Virus record (IMG/VR): IMGVR_UViG_3300047318_000414
Span: 1 to 42,868 of that record
DNA from: a virus
Length of the DNA stretch: 42,868 bases
Strand: one strand, 5' to 3'
This document shows, piece after piece, positions 1-42,868 of this stretch. The notes beneath the pieces are model-generated. The model ran no database searches, was not told where the DNA came from, and was given only the letters and a program-made list of their open reading frames with translations. The position numbers and the translations under genes were made by a program. Each line of letters opens with the position of its first letter. The stretch's first letter is position 1.

Positions 1-10
1 AGGTGGCGTG

Positions 11-409
11 ATGCGACTCCCCTTCATCTCCCGCCGTCGCGCGCAGGCCAACGTCGACCTGGCCGTGACTGCCGTGTGGCATCTCGTCGACGAGGCTGAG
101 GCGGCAACGCGCGAGGCCCGCATCGAACAGCGCCGGGCCGAGACCGAACTCGCCGCCGTCCAGAGGTCGCACCGCCGTGCGGTGGCGTACATCGAGCAGG
201 CCGAGGGACGCCGGGACACGGACGGCTACCGCCTTGCCCGCGCTCTCCGCGCTGTGGCCACCGAGCGCCGCCAGGCAGCCGCGTACCGCCGCACCATCGA
301 CCGCCTGACGGATCAGCTCCTCGACGCGACCGGCTACCAGGGCGAGCCGCTCCTGCCCGCCGCCCGCGTGGTCCTCGGCATCGAGGGCGCGAAGGGGGCC
401 GACGCGTGA
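11..409 (+). CDS. MRLPF-type coiled-coil protein, arm A
   Basis: A 132-aa charged protein rich in Arg, Ala and Glu, predicted mostly helical with coiled-coil character from about residue 15 to 100. It shares its first residues (MRLPF, then SRR) and its C-terminal block (QLLDA, GYQG, PAAR) with the 181-aa protein at 40530, but the middle is unrelated. The ATG at 11 is preferred over the GTG at 8 because the homologue starts there and the upstream stop overlaps it as TGATG. The gene ends in a 4-base overlap with the WhiB gene. The function is unknown; its place between RecT and replication genes suggests DNA metabolism. Confidence 0.75.
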   Translation: MRLPFISRRRAQANVDLAVTAVWHLVDEAEAATREARIEQRRAETELAAVQRSHRRAVAYIEQAEGRRDTDGYRLARALRAVATERRQAAAYRRTIDRLTDQLLDATGYQGEPLLPAARVVLGIEGAKGADA

Positions 410-1068
410 CCACCGTGACTCCCGTGGTGGGGCTGACCACCCGCCCCGCCACGGGCACCAACTGGCAGGCCTACGCCCTGTGCCGCGAGGTCGACGCCGA
501 CCTGTTCTTCCCCGAGGTCGGCACGCCCTCCCGCGATGCCAAAGAGACCTGCTTCGCCTGCGAGGTCCGTGCCGAGTGCCTGGCGTACGCGCTCGACAAC
601 AACGAGCGGGTCGGCATCTGGGGCGGCCTGAACGAGGGGGAACGGCGCAGGCTCCGCAAGGAACTGCCGGCCCCGGAGCCGAAGCCCGAGCCGGTCATCG
701 TCCGACCGGCCCCGCCCCGGCCCGAACACCGAGGAGGCCTCCCGCTCGCCCCGTGTGGCACCGAGACGGCCTACCGCCGGCACAAGCGGAACAAGGAGCC
801 GATCGACGACGTCTGCGCCGCAGGCCACGAGGAGTGGCTGGACGACTCCCGCGAGAGGCGCCGTAAGAACCGCAAGCTGAGCCGCGCCAGGGCCAGGGAG
901 CGGAGCGGTTACGTCCCCAAGCCGCCGCCGCCGTGCGGCACCAACGCCGCTGCCTACCGGCACAAGCGGCGCGGCGAGCCCCTCGACGAGGCGTGCCGAG
1001 CGGCTTACAACGCGGCCAACCGCGAGCAGGACCGGAAGCGTCGAGCCGCCCGCCGACAGGCCGCCTGA
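406..1068 (+). CDS. WhiB-family iron-sulfur regulator with zinc-like C-terminal modules, arm A
   Basis: A 220-aa protein. The WhiB domain occupies about residues 20-85, with the four cluster-ligand cysteines at C26, C49, C52 and C58 (CX22CX2CX5C) and the GIWGG turn at 70-74, followed by a basic segment. WhiB proteins bind a [4Fe-4S] cluster and work with the primary sigma factor, and actinophage versions are known. Unusually, the C-terminal half carries two copies of a CGT...AY-RHKR...C module (about 117-140 and 177-200) in basic, Pro-rich sequence. Arm B has a plain 80-aa WhiB instead. It starts at GTG 406, overlapping the previous stop, so it is translationally coupled. Confidence 0.9.
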   Translation: MTTVTPVVGLTTRPATGTNWQAYALCREVDADLFFPEVGTPSRDAKETCFACEVRAECLAYALDNNERVGIWGGLNEGERRRLRKELPAPEPKPEPVIVRPAPPRPEHRGGLPLAPCGTETAYRRHKRNKEPIDDVCAAGHEEWLDDSRERRRKNRKLSRARARERSGYVPKPPPPCGTNAAAYRHKRRGEPLDEACRAAYNAANREQDRKRRAARRQAA

Positions 1069-1136
1069 TCCCCCGCCCGGGGCCACACGCCCCGGGCCCT
1101 GATCCACCCTCCCCGCACTCCAGGAAGAAGCCGCAC

Positions 1137-2099
1137 ATGCCGTGGTTCGCGCTCGACGATGGGTTCGACACCCACCCGAAGGTCCGCAAGGCCGGCAACG
1201 CTGCGGCCGGACTCTTCACCCGCCTCGGGGCCCACTGCGCGAAGCACCTGACCGACGGCCACGTCGACGGCTCCATCGTCAGGGACTACGGCACCCCGGC
1301 CCAAATCCGCAAGCTCCTCGACGTCGGCATGCTCCACGCGCCCGGCCACGGTTGCTCGCACCCGAAGTGCCAGCAGCCGGGCACCGGCGACTACTACCTG
1401 CACGACTACCTCGACTACAACAAGTCGCGGAAGCAGATCGAGGCGGCCCGCGAGGCGGGTCGGCAGCGGCAGCAGAAGGGCCGCGACAACGCCCGCGACG
1501 ACAGAAAGTCGCGCGATTCTGGCGCCAAACGCGACGCAAACTCGCGCGAAAATGACGCGAGTTTCGCTCCAAAATCAGACGAAAATGAGGACCGGTTTCC
1601 GGAAGGAACCGCAGGTCAGGAGGGTGTGTCACGGCGTGACACCCTCCAGGGTGCGACGGGTGTCCCATCCCCTCCCATCCCATCCAGTACTCCCTACGGG
1701 AGTACCTCCTCCCCTACCCCCTCCTCCAACCACAGCTCCGACGTGGTCCCCGCCAGCAGCGGAAGAGGAGAGATCCAACCCCTCATCGACGCCATGCTCG
1801 CCCGCGGCATGAACGTCACCTGGTCGTTCCACGGCAGCGAATGGGTCGACCTCCGCGACGCCGTCCGCCGCGTCGGCATCGACGACCTCGTCGACTACGC
1901 CGCCCGCTCCTGGCAGGCCGCCCGCGACAAGCCGCACAGCGCCCGCTACTTCATCCGCGGGTGGATCGGCCTTCAGGCCGCCGCCGGCCACACCGGGCCC
2001 CGCCCCGCCTCTGGGCCGCCGTCCGCCGCCCAGTCCTACCTCGCCCACATGCAGCAGATCCAGGCCGAACTCCTCGCCGCCGAAGGAGGCATGCAGTGA
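1137..2099 (+). CDS. Phage replication initiator/organizer-like protein, arm A
   Basis: A 320-aa protein. Residues 1-110 form a compact domain resembling N-terminal winged-helix regions of phage replication organizers (the PWFALDDGF start is typical in actinophages). Residues 111-150 are a charged Arg/Asp/Ser linker, 170-205 a Ser/Pro linker, and the rest a helical C-terminal domain. The start at 1137 is fixed by the near-identical copy at 42244 and a GGAAGAAG ribosome site. The stop overlaps the GTG of the next gene, the likely helicase loader. The linker DNA is rich in inverted repeats and may contain the origin, as lambda O does. The family assignment is by resemblance and context, so replication initiation is likely but unproven. 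Confidence 0.65.
   Translation: MPWFALDDGFDTHPKVRKAGNAAAGLFTRLGAHCAKHLTDGHVDGSIVRDYGTPAQIRKLLDVGMLHAPGHGCSHPKCQQPGTGDYYLHDYLDYNKSRKQIEAAREAGRQRQQKGRDNARDDRKSRDSGAKRDANSRENDASFAPKSDENEDRFPEGTAGQEGVSRRDTLQGATGVPSPPIPSSTPYGSTSSPTPSSNHSSDVVPASSGRGEIQPLIDAMLARGMNVTWSFHGSEWVDLRDAVRRVGIDDLVDYAARSWQAARDKPHSARYFIRGWIGLQAAAGHTGPRPASGPPSAAQSYLAHMQQIQAELLAAEGGMQ
1538..1705. other. Candidate replication origin: cluster of inverted repeats inside the initiator gene
   Basis: Four inverted repeats lie close together: AAACTCGCG/CGCGAGTTT (1538-1546 and 1556-1564, 9-base A-rich spacer), GTGTCAC-ggc-GTGACAC (1626-1642), CACCCT-cc-AGGGTG (1641-1654) and GTACTCCC-tac-GGGAGTAC (1687-1705). The segment is less GC-rich than its surroundings. 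The last three recur in arm B, the first of them with a different loop (acc) but identical arms. Iterons or palindromes inside the initiator gene are the arrangement of lambda-type origins. The assignment is inference. Confidence 0.4.
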
Positions 2100-2755
2100 A
2101 GCCCTCCGAGATCCCTCAGCTCCTCGCCGAGATCTCCCTCGCCGACCCCCGCGTCCGCCGCACCGACCACATCGAACTCCGCGCCCAGATCGCCATGTGG
2201 GCCGGCATCCTCGCCGACGTCCCCTACGACGCCGCGGTCCGCTACGCCCACGAGCACTACACCAAGTCCACGTGGCCGATCCTCCCCGCCGACATCGCCA
2301 CCCGCTGGGGCGCCGACGTCCGCGACCGACTCACCCGCCACACCGGCACGTTCGAACCGCTCCAGCACCCCGAGCTCGACCCCGACGACGAGGCCGGCTA
2401 CCGCGCCGCGCTCGCCGCCGAACGCCGCGCCGTCGCCACCGGCCACCAGCCCCCGAACGAGCTGAAGGCCATCACCGCCGGCCCCGCCGCCGCCGAAGTC
2501 CAGGCCCGCCTCGACCAGATGGGCACCTACATGCCGTCGGCCATACGGGAAACGCTCGCCGCCTTCCGGCCCGACGCCGTCGAGCGCGAGCGGTTGATCC
2601 GCTCCGGCCTCGCCGACCCCCGCAGCGTCGCCTGCCCGTGGGACGCCTGCCGCGCCCCCCAGGGGCAGCGCTGCCGCACCCGCGGACGCGACCGCAGCGA
2701 CTACCACCCCGCCCGCGTCGAAGCCGCCCACAACGCCGCCAGGAGCGCCGCATGA
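2096..2755 (+). CDS. Helicase-loader-like protein with C-terminal phage zinc finger
   Basis: A 219-aa protein starting at a GTG that overlaps the previous stop. Residues 1-75 (ending in a WPILPADI segment) resemble small phage helicase loaders of the G39P type. The middle is helical. The C-terminus (about 182-215) has CPWDAC, then a CRTRGR segment and a DYHPAR ending, the pattern of the zinc-finger domain common at the ends of actinophage replication proteins. Coupling to the initiator-like gene supports a joint role in loading the host DnaB helicase. The loader call is from weak similarity and context; the zinc finger is more certain. Confidence 0.55.
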   Translation: MKPSEIPQLLAEISLADPRVRRTDHIELRAQIAMWAGILADVPYDAAVRYAHEHYTKSTWPILPADIATRWGADVRDRLTRHTGTFEPLQHPELDPDDEAGYRAALAAERRAVATGHQPPNELKAITAGPAAAEVQARLDQMGTYMPSAIRETLAAFRPDAVERERLIRSGLADPRSVACPWDACRAPQGQRCRTRGRDRSDYHPARVEAAHNAARSAA

Positions 2756-2964
2756 CCACCAGCCTCGACCGCACCCGCGCCCTCCTCGACACCCCGCCCC
2801 CGACGCCGGTCCCCGGACAACTCACCATCCCCGCAGCCGCCGTCGCCGACATCGAAGCCGCCCTCGACGACGCCGACACCCTCCACGAAACCCCCCACCA
2901 GCGCGCCCACCGCATCGCCACCTACCTCGCCACGTCCGGCTGGACCATCACCCCCGCCGCCTGA
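2752..2964 (+). CDS. Small hypothetical protein
   Basis: A 70-aa protein whose ATG overlaps the stop of the loader-like gene (ATGA). The N-terminus is Pro/Thr-rich. Residues 28-70 look like a short helical domain with a His-rich stretch (HETPHQRAH). No family recognised. Coupling to the replication pair and position before the methyltransferase suggest co-expression in the early operon. Confidence 0.6.
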   Translation: MTTSLDRTRALLDTPPPTPVPGQLTIPAAAVADIEAALDDADTLHETPHQRAHRIATYLATSGWTITPAA

Positions 2965-2975
2965 AGGAGACCCAC

Positions 2976-3929
2976 ATGCCCGAGCTGACCGACCTGTTCG
3001 CCGGCCCCGGCGGCTTCGACGTCGCCGCCCGAGCCCTCGGCCTCAACCCCACCGGCATCGAGCGGGACGACAACGCCGTCGCCACCCGCCACGCCGCTGG
3101 CCTCGCCACCATCCACGGCAACGTCCGCGACTACAGCCCCTACGACTTCCCCACCGCCACCGACCTCGTCGGCGGCCCGCCCTGCCAGACCTACACCATC
3201 GCCGGAGACGGATCCGGCCGCGCCGAACTCGACCTCGTCGTGGAGGCCGTGAAGCGCATGGGCGCCGGCGAGACGATCCCCCCGGGCACGTTCGCCGACG
3301 ACCGCACCGCCCTCGTCCTGGAGCCGCTGCGCTGGCTGCTCACCGACTTCGAATACGGCTTCAACTCCGTCGTCCTCGAACAGGTCCCGGCCGTCCTGCC
3401 CATCTGGGAGGCCTACGCCAGCGTCCTGCAGGGCGAGGGATACAGCGTCGCCACCGGCATCGTGCGAACCGAGGAGTACGGCGTGCCCCAGACCCGGCGC
3501 CGCGCCGTCCTCATCGCTCGACTCAACGGCGAGGCCAAGCTCCCCGCCCCAACGCACCGCCGGTACATCAAGGGCCAGTCCCAGCACGAGGGCGACCCCA
3601 CGCTGCTGCCCTGGGTGTCCATGGCCGACGCCCTCCCGCACCGCGGCCCGTTCACCGTCGTCTCGAACTACGGCACCGGCGGCGACCCCAAGAACCGCGG
3701 CCGACGGTCGAGCGACCAGCCCGCATTCACCGTCACCGGCAAGATCAGCCGGCTCCGGCTCGTCGACCCCGACGGGCGCGAACTCGACCGGCTGTCGCAC
3801 TCGGAAGCCGGCGTCCTCCAGGGCTTCCCCGCCGACTACCCCTGGACCGGCGGCGACATCCCCCAGCAAATCGGCAACGCCTGCCCCATCCCCCTCGCCA
3901 CCGCGCTGCTCACCGCAGCCACCCGATGA
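2976..3929 (+). CDS. DNA (cytosine-5) methyltransferase
   Basis: A 317-aa enzyme with all main C5-methyltransferase motifs: SAM-binding DLFAGPGGF (6-14), the catalytic Pro-Cys in GGPPCQ (Cys70), motif VI written EQV (E135) instead of the usual ENV, QTRRR (172-176), a short target-recognition region around 180-255, and QIGNACP (298-304). It should transfer a methyl group from S-adenosylmethionine to C5 of cytosine. No restriction endonuclease lies beside it, so it is an orphan enzyme, probably protecting phage DNA from host restriction or altering its regulation. A ribosome site (GAAGGAGA) lies before the ATG. Target sequence unknown. Confidence 0.93.
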   Translation: MPELTDLFAGPGGFDVAARALGLNPTGIERDDNAVATRHAAGLATIHGNVRDYSPYDFPTATDLVGGPPCQTYTIAGDGSGRAELDLVVEAVKRMGAGETIPPGTFADDRTALVLEPLRWLLTDFEYGFNSVVLEQVPAVLPIWEAYASVLQGEGYSVATGIVRTEEYGVPQTRRRAVLIARLNGEAKLPAPTHRRYIKGQSQHEGDPTLLPWVSMADALPHRGPFTVVSNYGTGGDPKNRGRRSSDQPAFTVTGKISRLRLVDPDGRELDRLSHSEAGVLQGFPADYPWTGGDIPQQIGNACPIPLATALLTAATR

Positions 3930-4114
3930 CCGCCGGAACGATCCCCACCATCCGCTGCGACCACCTCGACGACCAAGGCGAGCAGTGCGACCACGAATGG
4001 TCCGCCCCCACGCCGATGCCGAACCACCGGGCACTTCGCGCATTTCTCCGCGAGCAGGGATGGCAGCGCCGGCGAGACGGGCGCGACCTCTGCCCCGACC
4101 ACACCACCGCCTGA
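3926..4114 (+). CDS. Small Cys/His protein, possible zinc-binding
   Basis: A 62-aa protein whose ATG overlaps the methyltransferase stop. It has CDHLDD, CDHEW and C-DH clusters spaced like a single zinc-binding module. Such short Cys/His proteins are frequent in Streptomyces phages and have no assigned role. Translational coupling suggests it is made with the methyltransferase. Confidence 0.6.
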   Translation: MTAGTIPTIRCDHLDDQGEQCDHEWSAPTPMPNHRALRAFLREQGWQRRRDGRDLCPDHTTA

Positions 4115-4153
4115 GCCTCCGGTTCCACCACCACACACGACAGGAGCACCACC

Positions 4154-4582
4154 ATGACCGAGCGCCCGTACACCGACGAAGACCTCCGCGCCGAAGCCGC
4201 CCGCCAGCACGCCATCCTCACTGAGGACCCCGACTTCGTGGGCGTCGGCGAGCAGATGGCCGACACCGAGATCGAGAGTCTCCTCCCGCCTGCCGAAGCG
4301 GATGGCGCCCAGGGGCCGTGCTGGGACGACGCCCTCGACGAGGACCAGTTCGACGAGGCGCAGCGCGCGATCCACGACCTCATCACCGGCGCGGCCGACG
4401 TGTCCGAGTGGGCCGTGAACCTCGGCGCCGACGGCCTGGCCCCCTACGACGGCCAGCTCACCATCGACGGCGACGCCAAGCCCATCGCCCGCATCCACTT
4501 CGCGTTCGCCCCGGACATGCCCGAGGACATGCGCATGGCGCTCGTCGAGGGCGTCGGCCAGGCCATCGCCCGTCACCTCTGA
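4154..4582 (+). CDS. Acidic hypothetical protein
   Basis: A 142-aa strongly acidic protein. The N-terminal 70 residues are rich in Asp and Glu. The second half (about 75-142) reads as a mixed alpha/beta domain ending in a helix. No known motif recognised. The ATG has a good ribosome site (CAGGAGCACC). A strong hairpin follows the stop, so this may end a transcription unit. Confidence 0.65.
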   Translation: MTERPYTDEDLRAEAARQHAILTEDPDFVGVGEQMADTEIESLLPPAEADGAQGPCWDDALDEDQFDEAQRAIHDLITGAADVSEWAVNLGADGLAPYDGQLTIDGDAKPIARIHFAFAPDMPEDMRMALVEGVGQAIARHL

Positions 4583-4592
4583 TCACGCAGCA

Positions 4593-4621
4593 GCCCGCCC
4601 CGCAGGCAGCGCGGGGCGGGC
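4593..4621 (+). terminator. Hairpin between co-directional genes
   Basis: An 11-bp perfect stem, GCCCGCCCCGC (4593-4603) with GCGGGGCGGGC (4611-4621), and a 7-base loop, placed just after the stop at 4582 and before the next ribosome site. There is no T-run, as is usual for actinobacterial terminators. It could equally be a partial terminator or an mRNA-stabilising structure. Confidence 0.6.
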
Positions 4622-4657
4622 CCGTCACCCAGCCTACGAGACCACCAGGAGCACGCC

Positions 4658-5254
4658 ATGACCTTCGAGTACCGCGACGACAGCCGCCAGATCCTCCGCA
4701 TCAACGCTGTCGAACCCGACTACCCGGGCCAGCGCATCATCCCCGGCATCTGGATCGACGTGTCCGACGGCGGGTTCAACCGCGCCTACGCCCGCGTCCC
4801 CATCGACCGTGTCGAGGAGCTCGTCGCCGGCATCCGGGACGCGGCCCGCCAGGCCAATGGACAGCAGCCGGACGCCCACTGCATGTGCGGACACCTCCGC
4901 AGCCAGCACCTCACCGTCAGCGGACGCCTGCTCTGCAACGAGTGCGAATCCGTGGACGCCTGCCGTGAGTACACGCCCATCGGGGTTCAGGACGCCACCC
5001 AGCCCACCACCGACGAGACCGTCATCCTGCCGCCGACGACTCAGCTCTCGTACCGGATCGAGCACCGCCGCGAAGGCGAGTCGACCTGGCGACAGGGCCG
5101 TCCGGGGACCGGCCTCCGCTGGACCTACGCGGAACGCGAGAAGGCCGACCAGCGGCTGGCAGAGGCACGCGCGCAGTGGCCGCAGTACGAGCACCGCATG
5201 GTCACCATCACCACGACCGTGACCGAGGCCGTCGCCGCCGGGGCCGAGTCGTGA
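4658..5254 (+). CDS. Hypothetical protein with central Cys cluster
   Basis: A 198-aa protein. Residues 1-65 look like a beta-rich domain (FEYRDDSRQILRI, IPGIWIDVSDGG). A Cys/His cluster (CMCGHLRSQH, then CNEC) around 73-95 may bind zinc. The C-terminal part (about 125-198) is a second mixed domain rich in Arg and Glu. No family assigned. It starts a run of overlapping small genes (5251, 5370, 5507, 5740), all coupled by 4-base overlaps. Confidence 0.65.
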   Translation: MTFEYRDDSRQILRINAVEPDYPGQRIIPGIWIDVSDGGFNRAYARVPIDRVEELVAGIRDAARQANGQQPDAHCMCGHLRSQHLTVSGRLLCNECESVDACREYTPIGVQDATQPTTDETVILPPTTQLSYRIEHRREGESTWRQGRPGTGLRWTYAEREKADQRLAEARAQWPQYEHRMVTITTTVTEAVAAGAES

Positions 5255-5373
5255 CCTGGTGGCAGTGGCCGCTCGAGGTCCTCGCGGTGCTCGCCGCCTG
5301 GACCGCCCTCGGCGCCCTCGTCGTCGCCTGCGTCTGGGACCCACTCGCCCGCCGACACAAGGAGCCCCGGTGA
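5251..5373 (+). CDS. Small single-pass membrane protein
   Basis: A 40-aa protein from a GTG overlapping the previous stop. It is almost entirely one hydrophobic helix (PLEVLAVLAAWTALGALVVA) followed by a positive tail (RRHKEPR), so the N-terminus is probably outside and the C-terminus in the cytoplasm. Coupling on both sides argues that it is real despite its size. Role unknown. Confidence 0.55.
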   Translation: MTWWQWPLEVLAVLAAWTALGALVVACVWDPLARRHKEPR

Positions 5374-5510
5374 CCGAGCCGCCCCTCGATGAGACCGAGC
5401 AAGCCCACCTCGACCTCCACGGGCCCCGCATCCTCCCGCCGCCAACCCGCCCGCCCGACGACGTCCACCAGCCCGTCGACACGATCAAGCCCCAAGGGGA
5501 GTACCTGTGA
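5370..5510 (+). CDS. Very small proline-rich acidic protein
   Basis: A 46-aa Pro-rich acidic protein starting at GTG 5370, overlapping the preceding stop and coupled to the following gene. Nothing else is recognisable in it. It is included because frame, spacing and overlaps fit the operon. Confidence 0.45.
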   Translation: MTEPPLDETEQAHLDLHGPRILPPPTRPPDDVHQPVDTIKPQGEYL

Positions 5511-5743
5511 CCCAGCCCAGCCCCGACGAAGCCAAGGCCATCGTCGAAGCCCTCACCGGCCAGCGGCCCGCGATCGTCTGCTACGCCCAGTGCGAGCCCT
5601 GCCAGTGGGGCCAGTGCTACGACGAGCCCACCCCGCACCCCTGGGCCGGCCCCGAGGACGTTGAGCACGCCCGCTCCACCGGCCAGCCCGAGCCGACTGG
5701 CAACTGCGCCTGCCCCTGCGCCCGGACCGGAGACGCCCGATGA
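5507..5743 (+). CDS. Small cysteine-rich protein
   Basis: A 78-aa protein from GTG 5507 with cysteines in CYAQCEPCQWGQC and a terminal CACPC group, suggestive of metal binding. Overlaps both neighbours by 4 bases. No homology recognised. Similar Cys-rich proteins recur in this genome at 3926, 32893 and 38572. Confidence 0.55.
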   Translation: MTQPSPDEAKAIVEALTGQRPAIVCYAQCEPCQWGQCYDEPTPHPWAGPEDVEHARSTGQPEPTGNCACPCARTGDAR

Positions 5744-6042
5744 CCCAGCCCGACACCGACCGCATCCCCCTCGACGAGCTCACCAGCGACGCCCTCGACC
5801 AGCTGTACGCCGAGCTCGAAGCCGTCCGGCACGAAGTCGAGATGCGACAGCACCGCGAGACACGCCACCGCGCCCGCATCGAGCGCGCCGAGGCCGCCAT
5901 CGGACGCGTCCGCGCCCTCGCCACCAAGCTCACCACCACCGGCGCCATCTGGGACGGCAACGACCAGGAAACCGGCCGCCGCATCCGCGCCGCCCTCGAC
6001 CCCCAGGAGCCCCAGCCCGGGGCCGACACGAAGGAGCACTGA
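5740..6042 (+). CDS. Small coiled-coil protein
   Basis: A 100-aa protein with a long charged helix (about 15-70: Leu/Ala/Glu/Arg repeats such as LDQLYAELEAVRHEVEMR) that should form a coiled coil. The ATG overlaps the preceding stop. No function recognised; possibly a structural partner of neighbouring small early proteins. Confidence 0.6.
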   Translation: MTQPDTDRIPLDELTSDALDQLYAELEAVRHEVEMRQHRETRHRARIERAEAAIGRVRALATKLTTTGAIWDGNDQETGRRIRAALDPQEPQPGADTKEH

Positions 6043-6044
6043 CC

Positions 6045-6302
6045 ATGGCCGTCCTCGGCCCCAGCGAAGAGCGCCGCCTCGCCATCTGCGACTGGCTCAC
6101 CGCCAACAGCATCGACCCCAGCACCGTCCCCCTGCACAGCGAACTGCACGTCGAGACCAAGCCCAACGGCACCAAGGTCATCCGCTACGAGGCCTTCGTG
6201 ACCGAGGAAGGGCGGAAGGTCGCCAGCTACACCCTCGACGCCATCCGCGAGACCCGCGAGGCCCCGCTCCTCGTCGAGCCGCCGGAGCACTGGCCCGCCT
6301 GA
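6045..6302 (+). CDS. Small hypothetical protein
   Basis: An 85-aa protein two bases after the previous stop, with a ribosome site (GAAGGAGC) inside the end of that gene. It reads as an N-terminal helix (EERRLAICDWLTAN) followed by beta strands (ELHVETKPNGTKVIRYEAF), a small alpha/beta fold. Family unknown. A strong hairpin follows at 6319-6358. Confidence 0.65.
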   Translation: MAVLGPSEERRLAICDWLTANSIDPSTVPLHSELHVETKPNGTKVIRYEAFVTEEGRKVASYTLDAIRETREAPLLVEPPEHWPA

Positions 6303-6318
6303 CCCCGTACAGCGCGAA

Positions 6319-6358
6319 GGGGCGCGCCCAGTCCGCCAAGACCACGCGGGCGCGCCCC
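6319..6358 (+). terminator. Hairpin between co-directional genes
   Basis: An 11-bp perfect inverted repeat, GGGGCGCGCCC (6319-6329) and GGGCGCGCCCC (6348-6358), with an 18-base loop and no T-run. It sits between the stop at 6302 and the ribosome site of the gene at 6405. Probable intrinsic terminator or attenuator. Confidence 0.55.
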
Positions 6359-6404
6359 ACACGGTGCGATCACCGTACCGCCCCACCGCCACAGGAGCAC
6401 CACG

Positions 6405-7040
6405 ATGACCACCACCGCCACCCAGCTCCAGACCATCGCCACCCTCTGGCCCGCGCTCGACGACGCCCTCGGCACGCCGGCCACCGTCGCCGCGTTCGGG
6501 CTTGGCCTCCGCGGCTACCTCGCCGCCCTGGAGCAGCACGACATCGCCGAAGCCACTGCCCTCCGCGCCCTGGAGCGCAACCCGGAGCAGCTCGGCGACC
6601 GCCCGGTCCCGATCAGCATCCGCGTCCACGACACGATGCGCGCCGTCGAGGCCGCCCTGCACGAGACCGCGACGCAGATCGCGGCCTCCAACCAGTACGG
6701 GGTCAACACCAGCCACCCCCACCGCTGGCGCTTCACCGGACGCCCCCGCGACGCCGCCTGGACCGCCCTGTGGCTGTCCGCCAGGGCCGACGGTGTGTTC
6801 TGGCCCGGACGCGCCCTCACCGAGGCGCAGCACCGGCACCTCGGGCACGTCGCGGCCGAGGCGCTCCGCCGCGTCGAGACCGCCCTCGACCTCGCCACCG
6901 GCACCCGCGAACTCGGCCCCGATCACACCTGCCAGTGCGGCGGCCGCATCATCATCCGCGGCGGCGCCGGCGACCAGCCCACCGCCAACTGCCGCCAGTG
7001 CGGCGCCCTGTGGACCGAACGCGGCGTCGTCGCTGCCTAG
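6405..7040 (+). CDS. Hypothetical protein with C-terminal zinc ribbon
   Basis: A 211-aa protein. Residues 1-170 are mostly helical and rich in Ala/Leu, with conserved-looking HRW and AWTALWL segments. Residues 176-205 form a clear zinc ribbon (CQCGG ... CRQCG). The start has a good ribosome site (ACAGGAGCACC). This type of protein is widespread but uncharacterised in Streptomyces mobile elements. It is the last rightward gene before the minus-strand control region, and its stop overlaps the convergent gene. Confidence 0.65.
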   Translation: MTTTATQLQTIATLWPALDDALGTPATVAAFGLGLRGYLAALEQHDIAEATALRALERNPEQLGDRPVPISIRVHDTMRAVEAALHETATQIAASNQYGVNTSHPHRWRFTGRPRDAAWTALWLSARADGVFWPGRALTEAQHRHLGHVAAEALRRVETALDLATGTRELGPDHTCQCGGRIIIRGGAGDQPTANCRQCGALWTERGVVAA

Positions 7041-7270
7041 ACCGACCGCGACGGCCCCGAGGACTCCGCAGGCCAGTCCTCGGGGCCACCACCCCGCCAG
7101 TCGATCTCCGGCCAGCCCGACTCCTCCAGCCACCCAGCCCGCCGCAAGAACTCGATGAGGTCCGTGAACGCGAAGGCGCGCCCGGAGATCACCCCGTCGA
7201 TCCGGACCGTCCGCCCACCGTCCACAGCATCCGGGGGCATCACCACCACGACCGGCTGCGTCTCATCCAT
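7037..7270 (-). CDS. Small acidic hypothetical protein
   Basis: A 77-aa protein (from MDETQP) of a type I associate with Streptomyces, with a central FAFTDLIEFLRRAG helix and a GGGPEDWP ending. An upstream in-frame ATG at 7306 would add 12 residues and lies inside the CCGGAC repeats, so 7270 is preferred. The 3' end overlaps the convergent gene at 7040 and contains a 13-bp stem (7053-7087) that could terminate the rightward transcript. Function unknown. Confidence 0.6.
   Translation of the reverse strand: MDETQPVVVVMPPDAVDGGRTVRIDGVISGRAFAFTDLIEFLRRAGWLEESGWPEIDWRGGGPEDWPAESSGPSRSV
7053..7087 (+). terminator. Terminator hairpin downstream of 6405-7040
   Basis: A 13-bp perfect stem, GGCCCCGAGGACT (7053-7065) with AGTCCTCGGGGCC (7075-7087), and a 9-base loop. 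It lies 13 bases after the stop of the rightward gene, inside the last codons of the convergent minus-strand gene. Confidence 0.65.
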
Positions 7271-7286
7271 ACGGCCCACGCTCGAT

Positions 7287-7322
7287 CCGGACGGGCCCGG
7301 ACGCATCCGGACACGGCCGGAC
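7287..7322. repeat. Four CCGGAC repeats at exact 10-base spacing
   Basis: CCGGAC occurs at 7287, 7297, 7307 and 7317, exactly one helical turn apart. The repeats lie between the convergent terminator at 7339-7375 and the minus-strand gene at 7270. This phasing is typical of a binding site for an oligomeric protein. What binds is unknown. Confidence 0.6.
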
Positions 7323-7338
7323 GGAGGAACACACGACA

Positions 7339-7375
7339 GAGCCCCCGCTCATGCACGTCGGCTGAGCGGGGGCTC
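7339..7375 (-). terminator. Terminator of the GIY-YIG nuclease gene
   Basis: A 13-bp perfect stem, GAGCCCCCGCTCA (7339-7351) with TGAGCGGGGGCTC (7363-7375), and an 11-base loop, 9 bases beyond the minus-strand stop at 7384. It would work in both directions. Confidence 0.75.
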
Positions 7376-7383
7376 GTCTGCGA

Positions 7384-7788
7384 CTACTCGGCGGCTGTAG
7401 GGCTGCGCCACTCGGGGTGATCCTTCTTCCACTGCCGATGAGCCTTGTTGCCGAGCACACGGCTCTCGGCAGTGGCCTGCACCAGGAACCGGCCCCAGCC
7501 CGGCGTACCGTGCAGGTTGCGCAGCGGCCCGTCCTCGCGGAGCGCTCGCCGCTCCTCGGCCGCAGCCTCTTCGCGCGAGGAGTACCAGGTGACTTCGAAC
7601 CCTGCGACCTCCGGCCACCACTCATGCTGATCAGCGTGCGACGCCCAACGCATCAACGGGTTTCGGCCGATGCCGACGTAGACCAGCTCCCCCGCTGCGT
7701 TGCTGAGCCGGTACACCGCCGTCTCCCCGGAGTGCTTGTCACCGACCCCCACCTGTGGCATCCGTCCCCGAACCGGCGGCTGTGTCAT
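7384..7788 (-). CDS. GIY-YIG family nuclease-like protein
   Basis: Up to 134 aa. Residues 24-95 match the GIY-YIG nuclease fold: VYRL (25-28) for GIY, VYVGIG (36-41) for YIG, Arg47 and His51 on the following helix, WWPEV, and a Glu-rich helix (EEAAAEERRA) that supplies the metal-binding Glu. GIY-YIG enzymes cut DNA as homing endonucleases, repair nucleases or phage defence-type enzymes. No intron, intein or extra DNA-binding domain is visible. The first ATG overlaps the upstream HTH gene by 50 bases, and ATG 7761 with a GGGGACGG site before it is another possible start. Co-transcribed with the HTH gene. Confidence 0.7.
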   Translation of the reverse strand: MTQPPVRGRMPQVGVGDKHSGETAVYRLSNAAGELVYVGIGRNPLMRWASHADQHEWWPEVAGFEVTWYSSREEAAAEERRALREDGPLRNLHGTPGWGRFLVQATAESRVLGNKAHRQWKKDHPEWRSPTAAE

Positions 7789-8077
7789 CTGCTGGCCCCT
7801 CTCTGCGCTGCTGGATGTCTGTCCGCTGCCCCTGCCGTGACGTCCGCGACCGGAAGTACGGCTCGATCACCCGCCAGTCGAACAGGCGGATCCGCCCCAC
7901 CTTCACCGCCTTCTCCAGCGGCACCGGCCACGCCGGGTCTTCCTCGGCGAGCTGACGGCACCGCTGCGCACTGACCTTCTTCAGGCCGGCGGCCTCCAGG
8001 CGCGCGGGCATGTCCGCGAACGAGATCAAGTCCGGGCCTCCCGTCTCGTCGACTTCCTCCTGCGGGGAGTCGGGCAT
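7739..8077 (-). CDS. Small helix-turn-helix regulator or excisionase-like protein
   Basis: A 112-aa protein. About residues 17-75 look like a MerR/excisionase-type winged HTH: FADMPARLEAAGLKKVSAQRCRQLAEEDPAWP followed by VGRIRLFDWRVIEPYF. The C-terminal tail is Gln/Gly/Thr-rich and unstructured. It lies next to a 26-bp palindrome that overlaps promoters in both directions, so it may be an autoregulator also controlling the Spd-like operon. It could instead be the recombination directionality factor, though it is far from the integrase. A -10-like GAGGAT lies 6 bases before the ATG, suggesting a leaderless transcript. Confidence 0.6.
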   Translation of the reverse strand: MPDSPQEEVDETGGPDLISFADMPARLEAAGLKKVSAQRCRQLAEEDPAWPVPLEKAVKVGRIRLFDWRVIEPYFRSRTSRQGQRTDIQQRREGPADDTAAGSGTDATGGGR

Positions 8078-8083
8078 GACTCC

Positions 8084-8127
8084 ATCCTCTCAACTTCCTT
8101 GTTTTAAAACAAGGAAGTAGCTACGCT
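8084..8127. promoter_or_regulatory. Divergent promoter pair over the palindrome
   Basis: Rightward: TTGTTT (8099-8104), 17 bases, TACGCT (8122-8127). Leftward, from the symmetric half: TTGTTT, 17 bases, GAGGAT (8089-8084). Both fit the primary sigma consensus and spacing. The leftward start would fall at or next to the ATG at 8077. The operator covers both -35 boxes, so one repressor could silence both directions. Confidence 0.6.
8093..8118. promoter_or_regulatory. 26-bp perfect palindromic operator
   Basis: Two 13-base arms, ACTTCCTTGTTTT and its exact reverse complement, meet without a spacer at 8105/8106. The TTTTAAAA centre is striking in 70% GC DNA. It lies between the divergent genes at 8077 (minus) and 8213 (plus) and overlaps the -35 regions of both predicted promoters. 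It is probably the binding site of a dimeric repressor, most simply the adjacent HTH protein. Confidence 0.85.
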
Positions 8128-8146
8128 CGGTCCAGCACAACAGAAC

Positions 8147-8181
8147 GGCCCCGGTCGGTGTGTGAGAGCCCGGCCGGGGCC
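8147..8181 (+). terminator. Leader hairpin / possible attenuator before the Spd-like operon
   Basis: A 12-bp stem with one G-T pair, GGCCCCGGTCGG (8147-8158) with CCGGCCGGGGCC (8170-8181), and an 11-base loop. It lies between the rightward promoter and the first gene at 8213, so full-length transcription must pass it. It may be an attenuator or a target for antitermination. Confidence 0.5.
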
Positions 8182-8212
8182 AGCCCACCCCTGACAACAG
8201 CAGGAGAAGGCC

Positions 8213-8521
8213 ATGCCCGAGCTTAGCCAGACCTCCCAGCCGGACGAAGCCCTGCGCCAGGTCCGCACCGACGAGACCACTCGCGCGGGACTCCTCTGGA
8301 TCGCCGAACGCCTCACCGCCCAACGCCCCCGCCACGAGATGCTTCCCGCCGCCCGGCTTGCCCTCGCCCTCCGCGTCGGCCTCGACCGCCACGGCTACAC
8401 CGACCAGGCCCACACCCTGGAACGCGACCTGCTGCTCCGCATGCCGACCATCGAGCAGGCGATCACCCGCGGCGAGTACGCGCTGATCCTCCGCCGCGCC
8501 GCCGGGAAGGTCGACGCCTGA
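8213..8521 (+). CDS. Hypothetical protein, first gene of the Spd-like operon
   Basis: A 102-aa soluble, mostly helical protein rich in Leu/Arg (for example AARLALALRVGLDRHG). No motif recognised. The ribosome site (CAGGAGAAGG) is strong. The last base of its stop is the first base of the next ATG (TGATG), so it is coupled to the SpdB-like gene. It may be a regulator or cytosolic partner of the membrane proteins that follow. Confidence 0.65.
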   Translation: MPELSQTSQPDEALRQVRTDETTRAGLLWIAERLTAQRPRHEMLPAARLALALRVGLDRHGYTDQAHTLERDLLLRMPTIEQAITRGEYALILRRAAGKVDA

Positions 8522-9369
8522 TGCGCACCCGCACCATCGTCCAGACCCGCAAGGTCCCCCACACCATCGACGGCAAGACCGTCATGGTCGACGACCAGCA
8601 CACCGTGCACGTTCCCGTGCCCCCGCGCGACTGGGACCACACCGTCCGCAACGCCGTCACCGGCGCCGCCGCAGGCATCGGCCTCGCCTCCATCGCCTGG
8701 TCCACCGCCAGCATCGGCGGCCTCCTCGACCGCGTCGTCATCTCCCCCGCCGCCTACGCCGCGGCCGGAGTCTTCGACCTCGTGTGGATCTCCTGCATGG
8801 CCCTGGAGTGGCTCGCCCGACACGACCCCGCCCGCGCCGAACTCCCCCGGCGCGCCGGATGGGCCGCGCTCGCCTTCGCCATGGCCGCCGTCGGCGTCGA
8901 CGGCTACGTCGAGGGGCAGCTCGTCATCGGCATCGTCGGCGCCACCGTCTCCGGCCTCGCCAAGGGCCTGTGGACCGTCGTCCTCGCCCACCACGCCCAC
9001 CCCCTCGACCCGCGCACCCAGCAGTGGGTGGACGCCCAGCGCGCCGAGGCCGGCGTGCGCCTCGCGATGATCCCGATCCGCCGCGAACTCACCCGCGCCG
9101 ACGGGCTCGTCGCCGCCGAGGAGGCCGCGATCCGGACCAGTCCGGACGCATATCCAGACAGTCCGGACGACTCCGAGGACGACCAGGACGCCGAAGTCCT
9201 GCCGCTCCCTCCCGGCGCCGTGACCGCGAAGGACGCCGTCCGGACAGCCTGGGAGGCCGGATTCCGCGACGAGGACGCGATCCGCCGTACGGCCAGCACC
9301 GCGCTCGGCCGGCCGCTGTCTCCCGACACCGTCGCCCGCTACGTTCGCGCCCTCAAGGTCGTTGCCTGA
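8521..9369 (+). CDS. SpdB-like membrane protein (plasmid-spread / transfer family)
   Basis: A 282-aa protein. The N-terminal VQTRKVPHTIDGKT and VPVPPRDWDH stretches, the WSTASIGGLL segment, CMALEWLARHDP, LPRRAG and SGLAKGLWT are hallmarks, as I recall them, of the SpdB family of Streptomyces conjugative plasmids and integrative elements such as pSAM2. Those proteins act in spreading of the element through septa of the recipient mycelium. About four hydrophobic segments lie between residues 40 and 155, then a cytoplasmic part with an Asp-rich linker (about 200-230) and a C-terminal winged-helix-like segment (AKDAVRTAWEAGF). Presence in a tailed phage is unusual, and no TraB/FtsK pump is encoded. 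Confidence 0.7.
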   Translation: MRTRTIVQTRKVPHTIDGKTVMVDDQHTVHVPVPPRDWDHTVRNAVTGAAAGIGLASIAWSTASIGGLLDRVVISPAAYAAAGVFDLVWISCMALEWLARHDPARAELPRRAGWAALAFAMAAVGVDGYVEGQLVIGIVGATVSGLAKGLWTVVLAHHAHPLDPRTQQWVDAQRAEAGVRLAMIPIRRELTRADGLVAAEEAAIRTSPDAYPDSPDDSEDDQDAEVLPLPPGAVTAKDAVRTAWEAGFRDEDAIRRTASTALGRPLSPDTVARYVRALKVVA

Positions 9370-9929
9370 TGACCGACCTGCCGATCGTCCCGACCCGGAT
9401 CATCCCCGCGGGCGCGCCGCTCCCCGAGCGGCCGCCCGGCCCCGGCGACATCCCTCCGTGGCGCGCCCCGGCCGCGCCGCCCGCTCCTCCGGCCCCGCCG
9501 ATCCCCCCGATGGTGATGCCCTGGCCCGACCCGCCGGCCCCCGGCCCGATCGAAGTACACGTCACCTTCCTCCCCGTCGAGGAGCCCCCGGAGCCGTCCC
9601 GGGGGGAGCGGCTGTGGGCGTGGATCACGAGCATCGCCAAGCCCTGGAAGATCGTCGCCGCGCTGCTCGGCGCGCTTCTCCCTATCCCCGGCATCGGCTA
9701 CAGCCTCGCCGGAGTCTGGGCCTACTGCGTCAGCGACGCCAGGACCACCTTCGGCATTCCGTACGGGTACGGACTCGCGCTCGTACCCCTGCTGCTGTCC
9801 GCCCGCGCGCTCGCCCGCACCCGCGCGCTGCGCTGGCTCGTCGCCACCGTCATCGGCCTCACCGGCCTCGTCTTCGGCGCCGTCGACTGGTTCGACATCG
9901 TCACCATCACCACCGGAGTCACCCGATGA
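9369..9929 (+). CDS. Membrane protein with proline-rich N-terminus
   Basis: A 186-aa protein. Residues 1-80 are extremely Pro/Ala-rich and likely disordered in the cytoplasm. Residues 90-186 contain about three hydrophobic helices (IVAALLGALLPIPGIGYSL, LALVPLLLSARAL, WLVATVIGLTGLVFGAV). The ATG overlaps the SpdB-like stop. No named family, but position and topology suit an accessory Spd protein. Confidence 0.65.
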   Translation: MTDLPIVPTRIIPAGAPLPERPPGPGDIPPWRAPAAPPAPPAPPIPPMVMPWPDPPAPGPIEVHVTFLPVEEPPEPSRGERLWAWITSIAKPWKIVAALLGALLPIPGIGYSLAGVWAYCVSDARTTFGIPYGYGLALVPLLLSARALARTRALRWLVATVIGLTGLVFGAVDWFDIVTITTGVTR

Positions 9930-10423
9930 TCCTGTCCATGGCCGGCGTCGCCCTCGCCCTCGTCGTCGCCTGGGCCAACCTGAGGCCTTGGTGGAAGGGC
10001 GGCCGCGACCCCAAAGCCCTCATCCCGTACGGCACGGCGCTGCTTCTCGGCCTGCTCGCCACCATGTGTATCGGCGGCCTCCTCGGCTGGGGAGCGGCAG
10101 GCATCGCCGGCCTCATCACCAGCGGCGGCAACAAGGTCGTCTCGGCGGCCGCTGGCACAGGCGCCGCCCCGGTGGCCACCTCCCGCCTGGGCGCGCTCAC
10201 CCCTGCCGGCGGCGTGGTCGTTACGGCCTACTTCATCGGCGTCTACCTGATGTGGAAGGGCGCGGCCAAGCTCGACAAGCGCCGCATGGCCGGCGGCCTC
10301 CTCGCCGGCGCCGTCCTCGGCTTCCTCCCCGGCATCGTCCAACTCATGGGCTGGCTACCCAACACCGTCAACGACGCCGGCGCGTACGTGCAGGCCTTCG
10401 TCGAGGGTCGGGTGAGCGTGTGA
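9926..10423 (+). CDS. Multi-pass membrane protein
   Basis: A 165-aa protein with hydrophobic segments near the N-terminus (SMAGVALALVVAWANL), at about 33-60, 90-115 and 125-145, predicting four membrane helices with a Gly/Ala-rich exterior loop. Overlaps both neighbours by 4 bases. Third member of the coupled Spd-like membrane gene cluster. Function inferred from context only. Confidence 0.65.
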   Translation: MILSMAGVALALVVAWANLRPWWKGGRDPKALIPYGTALLLGLLATMCIGGLLGWGAAGIAGLITSGGNKVVSAAAGTGAAPVATSRLGALTPAGGVVVTAYFIGVYLMWKGAAKLDKRRMAGGLLAGAVLGFLPGIVQLMGWLPNTVNDAGAYVQAFVEGRVSV

Positions 10424-11043
10424 ACCGGCGCCTCGCCGCAGCAGTCGACACCGCTGCCCGGCACAGCATCGCCCGCCGCCTCGCCATCGGCGGCCAGCTC
10501 GTCTACCGCCGCCGCGCCGACGCGCTCACCGCCTGGGTCGCCGCCGGCCGCCGCGACGACCTCACCGGGTGGCGCGCCGCCCTCGGCCCGGCCGTCCGGC
10601 TCGTCATCCTCGCCGCAGCCGCGGCCCTCGCCTACCGCATCGTCCGCGCCGTGCCGTGGCTGATGTGGGTGCTCCTTGCGGGTGGCACCTGGACCGCGTG
10701 GCGGGCCTCCGCCGACCTCCCCGATGAGGCCGCCGAGGAGCAGCCCGTGGACGCCCCCGCCGGGCCCGATCTGGACGCCGTTCTCACCCTGCTTCACACC
10801 GTCCTCGGCGGCCGCGACCGGGTGCACCTCTCCACCGTCCTCGCCCACCTCCAGAAGGAGGGACAGGCGGCCGGCTGGACGGTGGCCGATCTGCGCGCCC
10901 GTCTGGAGGCGCTCGGGGTGCCCGTCGCACTGAAGGTGAAGGTGGCCGGTGTGCCCACCCGCGGGGTCCTCCTGGCCGACCTCCAGGCCCACTTCCCCGA
11001 CTGGGAGATGCCGCCGTCTCCCGCGCAGGTAGATGCGGCCTGA
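10420..11043 (+). CDS. Membrane protein with cytoplasmic winged-helix-like domain
   Basis: A 207-aa protein from GTG 10420. A basic N-terminal region (1-50) precedes two hydrophobic helices (about 55-85) and an acidic hinge (DLPDEAAEEQPVD). Residues 115-200 form a soluble alpha/beta domain (HLSTVLAHLQKEG, then a VADLRARLEALGVP helix and a KVKVAGVPTRGVLL beta hairpin) that looks like a winged helix. Such a layout would place a DNA-contacting domain at the membrane. It is the last large gene of the Spd-like operon. Confidence 0.6.
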   Translation: MNRRLAAAVDTAARHSIARRLAIGGQLVYRRRADALTAWVAAGRRDDLTGWRAALGPAVRLVILAAAAALAYRIVRAVPWLMWVLLAGGTWTAWRASADLPDEAAEEQPVDAPAGPDLDAVLTLLHTVLGGRDRVHLSTVLAHLQKEGQAAGWTVADLRARLEALGVPVALKVKVAGVPTRGVLLADLQAHFPDWEMPPSPAQVDAA

Positions 11044-11140
11044 CCTGCGGGTCTCCCACCGCGTCTACCCCGATCTCCCGCACGTCTCCCGGCGGATCTC
11101 CCGCCGCCACCACGCCAAGACCCCCGCGAGGAGCGCCTGA
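11033..11140 (+). CDS. Possible arginine-rich microprotein
   Basis: A 35-aa open frame, Arg/His-rich, starting inside the end of the previous gene and followed by a TGATG junction with the next tiny frame. The only support is the chain of overlaps, so it may be spurious. Confidence 0.25.
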   Translation: MRPDLRVSHRVYPDLPHVSRRISRRHHAKTPARSA

Positions 11141-11193
11141 TGGAGTACTGCCCCGACTGCGGCTGGTGGGCCAAGCCCCACTGCGGCCACTGA
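11140..11193 (+). CDS. Possible 17-residue Cys microprotein
   Basis: A 17-codon frame, MEYCPDCGWWAKPHCGH, with a CPDC knuckle and a C-terminal CGH. It is preceded by GCGAGGAGC at ribosome-site distance and a TGATG overlap. A comparable 21-residue CPEC microprotein lies at 38572. The Cys pairs suggest one metal ion. Very short, so only tentative. Confidence 0.35.
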   Translation: MEYCPDCGWWAKPHCGH

Positions 11194-11253
11194 ACCCAGC
11201 CCCTACCGCACCACGCCCACCGGGCGTACCGTGACACGACGCCCTCGAAGGCA

Positions 11254-11288
11254 GAGGCCCGCCGCCCGGGGAAATGGCGGCGGGCCTC
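11254..11288 (+). terminator. Terminator after the Spd-like operon
   Basis: A 13-bp perfect stem, GAGGCCCGCCGCC (11254-11266) with GGCGGCGGGCCTC (11276-11288), and a 9-base loop. It is well placed to end the membrane-protein operon. Confidence 0.75.
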
Positions 11289-11362
11289 AACTGTCAGACC
11301 TCGGGCGTACCGTGGACACATCATCAGATCGATTGCGGTACGGCTGCCGCAACTGCACCGCG

Positions 11363-11394
11363 AGCCCCGCCGAGCGTGGAACCCCGGCGGGGCT
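11363..11394 (+). terminator. Second terminator-like hairpin, with short T tail
   Basis: A 10-bp stem, AGCCCCGCCG (11363-11372) with CGGCGGGGCT (11385-11394), followed by TTCGCG. It lies upstream of the gene at 11488, so either a short transcript ends here or this gene has a promoter further downstream. Confidence 0.65.
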
Positions 11395-11487
11395 TTCGCG
11401 TGTTCCGATTCCGCATACCCCCGCCGCAACCGGCCCGCGCGCGATACGTTCACGGCTCCGCCACACGAGGACCACAGCGAGGACGCC

Positions 11488-12132
11488 GTGACGCAGCCGC
11501 CTTACCCGCCCCAGCAGCCTCCCGCCGGCCAGCCGCAGTGGGGCCCGCCGCCCGGCCAGCCCTACCCGGGCGCGCCTTACGGGCCGCCGCAGCCGCCGAA
11601 AAAGGGCCTCGGCGCGGGTGCGATCGTCGCGATTGTCCTCGGCAGCATCGTCGGCCTGCTCCTCATCGTCGGCATCATCGGCGCGCTCGCGGACGGCGGC
11701 AGCACCGACAACAAGGCCACCCCGAAGCACACCCGCTCCGCCGCCCCGGCGCCCGCGCCCGCGAAGAGCAGCGACGCCCCGCCCGCCGAAGAGCCGGCCG
11801 AGAAGGCGCCGGTCACGGTCACCGCGAAGAAGACGACGTTCGCGCCGAGCGTGCTCCACAGCGGCGGCGCGTACACCAGCGTCACCGTGACGATCTCCAA
11901 CCAGGGCGACACGGAGATCAGCGTCAACCCGCTGTACGTGACGATCACCGACACCGATGGCAGCAAGCACACCGCAGTGCTCGGCATGGACGAGAACCAG
12001 ATCGCCACGGTGAAGCTCGTGCCCGGCGAGAAGGTCACGGGCAGCATCACCGGGAAGGGCAAGTTCACCCCCGCATACGTCACGTACACGGACGGCCTGT
12101 TCGGCGACGGGGTGCGCGGCGCCGTGCACTGA
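11488..12132 (+). CDS. Proline-rich membrane-anchored protein with DUF4352-like domain
   Basis: A 214-aa protein. Residues 1-37 are Pro/Gln/Gly-rich and cytoplasmic, a hydrophobic helix spans about 42-66, a Thr/Ala/Pro-rich linker follows, and residues 105-214 form a beta sandwich resembling DUF4352 (VTVTISNQGDTEI, LVPGEKVTGSI). Streptomyces chromosomes encode many such surface proteins. It is flanked by hairpins on one side and the late promoter on the other, the typical setting of a lysogenic-conversion gene. It could change the host surface, for example by excluding other phages, but that is inference. Confidence 0.75.
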   Translation: MTQPPYPPQQPPAGQPQWGPPPGQPYPGAPYGPPQPPKKGLGAGAIVAIVLGSIVGLLLIVGIIGALADGGSTDNKATPKHTRSAAPAPAPAKSSDAPPAEEPAEKAPVTVTAKKTTFAPSVLHSGGAYTSVTVTISNQGDTEISVNPLYVTITDTDGSKHTAVLGMDENQIATVKLVPGEKVTGSITGKGKFTPAYVTYTDGLFGDGVRGAVH

Positions 12133-12137
12133 ACCAC

Positions 12138-12167
12138 TTGCACTAGACGAACCGTCTCGTCTAAAGT
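12138..12167 (+). promoter_or_regulatory. Probable late-operon promoter with TetR-type operator
   Basis: TTGCAC (12138-12143) and TAAAGT (12162-12167) are 18 bases apart. The spacer is filled by the perfect inverted repeat TAGACGA-N6-TCGTCTA (12144-12163), which resembles operators of Streptomyces TetR-family regulators. No TetR gene is in the window, so a host factor would have to bind. This is the only convincing promoter-like sequence upstream of the head and tail genes. Confidence 0.6.
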
Positions 12168-12202
12168 CGTCGGCAGATCCGGCGTGCCCGGAATCAGACG
12201 CT

Positions 12203-12230
12203 AGGCCCCGACCACACAGTGGCGGGGCCT
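12203..12230 (+). terminator. Hairpin with bulged A ahead of the late genes
   Basis: AGGCCCCG (12203-12210) pairs with CGGGGCCT (12223-12230). An unpaired A is followed by an inner CCA/TGG stem. TTCTCATG follows. The same architecture, with a different inner stem but the same bulged A and CTTTCTCATG tail, recurs at 29151-29173. Both sit just before a gene's ribosome site. Confidence 0.65.
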
Positions 12231-12252
12231 TTCTCATGCCCGGAGGTGCCTC

Positions 12253-13368
12253 ATGTCGTTCCCCGTCGGCACCCCCACCGTCACTCTGACCGGCACCCTC
12301 CCCTCCCCCGTCGGCGGCGGCCCGGTGTCCGGCCAGTTCGTCGCCACCCCGTCGTCCTACCTCGTCGATACCGGCCGCCAGGCCGTGTACGCGGGCGGCG
12401 GCACCACGCAGTTCACCAACGGCGCGTTCTCCGCCACGCTTCTCCCCAACGATGCATCCGGAATCGGCCCGGCCGGCTGGCGCTGGTTCTTCAGCATCGA
12501 GCCCGACAACGCGCCCCGGATCCAGTTCTGGGCGTACATCACCGGCACCGGGACCATCGACATCTCCAGCATCATCCCCGTTCCGGCCCCCGACGGTGGC
12601 TCGACGAGCGGTGGCGCGGTGTCATCGGTGAACGGCAAGACCGGTGTCGTCGTCGTCACCTACACCGATGTCGGCGCGGAACCTGAAGGCGCTGTCTCCA
12701 CGCACGCGGGCGCGACCGACCCACACGGTGACCGGGCCTGGGGAGCCGGCCAGTTTGCGGCCAGGACCGCCAACCTCACCGACCTCACCAGCCCGGCGGC
12801 GGCCCGCAACGCGCTCGGCCTCGGCAGCGCCGCCACCCGCAACGTCGGCACCACCGCCAACACCTGCGCCGCAGGCGACGATCCCCGCTTCAGTGCCGGC
12901 GGAGGGGCCACCATCCGCACGGCGAGCGTCCGCATCACTGATGGCACCGTCACCGACCTGCCGTCCGCATCCTCGTGGACCATCGCGCAGACCTCGGCTG
13001 GCACACAGCTGAAGTGCTCCATCGCGGCCAGCGTCGGCGACAGGATCCGGGCGCTCGGCCTCTTCATGTACGACGGCGGCCGGTACCTCGACTACAACCT
13101 GCTCACGGGCGCGGGCGCACTGGGCACATACGCCGCCTCCGGGACGACAACCCCGCTCGCTGAAGGCAACCCGACGCTCTACCCGTCCGGTGCTTTCGCG
13201 AAGTACACCTCGGCCGAGTTCTTCACCGTCGGCTCCGGCGACGTCGACGGCACAGGCAAGATCACGATTGCCCTGGTCAACCAGGGCACCACACCCGGCA
13301 AGATCTACGCGCACGCCCTGTACCCGTGGCGGCTGCGCCTGGAGAACATCGGCCCCGAACCCGCGTAG
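12253..13368 (+). CDS. Tail fibre / receptor-binding-like protein
   Basis: A 371-aa protein. An N-terminal beta domain (about 1-115, with GWRWFFSIEPDN) is followed by a Gly/Ser linker, then tail-fibre signatures: NGKTGVVVVTYTDVGA (about 124-139) and SPAAARNALGLGSAATRN (about 176-193). The C-terminal 160 residues are beta-rich and would form the tip that contacts the receptor. Tail fibres of this type usually lie after the tape measure; here it precedes the terminase and is the first late gene. The start has a clear GGAGGTG site. Confidence 0.7.
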   Translation: MSFPVGTPTVTLTGTLPSPVGGGPVSGQFVATPSSYLVDTGRQAVYAGGGTTQFTNGAFSATLLPNDASGIGPAGWRWFFSIEPDNAPRIQFWAYITGTGTIDISSIIPVPAPDGGSTSGGAVSSVNGKTGVVVVTYTDVGAEPEGAVSTHAGATDPHGDRAWGAGQFAARTANLTDLTSPAAARNALGLGSAATRNVGTTANTCAAGDDPRFSAGGGATIRTASVRITDGTVTDLPSASSWTIAQTSAGTQLKCSIAASVGDRIRALGLFMYDGGRYLDYNLLTGAGALGTYAASGTTTPLAEGNPTLYPSGAFAKYTSAEFFTVGSGDVDGTGKITIALVNQGTTPGKIYAHALYPWRLRLENIGPEPA

Positions 13369-13379
13369 GAGGTGCTCCG

Positions 13380-13916
13380 GTGACGAACCAGTACGCCGAC
13401 GACGGCCACAACCCGCGCGTCACCGACGAGGAGCGGGCCGAGATCCGCCGCCTCCATGCCGAAGGGCACGGCCGCAACGAGATCGGCCGCTTGATCGGCC
13501 GCTCGCAGCGAACCATCAGCGAGCAGGCAGCGAAGATGGGCCTGTTGTTCGACCGCAGCGCCACCGCCGTCGCCACCGAGGCAAAGGTCATCGACGCTCG
13601 AGCCCGCCGCGCAAAGATCCTCGAAGGCCTCTACGAAGTAGCCGAGGCTGAACTGGACTACCTCCGTCAGAACGGCCACTACGACCTCGTAGAGGTGTCC
13701 GCCGGCAAGGCCGTGCGGTTCAACGCCGACCGACTGCCCGCCCAGGACCGTCGCGCCCTGATCACCGGCATCAGCACCGCCATGACGGCAGCGTCCCGCC
13801 TCGAAGCCCTCGAAGGCGACCCGGGCGTCGCGGGCGCTGCGTCGCTGCTCACCTCCCTCGGCAAGGCCTTCTTGGAGGCCGCGGGTCCCCCGGAGGACGA
13901 CACCGGGGAGGACTGA
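13380..13916 (+). CDS. Terminase small subunit
   Basis: A 178-aa protein starting at GTG with TAGGAGGTG upstream. Residues 13-55 form a resolvase-like HTH (TDEERAEIRRLHAEGHGRNEIGRLIGRSQRTIS), followed by a helical oligomerisation region and an acidic tail. Small terminases recognise the packaging site and stimulate the large subunit. Direct overlap with the large terminase supports the call. The pac/cos site was not recognised but often lies in or near this gene. Confidence 0.8.
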   Translation: MTNQYADDGHNPRVTDEERAEIRRLHAEGHGRNEIGRLIGRSQRTISEQAAKMGLLFDRSATAVATEAKVIDARARRAKILEGLYEVAEAELDYLRQNGHYDLVEVSAGKAVRFNADRLPAQDRRALITGISTAMTAASRLEALEGDPGVAGAASLLTSLGKAFLEAAGPPEDDTGED

Positions 13917-15199
13917 TGCTCGACTCCCTCCCCCTGTCGGCCAAGCAGATCCGGAGCATCGCGCACGCCACCGCGCGCATCAACCTGTGGCACGGCGCCA
14001 TCCGGTCCGGGAAGACGATCGCCTCGCTGATCGCGTTCCTGATCGCGATCGCGGCCGCCCCCTCGTCCGGGCTGATCATCATCGTCGGCAGGTCGCTGCA
14101 GACCATCGAACGCAACGTCCTCGACCCCCTCCAGGACAGTGCGCTGTTCGGTCCCGTCGCCCGGCTCGTGCAGCACACCCGCGGCGCCACCACGGCGGTC
14201 ATCCTCGGCCGGACCGTCCACCTCATCGGCGCGGCCGACTCCCGCGCCGAAGGCCGGCTCCGCGGCCTCACCGCGTGCCTCGCCTACGTCGACGAGGCCA
14301 CCCTCGTCCCTCGCGGGTTCTGGAACCAGCTCCTCGGCCGCCTCAGCGTGCCTGGGGCGCGTCTGTTCGCGACGACCAACCCCGACAACCCCGGGCACTG
14401 GCTCCGGAAGGAGTTCATCAACCGGGGTGCCGATCTCAACCTGCGGCACTGGCAGTTCACCCTCGACGACAACCCGGCCCTCGACCCCGCGTACGTCGCG
14501 GCACTCAAGGCCGAATACGTGGGCCTCTGGTACCGGCGGTTCATTCTCGGCCACTGGGTCCAGTCCGAGGGCGCAATCTACGAGATGTTCGACGCCGAAC
14601 GCCACGTCGTGCACGAGCTGCCGCACATCGAACGCTGGCTGTGCGACGCGATCGACTACGGCACCGTCAACCCGTTCGCTGACCTGCTACTTGGCCTCGG
14701 CCGCGACACCCAGGGGCGTGCCGCCCTGTATGTGGTGTCCGAATACCGGCACGACTCCAGGGCTGCCCGGCGGCAGCTCACCGACACCGAGTACTCCGCA
14801 GGCCGCCGCCGCTGGCTCGCCTCCGTGCCTCAGCCGCAGGCCGGAAACGTCATCGGCGTCCGGCCTGAGTGGACCGTCGTCGACCCGTCCGCCGCGAGCT
14901 TCATCGAGCAGCTGCACCGCGACGGCGTATCCGGCGTTACCCCGGCTGACAACAGCGTCCTCGACGGCATCCGTGGCGTCGCCAACCTGCTCGCCTCCGA
15001 CCGCCTGTTCATCCACGCCTCCGCGCGCGGTCTCATCGACGAACTCCCCGGCTACTCGTGGGACGACGAGGCCGCGGAGAAGGGCGAGGACAAGCCGATC
15101 AAGCTCGAAGACCACTCCTGCGACGCCCTCCGATACGGCGTCCGCACGACCGAGGCCCTGTGGCGGCCACACATCCCGACCCTGGAGGTGGCCGCGTAA
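13916..15199 (+). CDS. Terminase large subunit
   Basis: A 427-aa packaging ATPase/nuclease. Walker A GAIRSGKT (27-34), Walker B YVDEA (124-128, D126/E127), the TTNPDNPG coupling motif around 155-162, and RNase H-like nuclease acidic residues in CDAIDYG (about 243-249) and DHSCDALRYG (near 405). It drives DNA into the prohead and cuts concatemers. It looks like the PBSX/Terminase_3 group, which contains both headful and cohesive-end phages. Overlaps the portal gene by one base. Confidence 0.93.
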   Translation: MLDSLPLSAKQIRSIAHATARINLWHGAIRSGKTIASLIAFLIAIAAAPSSGLIIIVGRSLQTIERNVLDPLQDSALFGPVARLVQHTRGATTAVILGRTVHLIGAADSRAEGRLRGLTACLAYVDEATLVPRGFWNQLLGRLSVPGARLFATTNPDNPGHWLRKEFINRGADLNLRHWQFTLDDNPALDPAYVAALKAEYVGLWYRRFILGHWVQSEGAIYEMFDAERHVVHELPHIERWLCDAIDYGTVNPFADLLLGLGRDTQGRAALYVVSEYRHDSRAARRQLTDTEYSAGRRRWLASVPQPQAGNVIGVRPEWTVVDPSAASFIEQLHRDGVSGVTPADNSVLDGIRGVANLLASDRLFIHASARGLIDELPGYSWDDEAAEKGEDKPIKLEDHSCDALRYGVRTTEALWRPHIPTLEVAA

Positions 15200-16782
15200 T
15201 GCCTCTGCCCACTGGTACCCAGCAGTGGCCGCCGGCCGCGCTCGACCCGGTCCGCGACAAGCTGACCGTGTGGGACGCCTGGTACTGCGGCGACCCCAAC
15301 GCCCTGTCAGCCGTCTACGGCGGTCAAGTCGGCAGTGACCCGGGCGGCACCGGGTTCTTCTCCTCCGAGCGCGGAGGCTGGCGTGCAGCGGTCGGCCGTG
15401 CCCTCCAGCGGTACTTCTGGAGCCTGCCCACACCGTCCGGCGAGCAGCGTGCGAAGCTGCACGTGCCGATCGCATCTGACATCGCTACCACCTCCTCGGC
15501 GCTGCTCTTCTCCGAGCCGCCGACGGTCAAGAGCGGCGACGCTGCGACGGCCAAGCGGCTGGCCCAGCTCGTCGACGACGGCCTGCACGGCACCCTCCTG
15601 GAGGCCGCCGAACTCGCGGCAGCACTGGGCGGGGTGTATCTCCGGATCGTCTGGGACCGAGAGACCTACGACGCCCCGTGGCTCGACGCCCACCCGGCCA
15701 GCCACGCCGTCCCCGAGTGGCAGTGGGGCCGCCTGTCGGCCGTCACGTTCTGGCGGATCCTGGAGGCAGATGGAGACCGCGTTCTCCGGCACCTGGAACG
15801 TCACGAGCCCGGCTACATCCTCCACGGCCTCTACGAGGGAACCCGCGACAACCTCGGCGTCCGCGTGCCCCTCACCGAGCATCAGGCCACCGCGGACATC
15901 GCGCGCGCGCTCGGCCCGGCGGGGGACGCGATCGCGACTGGCATCAAGCAGCTCACCGCCGTGTACGTGCCGAACATGCGCCCCAACCGGCTGTGGCGCG
16001 GCAACCCCGCGGCGGCGCACCTCGGCCGGCCGGACATCGCCGGAGCCGAGCCGCTGCTCGACGCACTCGACGAGGTCTACACGTCGTGGATGCGGGACGT
16101 GGAGCTCGGCAAGGGCCGCGTCATCGTCCCGAGCGCCTATCTGGAGTCCAACGGGCCCGGCAAGGGCGGCAGCTGGGACCCCGACCGGCGCATCTACTCC
16201 ACCCTCAACATGCTGCCCCGCTCGGGCGACGCTGCCACGATCGAGGCTGTCCAGTTCGAGATCCGCGTCGCTGAGCACCGCGACACCGCACAGAACCTCG
16301 TGGAACAGATCCTCAGGGGCGCTGGCTACTCGTCGCAGACGTTCGGCGAGCAGGGTCAGGCCGCGGCCACCGCAACGGAGGTGGTCGCCCGGGAGCGGCA
16401 GAGCTTCACCACCCGCAACCGGAAGATCGTGTACTGGCGGCCGGCGCTCGCGCAGGCCATCGAGACGCTCCTCGCCATCGACAAGGCCGTGTACAGGACA
16501 GGCGTGAAGGTGGAGCAGCCGGAGATCGAGTTCGGCGACTCCATCAGCGAGGACCCGAAGACGATCGCGGAGACGGCCGAGCTTCTCAACCGAGCGGAGG
16601 CCGCGTCCCGCGACACGCTCGTGCGGATGCAGCACCCGGACTGGGACGACGCGGACGTCAAGGCCGAGGTCGACCGGATCCTCGAAGAGACCGGCCGCCT
16701 CGTCGCCGATCCGACCCTGACCGGAGCGGAGGGCCCGAGCGATGCCGGTTTCCCCAGCGATGGCGGAGGATCTCGCCCGTGA
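15199..16782 (+). CDS. Portal protein
   Basis: A 527-aa protein between the large terminase and a MuF-like gene, as in SPP1-type head operons. Features typical of portals include an early WYCGDPNALS segment, an AKLHVPIASDIATTSSALLFSEPP stretch (in part at about 92-112), and a C-terminal third with long helices and an acidic end. Twelve copies should form the ring at the capsid vertex through which DNA moves. The ATG overlaps the terminase stop (TAATG). Confidence 0.85.
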   Translation: MPLPTGTQQWPPAALDPVRDKLTVWDAWYCGDPNALSAVYGGQVGSDPGGTGFFSSERGGWRAAVGRALQRYFWSLPTPSGEQRAKLHVPIASDIATTSSALLFSEPPTVKSGDAATAKRLAQLVDDGLHGTLLEAAELAAALGGVYLRIVWDRETYDAPWLDAHPASHAVPEWQWGRLSAVTFWRILEADGDRVLRHLERHEPGYILHGLYEGTRDNLGVRVPLTEHQATADIARALGPAGDAIATGIKQLTAVYVPNMRPNRLWRGNPAAAHLGRPDIAGAEPLLDALDEVYTSWMRDVELGKGRVIVPSAYLESNGPGKGGSWDPDRRIYSTLNMLPRSGDAATIEAVQFEIRVAEHRDTAQNLVEQILRGAGYSSQTFGEQGQAAATATEVVARERQSFTTRNRKIVYWRPALAQAIETLLAIDKAVYRTGVKVEQPEIEFGDSISEDPKTIAETAELLNRAEAASRDTLVRMQHPDWDDADVKAEVDRILEETGRLVADPTLTGAEGPSDAGFPSDGGGSRP

Positions 16783-17860
16783 GGTAGGCGCCCTGTACCG
16801 GGATGCCGAGGCGGCGCTCCTTGAGCGTCTCGCGGCGGCCCTGGAGGCGGACATCGACTCCCCGCGGTGGGCCGAGCTGAAGCTCGCGACCATCGGGAAC
16901 CTGCGGACCGCCGTGGAGGCCGTCGCCGAGGCGCTTCAGGCCGACACCAGCGGCGCGGTACGCCGGGCCTTGGTCGAGGCGTACAACCGCGGCCGCCAGG
17001 CGGCTGTGGCCGAGCTGGGGGCACTGGACATCGGCCGAGAGCTCGTCGCCCGCGACACCGTCCCGAACGCCCCGGCGGTCGACCGGCTGGCCGCATCCCT
17101 GGCGGAGGACACCCGGCCGTTGTACCAGCGGATCACCCGGGCCGTCGTCGACATCTACCAGCGCATCATCGGCCGGGCCTCCGGCACTCAGCTGCTCACC
17201 GGCATGACCCGGCGGCAGGCCAGCCAGCGGGCGCTCAACGAATTCGCCGCCCAGGGCATCACCGGCTTCGTCGACTCGGCGAAGCGCCGGTGGGACATGG
17301 CCAGCTACGCGGAGATGGCCGTGCGCAGCGTGACGGCGCGCGCGGCAGTCGAGGGACACATCGACGCCCTCGCCGAGATCCGCGTCGGCCTCGTCATCGT
17401 CTCCGACGCGCCGCTGGAGTGCCCGCTGTGCCGCCCGTGGGAGGGCGAGGTGCTTACCCTCGCCAGCACCACGGGCCCGCACACGGTCCGTGCCCCACGC
17501 GCCGACGGCCGCGGCACCGTCGCCGTGCACGTGGCGGGGAGCCTGACCGAGGCAAGGGGCACCGGGCTCTTTCACCCGAACTGCAGGCACAGCCTCGGCG
17601 CGTACCTGCCCGGGGTGACGACCCGGCCACCGCACCACCCGACGCCGGGGACGTCGTACGAGGACACGCAGCGGCAGCGCAGGATCGAGCGGCACATCCG
17701 CCGCTGGAAACGTGTCCAGGCCGCTGCGATGGACGACGCCGCACGGCGCCGCGCCGGGGCCTACGTACGACGCTGGCAGGCCGCCCAGCGCGACCACGTG
17801 GCCGCGCACCCGCACCTGCGCCGCAAGCCCGCGCGCGAGCAGATCGGGAGCGCGCGTTAG
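16742..17860 (+). CDS. MuF-like minor head protein (phage minor capsid protein 2 type)
   Basis: A 372-aa protein overlapping the portal end by 41 bases. A GGAGGGCCCGAGCG site precedes ATG 16742. The middle is helical. The C-terminal part has CPLCRPWEGEVL (about 223-234) and FHPNCRHSLG (about 277-286), the conserved Cys/His motifs of minor capsid protein 2. These proteins bind the portal, may be ejected with DNA, and are sometimes fused to toxins; no toxin domain is visible here. Confidence 0.8.
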   Translation: MPVSPAMAEDLAREVGALYRDAEAALLERLAAALEADIDSPRWAELKLATIGNLRTAVEAVAEALQADTSGAVRRALVEAYNRGRQAAVAELGALDIGRELVARDTVPNAPAVDRLAASLAEDTRPLYQRITRAVVDIYQRIIGRASGTQLLTGMTRRQASQRALNEFAAQGITGFVDSAKRRWDMASYAEMAVRSVTARAAVEGHIDALAEIRVGLVIVSDAPLECPLCRPWEGEVLTLASTTGPHTVRAPRADGRGTVAVHVAGSLTEARGTGLFHPNCRHSLGAYLPGVTTRPPHHPTPGTSYEDTQRQRRIERHIRRWKRVQAAAMDDAARRRAGAYVRRWQAAQRDHVAAHPHLRRKPAREQIGSAR

Positions 17861-18015
17861 ACCTCGTGCATCTCGCACTCGGGGTTCGTGCACTCCCTGA
17901 TCATCCGGTGGTACCTGGGCTTGCTCTTCGTACCGACGTTCTCCACTGGAGTACGCACGGGGGACCCGCACATGTCGCAGTCGGCACCGAACTCGGGGTC
18001 TCTCTCATCAGCCAT
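17857..18015 (-). CDS. Hidden minus-strand zinc-ribbon microprotein in the head operon
   Basis: A 52-aa protein on the strand opposite the head operon. It begins MADERDPEFGADCDMCG and ends with a RECTNPECEMHEV segment, giving CDMC and CTNPEC pairs about 25 residues apart, a good zinc-ribbon spacing. It overlaps the MuF-like stop by 3 bases (17858-17860) and fills the otherwise empty 238-base gap before the scaffold gene. No ribosome site is visible, but TACCTT (18028-18023) lies 7 bases before the ATG, so a leaderless transcript is plausible. Partner and target unknown; it may be made in lysogeny. Confidence 0.6.
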   Translation of the reverse strand: MADERDPEFGADCDMCGSPVRTPVENVGTKSKPRYHRMIRECTNPECEMHEV

Positions 18016-18098
18016 GGCGCGCAAGGTACATCGCGCGCGTGCAATCCGCTAACGGCCTGCCAGGAGCGGGCCTCTCGCCGCCCCAGGAGGGCAACCCC

Positions 18099-18833
18099 AT
18101 GCACACTCGACTGCTCGCCCGCGCCCACACTCCCGGGTGGGCCCACCCCTACGGCCGCGCCCCTTTCTCCCCGGTCTTCTATGCCGACGGAGGGGACGGC
18201 GCCGCCTCCGGATCCGACCCGGCGCCCGCCGCGCAGCCCGCAGGTGACCAGGGCGGACAGCCGTCCGGACAGTCCGGAGACCCCTCCGGACAACCGCGGA
18301 TGTACGACGCCGCGTACGTCGACGGCCTCCGCAAGGAGGCCGCTCAGTGGCGCACCAAGCTCCGAGAGTCTGAGCAGGCCCAGGACGCGAAGTACACCGG
18401 GCTCCTCGACCAGCTGAAGGCCGCCGGGATCAAACTGGGCGACAAGCCCGATGCCGAGGCCCTGCAGGCCAGCCTCACCGCCGCCCAGTCCGAGCGCCGT
18501 GAAGCGCTCCTGCGCGCCGCCCTCTACGAGACCCAGGCGGAGCACGGCGCCAGCCCCGGCGCACTCCGCGACTCCGTGTCCTTCCTTGACACGATCAAGG
18601 ACATCGACCCCACAGACTCCACGGCCCTGGTGGCCGCGGCCAAGGCGGCACTCGCCGCCAACCCTTCCCTCTCCGCAGCCCCGGCCGGCCCGGCGCGCGG
18701 TGGCGCTGACCTCTCTGGTGGAGGCGGCAACGAACCTCGGCAGCTGACCGAGGACGACCTCTCTCGCATGACGCCCGAGCAGATCGTGGAGGCCCAGGAC
18801 AAGGGGCTCCTCCGCAACCTCCTCGGCGGCTGA
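18099..18833 (+). CDS. Capsid scaffolding protein
   Basis: A 244-aa protein directly before the coat gene. It has a Gly/Asp/Pro/Ser-rich N-terminal region, then a long helical stretch (about 80-170: YVDGLRKEAAQWRTKLRESEQ and an AALYETQAEHG region), a Gly-rich linker, and a C-terminal helix (LTEDDLSRMTPEQIVEAQ) of the kind that contacts coat protein. This composition and place identify a scaffold that guides prohead assembly and leaves before packaging. The ribosome site CAGGAGGG fixes the ATG at 18099. Confidence 0.8.
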   Translation: MHTRLLARAHTPGWAHPYGRAPFSPVFYADGGDGAASGSDPAPAAQPAGDQGGQPSGQSGDPSGQPRMYDAAYVDGLRKEAAQWRTKLRESEQAQDAKYTGLLDQLKAAGIKLGDKPDAEALQASLTAAQSERREALLRAALYETQAEHGASPGALRDSVSFLDTIKDIDPTDSTALVAAAKAALAANPSLSAAPAGPARGGADLSGGGGNEPRQLTEDDLSRMTPEQIVEAQDKGLLRNLLGG

Positions 18834-18855
18834 CACCACATAAGGAGGGCCCACC

Positions 18856-19707
18856 GTGGCCATCACCCGTTTTCGCCCGGAGATCTGGTCCGCCAGGCTT
18901 CTGGTCGCCCTGCGCAAGACCCTCATCTACGCCGGTCCCGGCATCGTGAACCGCGACTACGAGGGCGACATCCGCGAGGCTGGCGACATCGTTCGCATCA
19001 CCTCGGTGTCCCGGCCGACGATCGGCACCTACACGCCGAACTCGACTGTGATCTCCCCCGAGGAGCTCACCGACGCCCAGCGCACCCTCGCCATCGACCA
19101 GGCGAAGTACTTCGCCTTCCGTGTCGACGACGTGGACGCCCGGCAGGCCCGCGGCGACGTCATGCCCCAGGCCATGAGCGAAGCCGCGTACGCCCTCGCC
19201 GACGTCGTCGACCAGTACGTCGCCAGCCTCTACACCCAGGCGCAGACGGCGAACCAGCTCGGCACCGTCTCCGTTCCCACGGCGACCCCGACTGCGTTCT
19301 ACGACAGCGTCCTCGTGCCGCTGAAGGTCAAGCTGGACGAGGCCAACGTCCCGGCCGCTGGCCGCTACTGCGTCATCCCGCCGTGGCTCCACGGCCGGGC
19401 GCTCCGCGACGACCGGTTCATCCGCGTCGACGCCTCCGGAACCAGCGAGGGCCTGCGCAACGGCATGGTCGGACGCGCCGCTGGCTTCGACATCCTTGTG
19501 TCGAACAACGCCCCGAACCCGACCGGCGACGACTACGTCGTGCAGGCCGGCAACAACACCGCGGTCTCCTTCGCCGATCAGATCAACAAGACCGAGGCGT
19601 ACCGGCCGGAGTCCAGCTTCTCCGACGCCGTCAAGGGCCTTGCGCTGTACGGCGCCAAGGTCGTCCGCCCCGACGCCATCGCCACCGCGCTGGCCTCTCA
19701 GACCTGA
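18856..19707 (+). CDS. Major capsid (coat) protein
   Basis: A 283-aa protein with the features of P22-coat/HK97-fold proteins of actinophages: an N-terminal arm (RFRPEIWSARLLVALRKTL), a YEGDIREAGDIVRI strand pair, a long central spine-like helix region and a C-terminal region rich in strands (GFDILVSNN, then VSFADQINK). GTG start with AAGGAGGG. It follows the scaffold and precedes small beta-rich proteins, the standard position. Confidence 0.85.
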   Translation: MAITRFRPEIWSARLLVALRKTLIYAGPGIVNRDYEGDIREAGDIVRITSVSRPTIGTYTPNSTVISPEELTDAQRTLAIDQAKYFAFRVDDVDARQARGDVMPQAMSEAAYALADVVDQYVASLYTQAQTANQLGTVSVPTATPTAFYDSVLVPLKVKLDEANVPAAGRYCVIPPWLHGRALRDDRFIRVDASGTSEGLRNGMVGRAAGFDILVSNNAPNPTGDDYVVQAGNNTAVSFADQINKTEAYRPESSFSDAVKGLALYGAKVVRPDAIATALASQT

Positions 19708-19721
19708 TCGGAGACTGACCC

Positions 19722-20087
19722 ATGGCACGCACTGCTGTCGCCTACAGCGCCCTCGTCCCCAACTCCAACCTCGCCGACCCGGCCGGTACCGCGGTGTCCT
19801 CGGGCGCCGGGAACGGCGGCCAGGTCTCGGCCGCTAAGCCGGAGCTCACGGTGCTTCGGCTGTCCAACGCGTCCGGCGGCTCCGGCACCGCGACGATCCT
19901 CGCGGGCGCGCTGCCGCTGGCTGCCGCCTCGGGGCAGGGCAGCGTCACGGTGACCGTGGCGAACTCGGGCACCCAGTTCATCGGCCCGTTCGAGTCGGGT
20001 CGGTTCCTCCAGTCCGACGGCTCCCTCATCGTCGAGACCTCGGTCGCGATGACGATGACCGCGTTCCGCGTCCCGAGGAACACCTGA
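19722..20087 (+). CDS. Probable capsid decoration protein
   Basis: A 121-aa Gly/Ser/Thr/Val-rich protein predicted to be nearly all beta strand (for example VTVTVANSGTQFIGPFE). Small beta proteins right after the coat gene usually decorate or stabilise the head. No named family recognised. Confidence 0.55.
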   Translation: MARTAVAYSALVPNSNLADPAGTAVSSGAGNGGQVSAAKPELTVLRLSNASGGSGTATILAGALPLAAASGQGSVTVTVANSGTQFIGPFESGRFLQSDGSLIVETSVAMTMTAFRVPRNT

Positions 20088-20088
20088 C

Positions 20089-20400
20089 ATGGCCGAGACG
20101 ATCTACCTTCTCGGCGAGGGCGGTGGCATCCACGCAATGGACCTGCCTCTGCCCGAACCGATCGCGGACCGGCTCGCCAAGGGGCTGCTCCGCCGCGTGA
20201 ACGAGGACGGCACGCCGTACGTCGAGCAGGCGGACGACGGCGTGCCCACCCCGCCCACCGAGCAGCCCGCCAAGACCGCCCCCAAGGCGGCCTGGGTCGG
20301 CTGGGCCGCTGCCCAGGGTGCGGACCCGGAGGAGGCCGAAGGCATGACCAAGGCCGACCTCATCGAGCTGTACGGAGGCGACGATGCCGCTGACCAGTGA
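20089..20400 (+). CDS. Small head protein with HeH/LEM-like C-terminus
   Basis: A 103-aa protein. Residues 1-45 form a small alpha/beta unit, 46-65 are a Pro-rich linker, and 66-97 (KAAWVGWAAAQG then MTKADLIELYG) resemble the HeH/LEM helix-extension-helix found in head-completion proteins. It overlaps the next gene by 17 bases. Probable virion component; exact role unknown. Confidence 0.55.
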   Translation: MAETIYLLGEGGGIHAMDLPLPEPIADRLAKGLLRRVNEDGTPYVEQADDGVPTPPTEQPAKTAPKAAWVGWAAAQGADPEEAEGMTKADLIELYGGDDAADQ

Positions 20401-20893
20401 TTTCGGTATCACGGTGTCCGGAACGCAGACGAAGGTCGCGGACCTCTCGTACCCGTACGACACCCTGAACTGGCGGCGGGGCGTCCACCTGGAGTCCGGC
20501 ACCACCGCAGGCAAGGCGGATCTACGGTTCACCGACACCCGCACCCTGAACGCCTCGGCCAACGAGACGCTCGATCTCGCGGGTGTCCTCACCGACGCAT
20601 TCGGGGCGGCGATCACCTTCGCGCGGATCAAGTTCATCGCGATCTCCGCAGCCTCCGGCAACACCAACTCGGTCGTCGTCGGGGCGAACGGGTCGAATGA
20701 CTGGGTCGGCCTCCTCAACGCGGCCGGGACCCTGACGCTCCGCCCGGGCGCGACGGTCTGCGCGATGTCTGGCGGCGCGGATGCCACCGGCATGGCGGTG
20801 ACCGCGGGCACTGGCGACCTGCTGAAGATCGCCAACAGCGGTGCGGGGACCAGCGTCACGTACGACATCGTCATCATCGGCGCGAGCGCCTGA
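20384..20893 (+). CDS. Beta-rich virion protein
   Basis: A 169-aa protein rich in Thr/Ala/Gly/Val, with a predicted all-beta fold (ADLRFTDTRTLNASANETLDL, then an AITFARIKFIAISA block). Its place between the coat and connector genes suggests a head fibre or decoration protein. Start overlaps the preceding gene, and CGGAGGCG just upstream can serve as ribosome site. Confidence 0.55.
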   Translation: MPLTSDFGITVSGTQTKVADLSYPYDTLNWRRGVHLESGTTAGKADLRFTDTRTLNASANETLDLAGVLTDAFGAAITFARIKFIAISAASGNTNSVVVGANGSNDWVGLLNAAGTLTLRPGATVCAMSGGADATGMAVTAGTGDLLKIANSGAGTSVTYDIVIIGASA

Positions 20894-20907
20894 GGGAGGT
20901 GGTGGCT

Positions 20908-21327
20908 GTGGCCCGTGTCTACGCCACCAGCTCGCAGTACACCGAGTACACCGGGGAGGCGGCGCCGACCGACATCGACGTCCGCCTCCGCCGCGCCTCG
21001 GCGTTCCTCGACAGCCAGATCTTCCGGCTGTGCTGGTACGACGTCGACGACACCGGCCTCCCGACCAACACGCTCGTGGCCGCCGCTTTCGCGAACGCCA
21101 CGTGCGCGCAGGTGGAGTGGGGCGTGCAGGTCGGCGACGTCACCGGCGCGGCTGGGGTCGGCTGGGGCACGGTCGAGATCGGCACGGCCAAGCTCTCCCG
21201 GTCTGTGACCGCGACGACTGGCGATGAGGCGCCGGGCCGGCAGATCGCGCCTGCGGTCTGGGACGCCCTGCGCTCGCCGGACCTGACGCCGGACATCCTG
21301 TGGGTGGGGGCGGTGATGACGTGCTGA
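20908..21327 (+). CDS. Head-tail connector (adaptor) protein
   Basis: A 139-aa protein with ARVYATSSQYTEYTGEAAP and RLRRASAFLDSQIF near the N-terminus, typical of the helical gp6/gp15-like adaptor that binds under the portal. GTG 20908 is chosen among three nearby GTGs (20899, 20902, 20908) because GGGAGG ends 8 bases before it. Followed by stopper, HK97 gp10-like and terminator genes in canonical order. Confidence 0.7.
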   Translation: MARVYATSSQYTEYTGEAAPTDIDVRLRRASAFLDSQIFRLCWYDVDDTGLPTNTLVAAAFANATCAQVEWGVQVGDVTGAAGVGWGTVEIGTAKLSRSVTATTGDEAPGRQIAPAVWDALRSPDLTPDILWVGAVMTC

Positions 21328-21641
21328 CGCCGCTCCCGAGCTTCATGCTCGGCCACTCGGTGGTCGTGGAACCGTACCTGGGGGCCTCCGCGTACGGCCC
21401 TCGGTACGGCACCTCGACGACGGTGGCCTGCTTCCTCGACGAACAGACCCGCCTTGTGCGGGCGCCGGACGGCCAGGACGTCACCTCCACCAGCACGTTC
21501 TACGCCCGTCCGGGCCTCGTGTGCCCAGCCGAGTCCCGGGTGACGCTGCCCGACGGCCGGGTGACCCGGGTGATCGCCCGCCTGGACCGGTCCGGCGGCG
21601 GCATGCCGACGCCCGACCACGTGGAGGTGCAGCTGCTGTGA
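21321..21641 (+). CDS. Head-closure (stopper) protein
   Basis: A 106-aa beta-rich protein from GTG 21321, overlapping the adaptor gene. The layout (SVVVEPYLGASAYGPRYGTS, then a CFLDEQTRLVRAPDG block, then LPDGRVTRVIARLDR) is that of head-closure proteins that plug the portal channel after packaging. The assignment comes from size, strand pattern and order. Confidence 0.65.
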   Translation: MLTPLPSFMLGHSVVVEPYLGASAYGPRYGTSTTVACFLDEQTRLVRAPDGQDVTSTSTFYARPGLVCPAESRVTLPDGRVTRVIARLDRSGGGMPTPDHVEVQLL

Positions 21642-21994
21642 CCCAGTACACCCGCTTCCGGCCCGGGAACGCGCAGCGCCTGTGGACTTCTCGCGGGCGC
21701 AGGCTCGCGGGTGAGGGGCTACAGCGCGGCCTGGAGCACGTCCTGAACGAGTCCAACAAGCTGGTCCCGCTGGACGAGGGCACGCTGGAGCGCTCGGGCC
21801 GCACCATCCGCGACGGCCTCAACGGTGCGATCAGTTACGACACCGTGTATGCCCGCCGACAGCACGAAGAGCTCACTTGGAAGCACCTTCCCGGACGCCA
21901 GGCCAAATACCTGGAGACCGCGATCAACCGAGAGCGGAACGTCGTGCTCGACCTCATGGCGGTGGATGTGCGGAGGTGGTTCCGTGGCCGATGA
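21638..21994 (+). CDS. HK97 gp10-like tail-completion protein
   Basis: A 118-aa protein from GTG 21638 overlapping the stopper stop. It matches the gp10-like family: an N-terminal basic helix, LVPLDEGTLERSGR (about 42-55), and a C-terminal ARRQHEELTWKH with LPGRQAKYLETAI. It works at the head-tail joint. Confidence 0.75.
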   Translation: MTQYTRFRPGNAQRLWTSRGRRLAGEGLQRGLEHVLNESNKLVPLDEGTLERSGRTIRDGLNGAISYDTVYARRQHEELTWKHLPGRQAKYLETAINRERNVVLDLMAVDVRRWFRGR

Positions 21995-22418
21995 CCCCGA
22001 CCTCCTCGACGGCCTCGCCCGCTACCTTCAGGAGCGCGGCCTCGTCACCTACGACCCCAGCGGCGTGAGCGGCGACTGCTTCATCGAGATCATGCCGTCG
22101 AGCCCGGATGAGGCGGTGGCGCTGACGATCTACGACGACCGTGTCGAGTCCGATTCGCTGCTGCCGTACGACGAGCCGAAGGTCCAGGTGCGCGTGCGGG
22201 GCACCACGGACCCGCGGGTCTCCCGCCACCGCTGCGCTGCGATCCGCTCCCACCTGCACGGCCTCGGCCCCGTGGTCCTGCCCGACGGCACGAACCTGAT
22301 CCTGTCGGTCGCCATTCAGGCCGCGGCTGCGTCGATCGGCGCCGACGAGAACCGGCGCCACGAGCACGTCTGCAACTTCCGCATGGAGGTCCGGCAGACC
22401 AGCGTGCACCGCCCCTGA
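21984..22418 (+). CDS. Tail terminator protein
   Basis: A 144-aa protein from GTG 21984, overlapping the gp10-like gene by 11 bases. An N-terminal helix (LLDGLARYLQERG), IMPSSPDEAVALTIYDD and VQVRVRG are typical of minor capsid/tail terminator proteins that cap the tail tube. Order (before the tube protein) agrees. Confidence 0.75.
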   Translation: MADDPDLLDGLARYLQERGLVTYDPSGVSGDCFIEIMPSSPDEAVALTIYDDRVESDSLLPYDEPKVQVRVRGTTDPRVSRHRCAAIRSHLHGLGPVVLPDGTNLILSVAIQAAAASIGADENRRHEHVCNFRMEVRQTSVHRP

Positions 22419-22483
22419 CACCCCAACCCAGCACTGCCCGCGCCCCTCCGGCGACGGGTCATTCGTCATGCCCTGGAGGAGAC

Positions 22484-22963
22484 ATGGCAGCGCAGAAGTA
22501 CAACGCGAGGGACGTCCGTTTCCAGATCGAGGACTTCCTGAACCCCGGCACGTGGACCGAGTTCCGCACCGCCCAGGCTGGCAGCGGTGAGGGCGGCATC
22601 AACACCTTCACCCTCTCGTTCGAGTACGAGTCCACCGACACCACCACCTTCGGCAGCAACGGGCGCGCCGAGGGCCAGAACATGCAGGAAGGCATGTCGA
22701 TGACCCTGGAGGGCTTCCGCCTCAAGGACCCCTCCACGGGCGCCCTCGACGCCGCCCAGAGCCTGACCGAGCTGCAGGCCGCCCGCCTGGGCAACGACTC
22801 CCAGACCGGCTTCCGCTTCGCCGCCCCCGGCGACACCAACTGGACCGTGTGGGCGGACGCCTACTTCCAGCTCGGCGACCAGGGCGGCGGCAACAACGAC
22901 AAGAACTCTTGGGCCGTCACCATCACCCGCTCCGGCCCGTCCACCACGGTGGCGATCGCGTGA
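22484..22963 (+). CDS. Major tail tube protein
   Basis: A 159-aa protein with an IEDFLNPGTWTEF start, a beta-rich body (FTLSFEYESTDTTTFGS, then a GMSMTLEGFRLKDP block) and a C-terminal FQLGDQGGGNNDKNSW-VTITRSG, as in tail tube proteins of actinophages. Strong ribosome site (CTGGAGGAG). It precedes the frameshifted chaperones, the canonical place. Confidence 0.8.
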   Translation: MAAQKYNARDVRFQIEDFLNPGTWTEFRTAQAGSGEGGINTFTLSFEYESTDTTTFGSNGRAEGQNMQEGMSMTLEGFRLKDPSTGALDAAQSLTELQAARLGNDSQTGFRFAAPGDTNWTVWADAYFQLGDQGGGNNDKNSWAVTITRSGPSTTVAIA

Positions 22964-23427
22964 CGGCCCGCACGACGGAGGGCTGGGACGACTTCTGGAC
23001 GCGGGTCAACGGCGCTGGCACGGAGACGATCCGCGACGTCGAGATCCAGGTCCCGACGGACGTCCCGCTCGCCATGGAGCAGCGCCTCAAGGCCCTGGAG
23101 GACTCCGAGTCCGAGGACGACATCCGCGAGATGGTCGGTCTCCTCTTCGGCGCCGACGTCCTCGGGCAGTGGCGCGACCGGGGTATGGGCCTCATGGAGT
23201 TCAAGGTGGTCCTGGCCTGGGGCATGGCCCACGCCTCCGGCGCCAAGGTCTCCTTCCAGGAGGCGTACGACATCGTCCTGGCCGAGGAGGCCCGGGGGGG
23301 AAAAGCGCCGGCGAACCGCGCCCAGCGCCGAGCCGCCTCGAAGACGCCGTCCGGCGGTACTGGTGGGCGGTCGAGGCCGACTTCCAGCGGGAGTACAGGC
23401 TCGGCCCCGAGGACATCTCGCGCCTGA
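22960..23427 (+). CDS. Tail assembly chaperone G
   Basis: A 155-aa protein read from GTG 22960 without frameshifting. Residues 15-105 are a helical domain (PLAMEQRLKALEDSESEDDIREM) that should bind the tape measure. The C-terminal tail is Ser/Thr/Arg-rich low-complexity sequence. The GTG overlaps the tube protein stop. A -1 frameshift at 23298-23304 makes the longer GT form. Confidence 0.85.
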   Translation: MTARTTEGWDDFWTRVNGAGTETIRDVEIQVPTDVPLAMEQRLKALEDSESEDDIREMVGLLFGADVLGQWRDRGMGLMEFKVVLAWGMAHASGAKVSFQEAYDIVLAEEARGGKAPANRAQRRAASKTPSGGTGGRSRPTSSGSTGSAPRTSRA

Positions 23428-23555
23428 TGCGCCGCCGCTTCTACACCCTCGTGGTCGGCCTGTCGCCGGGGTCGGCGTTCATGCGGCTGGCTGGCGATGA
23501 GCTGTCGGTCATCGACGATCCCGATCTGATTCGCTCGGCGCTGCGTGGCGCCTGA
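22960..23555 (+). CDS. Tail assembly chaperone GT (programmed -1 frameshift product)
   Basis: Shares its first 115 codons with G, then shifts to the -1 frame at GGGAAAA (23298-23304) and continues to 23555, about 198 aa in total. The T part (RYWWAVEADFQREYRLG, then DISRLMRRRFYTLVVGL) is a compact helical domain with no start codon of its own in a sensible place. It is homologous in layout to lambda gpG/gpGT: G and GT bind the tape measure and recruit tube protein. Confidence 0.85.
23298..23304 (+). other. -1 ribosomal frameshift slippery site
   Basis: The heptamer G GGA AAA (zero-frame codons GGA 23299-23301 and AAA 23302-23304) allows both tRNAs to slip back to GGG and AAA. The zero frame then stops at 23427 and the -1 frame at 23555. 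It is nearly the same as lambda's G GGA AAG. Confidence 0.9.
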
Positions 23556-23570
23556 TTCCGAGGAGGCCCC

Positions 23571-25679
23571 GTGGCACTGAACGTGGGCGAGCTCGTCGGC
23601 CTCATCCGCGCGGACGACTCCGGCATGCGCCGCGGGCTGGCGAACGCCGAGCTGCGCATGCGCTCCTTCCGCCGGGACGTGGAGTCTCAGCTGCGGCAGG
23701 TCAACCACCAGTTCCGCGGATTCGACTGGGGTGGCCTGGCCAACCGGGCCCGCCCCCACTTCGCACGGATCGGCCAGGTCATCGGCCGGTTCGCGCAGAC
23801 TGCTGGAGCTCAGCTCGGCAAGCTCGGCCTGTCGATCGCCAAGGTCGGCCTGGCGGTGGGCAGCGCCGTCCCGGCCGTGGCCAACCTCGCGGCGGCTGTG
23901 GCGAAGGTGGGGCCGGCCGCCGCTGTGGCCGTGTCGGGGATGCTCGCGATGCGGCTTGCTGCGGGCGCGCTGAAGATCGGCATGATCGGCGTCGAGGACG
24001 CAGTCACTGCGGCGCTGGACCCTGAGAAGGCGGAGGACTTCGAGAAGGCGCTGGCGAAGCTGGCACCGAACGCGCAGGAGTTCGCGCGCGAGGTGAAGAA
24101 GCTGGCGCCGGAGCTGCGGGCGCTGCAGCAGAGTGTGCAGAACCGGCTGTTCGAAGGCTTTGGAGACGCTCTCCAGGGGCTGGCTCGCACGGTTCTGCCG
24201 AGCGTGCAACGGGGCCTGGAGAAGGCGTCCATGAGCCTGAACCGGATGGCTCTGGGGGCGGCCACGGCGGCGCAGGGCCTCGGCCGCGACGGCACCCTCG
24301 GCAAGGCGATCCAGGGCGCCAACGACGGCCTCCAGAACCTGGAGCACGTGCCCGGCAGAGTCGTGACCGCCCTGGGGCAGCTCGGTGCTGCCGCGGCGCC
24401 TGCGTTCGACAAACTGACGAAGAAGTTCGACGAGGTTACGGCGGCCATCGCCACGAAGCTCGCAGTCGCGTTCCGCACCGGCAAGCTGAACGATCTGATC
24501 GACGACGCGGTCGCCTCGCTCGGCCAGCTCCTCCGTATCGTCGGCAACCTGGGCGCAGGCCTCCGGAACATCTTCAAGGGCGTCACCGCTGATGGCGGCG
24601 GCCTCTTCGACATCCTGGAGAAGATCAGCCAGGCGTTCGTACGGCTTACGGCATCGCGCGAGTTCCAGACGATCCTGGACGAGCTGTCCAAGACGGCCGG
24701 AACGCTCGTCGACGCCATCCTGCCGATCCTGCTGGAGGCATTCGTCCAGCTCGGCCCCGTGATTGAGGAGCTCGCCCCGGTCGTCCGCGATTTCATCGAG
24801 GCGATCGGCCCCGAGCTGGTGCCGATCATCCAGGAGCTCGGCCCCGTCCTCGTGGACATCGCGGAGATCCTGCGCGACCAGCTGCCTATGGCGATCGAGA
24901 TCACCAAGGCAGCGATCGACGTCATCGTCATCGCCCTGCAGGGCCTCCAGTGGGTCCTGGAGAACGTGGTGCAACCGGCCGTGGGGGCGGTGGCGGACGC
25001 CTTCAACTCGGACTTCGCTCGGGCGCTGCGCGGGGGTTCGCAGCTCACCGCCACGAAGCTCGGCGAGATCGGGACCAACTTCAACTCCTTCCGGCAGCGC
25101 GTGGCGAACACGATCCAGGGAGCGATCGGCGCGCTGGGTACCTTCGCATCCAACCTGCGTAGCCGCTTCTCGCAGGCCGTGGCCGACCGCGTGGCGGAAG
25201 TCGTCCGGTATCTCCAGGGCCTCCCCGGACGCATCCGAGGAGCCCTCGGCAACCTCGGAGGCCTGCTCTACAACGCGGGCCAGAACCTCATCCGGGGCTT
25301 CATCCACGGCATCCAGTCGATGGTCAGCAGTCTCCGCTCCACCCTCGGCGGCATCACGGCGAGCCTGCCCGACTGGAAGGGCCCAGCCGAGACCGACGCC
25401 CGGATCCTCACCCCGGCCGGCCGGTCGGTGATCGCCAGCTTCCAGGCTGGTATCGCGGCGCAGGTGCCCGCGCTTCAGCGGCAGCTCGCCGGGATCACCA
25501 CTGGCCTCCCGGGGATGGCGATGGGCCAGGTGGCCCCGGCCGCTGGCGGGTACGGCGGGGCGGCCGCGCCGCAGCCGATCGTCATCGAGCTCCGGGGTCC
25601 AGGCCTGAAGGATGTCATTACCGACATCGTCCAGGTGTCGGGCCGCGGCAATGTTCAAGTCGCCTTCGGGCAAAGGTAG
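23571..25679 (+). CDS. Tape measure protein
   Basis: A 702-aa protein after the chaperones, long and helical with Ala/Leu/Gln-rich repeats. It has hydrophobic stretches around 85-135 (GSAVPAVANLAAAVAKVG, then AAVAVSGMLAMRLA) and 395-470, and a C-terminal part with GPAETDARILTPAGRSVI, frequent at the end of actinophage tape measures. Length sets the tail length: at about 0.15 nm per residue, roughly 105 nm. GTG start with CGAGGAGG. Confidence 0.88.
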   Translation: MALNVGELVGLIRADDSGMRRGLANAELRMRSFRRDVESQLRQVNHQFRGFDWGGLANRARPHFARIGQVIGRFAQTAGAQLGKLGLSIAKVGLAVGSAVPAVANLAAAVAKVGPAAAVAVSGMLAMRLAAGALKIGMIGVEDAVTAALDPEKAEDFEKALAKLAPNAQEFAREVKKLAPELRALQQSVQNRLFEGFGDALQGLARTVLPSVQRGLEKASMSLNRMALGAATAAQGLGRDGTLGKAIQGANDGLQNLEHVPGRVVTALGQLGAAAAPAFDKLTKKFDEVTAAIATKLAVAFRTGKLNDLIDDAVASLGQLLRIVGNLGAGLRNIFKGVTADGGGLFDILEKISQAFVRLTASREFQTILDELSKTAGTLVDAILPILLEAFVQLGPVIEELAPVVRDFIEAIGPELVPIIQELGPVLVDIAEILRDQLPMAIEITKAAIDVIVIALQGLQWVLENVVQPAVGAVADAFNSDFARALRGGSQLTATKLGEIGTNFNSFRQRVANTIQGAIGALGTFASNLRSRFSQAVADRVAEVVRYLQGLPGRIRGALGNLGGLLYNAGQNLIRGFIHGIQSMVSSLRSTLGGITASLPDWKGPAETDARILTPAGRSVIASFQAGIAAQVPALQRQLAGITTGLPGMAMGQVAPAAGGYGGAAAPQPIVIELRGPGLKDVITDIVQVSGRGNVQVAFGQR

Positions 25680-25688
25680 GAGGCAACC

Positions 25689-28400
25689 GTGCCGGTCCCC
25701 GACGCCCGCGCAGAGCTCCAGATCGCCGGTGCCTGGACCGACGTCACCGACTACGTCGTCCAGTCCACCGGCGTGCAGCTGTCCCGGGGCCGGTCCGACG
25801 AGGGCCGCACCGTGGACCCCGGGGCCGGCACTGCCACCCTTCTCTCGCCCAACGGCCTGTTCTCCAATCGCAACCCGTACAGCCCCTACTCCGGCAAGCT
25901 CCCCCGTAACACCCCAATCCGGGCCTCGGTCGCCGGGGCCACGCCTGCCCTGTACGTCCCCGAGGGCGTCGCTGGCCGGGCCTCGACTCCCGACGCCTCA
26001 GCCCTGGACATCACGGGCGACATCGACGTCCGCGTCGACGTTGCTCCGCTGCAGTGGTGGGGTGTCGGTAACGGGTTCGAGCTGATCGGCAAGTACCTGG
26101 TCACCGGGGACCAGCGCTCGTGGCGGCTCATCGTCACGGGCGAGGGCGAGCTCCTCTTCACCTGGTCGCCGACCGGCACGAGCACAATCCTGGAACACCG
26201 GTCACCGCAGATCCCCATCCTCCGTCAGCGGCAGGCCGTCCGCGCCACCCTCGACGTCAGCAACGGGCTTGGCGGCTACACCGTGACCTACTTCGTCGCG
26301 GAGACCCTGGCCGGCCCGTGGACCCAGTTCGGGCAGACCGTCACCACGAGCGGCACCACCAGCATCTTCAACTCGTCGGCGCCGTTGGAAGTCGGCGACA
26401 TCGCCTCGATCCTGTTCACCAACTCGGAGCGCCGCATCTACGCCGCCGAGGTCCGCAACGGCATCGGCGGCACTGTCGTCACCAACCCCGACTTCACCAT
26501 CCAGACAGTAGGCGGTACCAGCTTCGCCGACTCGACCGGGAAGACTTGGACCGTCGCAAACGGCGCGAGCATCAGCAGCCGTGTATCCCGCGCCGTGCAC
26601 TCGGTCCCCACCTGGCCTGCCCGCTGGCACGTCTCCGGGCACGATCAGCGCGCTCCGATCCAGACCGCCGGCATCCTGCGACGCCTCGGGCAGGGAACGA
26701 AAGCTCTCGCGTCCACGCTGCGGCGCCGTGTTCCCTCCTACACGCCGCTCGCGTACTGGCCGATGGAGGACGGCGAACTCGCCACCCAGGCGGCCCCGGC
26801 GATCGGCCTCAGCGGCCCCCTGCGCGTCACCGGCTTCTCCTTCGCCCAGGACACCACCCTGCCTGGGGCCTCGACCCTGCCAGCTGTGGACACGGATGCC
26901 ACGATGCGGGGCATGGTCCCGCCGCCCAAGAGCGCGACCACATCATGGGCGCTGGTCATGCTCTACCGAACGGACAACCCGCCCGGAACAGAGCAGGAGT
27001 GGCTGACGTGGCGCACCACAGGCACCTACCGCCGGTGGCGCATCACGCACAGCACCGCCGGATCCCACATCCAGGCGTACGACGCCACCGGCACGCTCAT
27101 CCTGAACTCCGCCCTCGGGACAACCAGCACCCAGTTCGTTTCCTGGCAGCGGCTGGAGGTACGGGCCCGGCAGAACGGAGGGAACATCGACTACGAGGTG
27201 GAGATCACGAAGGTCGGCGGCACCGGCGTGTTCTTCGCTGGGTCGGTGGCCGGGACGGTCGGCATCGTGTCGCAGATCGACACCCGCATCGGAACCGTCT
27301 CAGACCTTCGGCTGGGGCATCTGTCTGTCTTCACCGACCACGCAGCGTCGTCCGCGGCCTACGACAGCGCCGACCATGGCTTCAATGGCGAGACCGCCCG
27401 GGCGCGGATCCTGCGGCTGGCCGCAGAGGAGTCGAGCACGGTCAGTGTGTCGGTCTGGGACGGCGATCTGACACGGGACACGGAGAAGATGGGGCCGCAG
27501 CGCCCGGCCGCGCTGTACGACCTGCTTCAGGAGGCGGCCGACGCCGACGGCGGCATTCTCTACGAGGACCCGGGCCGGTCCGCGCTCGTCTACCGGACGC
27601 GAACGTCGCTGGAAAACCAGCCGGTACGCCTGACCCTGGACTACGGCAAGGTGGCGCCGCCGTTCGAACCGACGGAGAACGACCTCACCCTCCGCAACAT
27701 CGTTGATGTGCAGCGCGCGGGCGGCTCCTCCGGCACCGCCGTTCTCGACGAGGGGCCGCTCACGCCCGACAAGATCGGCGTGTACGACGAGTCCGTCGTC
27801 CGCAGCCTCTACCTGGACGAGCAGGCCCCCATCCATGCCGGATGGCGGCTGCACCTCGCGTCGTGGGACGAGGCCCGGTACCCGGCCGTGCACATCATGC
27901 TGCACAAGAGCCCAGACCTCATCCCCGCAGTGGCAGCGCTCGGGATCGGCGACCGCATCCAGATCACCAACACGCCATCGTGGATGCCGCCCGGCCCAGT
28001 CGATCTGATCGTGCAACGCATCGACGACGACATCCGCTCCCTCACCTGGGACGTCACGCTCACCTGCTCACCCGCGGGCCCATGGACGGTCGGCGTCGTC
28101 GGTGATGCAGACCTCGGCATCGTGGACACGGACGGCTGCACCCTGGCCATCGCCGTGGACGCCGACGACGACACGTGGACGGTGACGTCGACCGGCACCC
28201 GCTGGATCAACTCGACGGCGTTCCCCACCGAGTTTCCGTTCGACTGGGAGATCGGCGGCGAGGTCGTCACCGTCACCTCGATCACCGGCACTGGCAGCAG
28301 CCAGGGCGCCACCGTCATCCGCTCCGTGAACGGCATCGTCAAGAGCCACGCGGTCGGCGAGCCCATCCAGCTTGCTCAGCCCGCGTATCTCGCCCTGTAG
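25689..28400 (+). CDS. Large minor tail protein with LamG-like domains
   Basis: A 903-aa protein. The N-terminal 100 residues (WTDVTDYVVQSTGVQLSRGR, then TLLSPNGLFSNRNPYSPYSG) are typical of actinophage distal tail/minor tail proteins. Two LamG/concanavalin-like blocks follow (about 95-270 and 345-560; the second opens with PLAYWPMEDGE). The rest resembles baseplate-hub proteins (IRSLTWDVTLTCSPAGPW near 780). It should form the tail tip and may bind cell-wall sugars. Confidence 0.75.
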   Translation: MPVPDARAELQIAGAWTDVTDYVVQSTGVQLSRGRSDEGRTVDPGAGTATLLSPNGLFSNRNPYSPYSGKLPRNTPIRASVAGATPALYVPEGVAGRASTPDASALDITGDIDVRVDVAPLQWWGVGNGFELIGKYLVTGDQRSWRLIVTGEGELLFTWSPTGTSTILEHRSPQIPILRQRQAVRATLDVSNGLGGYTVTYFVAETLAGPWTQFGQTVTTSGTTSIFNSSAPLEVGDIASILFTNSERRIYAAEVRNGIGGTVVTNPDFTIQTVGGTSFADSTGKTWTVANGASISSRVSRAVHSVPTWPARWHVSGHDQRAPIQTAGILRRLGQGTKALASTLRRRVPSYTPLAYWPMEDGELATQAAPAIGLSGPLRVTGFSFAQDTTLPGASTLPAVDTDATMRGMVPPPKSATTSWALVMLYRTDNPPGTEQEWLTWRTTGTYRRWRITHSTAGSHIQAYDATGTLILNSALGTTSTQFVSWQRLEVRARQNGGNIDYEVEITKVGGTGVFFAGSVAGTVGIVSQIDTRIGTVSDLRLGHLSVFTDHAASSAAYDSADHGFNGETARARILRLAAEESSTVSVSVWDGDLTRDTEKMGPQRPAALYDLLQEAADADGGILYEDPGRSALVYRTRTSLENQPVRLTLDYGKVAPPFEPTENDLTLRNIVDVQRAGGSSGTAVLDEGPLTPDKIGVYDESVVRSLYLDEQAPIHAGWRLHLASWDEARYPAVHIMLHKSPDLIPAVAALGIGDRIQITNTPSWMPPGPVDLIVQRIDDDIRSLTWDVTLTCSPAGPWTVGVVGDADLGIVDTDGCTLAIAVDADDDTWTVTSTGTRWINSTAFPTEFPFDWEIGGEVVTVTSITGTGSSQGATVIRSVNGIVKSHAVGEPIQLAQPAYLAL

Positions 28401-28410
28401 GAGGTGACCC

Positions 28411-28854
28411 GTGTCGTTCTGGCTCGCGGGCATGCGGATCACCGCTACCCGCCTCAACCTGTACAAGTCGATCGTCAAGGACACGACGGCCGGCCGGACC
28501 ACCACCTCTACGACCTTCGGAAACTTGTCGGGTGGCGCGTTCTCCACCTCGGTGCTGGTGCCTGCCTCCGGGGTGGTCACGGTCTCCGTCCGGGCGACAG
28601 GCCGCAACCCGACCGCCAACGGAATCACCAGCTACACCGCGGTGGGCACCGTGTCGGGGACTGTGGTCTCAGCGTCCGACGTCGAGGCGCTGGTTGTCTC
28701 CAGCATCGGCGCCAACCAGCCGCACATGCTGCGCGACATGCTCACCGGCCTCTCCCCGGGGGAGACGCTGACGGTGACGACGCAGCACCGCGTGAATACG
28801 GCCAGCACGGCGACCTACGACTTCCGCCAGATCCTCCTCGAAGGACTCGGCTAA
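28411..28854 (+). CDS. Small minor tail protein
   Basis: A 147-aa Thr/Ser/Val-rich, beta-strand protein starting SFWLAGMRITATRLN, a form often seen right after the large minor tail gene in Streptomyces phages. GTG start with TAGGAGGTGA. Likely a tail-tip component. Confidence 0.6.
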   Translation: MSFWLAGMRITATRLNLYKSIVKDTTAGRTTTSTTFGNLSGGAFSTSVLVPASGVVTVSVRATGRNPTANGITSYTAVGTVSGTVVSASDVEALVVSSIGANQPHMLRDMLTGLSPGETLTVTTQHRVNTASTATYDFRQILLEGLG

Positions 28855-28873
28855 CCCCAGATCGGAGCACCTC

Positions 28874-29131
28874 ATGCCCATCGTCGTGCAGCGCTACGAG
28901 AGCATCCAGTACGACGGCACCAACGGCGCTGACATCGTCGAGTGGCTGAACGGGTCGGTGGACTTCGTCAGCGACGACGGCAGCCACCTCGCCCTCAACT
29001 ACGTCGGCTCCCAGCGGACCCTCGCGGTCGGCGACTGGATCATCGCTGGCGGAACCGGCGCCTTCCGCGGCTTCTCGACGGAGATGACGCCCGACATCTA
29101 CGCCGGGTGCTGGCGCGAGCTTCCCGCCTGA
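28874..29131 (+). CDS. Small probable tail protein
   Basis: An 85-aa acidic protein with strands around VQRYESIQYDGTNGADIVEW and SVDFVSDDGSHLAL and a WIIAGG turn. It looks like a small beta-barrel. Last gene before the lysis cassette. Function inferred from position; it may be tail-tip or host-takeover related. Confidence 0.55.
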   Translation: MPIVVQRYESIQYDGTNGADIVEWLNGSVDFVSDDGSHLALNYVGSQRTLAVGDWIIAGGTGAFRGFSTEMTPDIYAGCWRELPA

Positions 29132-29150
29132 CCGACTCCCTTCCCCGTAC

Positions 29151-29173
29151 GCCCCGAGCCTGCTGGCCGGGGC
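29151..29173 (+). terminator. Hairpin with bulged A ahead of the endolysin
   Basis: GCCCCG (29151-29156) pairs with CGGGGC (29168-29173). A bulged A and an inner GCC/GGC stem match the architecture at 12203-12230, and the downstream CTTTCTCATG is identical. It could end tail transcripts or control entry into the lysis genes. Confidence 0.65.
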
Positions 29174-29196
29174 CTTTCTCATGTCTGGAGGTCGCC

Positions 29197-30021
29197 ATGG
29201 CGATCGTCCCGCGCTCCCAGTGGGGCGCCCCCGCGACCAGCCCGGCCGCGTTCATCGGCTCCACCCGCGGCGTGAAGGTCCACTACCTCGGCACGCCCTA
29301 CTCCTCCCGCCCGCACTCCGATTGCGCCGCGTACGTCCGCCAGATCCGCGCCTCGCACCTCGCGAACCGCAAGGAGAACTACGTAGACGTCGCGTACAAC
29401 TTCCTCGTCTGCGAGCACGGCGACGCCTTCGAAGGACGCGGCGTTCATCGGCGCACCGGCGCCAACGGCAACCAGGAGCTGAACCACCAGGACTACGCGG
29501 TGTGCGCGCTCCTCGGCTCGTCCGGCCTGACGAAGCCGACCGACGCCATGCTCGGCGGGATCCGGGACGCGATCGAGGAGCTCCGCGAGCACGGCGGCGC
29601 CGGGTCCTGGATCGGCGGCCACCGCGACGGCTACGCCACGGACTGCCCGGGTGACGCCCTGTACGACTGGGTGAAGCGCGGTGCTCCTCGCCCGGGCCCG
29701 GCGCCGAAGCCGCCGGCGGCCGGCGGGGCGCCGCGGCCCGTGGTGGACCTGTCCAAGCTCGTGGCGGCGGCCAAGAGCGACCCACCGAAGAAGGGCACCC
29801 CGGTCTCGTACTACGGCGTGAAGACGGTCGAGGCGGCTCTCGTCGCCGAGGGCCTGCTCGCGCGGGATGTCGCCGACGGGCACTTCGGTACGGCCACGGT
29901 CGCGGCCTACGCGGCGTGGCAGCGCCGGTGCGGCTACAAGGGTGCGGGCGCCGACGGCGTCCCGGGCGCCGAGTCCCTCCGCAAGCTGGCCGCCAAGCGC
30001 GGCTTCACCATCACCCCCTGA
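29197..30021 (+). CDS. Endolysin: N-acetylmuramoyl-L-alanine amidase with peptidoglycan-binding domain
   Basis: A 274-aa enzyme. Residues 1-165 form an amidase_2/PGRP domain: RSQWGAP start, zinc ligand His29 in KVHYLG, YNFLVCEHG, and the GGHRDGYATDCPGD block (about 140-153) supplying the second His and the Cys ligand. A Pro-rich linker (about 165-185) leads to a C-terminal peptidoglycan-binding domain (GVKTVEAALVAEGLL, then DGHFGTATVAAYAAWQ). It cuts the bond between MurNAc and the stem peptide. No signal peptide, so export depends on the holin downstream. GGAGGTCGCC precedes the ATG. Confidence 0.92.
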   Translation: MAIVPRSQWGAPATSPAAFIGSTRGVKVHYLGTPYSSRPHSDCAAYVRQIRASHLANRKENYVDVAYNFLVCEHGDAFEGRGVHRRTGANGNQELNHQDYAVCALLGSSGLTKPTDAMLGGIRDAIEELREHGGAGSWIGGHRDGYATDCPGDALYDWVKRGAPRPGPAPKPPAAGGAPRPVVDLSKLVAAAKSDPPKKGTPVSYYGVKTVEAALVAEGLLARDVADGHFGTATVAAYAAWQRRCGYKGAGADGVPGAESLRKLAAKRGFTITP

Positions 30022-30035
30022 CCTAGGAGTTCTCC

Positions 30036-30263
30036 ATGTCTCGTCTCGTCCTCGACACCGTCGAGCGCGTCGTCGGTACGTACGCTGTGGCGTTCCTCGG
30101 CCTGCTGCTCGCCGACGGCGTCGACCTCACGGACGTCGGCTCGCTGCGGGCGGCGGCGATCGCCGCGATCCCGGCCGGCCTGTCCGTGCTGAAGGCCGCG
30201 GTGGGCACGCTGATCGGCGACAAGACCACGGTCGGCTGGATCTCGCGGCCCCCGCGCGTCTGA
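30036..30263 (+). CDS. Holin
   Basis: A 75-aa protein with two hydrophobic segments (about 13-28 TYAVAFLGLLLADGV and 36-60 LRAAAIAAIPAGLSVLKAAVGTL) and a short basic tail, a size and layout typical of r1t-type actinophage holins. Directly after the endolysin with TAGGAGTT before the ATG. It would form the timed lesion in the cytoplasmic membrane. Confidence 0.8.
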   Translation: MSRLVLDTVERVVGTYAVAFLGLLLADGVDLTDVGSLRAAAIAAIPAGLSVLKAAVGTLIGDKTTVGWISRPPRV

Positions 30264-30275
30264 TCGGAGTAGCAC

Positions 30276-30623
30276 GTGCCGACCGACCCGACTCTCGGTG
30301 AGGTGATGCGTCGCCTCGATGATGTCCGCCAAGATCTGAAGGAGGACCTCCGAGAGCTGGGTACGCGCCTCGACGGCAAGGTGTCGATGGAGCGCTACCA
30401 GCTGGAGCAGCTGGCCCGGGACGAAGCCCTACGGCTGCTCGCCGAGCGGGTCACCGCGATCGAGGGGTCCCGCGTGCAGGAAGCGAAGGACAAGCAGCAG
30501 GAGGACCAGCGGATCGCCGATCGGCGCGCAGGTGACCGCCGCCTGTTGTTCAGCGCCCTCATCGCCCCGGTTCTGCTGCTGCTCTTGACCGTCTACATCC
30601 AGGCCCGGGGGGCGGGAGCGTGA
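30276..30623 (+). CDS. Coiled-coil protein with C-terminal membrane anchor (second holin-like protein)
   Basis: A 115-aa protein: residues 1-85 a charged coiled coil ([18 protein letters not shown], then [15 protein letters not shown]), residues 90-108 a transmembrane helix ([17 protein letters not shown]). Single-helix tail-anchored proteins of this kind often lie next to actinophage holins and may act as antiholin or co-holin. Overlaps the collagen-like gene. Confidence 0.65.
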
Positions 30624-31231
30624 GGCACAAGACCAGCACGGCCGGGGTCCGGCGGCGGCCCGGGGATGTGGCGTTCTGGCTTGCGGTTGCGGGGGCCCTG
30701 GTCGGGTTCGCGTTCGTCGTGATCACGATGCAGGGCCTCGCGCACGACCTGCGCGCGGCGAACACGGCCCGGGACGCGCTCGCTACGCAGGTGGAGCGGC
30801 TCGGCGAGAAACCTGTGGCCGGGCCGCCAGGGTCCCGTGGCGAGCCCGGCCGCAGTATCGAGGGCCCGCCGGGGCCAACGGGGCCGGCGGGCGACCCCGG
30901 CCCGTCGGGGCCCGTGGGGAAGCCGGGCCCGAGCGGTCCGCCTGGTCCTTCGGGGAGTGCGGGGGTGGCTGGTACGGACGGCGTGGGGGCGTCCGGACCG
31001 GCAGGGCCTACCGGGCCACCAGGACCCACCGGACCGCCGGGGCCCGCGGGCGCGCAGGGCGAGCCGGGACCGGCCGGGCGGGACGGCGCCGCTGGCCGGG
31101 ACGGTACGGATGGGCAGGCCTGCCCGGACGGGTACACGCTCCAGCCGCTAGCCGGGGACCTGAACGTCTTGGCATGCCAGCGGGCCGCGCCGCCTGCGCC
31201 GTTGAAGGGCCGCGCCAAGGCCGACCGATGA
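30620..31231 (+). CDS. Membrane-anchored collagen-like protein of the lysis cassette
   Basis: A 203-aa protein. A basic N-terminus and a transmembrane helix (about 18-37) precede a short coiled coil (42-62) and roughly 100 residues of Gly-X-Y triplets (68 to about 168), with an early break at RSIEG. A small C-terminal domain has two cysteines (CPDG ... ACQRA). Topology suggests an external trimeric stalk held in the membrane. Collagen-like proteins are common in phage tail fibres, but this one lies behind the holins and carries a membrane anchor, so a lysis or surface role is likelier. GTG start overlapping the upstream stop. Confidence 0.75.
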
Positions 31232-31238
31232 TGAACGA

Positions 31239-31272
31239 TGCCCCCTCTCGCGCTACGGCGCGGGAGGGGGCA
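31239..31272 (+). terminator. Strong terminator of the late operon
   Basis: A 15-bp stem with one G-T pair: TGCCCCCTCTCGCGC (31239-31253) with GCGCGGGAGGGGGCA (31258-31272), loop TACG, followed by CTTTCG. It sits eight bases after the last lysis gene and separates late genes from the regulator at 31325. Confidence 0.9.
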
Positions 31273-31324
31273 CTTTCGTGCGTTATGGATCACATGAAGT
31301 CGGCCTTGCCCTCTACGCTGGCAG

Positions 31325-32611
31325 GTGTCGAGTCTGACCAGAGATTGGGGCAAGGCCGTGTCATCTGATGCTACCCCGGACCCGTACGATCACCCGGTCG
31401 CTTTCGGGCAGCGCATGAAGATCCTCCGCGAGAGCAGGGGCATGAGCCGCGAAGTCCTCGCCGGCCTCCTCGGCAAGACTCCGGACTGGGTGAGGGACGT
31501 CGAGCGCGGCAAGGTCCGGCCCCCGGGTATCGACGTGGCGCTCCGCATCGCGCAAGCGCTGCGGGTCCGGGATCTCGCCAACCTCACAGGACACCCCGAC
31601 GTGAAGATCAGTCTCTTCCAAGGCCCTGGCCACCCCCGCCTCGCCGCCGTCCGCGCCGCGGTGGACGCCCTGCCGATCGGCACTCCTACCGCCGCCCCGC
31701 CGCGCGCCGAGCACCTCCGGGCGCGACTGGCTGCCGCGTGGGCCGCCCGGCATTCCGCCCCGGACCACCGTGAACGGATCGGCGCGCTGCTGCCGGACCT
31801 GATCCGCGATGCCCAGCTGGCCGTGCAGATCGCCGAGGCGCCGGCCGAGTGGCGGGCGGCGCAGGCGGTCCTCGCCGAGGTGTACAGCCTCAGCCAGTTC
31901 TTCCTCGCCTACCAACCTGATCCGTCCCTGCTGTGGCGCGTCGCCGAGCGGAGCATGGTCGCCGCGCAGCAGTCCGCGGACCCGCACACGATCGGCGTCT
32001 CGGCGTGGCTCCTCGCGCAGGCACACCGCGACACGGGCCCGGACCACTACGACGCGGCGGACACGATCACACAGCAGGCACTCGACTACCTCACCCCGCT
32101 CCTGCCGGACTCTGACGACCCGGTCCTCGCCATCGCCGGCGCCCTTACGTTCGAGGCTGGGTATACGGCAGCCCGCCGCGGCGAGACGGCGACCGCGTGG
32201 CGGTACTGGGAGACTGCTCAGGCCATGGCCGACCAGCTGCCCGGCGCCTATTACCACCCGATCACGTCGTTCTCGCAGGCCATCATGGGCGCCCACGCCG
32301 TCACTGTCGCGGTCGAGCTGCATTCCGGCCGGGAGTCGGTACGGCAGGCGGCCCGTGCGGACGCGGACACGATCCCGTCCCGGCCTCGGCGGGCCCGGCA
32401 CCGGATCGAGCAGGCCCGCGGCTACCAGCTCGACGGTCAGCCAGAGGCGGCCATCGCGACCCTGGACCAGGCGTACGAGGCGGCGCCCGAGACGATCCGC
32501 TACAACGGGTACGCGCGGGCGATCATCCTGGAGGAGACCGAATCCAAGGTCACCGCGCACCGCCGCCGCGCCTCCGAACTCGCCGTCCGGGTGGGCCTCC
32601 TGGCCGCCTGA
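31325..32611 (+). CDS. XRE-family regulator with TPR-like C-terminal region
   Basis: A 428-aa protein. The HTH lies at about 28-80 ([22 protein letters not shown] and [14 protein letters not shown]). The rest is helical TPR-like repeats (for example [37 protein letters not shown]). Streptomyces has many such regulators, some sensing small ligands. It is transcribed separately, after the late terminator, so it is probably expressed in lysogens. Two starts are possible: GTG 31325, five bases after a TACGCT -10 box (leaderless), or GTG 31358 after GGGGCAAGG, giving 417 aa. Confidence 0.8.
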
Positions 32612-32655
32612 CGAAGGGGGGAGATTCTCCCCCTCTACTCGCCCGGGGCGCTTCT

Positions 32656-32689
32656 ACCGTGAGGTCAGCAGATGACCTTGCGGAAGGAG
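32656..32689 (+). promoter_or_regulatory. Putative -10 box and ribosome site of the small Cys-protein genes
   Basis: TACCGT (32656-32661) resembles the same box seen at 11226 and 11307. AAGGAG (32684-32689) lies 6 bases before GTG 32696 and decides that start over ATG 32672, which would fall before the ribosome site. No good -35 box is visible. Confidence 0.4.
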
Positions 32690-32695
32690 CGCCCC

Positions 32696-32896
32696 GTGTC
32701 GCAACAGATCACACCACCGGCGCGCCCCTGCACGTACTGCCCGAACTCGGGTGCGGACTGCTGTGTCCGGGTCCAGCAGGCGACCGGCGAGCACATCTAC
32801 GCGCACCAGATCTGCGCGAAGCTCCGCGGGGTGTGGCCGCCGCTGTACGTCTTCCTCGACGACGGCGAGGAGCGCACGGCCGGGGCGGTGTCGTGA
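32696..32896 (+). CDS. Small Cys-containing hypothetical protein
   Basis: A 66-aa protein with CTYCPNSGADCC and an HQICAKLRGVWPPL segment. It starts at GTG 32696, set by the AAGGAG site. Overlaps the next gene by 4 bases. This trio of small Cys proteins (32696, 32893, 33051) looks like sets often found on Streptomyces chromosomes beside XRE-type regulators. Function unknown. Confidence 0.6.
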   Translation: MSQQITPPARPCTYCPNSGADCCVRVQQATGEHIYAHQICAKLRGVWPPLYVFLDDGEERTAGAVS

Positions 32897-33054
32897 CGGC
32901 CCGCCCGACGCCCGCCGCTCACGTCCGCGCGGAGTGCCAGGCGGACTGGCACACCGCATGCAAGGTCGGCGAGGTCCGCACCTGCTACGGAGATCTTGTG
33001 TTCACCGTGCGCTGCGCCTGCCCCTGCCACCGACCTGTCGAGGAGACACCATGA
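32893..33054 (+). CDS. Small Cys/His protein
   Basis: A 53-aa protein from GTG 32893 with spaced cysteines (AECQADWHTACKVGEVRTC, then CACPCH). Probably binds metal. Coupled to both neighbours by overlaps. No family assigned. Confidence 0.55.
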   Translation: MTARPTPAAHVRAECQADWHTACKVGEVRTCYGDLVFTVRCACPCHRPVEETP

Positions 33055-33215
33055 AGTGCGACCGCTGCGGCCACGAGATCACCGGCGAGTACGAGGAGAC
33101 GGTCCCGTTCTCCGAGCGGGCGGCCCGGCCGACGGTGTACACCCACAAGCCGCTGTGCCAGCTCCCGGCGAGTGAGCCTCGCCGGAGTCCCACCGACCCC
33201 TACTCGTGGGCGTGA
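33051..33215 (+). CDS. Small zinc-finger-like protein
   Basis: A 54-aa protein beginning MKCDRCGHEITGEYEE, with CDRC and a later CQLP cysteine. The CXXCGHEI pattern is a half zinc ribbon common in short Streptomyces proteins. ATG overlaps the previous stop. Followed by a convergent terminator. Confidence 0.6.
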   Translation: MKCDRCGHEITGEYEETVPFSERAARPTVYTHKPLCQLPASEPRRSPTDPYSWA

Positions 33216-33245
33216 CGGCGGATCCGCCCGCGAGTAGGCCAGACC

Positions 33246-33284
33246 GCCCCGGCCGGTATCCGTTCCCCCACGGCCGGCCGGGGC
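33246..33284. terminator. Bidirectional terminator between convergent genes
   Basis: An 11-bp stem, GCCCCGGCCGG (33246-33256) with CCGGCCGGGGC (33274-33284), lies between the rightward gene ending at 33215 and the leftward HTH gene ending at 33284. Confidence 0.7.
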
Positions 33285-33520
33285 TACCTCACGAGCTCAG
33301 CGAGGGGGACGCCGATCGCGTCGGCGATGAGGAGCAGGGTGTCGAGGGTGGCCGCTGCGTGGCCCTGCTCGATGCGGTTGTAGTTCGGTCGTTCCATCTC
33401 GCAGCGGTGGGCCACGGCCTCTTGCGTGAGGTTGGCTTGGAGGCGGGCCGCCCGGATCTCTTGGCCGATCTGGCGCCGACGGGCAACTACCCAGTCTGGC
33501 GATCCGGTGGGGCGTGGCAC
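33284..33520 (-). CDS. Small XRE-family HTH protein
   Basis: A 78-aa protein that is essentially one lambda-repressor-like domain: RRRQIGQEIRAARLQANLTQEAVAHRCEM (in part), NYNRIEQGHAAATLDTLLLIADAIGVPLAELV. GTG start at 33520 with no clear ribosome site. Upstream lies an AT-rich stretch (33541-33590). It is the third regulator of this type in the phage and may control accessory genes or the attP-proximal region. Confidence 0.75.
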   Translation of the reverse strand: MPRPTGSPDWVVARRRQIGQEIRAARLQANLTQEAVAHRCEMERPNYNRIEQGHAAATLDTLLLIADAIGVPLAELVR

Positions 33521-33667
33521 TCGTCCACGCTCGCGGCATCAAGATCGAATGTCTGTACTGTTGACGATACATCTAGTGATCATGTGAACTGTGCCCGCAG
33601 CTGCGGAATCGTTCCCTCCTCAAACTCCTGCCGCCCGCGGTCTCGGCGGATCACGGCCGAGCAGGAA

Positions 33668-33698
33668 GTAGCCCCGACCGCCATACGGTCGGGGCTAC
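33668..33698. terminator. Bidirectional terminator beside attP
   Basis: A 13-bp perfect stem, GTAGCCCCGACCG (33668-33680) with CGGTCGGGGCTAC (33686-33698), loop CCATA. It insulates the integration site from neighbouring transcription. Confidence 0.8.
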
Positions 33699-33725
33699 GC
33701 TCATAGGGGCTGGTCGCAGGCACGC

Positions 33726-33763
33726 GTTTTGCACACGTTGATCGTCGTCAATGTGAACAAAAC
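33726..33763. other. Candidate attP of the serine integrase
   Basis: An imperfect inverted repeat, GTTTTGCACACGTTGA (33726-33741) against TCAATGTGAACAAAAC (33748-33763), with 13 of 16 positions paired and a 6-base centre TCGTCG. It is AT-rich compared with its surroundings and lies 29 bases from the 3' end of the integrase gene. Serine integrase attP sites are about 50 bp with such arms, and many lie beside the integrase gene. Both arms are present, so the site appears intact rather than split into attL and attR. Confidence 0.6.
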
Positions 33764-33791
33764 ATGCTCCTCATCAGGCGAGGCATACGGG

Positions 33792-35384
33792 TCACGCCCA
33801 GGGATCAGACTCCCACATCGGGTGGATCTCGACCCCGAACCCCTTCTCCTGCCGCACCAGCGCTACCCGGCGAATCAGCTGCTTCAGCATGCCGTTCTTC
33901 TCCGCCGCGTTCAGCAACTCCCACTCCTCCGCCAGGCCGACGATCACGGGTTCGTAGTCGGACTGCCTCGGCGTCAGCTCGACCACGGACACCCGCTCAA
34001 GCGCAGCTGTCGTCACTTCCTGCTGCTGCCGGATACGGGCCACCGCATCCTCGTACTCGCCCGGCTCGTAGTCGTCCGGGTTCATGGCGCGGTCCGCACG
34101 CAGGTTCGCCAGGGCCTGCTTCTGCTTCGCCGCCTCCCCCTCCAGGCGCGCCCGCTCGCGTGCCGCCGCTGCCCGGCCGTCGGCCGCAGGTTCTCGTGGC
34201 GCTGGCACGCTGGGTGCCCTGTCGATGGCGGGGCCCTGCTTCATGAGCCACTCGTGTACCAGCTGTTCAACCTCGGCGCGCGCCGCGTACACGCCCTCGC
34301 AGCCATGCTTGCTGGTGGTGGCACGACGCCCGCACATGTAGTTGTGACCCTTGATGGACTTGGGCCGACCGTCAACCATGCGGATCGCACTCTGCACGGG
34401 CGTCGTGCCGCGGCAGCCAGCGCAGCGCAGCAGGTTGGTGAGCGGGTACAGCGCTGTCCGTGCTCGGGGTGGGGTCTTCTTCATCTCCTGTCGCCGTTCC
34501 TGGTACTGCTGCCACAGTTCAAGGCCGACGAGCTCGTCTTGCGCCCCTGGGACGAAGACCGAGTTGGGGCAGTTGTTCTGCTTGCCTGGCGGGCAGGGGC
34601 ACTTGGGGTTGTGGATGCGGAGGAGGCCGGCGCAGAAACCGCTGTCCATGTAGCGGATGAGGGTTTGTACCGTCCAGAGGTTGCCGCGGGTGGTGCGCCA
34701 GCCTGCCGCGTTGAGCTGGTCGAGGAGCGCGTAGAACGGGGCGCCGCCGATGTACTGCCGGTACCGATCGGCCATGACGGGGCCGGTGACGGGGTCGGCT
34801 GCGTACTTCTCGTCCTGGAGGATCCAGCCGCCCTTGCCGTCGGGGAGCCGACGGGGGGTCCAGACATAGCCGAAGCGGGGCCGGCCGGTGGCGGGGACGT
34901 GCATGGTGTGGATGCGGTGTTGGTGGGTCTCGCGCCACTGTTCGCCGCGGACGTCGGATTCGTAGGCGGCGAATTCGAACAGGATGCCGCGTTGGAGGCG
35001 GCCGGTGGCGGTGCGCGCGTCGGCTTCCTCGGTGGCGGATTCAAGTTGCCCTCCGACGTCTTCGAGGCGCTTGAGGTTGACAGCGATGCCGTCGCGGGAG
35101 CGGCCGAAGCGCGAGTACTTCCAGACGACGACACCGCGTGCCTCGCCTGTCTCGACGCGCTCGATGCACCGCATGATCTTGCGCTTGAAGTGCCGGCCTG
35201 AGACGTCGAGGTCGTCGATCCAGTCGACGACGCGTCGGCCTGTGCGCTGCTCCCATGTCTTGATCGCGGCTCGCTGGAGCTCGGGCGAGATTTTCTCTTC
35301 TGTCCAGGTGGAGACGCGGATATACGCGAGCCAGGGCTCGCCCTCGGTGGGCGAGCCCTGGTGGCTGTTGGCGCGTGGTGTCAC
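33792..35384 (-). CDS. Large serine integrase
   Basis: A 530-aa recombinase. The catalytic domain starts at about residue 18: AYIRVS with nucleophile Ser25, WKYSRFGRSRDG around 90-101 with active-site arginines. The recombinase domain (about 170-290, PRFGYVW) follows, then a zinc ribbon (LRCAGCRGTTP ... CGRRATTSKHGC, about 340-385) and a coiled coil (about 420-490) that controls direction. It should integrate the phage at a host attB without host factors and need a directionality factor to excise. Last gene of the repressor-membrane protein-integrase operon. A 13-bp hairpin lies in its first codons. Confidence 0.95.
   Translation of the reverse strand: MTPRANSHQGSPTEGEPWLAYIRVSTWTEEKISPELQRAAIKTWEQRTGRRVVDWIDDLDVSGRHFKRKIMRCIERVETGEARGVVVWKYSRFGRSRDGIAVNLKRLEDVGGQLESATEEADARTATGRLQRGILFEFAAYESDVRGEQWRETHQHRIHTMHVPATGRPRFGYVWTPRRLPDGKGGWILQDEKYAADPVTGPVMADRYRQYIGGAPFYALLDQLNAAGWRTTRGNLWTVQTLIRYMDSGFCAGLLRIHNPKCPCPPGKQNNCPNSVFVPGAQDELVGLELWQQYQERRQEMKKTPPRARTALYPLTNLLRCAGCRGTTPVQSAIRMVDGRPKSIKGHNYMCGRRATTSKHGCEGVYAARAEVEQLVHEWLMKQGPAIDRAPSVPAPREPAADGRAAAARERARLEGEAAKQKQALANLRADRAMNPDDYEPGEYEDAVARIRQQQEVTTAALERVSVVELTPRQSDYEPVIVGLAEEWELLNAAEKNGMLKQLIRRVALVRQEKGFGVEIHPMWESDPWA
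35331..35361 (-). promoter_or_regulatory. Perfect 13-bp hairpin in the first codons of the integrase gene
   Basis: CCAGGGCTCGCCC (35331-35343) and GGGCGAGCCCTGG (35349-35361) with a 5-base loop, about codons 8-18, just before the catalytic domain. Such a stem in coding sequence could attenuate or terminate transcripts coming from the repressor promoter, lowering integrase in the lysogen. No T-run follows. Confidence 0.5.
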
Positions 35385-35707
35385 TGTGCCTGCCGTTCGT
35401 GCTGGCGTGGGAGGTCGGAGCGGATCGGTACAACAGTGCCCCCGGACGGAGGGGTGTCCAGGAGGCCAAGGGTTACGTGCTGGAGGCCGAGCTTGTAGCC
35501 GGCGGTGTGGATCTCTTCGCGTTCGCGGGCGGTGAGCTGGTTGGTGCGGTGGAGGGTGGCGCAGACCAGGAGCGTGGCGGTGGCGATGGTGGCGAGGATC
35601 CCTGCGCGCGTGATGTCTGCGCTGCTGAGGAGCATTCCTGTCAGCCCGACGCCGAGGCTGGCGATGAACAGTGCGCTGAGCAAGGTGAGCAGGTTGCGTG
35701 TGGACAC
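35381..35707 (-). CDS. Small membrane protein between repressor and integrase
   Basis: A 108-aa protein with two predicted transmembrane helices (about 6-27 LLTLLSALFIASLGVGLTGMLL in part, and 34-52 AGILATIATATLLVCATL) and a cytoplasmic C-terminal tail. ATGA overlap with the integrase start. A membrane protein made in lysogens with the repressor could be a superinfection-exclusion factor; this is inference from position. Confidence 0.65.
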   Translation of the reverse strand: MSTRNLLTLLSALFIASLGVGLTGMLLSSADITRAGILATIATATLLVCATLHRTNQLTAREREEIHTAGYKLGLQHVTLGLLDTPPSGGTVVPIRSDLPRQHERQAQ

Positions 35708-35725
35708 TGACGTACCTCCGTGCGT

Positions 35726-36160
35726 TCAGTTCTGTGCGGCCTGCCCCCCGCTCCGTCGGCGTCGTTTACGGAGGGTGTCTACGGTCGTGCGGAACAGCTC
35801 CCGGTCGAGGTCGTCGTCGATGCCGAGGGCATCGGCGGCCTCGTCGGGTGTCATGGGGTGGGGGGTTGGCGGTGGGTCTTGGACGGACCGGAGTTCGGAT
35901 TCGTCGAGGATGCCAGCTCTGACGAGTACCTCGCCGAGGGGATGGCGGATCGCGTCGGCGAAGTTGGTGAGGACCTTGATGTCCTTGACGTCACCGGTGT
36001 TGATCAGGCGTCCGACGCTGGCGGCGCTGATGCCGGAGTCCTCGGCGAAGCGGGAGCGGCCGCCGCTGCGGAGGCCGCTGACGTCGTAACCCTGTCGGGT
36101 GATCTGCTCTTTTGCCCAGGCGGCGAACGCGGCGTTGTCGCTGCTGATCTTGTTTTTCAT
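35726..36160 (-). CDS. Immunity repressor-like XRE protein
   Basis: A 144-aa protein from ATG 36160 (MKNKISSDN). HTH about residues 35-90: SRFAEDSGISAASVGRLINTG, then VKDIKVLTNFADAIRHPLGEVL. The C-terminal part is acidic then basic (PMTPDEAADALGIDDDLDRE, RRRRSGG). Divergent from the Cro-like gene across an operator-rich gap, it is the best candidate for the lysogeny repressor. A TATCTT box (36172-36167) 6 bases before the ATG predicts a leaderless mRNA. A longer reading from ATG 36274 would run through the promoter and is rejected. Confidence 0.75.
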   Translation of the reverse strand: MKNKISSDNAAFAAWAKEQITRQGYDVSGLRSGGRSRFAEDSGISAASVGRLINTGDVKDIKVLTNFADAIRHPLGEVLVRAGILDESELRSVQDPPPTPHPMTPDEAADALGIDDDLDRELFRTTVDTLRKRRRRSGGQAAQN

Positions 36161-36432
36161 GCTTGAAAGATAGCGCGACACGCGATGCCACGGAACACCT
36201 CCTTTCGGCCAGCGAGTTTCGATCGAGCGTGCGCACAGAAATCGAACACAGCCTCCTGAGCTGTAGTTCAACATCGAACGCGCTACAGAAAGTATGAGCC
36301 TCGCGTCACTCTGTCAACAGTGAAAGAACCGTAAAGGCTGACACCTCACCCACTCCACCTTTCACGCGTGACAGATACGTGCTACCTTTCTCTCACGCCA
36401 GACAGATCTGTCAGGCAGGAAAGGTACGACGC
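36161..36432. promoter_or_regulatory. Immunity control region with divergent promoters and operators
   Basis: Rightward promoter TTCACG (36361-36366), 16 bases, TACCTT (36383-36388). CTGTCA/TGACAG half-sites occur as CTGTCAACAG (36311-36320), TGACAGAT (36369-36376, inside the promoter spacer) and the 12-bp palindrome GACAGATCTGTC (36401-36412, at the transcript start). A second motif, ATCGAAC, occurs at 36241 and 36273, with inverted GTTTCGAT at 36217. The leftward -10 is TATCTT (36172-36167). The layout fits a lambda-like switch with one repressor and one Cro-like protein. Confidence 0.7.
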
Positions 36433-36645
36433 ATGTACGACCGAACCCAGCTGCGAGCCGCAGCAGCTGCCCAAGGGCAGCACAACTACGTAGACCTCTC
36501 CAACCACTTGAAGGTTGCACAGTCCACCGGTTGGCGCCTCTGGTACGGCAAGAACGCCCCCAGCATCGGCACCGCCCGCAAGGTCGAGGACGCCTACGGG
36601 CTCACCCTCCACCAGCTCCTGCAGTTGAAGCAGGTTGCCGCATGA
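36433..36645 (+). CDS. Cro-like small HTH protein
   Basis: A 70-aa protein: NYVDLSNHLKVAQSTGWRLWYGKNAPSIGTARKVEDAYG is an XRE/Cro-type HTH. First gene of the rightward early operon, divergent from the repressor, so it likely antagonises the repressor on the same operators. ATG 36433 is chosen because it lies after the predicted promoter and an AGGAAAGG site. Confidence 0.75.
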   Translation: MYDRTQLRAAAAAQGQHNYVDLSNHLKVAQSTGWRLWYGKNAPSIGTARKVEDAYGLTLHQLLQLKQVAA

Positions 36646-36812
36646 GCGGCCGCATCATCCCCCGCGCCGAGTGCATCACCGGCGCCCGCAGCGTCCTGGA
36701 CCAGGCCCGCCGCCGCATCGCCGCGGACTATGCCGCCGGCCGTCTCTCCCCCGAGCAGACGGCCGCGTACGAGCGACTGATCACGAGGGCCCGCCTCGCG
36801 GCCGCTGCCTGA
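36642..36812 (+). CDS. Small basic helical protein
   Basis: A 56-aa protein, ATG overlapping the Cro-like stop. It is predicted as two helices (GARSVLDQARRRIAADYAAG and PEQTAAYERLITRARLAA). No family recognised. Coupling suggests it acts with the Cro-like protein in the early switch. Confidence 0.6.
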   Translation: MSGRIIPRAECITGARSVLDQARRRIAADYAAGRLSPEQTAAYERLITRARLAAAA

Positions 36813-36891
36813 GCAAACAAAACGGGGCCGCCCGGACGCGCATCCGGAACAGCCCCTCGGAATCCCTCAACCACTCAGAGAAGAGGAACCC

Positions 36892-37251
36892 GTGAGCATC
36901 AACCTTACCCGCCCGACCCCCGTCATCCCGGTGGTCCCGGCACCTGTCGCCGATCTGCGGAACGCCCTCATGCACGCGCTGTCCGTCGCGGAGACCGTCG
37001 CCGCTGGCCTGGCCGACCTGCCGACGAGCGTGAGCGTGGCGGACGCGCACAACGGCGCGTATCGCGTCGAGCTGTACTTCCACCACGAGCCGGAGCAGGT
37101 GGCGCGTTTCGCCGACCAGTTCGGCGCCGACGTGAGTGTGGAGCCGCACTACAACGAGGACTCGTCGACGTTCACGTCGGCGGACGCGGTGGTCGACGGT
37201 GTGGCTGTCCGCGGGTGGGCGCTCGTGCGCCACGAGGCGGTGGCGGCGTGA
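36892..37251 (+). CDS. Early hypothetical protein
   Basis: A 119-aa protein from GTG 36892 with GAAGAGGAACC upstream. N-terminal Pro/Val segment, a helix (DLRNALMHALSVAETVAAGL), then strands (AYRVELYFHHEPEQVARFADQFG). A small alpha/beta domain protein of a kind common in Streptomyces phages, with no function assigned. Confidence 0.6.
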   Translation: MSINLTRPTPVIPVVPAPVADLRNALMHALSVAETVAAGLADLPTSVSVADAHNGAYRVELYFHHEPEQVARFADQFGADVSVEPHYNEDSSTFTSADAVVDGVAVRGWALVRHEAVAA

Positions 37252-38216
37252 GCGCCCGCGAGGAGCGCCAGCCGGTGGAGCCGGTCGCGCTGACCGAGGA
37301 CCAGCTCGACGCGTTGAGCGCTGCGGGGAACCGGGCGCTGAACGACCACTACCACGACGACCTGTGCCACTGCCGGGAGTGGCCGGAGAGCTGCGCGACC
37401 CGCGGCTACTTCATGGGCATGTGGGACACGGGCGCGTTCGACATCGGTCTCGGTGCGGTGCTGGGCCTGTGGGAGTCGATGCGAACGGACGCGACGGCGG
37501 CCGAGCTGACTGTGGCCCGGGACCGCATCGCCGAGCTGGAGGCCTACGCCTACGGCTGCGATGCCGAGGGCTGCATCGCCCCGCACTCGTCGTGGTGCGA
37601 CGTGGCCCAGAAGGCCGCCGCGGAGAACAACGGCTGCACTTGTGGCCAGCCGCTGTCGCACGCCATGCACTGCTGGACGGTCAACCCGCCTCGAAACGAG
37701 GTCGAGGAGTTGCGCCGCGTCCTGGCGTCGTACGGCTCTCTGGAACTCGGCGCCGTCGACGGCCGAGTGTCTGCGGCGTGCAGCAACTCGGAGCACCCGA
37801 CGTGGCTGCGGGCCCGGGACGACATCCGCGGGTGCCCGTGGTGCCGCGTCTCGGAGTTGGAGGCGGAGCGGCACTCGACGAACGAGGCCCTGTCCAAGGC
37901 GGTCGAGCGGCTCGCCGAGCTGGAGGCGTTGACGCCCGCGCCGATCCAGACCTGCCGGACCTGCGGCGCCGGATACACGCTCGGCCAGCCGTGCAACACC
38001 TGCCAGTTCCAGGCCCGGATGGCCGCCGAGCTGGCGGCTCGGCAGCAGCCGGTCGAGGAGTCGTACGACTCGATCCCCCGGTTCTCGGCCGAGGAGATCG
38101 CGCGGTGGCAGGCCCGGCAGTCGGAGGACCCGCACGACTCGCCGCTGCACCACGACTACACGCTCGGCCGCGAGCTGCCGACCGCCCACCCCACCGACGC
38201 CGGGAGCGCCCTGTGA
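37248..38216 (+). CDS. Early protein with several Cys clusters and coiled coil
   Basis: A 322-aa protein from GTG 37248. Cys/His clusters lie near 39-47 (LCHCREWPESC), 105-125 (CDAEGC then a WCD segment), 136-160 (CTCGQPLSHAMHC) and 238-256 (TCRTCGAGYTLGQPCNTC, a zinc ribbon). Between them are Leu/Glu-rich coiled segments. Probably a multi-zinc scaffold or nucleic-acid-binding protein. No known homologue recognised. Coupled to both neighbours. Confidence 0.6.
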   Translation: MSAREERQPVEPVALTEDQLDALSAAGNRALNDHYHDDLCHCREWPESCATRGYFMGMWDTGAFDIGLGAVLGLWESMRTDATAAELTVARDRIAELEAYAYGCDAEGCIAPHSSWCDVAQKAAAENNGCTCGQPLSHAMHCWTVNPPRNEVEELRRVLASYGSLELGAVDGRVSAACSNSEHPTWLRARDDIRGCPWCRVSELEAERHSTNEALSKAVERLAELEALTPAPIQTCRTCGAGYTLGQPCNTCQFQARMAAELAARQQPVEESYDSIPRFSAEEIARWQARQSEDPHDSPLHHDYTLGRELPTAHPTDAGSAL

Positions 38217-38575
38217 GCAACGACCGTACGCCCATCACCGGGCCCATCCCGATCTACGTCCGGCAGATCCCCGCTGGGATCGTCCTCGACCTGGACGCCC
38301 TGACCCGCCTCGTCGTCGGTGACGTCCTCGACGCGCTCCTCGACGGCGACTCCACGGACCTGTGGGACCAGCTCCTGGAGCTCGCCGCCGACGGCACCGC
38401 GCCGACGCCGGAGGACCGCCTGCCGTACGAGGCGCTCGTCTCCGAGCTGACGGAGCGCGCGTCGTCGCGGGTGCCGCTGTACGGCGGCCGGGCGTCCGAG
38501 CTCGCCGACCGGCTGCTGCAGGCCGGACGCCTCCGCAAGGTGCCGGGCCCGCGCCAGGGCGGTGCTGCCGCGTGA
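38213..38575 (+). CDS. Early hypothetical protein
   Basis: A 120-aa acidic helical protein from GTG 38213, containing LVVGDVLDALLDGDSTDLWDQ (in part) and a basic C-terminal tail. No motif recognised. Overlaps its neighbours by 4 bases at each end. Confidence 0.55.
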   Translation: MSNDRTPITGPIPIYVRQIPAGIVLDLDALTRLVVGDVLDALLDGDSTDLWDQLLELAADGTAPTPEDRLPYEALVSELTERASSRVPLYGGRASELADRLLQAGRLRKVPGPRQGGAAA

Positions 38576-38637
38576 CTGGCACCTGCCCCGAATGCCACCT
38601 GCTCTTCGAGTACTGCACCTGCGGAGGCACCCGATGA
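38572..38637 (+). CDS. 21-residue Cys microprotein
   Basis: A 21-codon frame from GTG 38572, with CPEC and CTC pairs (TCPECHLLFEYCTCG) that could hold one zinc ion. GTGA and ATGA overlaps link it to the genes on both sides, which is strong support for such a short frame. Function unknown. Confidence 0.5.
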   Translation: MTGTCPECHLLFEYCTCGGTR

Positions 38638-38876
38638 CCGAAGCTGAGCAGCTGCTCATCGCCGCCGCCGACCTCAACAAGGAGGCCGAGGCCGCCGAGA
38701 AGAGCTCGCGCCCCGTCGAGATCCCGGCGCCGGTCGCTCGCGAACTCGCCTACTTCCTGGAGCACCACGGACGGCTGGTCGCCCGCGCTGGCAGCCTCCG
38801 CGCCCTCGGGCGTGCCGAGTACGCCGCCGAGTTCGCCCACGACATCGCCCGCAAGCACCTCGGGGGCGCCTCGTGA
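38634..38876 (+). CDS. Small helical hypothetical protein
   Basis: An 80-aa Ala/Glu-rich protein, mostly helical (EQLLIAAADLNKEAEAAEKS, then PAPVARELAYFLEHHG). ATG overlaps the microprotein stop. Precedes the exonuclease gene and is coupled to it. Role unknown. Confidence 0.6.
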   Translation: MTEAEQLLIAAADLNKEAEAAEKSSRPVEIPAPVARELAYFLEHHGRLVARAGSLRALGRAEYAAEFAHDIARKHLGGAS

Positions 38877-39754
38877 CCACCACCGTGCTGGCCGGGGAGC
38901 AGTCCCCGGCCGCCGGCCCGGTGATGCTCTCCGGGATCCCGGCCGAGGAGTACCACGCGGACCGTACGTCGGTGTCCTCGTCCGGCCTGCGGGCGCTGCT
39001 GGCGCCCGGCTGCCCGGCCCAGTTCCAACACGACCGCCTGAACCCGGCGCCGCCGAAGAAGACGTTCGACCTGGGACACGCCGCCCACAAGCTGGGGCTC
39101 GGCGAGGGCCCGGACCTGGTGGTCGTCGAGGGCGACCGCTGGGACACCAAGGCCGCGAAAGCCGAGGTGGCGGAGGTCCGCGCCGCGGGCGGAGTGCCGC
39201 TGAAGCAGGCGGAGATGGACCAGGTCGAGGCCATGGCCGCCGCGCTCCGTGCGCACCCGCTGGCCGGCCCGCTCCTGGCGCCCGGCACAGGCCTGGCCGA
39301 GCAGTCCCTGTACTGGACGGACCGCGAGACCGGCGTCCGGTGCCGGGCCCGCCCGGACTGGCTGAAGCAGCTACCCGGCCTGGTCCTGTGCGTCGACTAC
39401 AAGTCGTGCGCCGACGCCTCGCCGGTGGCCGTGTCGCGGGCGATCCGGGACCACGCCTACCACCAACAGGACGCCCTCTACATCGACGGCATCCAGACCG
39501 TGCTCGACCCCGAGCAGGTCCGATTCGTCTTCGTCTTCCAGTCCAAGACCGCGCCCTACCTGGTGACCGTCCGCGAACTCCACCAGCAGGACCGCGACAT
39601 CGGCCGCGCCCGCAACCGCCGCGCCCTGCACATCTACGCCGAGTGCGAGCGCACCGGCATCTGGCCCGACTGGACCGGGCCCACCACCGAAATCCCCCAG
39701 ATCGGCATGCCCACCTGGGACACGATCCACCAGGCTGAGGAGTACCTCCAGTGA
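38873..39754 (+). CDS. PD-(D/E)XK exonuclease (RecE-like) of the recombination module
   Basis: A 293-aa nuclease from GTG 38873. The phage PDDEXK/DUF3799-type layout is visible: SSSGLRALLAPGCPAQF, FDLGHAAHKLGL (about 62-73), ARPDW (about 160-164), the DYKS catalytic block in VLCVDYKS (about 174-181), and YHQQDALYIDG (about 198-208). It should chew 5' ends to give 3' single strands for the RecT-like protein next door. Together they form a Red/RecET-style annealing system. Confidence 0.8.
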   Translation: MTTTVLAGEQSPAAGPVMLSGIPAEEYHADRTSVSSSGLRALLAPGCPAQFQHDRLNPAPPKKTFDLGHAAHKLGLGEGPDLVVVEGDRWDTKAAKAEVAEVRAAGGVPLKQAEMDQVEAMAAALRAHPLAGPLLAPGTGLAEQSLYWTDRETGVRCRARPDWLKQLPGLVLCVDYKSCADASPVAVSRAIRDHAYHQQDALYIDGIQTVLDPEQVRFVFVFQSKTAPYLVTVRELHQQDRDIGRARNRRALHIYAECERTGIWPDWTGPTTEIPQIGMPTWDTIHQAEEYLQ

Positions 39755-40530
39755 CCGAGATCGCCACCCGAGACCAGGCCCTGCCCGCCGAACAGCAGCC
39801 CGCCGCCCCCATCCCGACCCCGGGGACCACCGCGCTCATGGCCTGGGCCCAGGAGGCGGACCTCGCCTACCAGATGGCCCAGAAGCTCGCCGCCACCTCG
39901 TTCGTCCCCCAGACCCTTCGGGGCAAGCCCGGCGACATCGCCGCCGCGATCCTCGCCGGCGCCGAGCTCGGGCTGAAGCCGATGGCCACCCTCAAGTCCA
40001 TCGACATCATCCAGGGCACCCCGGCCCTGCGGGCGCACGCCATGCGTGCCGTCGTCCAGCAGCAGGGCCACGAGGTCGAGCTCGTCGAGAGCTCCCCCCG
40101 ACACTGCGTGATGCGCGGCCGGCGTAAGGGCTCCGAGACGTGGCAGCAGGTCCGTTGGGACCTGGAGCGAGCTGCGCTGATGAAGCTCACCGAGAAGGGC
40201 GAGTGGAAGAAGCAGCCCCAGAACATGCTCGTGGCCCGGGCCACCGGCGAGCTGTGCCGCCTGATTGCTTCCGACGCGCTGCACGGCATGGCGTACGTCT
40301 CCGAGGAGCTGGAGGGCACGGCCCACGCCGAGGTGGTCCCGCAGCGGGCGCCGTTGAGCATCGCCGCGATCACCGCCCCGACGACCATGCCGGTCGCCCC
40401 CGCCCCGGCGGACGCCGAGTACACCGTCACCCGCGACGACGCCGAGGCGGGCGTGTGGGACCAGGACGCCGCCGACGACTCCGTCGACTGGCCCGAGACC
40501 GCGCAGCCCGGCGCCGGAGAGGTGGCGTGA
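39751..40530 (+). CDS. RecT-family single-strand annealing protein
   Basis: A 259-aa protein. The core (about 35-195) has the RecT pattern: FVPQTLRGKPGDIAAAILAGAELGLKPMATLKSI (in part), HAMRAVVQQQGHEVEL, NMLVARATGELCRLIASDALHG. The C-terminal 60 residues are acidic and disordered. It coats and anneals single strands made by the exonuclease. GTG start coupled to that gene; its stop overlaps the MRLPF gene (TGATG), the same junction that opens the window. Confidence 0.9.
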   Translation: MTEIATRDQALPAEQQPAAPIPTPGTTALMAWAQEADLAYQMAQKLAATSFVPQTLRGKPGDIAAAILAGAELGLKPMATLKSIDIIQGTPALRAHAMRAVVQQQGHEVELVESSPRHCVMRGRRKGSETWQQVRWDLERAALMKLTEKGEWKKQPQNMLVARATGELCRLIASDALHGMAYVSEELEGTAHAEVVPQRAPLSIAAITAPTTMPVAPAPADAEYTVTRDDAEAGVWDQDAADDSVDWPETAQPGAGEVA

Positions 40531-41075
40531 TGCGACTCCCCTTCGTCTCCCGCCGCTACGCCCACGGCGCCATCGCCGTCGCCACGGCCGGACTCCGCGC
40601 CGACCTCGAAGCCACCCAGGCCGAACTCGCGGACCTGCGCGCCGAGGCGGCGAAGCGCGAACAGCAGGCTGCCGACGAGCAGCCGCCGGCCGCCGTCGAG
40701 CACACCGAGCTGTGGTCCCTCATCGACTGGAGCCTGTGGGGCTCCGGCATGGGCGACACCTTCCGCGAGCAGCTCGCCGACCAGTTCATCGCCGCCATCA
40801 CGCCCGAGCAGCACGCGCAGGCCCTCGAACTCATCCGGTGGTGGACCGAGGACTGCGGCCGCGAGCCCCTCGGCCGCCGCCGCTACGAGGACCAGCAGCG
40901 CCGCCTGCACCGGGCGCTCCGGGCCTGTGCCCGGTACCGCGCGCAGCTCGCCATCGAGAAGCGCGTCGTCCGCAGACTCGGCACCCAGCTCCTCGACGCC
41001 CCCGGCTACCAGGGCAAGTCGCTCTTCCCCGCCGCCCGCACCCTGCTCGACCTCGACCAGGAGGACCCGAAGTGA
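40530..41075 (+). CDS. MRLPF-type coiled-coil protein, arm B
   Basis: A 181-aa protein. The ends match the 132-aa arm A protein (MRLPF-SRR start; QLLDA, GYQG, PAAR end), but the middle contains an additional region with WSLIDWSLWGSGMGD and ALELIRWWTEDCG. N-terminal coiled coil about 25-55. ATG overlaps the RecT stop. Function unknown; mosaic structure points to recombination within the gene. Confidence 0.7.
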   Translation: MRLPFVSRRYAHGAIAVATAGLRADLEATQAELADLRAEAAKREQQAADEQPPAAVEHTELWSLIDWSLWGSGMGDTFREQLADQFIAAITPEQHAQALELIRWWTEDCGREPLGRRRYEDQQRRLHRALRACARYRAQLAIEKRVVRRLGTQLLDAPGYQGKSLFPAARTLLDLDQEDPK

Positions 41076-41971
41076 CCACCTCCACCATGACCCCCGCGGC
41101 CGGGATGACCCGCCTCCCGGCCACGGGCACCAAGCCCCTCCCCCCGCACGGCACCCTCTCGCGCGTCAAGGGCTACGGCTGCAAGTGCGATGCCTGCCGC
41201 AAGGCCAGCCGCGACTACACGAACACCCGTGTCCGGCTCATGGCCTACGGCCGCTGGCAGCCCTACACCGACGCCGAGCCCGTCCGCGCGCACATCCGCA
41301 TGCTGTCCAGCTTCGGCATCGGCGTCCAGCGGACCCGCGTCGCCGCCGGCATGTCGAACGGCAGCCTGTCCCGCCTGCTGTACGGGCGGGGCGGGCAGCG
41401 CGGGATGTCGCGCCGGATCCGTACCGAGACCGCCGATCGCATTCTCGCCATCCGGCCGTCGCTGGACCTGGTTGCCCCGTCTGCCCTCGTCGACAGCACC
41501 GGCACCCGGCGCCGACTGCAGGGCCTCGTCGCCGTCGGATGGCCGCAGATCGAACTGGCCCGCCGCACCGGCATCGACAAGATGACGATCAACGACCAGC
41601 TGCACCAGACGTCCACCACGGCGTACGGCTCGACCGCACGCACCATCCGCGACATGTACGAGCAGTTGTGGAACGTCGACCCGTGCACGCAGGGTGTCGG
41701 CCGCCGGTGGGCGAAGGAAGCCCGCGCGCTCGCCTCGGCCAACGGCTGGGTGCCGCCGGCCGCGTGGGACGACGACTACATCGACAGCCCCGCGGCCACG
41801 CCGGACGTGGGCGAGGAGGTCGCCCGGTACGTGGCGATCACCGAGGACGCGACGTGGCTCGAACAGACCCAGGGCTACACCCGGGCGCAGGCCGCCAACC
41901 GGCTCGGCATCACCCGCGACCACCTGGAGCGTGCCCTGTCGTACGCCCGGCAGAAGGGGGTGGCCGCATGA
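41072..41971 (+). CDS. HTH protein with N-terminal Cys module, arm B only
   Basis: A 299-aa protein from GTG 41072. The N-terminal HGTLSRVKGYGCKCDACRKA (about 27-46) resembles the CGT/C modules at the end of the arm A WhiB. Then come HTH-like units: TRVAAGMSNGSLSRLLYGRG near 90, WPQIELARRTGIDKMTINDQ near 160 (resolvase/sigma-like) and a C-terminal YTRAQAANRLGITRDHLERA near 270. Probably a DNA-binding regulator. Absent from arm A. Confidence 0.65.
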   Translation: MTTSTMTPAAGMTRLPATGTKPLPPHGTLSRVKGYGCKCDACRKASRDYTNTRVRLMAYGRWQPYTDAEPVRAHIRMLSSFGIGVQRTRVAAGMSNGSLSRLLYGRGGQRGMSRRIRTETADRILAIRPSLDLVAPSALVDSTGTRRRLQGLVAVGWPQIELARRTGIDKMTINDQLHQTSTTAYGSTARTIRDMYEQLWNVDPCTQGVGRRWAKEARALASANGWVPPAAWDDDYIDSPAATPDVGEEVARYVAITEDATWLEQTQGYTRAQAANRLGITRDHLERALSYARQKGVAA

Positions 41972-42210
41972 CTCGCGCCGTCACTCCGCCGGCCTTCGTC
42001 GAGGAAGCGGTCTGCGGACAGGCCGACCCGGAGGCGTTCTTCCCTGAGCGCGGCCAGTCCGCCAAGGACGCCAAGCAGGTCTGCCTCGCCTGTCCTGTCC
42101 GCGTCGACTGCCTGACCTGGGCCCTCGACAACGCCGAGCACCACGGCGTCTGGGGCGGCCTCACCGAGAAGGAACGCCTCCGCCTCCGACGCCGACGCAC
42201 CGCCGCCTGA
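41968..42210 (+). CDS. WhiB-family regulator, arm B
   Basis: An 80-aa protein: ligand cysteines C16, C39, C42, C48 and GVWGG at 60-64, then a basic tail. The compact size is typical of WhiB proteins, unlike the 220-aa arm A version. ATG overlaps the upstream stop. It probably binds a [4Fe-4S] cluster and modulates sigma-factor-dependent transcription in the early operon. Confidence 0.92.
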   Translation: MTRAVTPPAFVEEAVCGQADPEAFFPERGQSAKDAKQVCLACPVRVDCLTWALDNAEHHGVWGGLTEKERLRLRRRRTAA

Positions 42211-42243
42211 CCACCGCTCCACCTCTCCAGGAAGAAGCCGCAC

Positions 42244-42868
42244 ATGCCGTGGTTCGCGCTCGACGACGGGTTCGACACCCACCCGAAGGTCCGCAAGGCC
42301 GGGAACGCCGCGGCCGGACTCTTCACCCGCCTCGGCGCGCACTCCGCAAAGCACCTGACCGACGGCCACGTCGACGGCTCCATCGTCAGGGACTACGGCA
42401 CCCCGGCCCAGATCCGCAAGCTCGTCGATGTCGGCATGCTCCACGCCCCCGGTCACGGCTGCTCGCACCCTAAGTGCCAGCAGCCGGCCGCCGGCGACTA
42501 CTACCTGCACGACTACCTCGACTACAACAAGTCGCGGAAGCAGATCGAGGCGGCCCGCGAGGCGGGCCGGCAGCGGCAGCAAAAGGGCCGCGACAGCGCC
42601 CGCGACGACAGAAAGTCGCGTGATTCTCGCGCGAAACGCGACGCAAACTCGCATGAAAATGCCGCGAGTTCCGCTCCAAACAGCGACGAAAATGAGGGCC
42701 TGTTTCCGGAAGGAACCGCAGGTCAGGAGGACGTGTCACACCGTGACACCCTCCAGGGTGCGACGGGTGTCCCATCCCCTCCCATCCCATCCAGTACTCC
42801 CTACGGGAGTACCTCCTCCCCTACCCCCTCCTCCAACCACAGCTCCGACGTGGTCCCCGCCAGCAGCG
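42244..42868 (+). CDS. Replication initiator-like protein, arm B (partial, runs off the window)
   Basis: The first 208 codons of a protein nearly identical to that at 1137. Differences are scattered substitutions in the N-terminal domain (for example AHS for AHC) and a more diverged charged linker, then complete identity over the last 127 bases of the window. Same GGAAGAAG ribosome site. The stop lies beyond the window. Confidence 0.8.
   Translation, partial: MPWFALDDGFDTHPKVRKAGNAAAGLFTRLGAHSAKHLTDGHVDGSIVRDYGTPAQIRKLVDVGMLHAPGHGCSHPKCQQPAAGDYYLHDYLDYNKSRKQIEAAREAGRQRQQKGRDSARDDRKSRDSRAKRDANSHENAASSAPNSDENEGLFPEGTAGQEDVSHRDTLQGATGVPSPPIPSSTPYGSTSSPTPSSNHSSDVVPASS

Follow-up and report, generated by a model that had tools for sequence, protein, structure and literature searches.

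What does a membrane operon that resembles the spread genes of Streptomyces plasmids do in a tailed phage? The virus record IMGVR_UViG_3300047318_000414, analysed here over its whole length of 42,868 bases (the window), holds the gene set of a temperate tailed phage, with genes for a terminase large subunit (13916), portal (15199), major head protein (18856), tape measure (23571), endolysin (29197), holin (30036), a serine integrase on the minus strand (33792) and a repressor (35726). At 8213-11043 it contains in addition five translationally coupled genes, which overlap in order by 1, 1, 4 and 4 nt. The initial annotation likened the product of 8521-9369 to SpdB and had three coupled membrane proteins follow it; genes and coordinates proved correct. 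SpdB2 of pSVH1 is an oligomeric, DNA-binding membrane protein that interacts with TraB (PMC4170104), and in SLP2 the Spd functions assist both movement within the mycelium and stability (PMC4170104, PMC13245405).

The first gene of the operon, orf1 (8213-8521, plus strand), encodes a conserved non-membrane protein of 102 aa with about 30 homologues and a conserved position. On the same strand follow the gene of the SpdB-like membrane protein (8521-9369; 282 aa), memB (9369-9929; 186 aa, a proline-rich N-terminus and hydrophobic helices), memC (9926-10423; 165 aa, four predicted membrane helices) and memD (10420-11043; 207 aa). Homologues of memB occur in the phages VWB and Kromp and on one plasmid, those of memC comprise 18 ORFs from phages and plasmids, and memD is 60% identical to its VWB counterpart over 197 aa. 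Divergently oriented, on the minus strand at 7739-8077, lies the gene of a small putative DNA-binding regulator of 112 aa ('rep'). This protein has no match in the Pfam, NCBIfam and PHROGs libraries; a gene of this kind precedes many of the cassette copies, and a profile search places its relatives at the same site in about 15 related loci, VWB included. Between the divergent genes a perfect palindrome of 26 bp, ACTTCCTTGTTTTAAAACAAGGAAGT (8093-8118), is a likely operator. It is one of only three inverted repeats in the window with perfect arms of at least 11 bp and loops of at most 6 bp, and two related loci (L022 and L027) carry perfect palindromes at the equivalent position. Of the promoter and operator that had been postulated for this set, the operator has thus found a good candidate, while a promoter and terminator scan detected no sigma-70-type promoter upstream of the cassette, and no terminator either.

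Several features of the surroundings are recorded here for completeness. Beside the divergent regulator, on the minus strand at 7384-7761, a small protein is encoded whose N-terminus looks, by eye, like a GIY-YIG nuclease; related genes are found near the cassette in four other loci (L019, L039, L058 and L064). Directly 3' of the cassette (11140-11193) there is a possible cysteine-rich mini-protein of 17 residues (MEYCPDCGWWAKPHCGH). The ends of the record carry paralogous gene pairs (8-1068 and 40527-42210): the WhiB-like proteins of 406-1068 and 41968-42210 are 49% identical over 68 aa, and the products of their neighbours, 8-409 and 40527-41075, are 30% identical. A holin or lysis cassette at 8213-11043, which had been named as the ordinary alternative, is ruled out, as endolysin and holin of this phage are encoded elsewhere, at 29197-30260, and the SpdB-like protein, memB, memC and memD match only PHROGs families of unknown function.

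The predicted structures point to DNA handling at the membrane. In the AlphaFold model of the SpdB-like protein (mean pLDDT 83.8, pTM 0.52) an N-terminal beta-hairpin precedes four core helices (about residues 37-158) and a long helix, and a disordered linker leads to a C-terminal domain of three helices (residues 236-281; 9226-9363, plus strand) that is helix-turn-helix-like and putatively binds DNA. A simple hydropathy cut-off flags just one helix of this protein, so that the evidence for a membrane topology with four helices comes from the model and from homologues. The predicted picture is that of an integral membrane protein whose C-terminal region binds DNA. In profile comparison the C-terminal domain matches that of Kromp gp82 with 97% probability. 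The memD model (mean pLDDT 81.1) combines two hydrophobic helices with a putatively DNA-binding winged helix (10771-10992, plus strand) of the order H-E-H-H-E-E and a pLDDT of about 90. A possible DNA-binding tail had been suspected on one of the three downstream proteins; the models would place it on memD and add a second one on the SpdB-like protein itself. Fold searches of the PDB with both models gave nothing below E 0.001, and the matches of memD to winged helices of known structure are weak (best E 0.2). Comparison by hhalign (about 0.5% or less) gave no support for equating the memD winged helix with the C-terminal domain of TraB. Viral structure models similar to that of the SpdB-like protein are those of phiC31 gp25 and of DUF2637-type membrane proteins from Gordonia phages and uncultured phages; weaker matches come from phages of Mycobacterium and Thermus. 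The protein phiC31 gp25 (L092, 36291-37007), of unknown function although phiC31 is a model phage, is the second-best viral structure match (E 6.6e-4).

Is the protein encoded at 8521-9369 indeed a relative of SpdB? Pfam and NCBIfam contain no family that it matches, and the names COX7a, SAP and DUF7363 that appear for cassette proteins are chance matches below threshold. The silence of the curated libraries is uninformative here, because SpdB of pIJ101 matches no Pfam family either and all Pfam matches of SLP2 SpdB2 fall below the cut-off. Direct BLAST against pIJ101 SpdB yields nothing, and profiles and intermediates are needed. A family profile built from 38 hits matches single SpdB proteins of the pIJ101 type with 84-92% probability, compared with at most 2% for a control set of 38 other multi-helix ORFs, and profile against profile the family reaches 90.8-95% with SpdB. 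In a 12-sequence database BLAST leads from the window protein to an intermediate (L084) with E 8e-16, and from there to SLP2 SpdB2 with E 1e-20 and to pIJ101 SpdB with E 1e-12. When 8609 ORFs were searched with the family profile, the five weakest matches (E 2e-7 to 0.04) were all SpdB proteins. The direct HMM match of pIJ101 SpdB (E 6e-4) is indecisive on its own, because one reversed decoy reached E 0.003. All eight remote loci that were fetched (L084-L091), picked on sequence similarity only, have a TraB-type gene with an FtsK match directly downstream on the same strand. The motif D-x2-W-x(5-9)-E ... G ... K-x2-W is found in 28 of the 38 family members and also in SLP2 SpdB2, pIJ101 SpdB and three near kin of the latter, and among 5253 ORFs no unrelated one has it; it is descriptive only, since the pattern was devised after the sequences had been viewed. 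Within the SpdB-like family P32, W89, E96, R100, K148 and W151 are invariant (29 sequences). A search with the window protein detects the family in 35 of 296 Streptomyces genomes. Profile comparison, BLAST chain, TraB-linked intermediates and the family tree hence bear out the SpdB resemblance that had been proposed for this gene: judged by sequence, the protein is a member of the SpdB superfamily, and the kinship is real though remote.

The likeness to SpdB of pIJ101 and SpdB2 of SLP2 comprises a homologous membrane core with the shared motif, a C-terminal extension of helix-turn-helix type and a place in the membrane operon of a mobile element. The window copy differs from them in its N-terminal beta-hairpin, in its location in a tailed phage, in the missing TraB neighbour and in its coupling to memB, memC and memD, which are absent from the TraB-linked homologues. 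As far as profiles show, its C-terminal domain also differs from those of the pIJ101 and SLP2 proteins, and its identity to the TraB-linked intermediates of the remote group is 27-31% at best.

A translocase of the FtsK/SpoIIIE type, as present in TraB-type conjugation systems, is missing from the window. As the initial annotation had stated, no such ATPase is found in the whole record, neither by a PF01580 search nor with TraB and coupling-protein queries. Co-location with traB is usual for the SpdB superfamily and is seen for L084-L091 and for L093, in which the spdB-like gene shares 4 nt with the gene of a TraB-like ATPase and the SpdB-like protein is 40% identical to that of the window. 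In the family tree, a quick tree with several weak forks and long branches, the members that stand beside pump-type ATPases (L084-L091, L093, L002, L003, L094 and L095) form the early branches, and the phage and cassette members form a large clade of 45 rows. The ATPases of L003, L094 and L095 match coupling-protein or HerA-type families weakly. In 23 loci, the window included, the SpdB-like gene has a terminase or portal gene at a downstream distance of up to about 9 kb; the tree places one of these (L097) with the early branches. All ATPase-linked loci lack memB, memC and memD. The close relatives are temperate phages and one phage-plasmid, in which the genes often stand just before the terminase and have no ATPase. 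Of 19 records, 12 have a tyrosine-integrase match above cut-off and, with the serine integrase of the window, 13 encode an integrase; this tally, in which several records are fragments and which covers cassette-bearing phages only, is consistent with a temperate habit. Two IMG/VR virus records, G007 (L045, 999-7821) and G011 (L047, 3034-12000), open with an integrative conjugative element beside the prophage and are therefore composite. TraB as a phage gene was rejected for both, as it sits with the primase-polymerase, helicase, excisionase and integrase of the neighbouring element.

We show here, by sequence comparison, two settings of the SpdB superfamily: transfer operons with TraB, on plasmids and integrative elements of Streptomyces, and a phage operon that has no pump. 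The latter is conserved across many temperate Streptomyces phages that make up a large clade, together with orf1, memB, memC and memD and often with its own divergent regulator. No mention of Spd proteins in Streptomyces phages came up in a survey of open-licence papers.

The partners of the SpdB-like gene recur with a different protein in its place. In the phages VWB and Kromp memB, memC and memD occur together, and a DUF2637 protein (PF10935) fills the SpdB slot. VWB gp24, Kromp gp82 and the plasmid proteins in the same slot are above the PF10935 gathering cut-off, whereas the window protein is below it. Kromp gp82 bridges the two types, as its membrane part matches DUF2637 and its C-terminal domain matches that of the window family. 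The plasmid NBC_01454 unnamed4 (L050, NZ_CP109464.1, 10,347 bp) carries a complete DUF2637-memB-memC-memD cassette. Its other sizeable genes are for replication and a GntR regulator only, and it is possibly a spreading plasmid that does without TraB. The linear plasmid pFRL4 (L051) has a GntR//WhiB-DUF2637-memD set about 7-8 kb from its end, and further relatives of memD (hits H40-H51) lie at similar distances from the record ends in about ten more plasmids of 220-455 kb. Like the window, VWB, Kromp and both plasmids show no FtsK match over the cut-off (for NBC_01454 unnamed4, no TraB match either), but on NBC_01454 unnamed4 and pFRL4 the GntR regulator replaces the small divergent one. The SpdB-like family itself is found in the phages SF3 and TurkishDelight (46-49% over the membrane part) and on pSITFR-21c (36% over the membrane part), with orf1 and memD also present in TurkishDelight and pSITFR-21c. 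These copies have longer C-terminal regions and other neighbours than that of the window and are annotated just as hypothetical or membrane proteins. The circular pSITFR-21c (NZ_CP134608.1, 103,521 bp; L004, L111 and L112) encodes a major capsid protein, a minor head protein, an amidase, RecT and an exonuclease as well as ParB. Because of these capsid, phage recombination and ParB genes it is apparently a Streptomyces phage-plasmid.

What the cassette does for the phage can be answered tentatively. Our best guess, to which we give somewhat less than even weight, is that it holds phage DNA at the membrane and aids its distribution among the hyphal compartments. The SpdB-like protein and memD would bind DNA at the membrane via their C-terminal domains, and memB and memC would complete a membrane assembly, perhaps at cross-walls. 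This assembly may hold or pass phage DNA and thereby let the prophage or the replicating genome persist and reach the various compartments of the hypha. Host factors such as FtsK, the TraB of a resident plasmid or diffusion across openings in the septa could supply the driving force. A role in maintenance or spread is favoured by the phage-plasmid and by the plasmids that lack TraB. Against spread speaks the absent pump ATPase, as known Spd proteins act jointly with TraB, and likewise the C-terminal domain, which by profile is another than in the pIJ101 and SLP2 proteins. A window prophage also needs no plasmid-like spread for its inheritance, because the serine integrase integrates it.

Membrane proteins made by a prophage or plasmid might also serve superinfection or entry exclusion, in that they block DNA entry of competing elements. 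The carriers, temperate phages and plasmids with integrases in most of the tallied records (window included), are those of exclusion functions, and the membrane proteins are under separate regulation. However, no PADLOC model of known anti-phage defence matches the cassette, and both the relationship to SpdB and the presence of two tails that putatively bind DNA suggest DNA handling rather than exclusion. To our knowledge, five co-conserved genes are also more than known exclusion proteins need. We regard exclusion as unlikely, though as an explanation to be taken seriously.

Another explanation is that the cassette serves replication or segregation by anchoring the DNA of the phage to the cytoplasmic membrane, unrelated to septa or to movement between compartments. 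Two membrane proteins with predicted tails of DNA-binding type, the location between early genes and terminase, and the presence of the cassette on a phage-plasmid with ParB would all suit a tether. So would the structural cousins in phages of unicellular hosts: because DUF2637-type proteins occur in phages of Gordonia, Mycobacterium and Thermus, a purely septum-specific job cannot cover the whole superfamily. The closest kin in sequence, however, are proteins with spread as their genetic phenotype, and at the sequence level the family was found almost exclusively in Streptomyces, apart from one plasmid of a Frankia relative. A pure tether is in our estimate rather improbable. That the genes are passengers, captured from a conjugative element and functionless for the phage, is very hard to believe: the integrative conjugative elements directly beside the prophages of G007 and G011 would make exchange easy, but a deep phage clade with terminases of many types has preserved the open frames and the order of the genes, and the residues listed above are invariant.

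If distribution of phage DNA within the mycelium is the right reading, phages may have adopted a portion of the machinery by which plasmids spread. A bolder version, which we think doubtful, is that an SpdB or DUF2637 protein forms with memB, memC and memD a self-contained, TraB-independent apparatus that passes DNA between mycelium compartments and serves temperate phages, phage-plasmids and small plasmids alike; phage genomes would then travel inside the hyphal network without lysis. Work on Spd proteins has so far dealt with them solely as aids to plasmid conjugation. A phage clade that has an SpdB relative with its own partners and no pump separates the function of Spd from that of TraB. 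Should the cassette exclude rivals, this would suggest that Spd proteins do something besides transport. Should it move DNA through the mycelium, it would provide a lysis-free route of phage spread in a multicellular bacterium.
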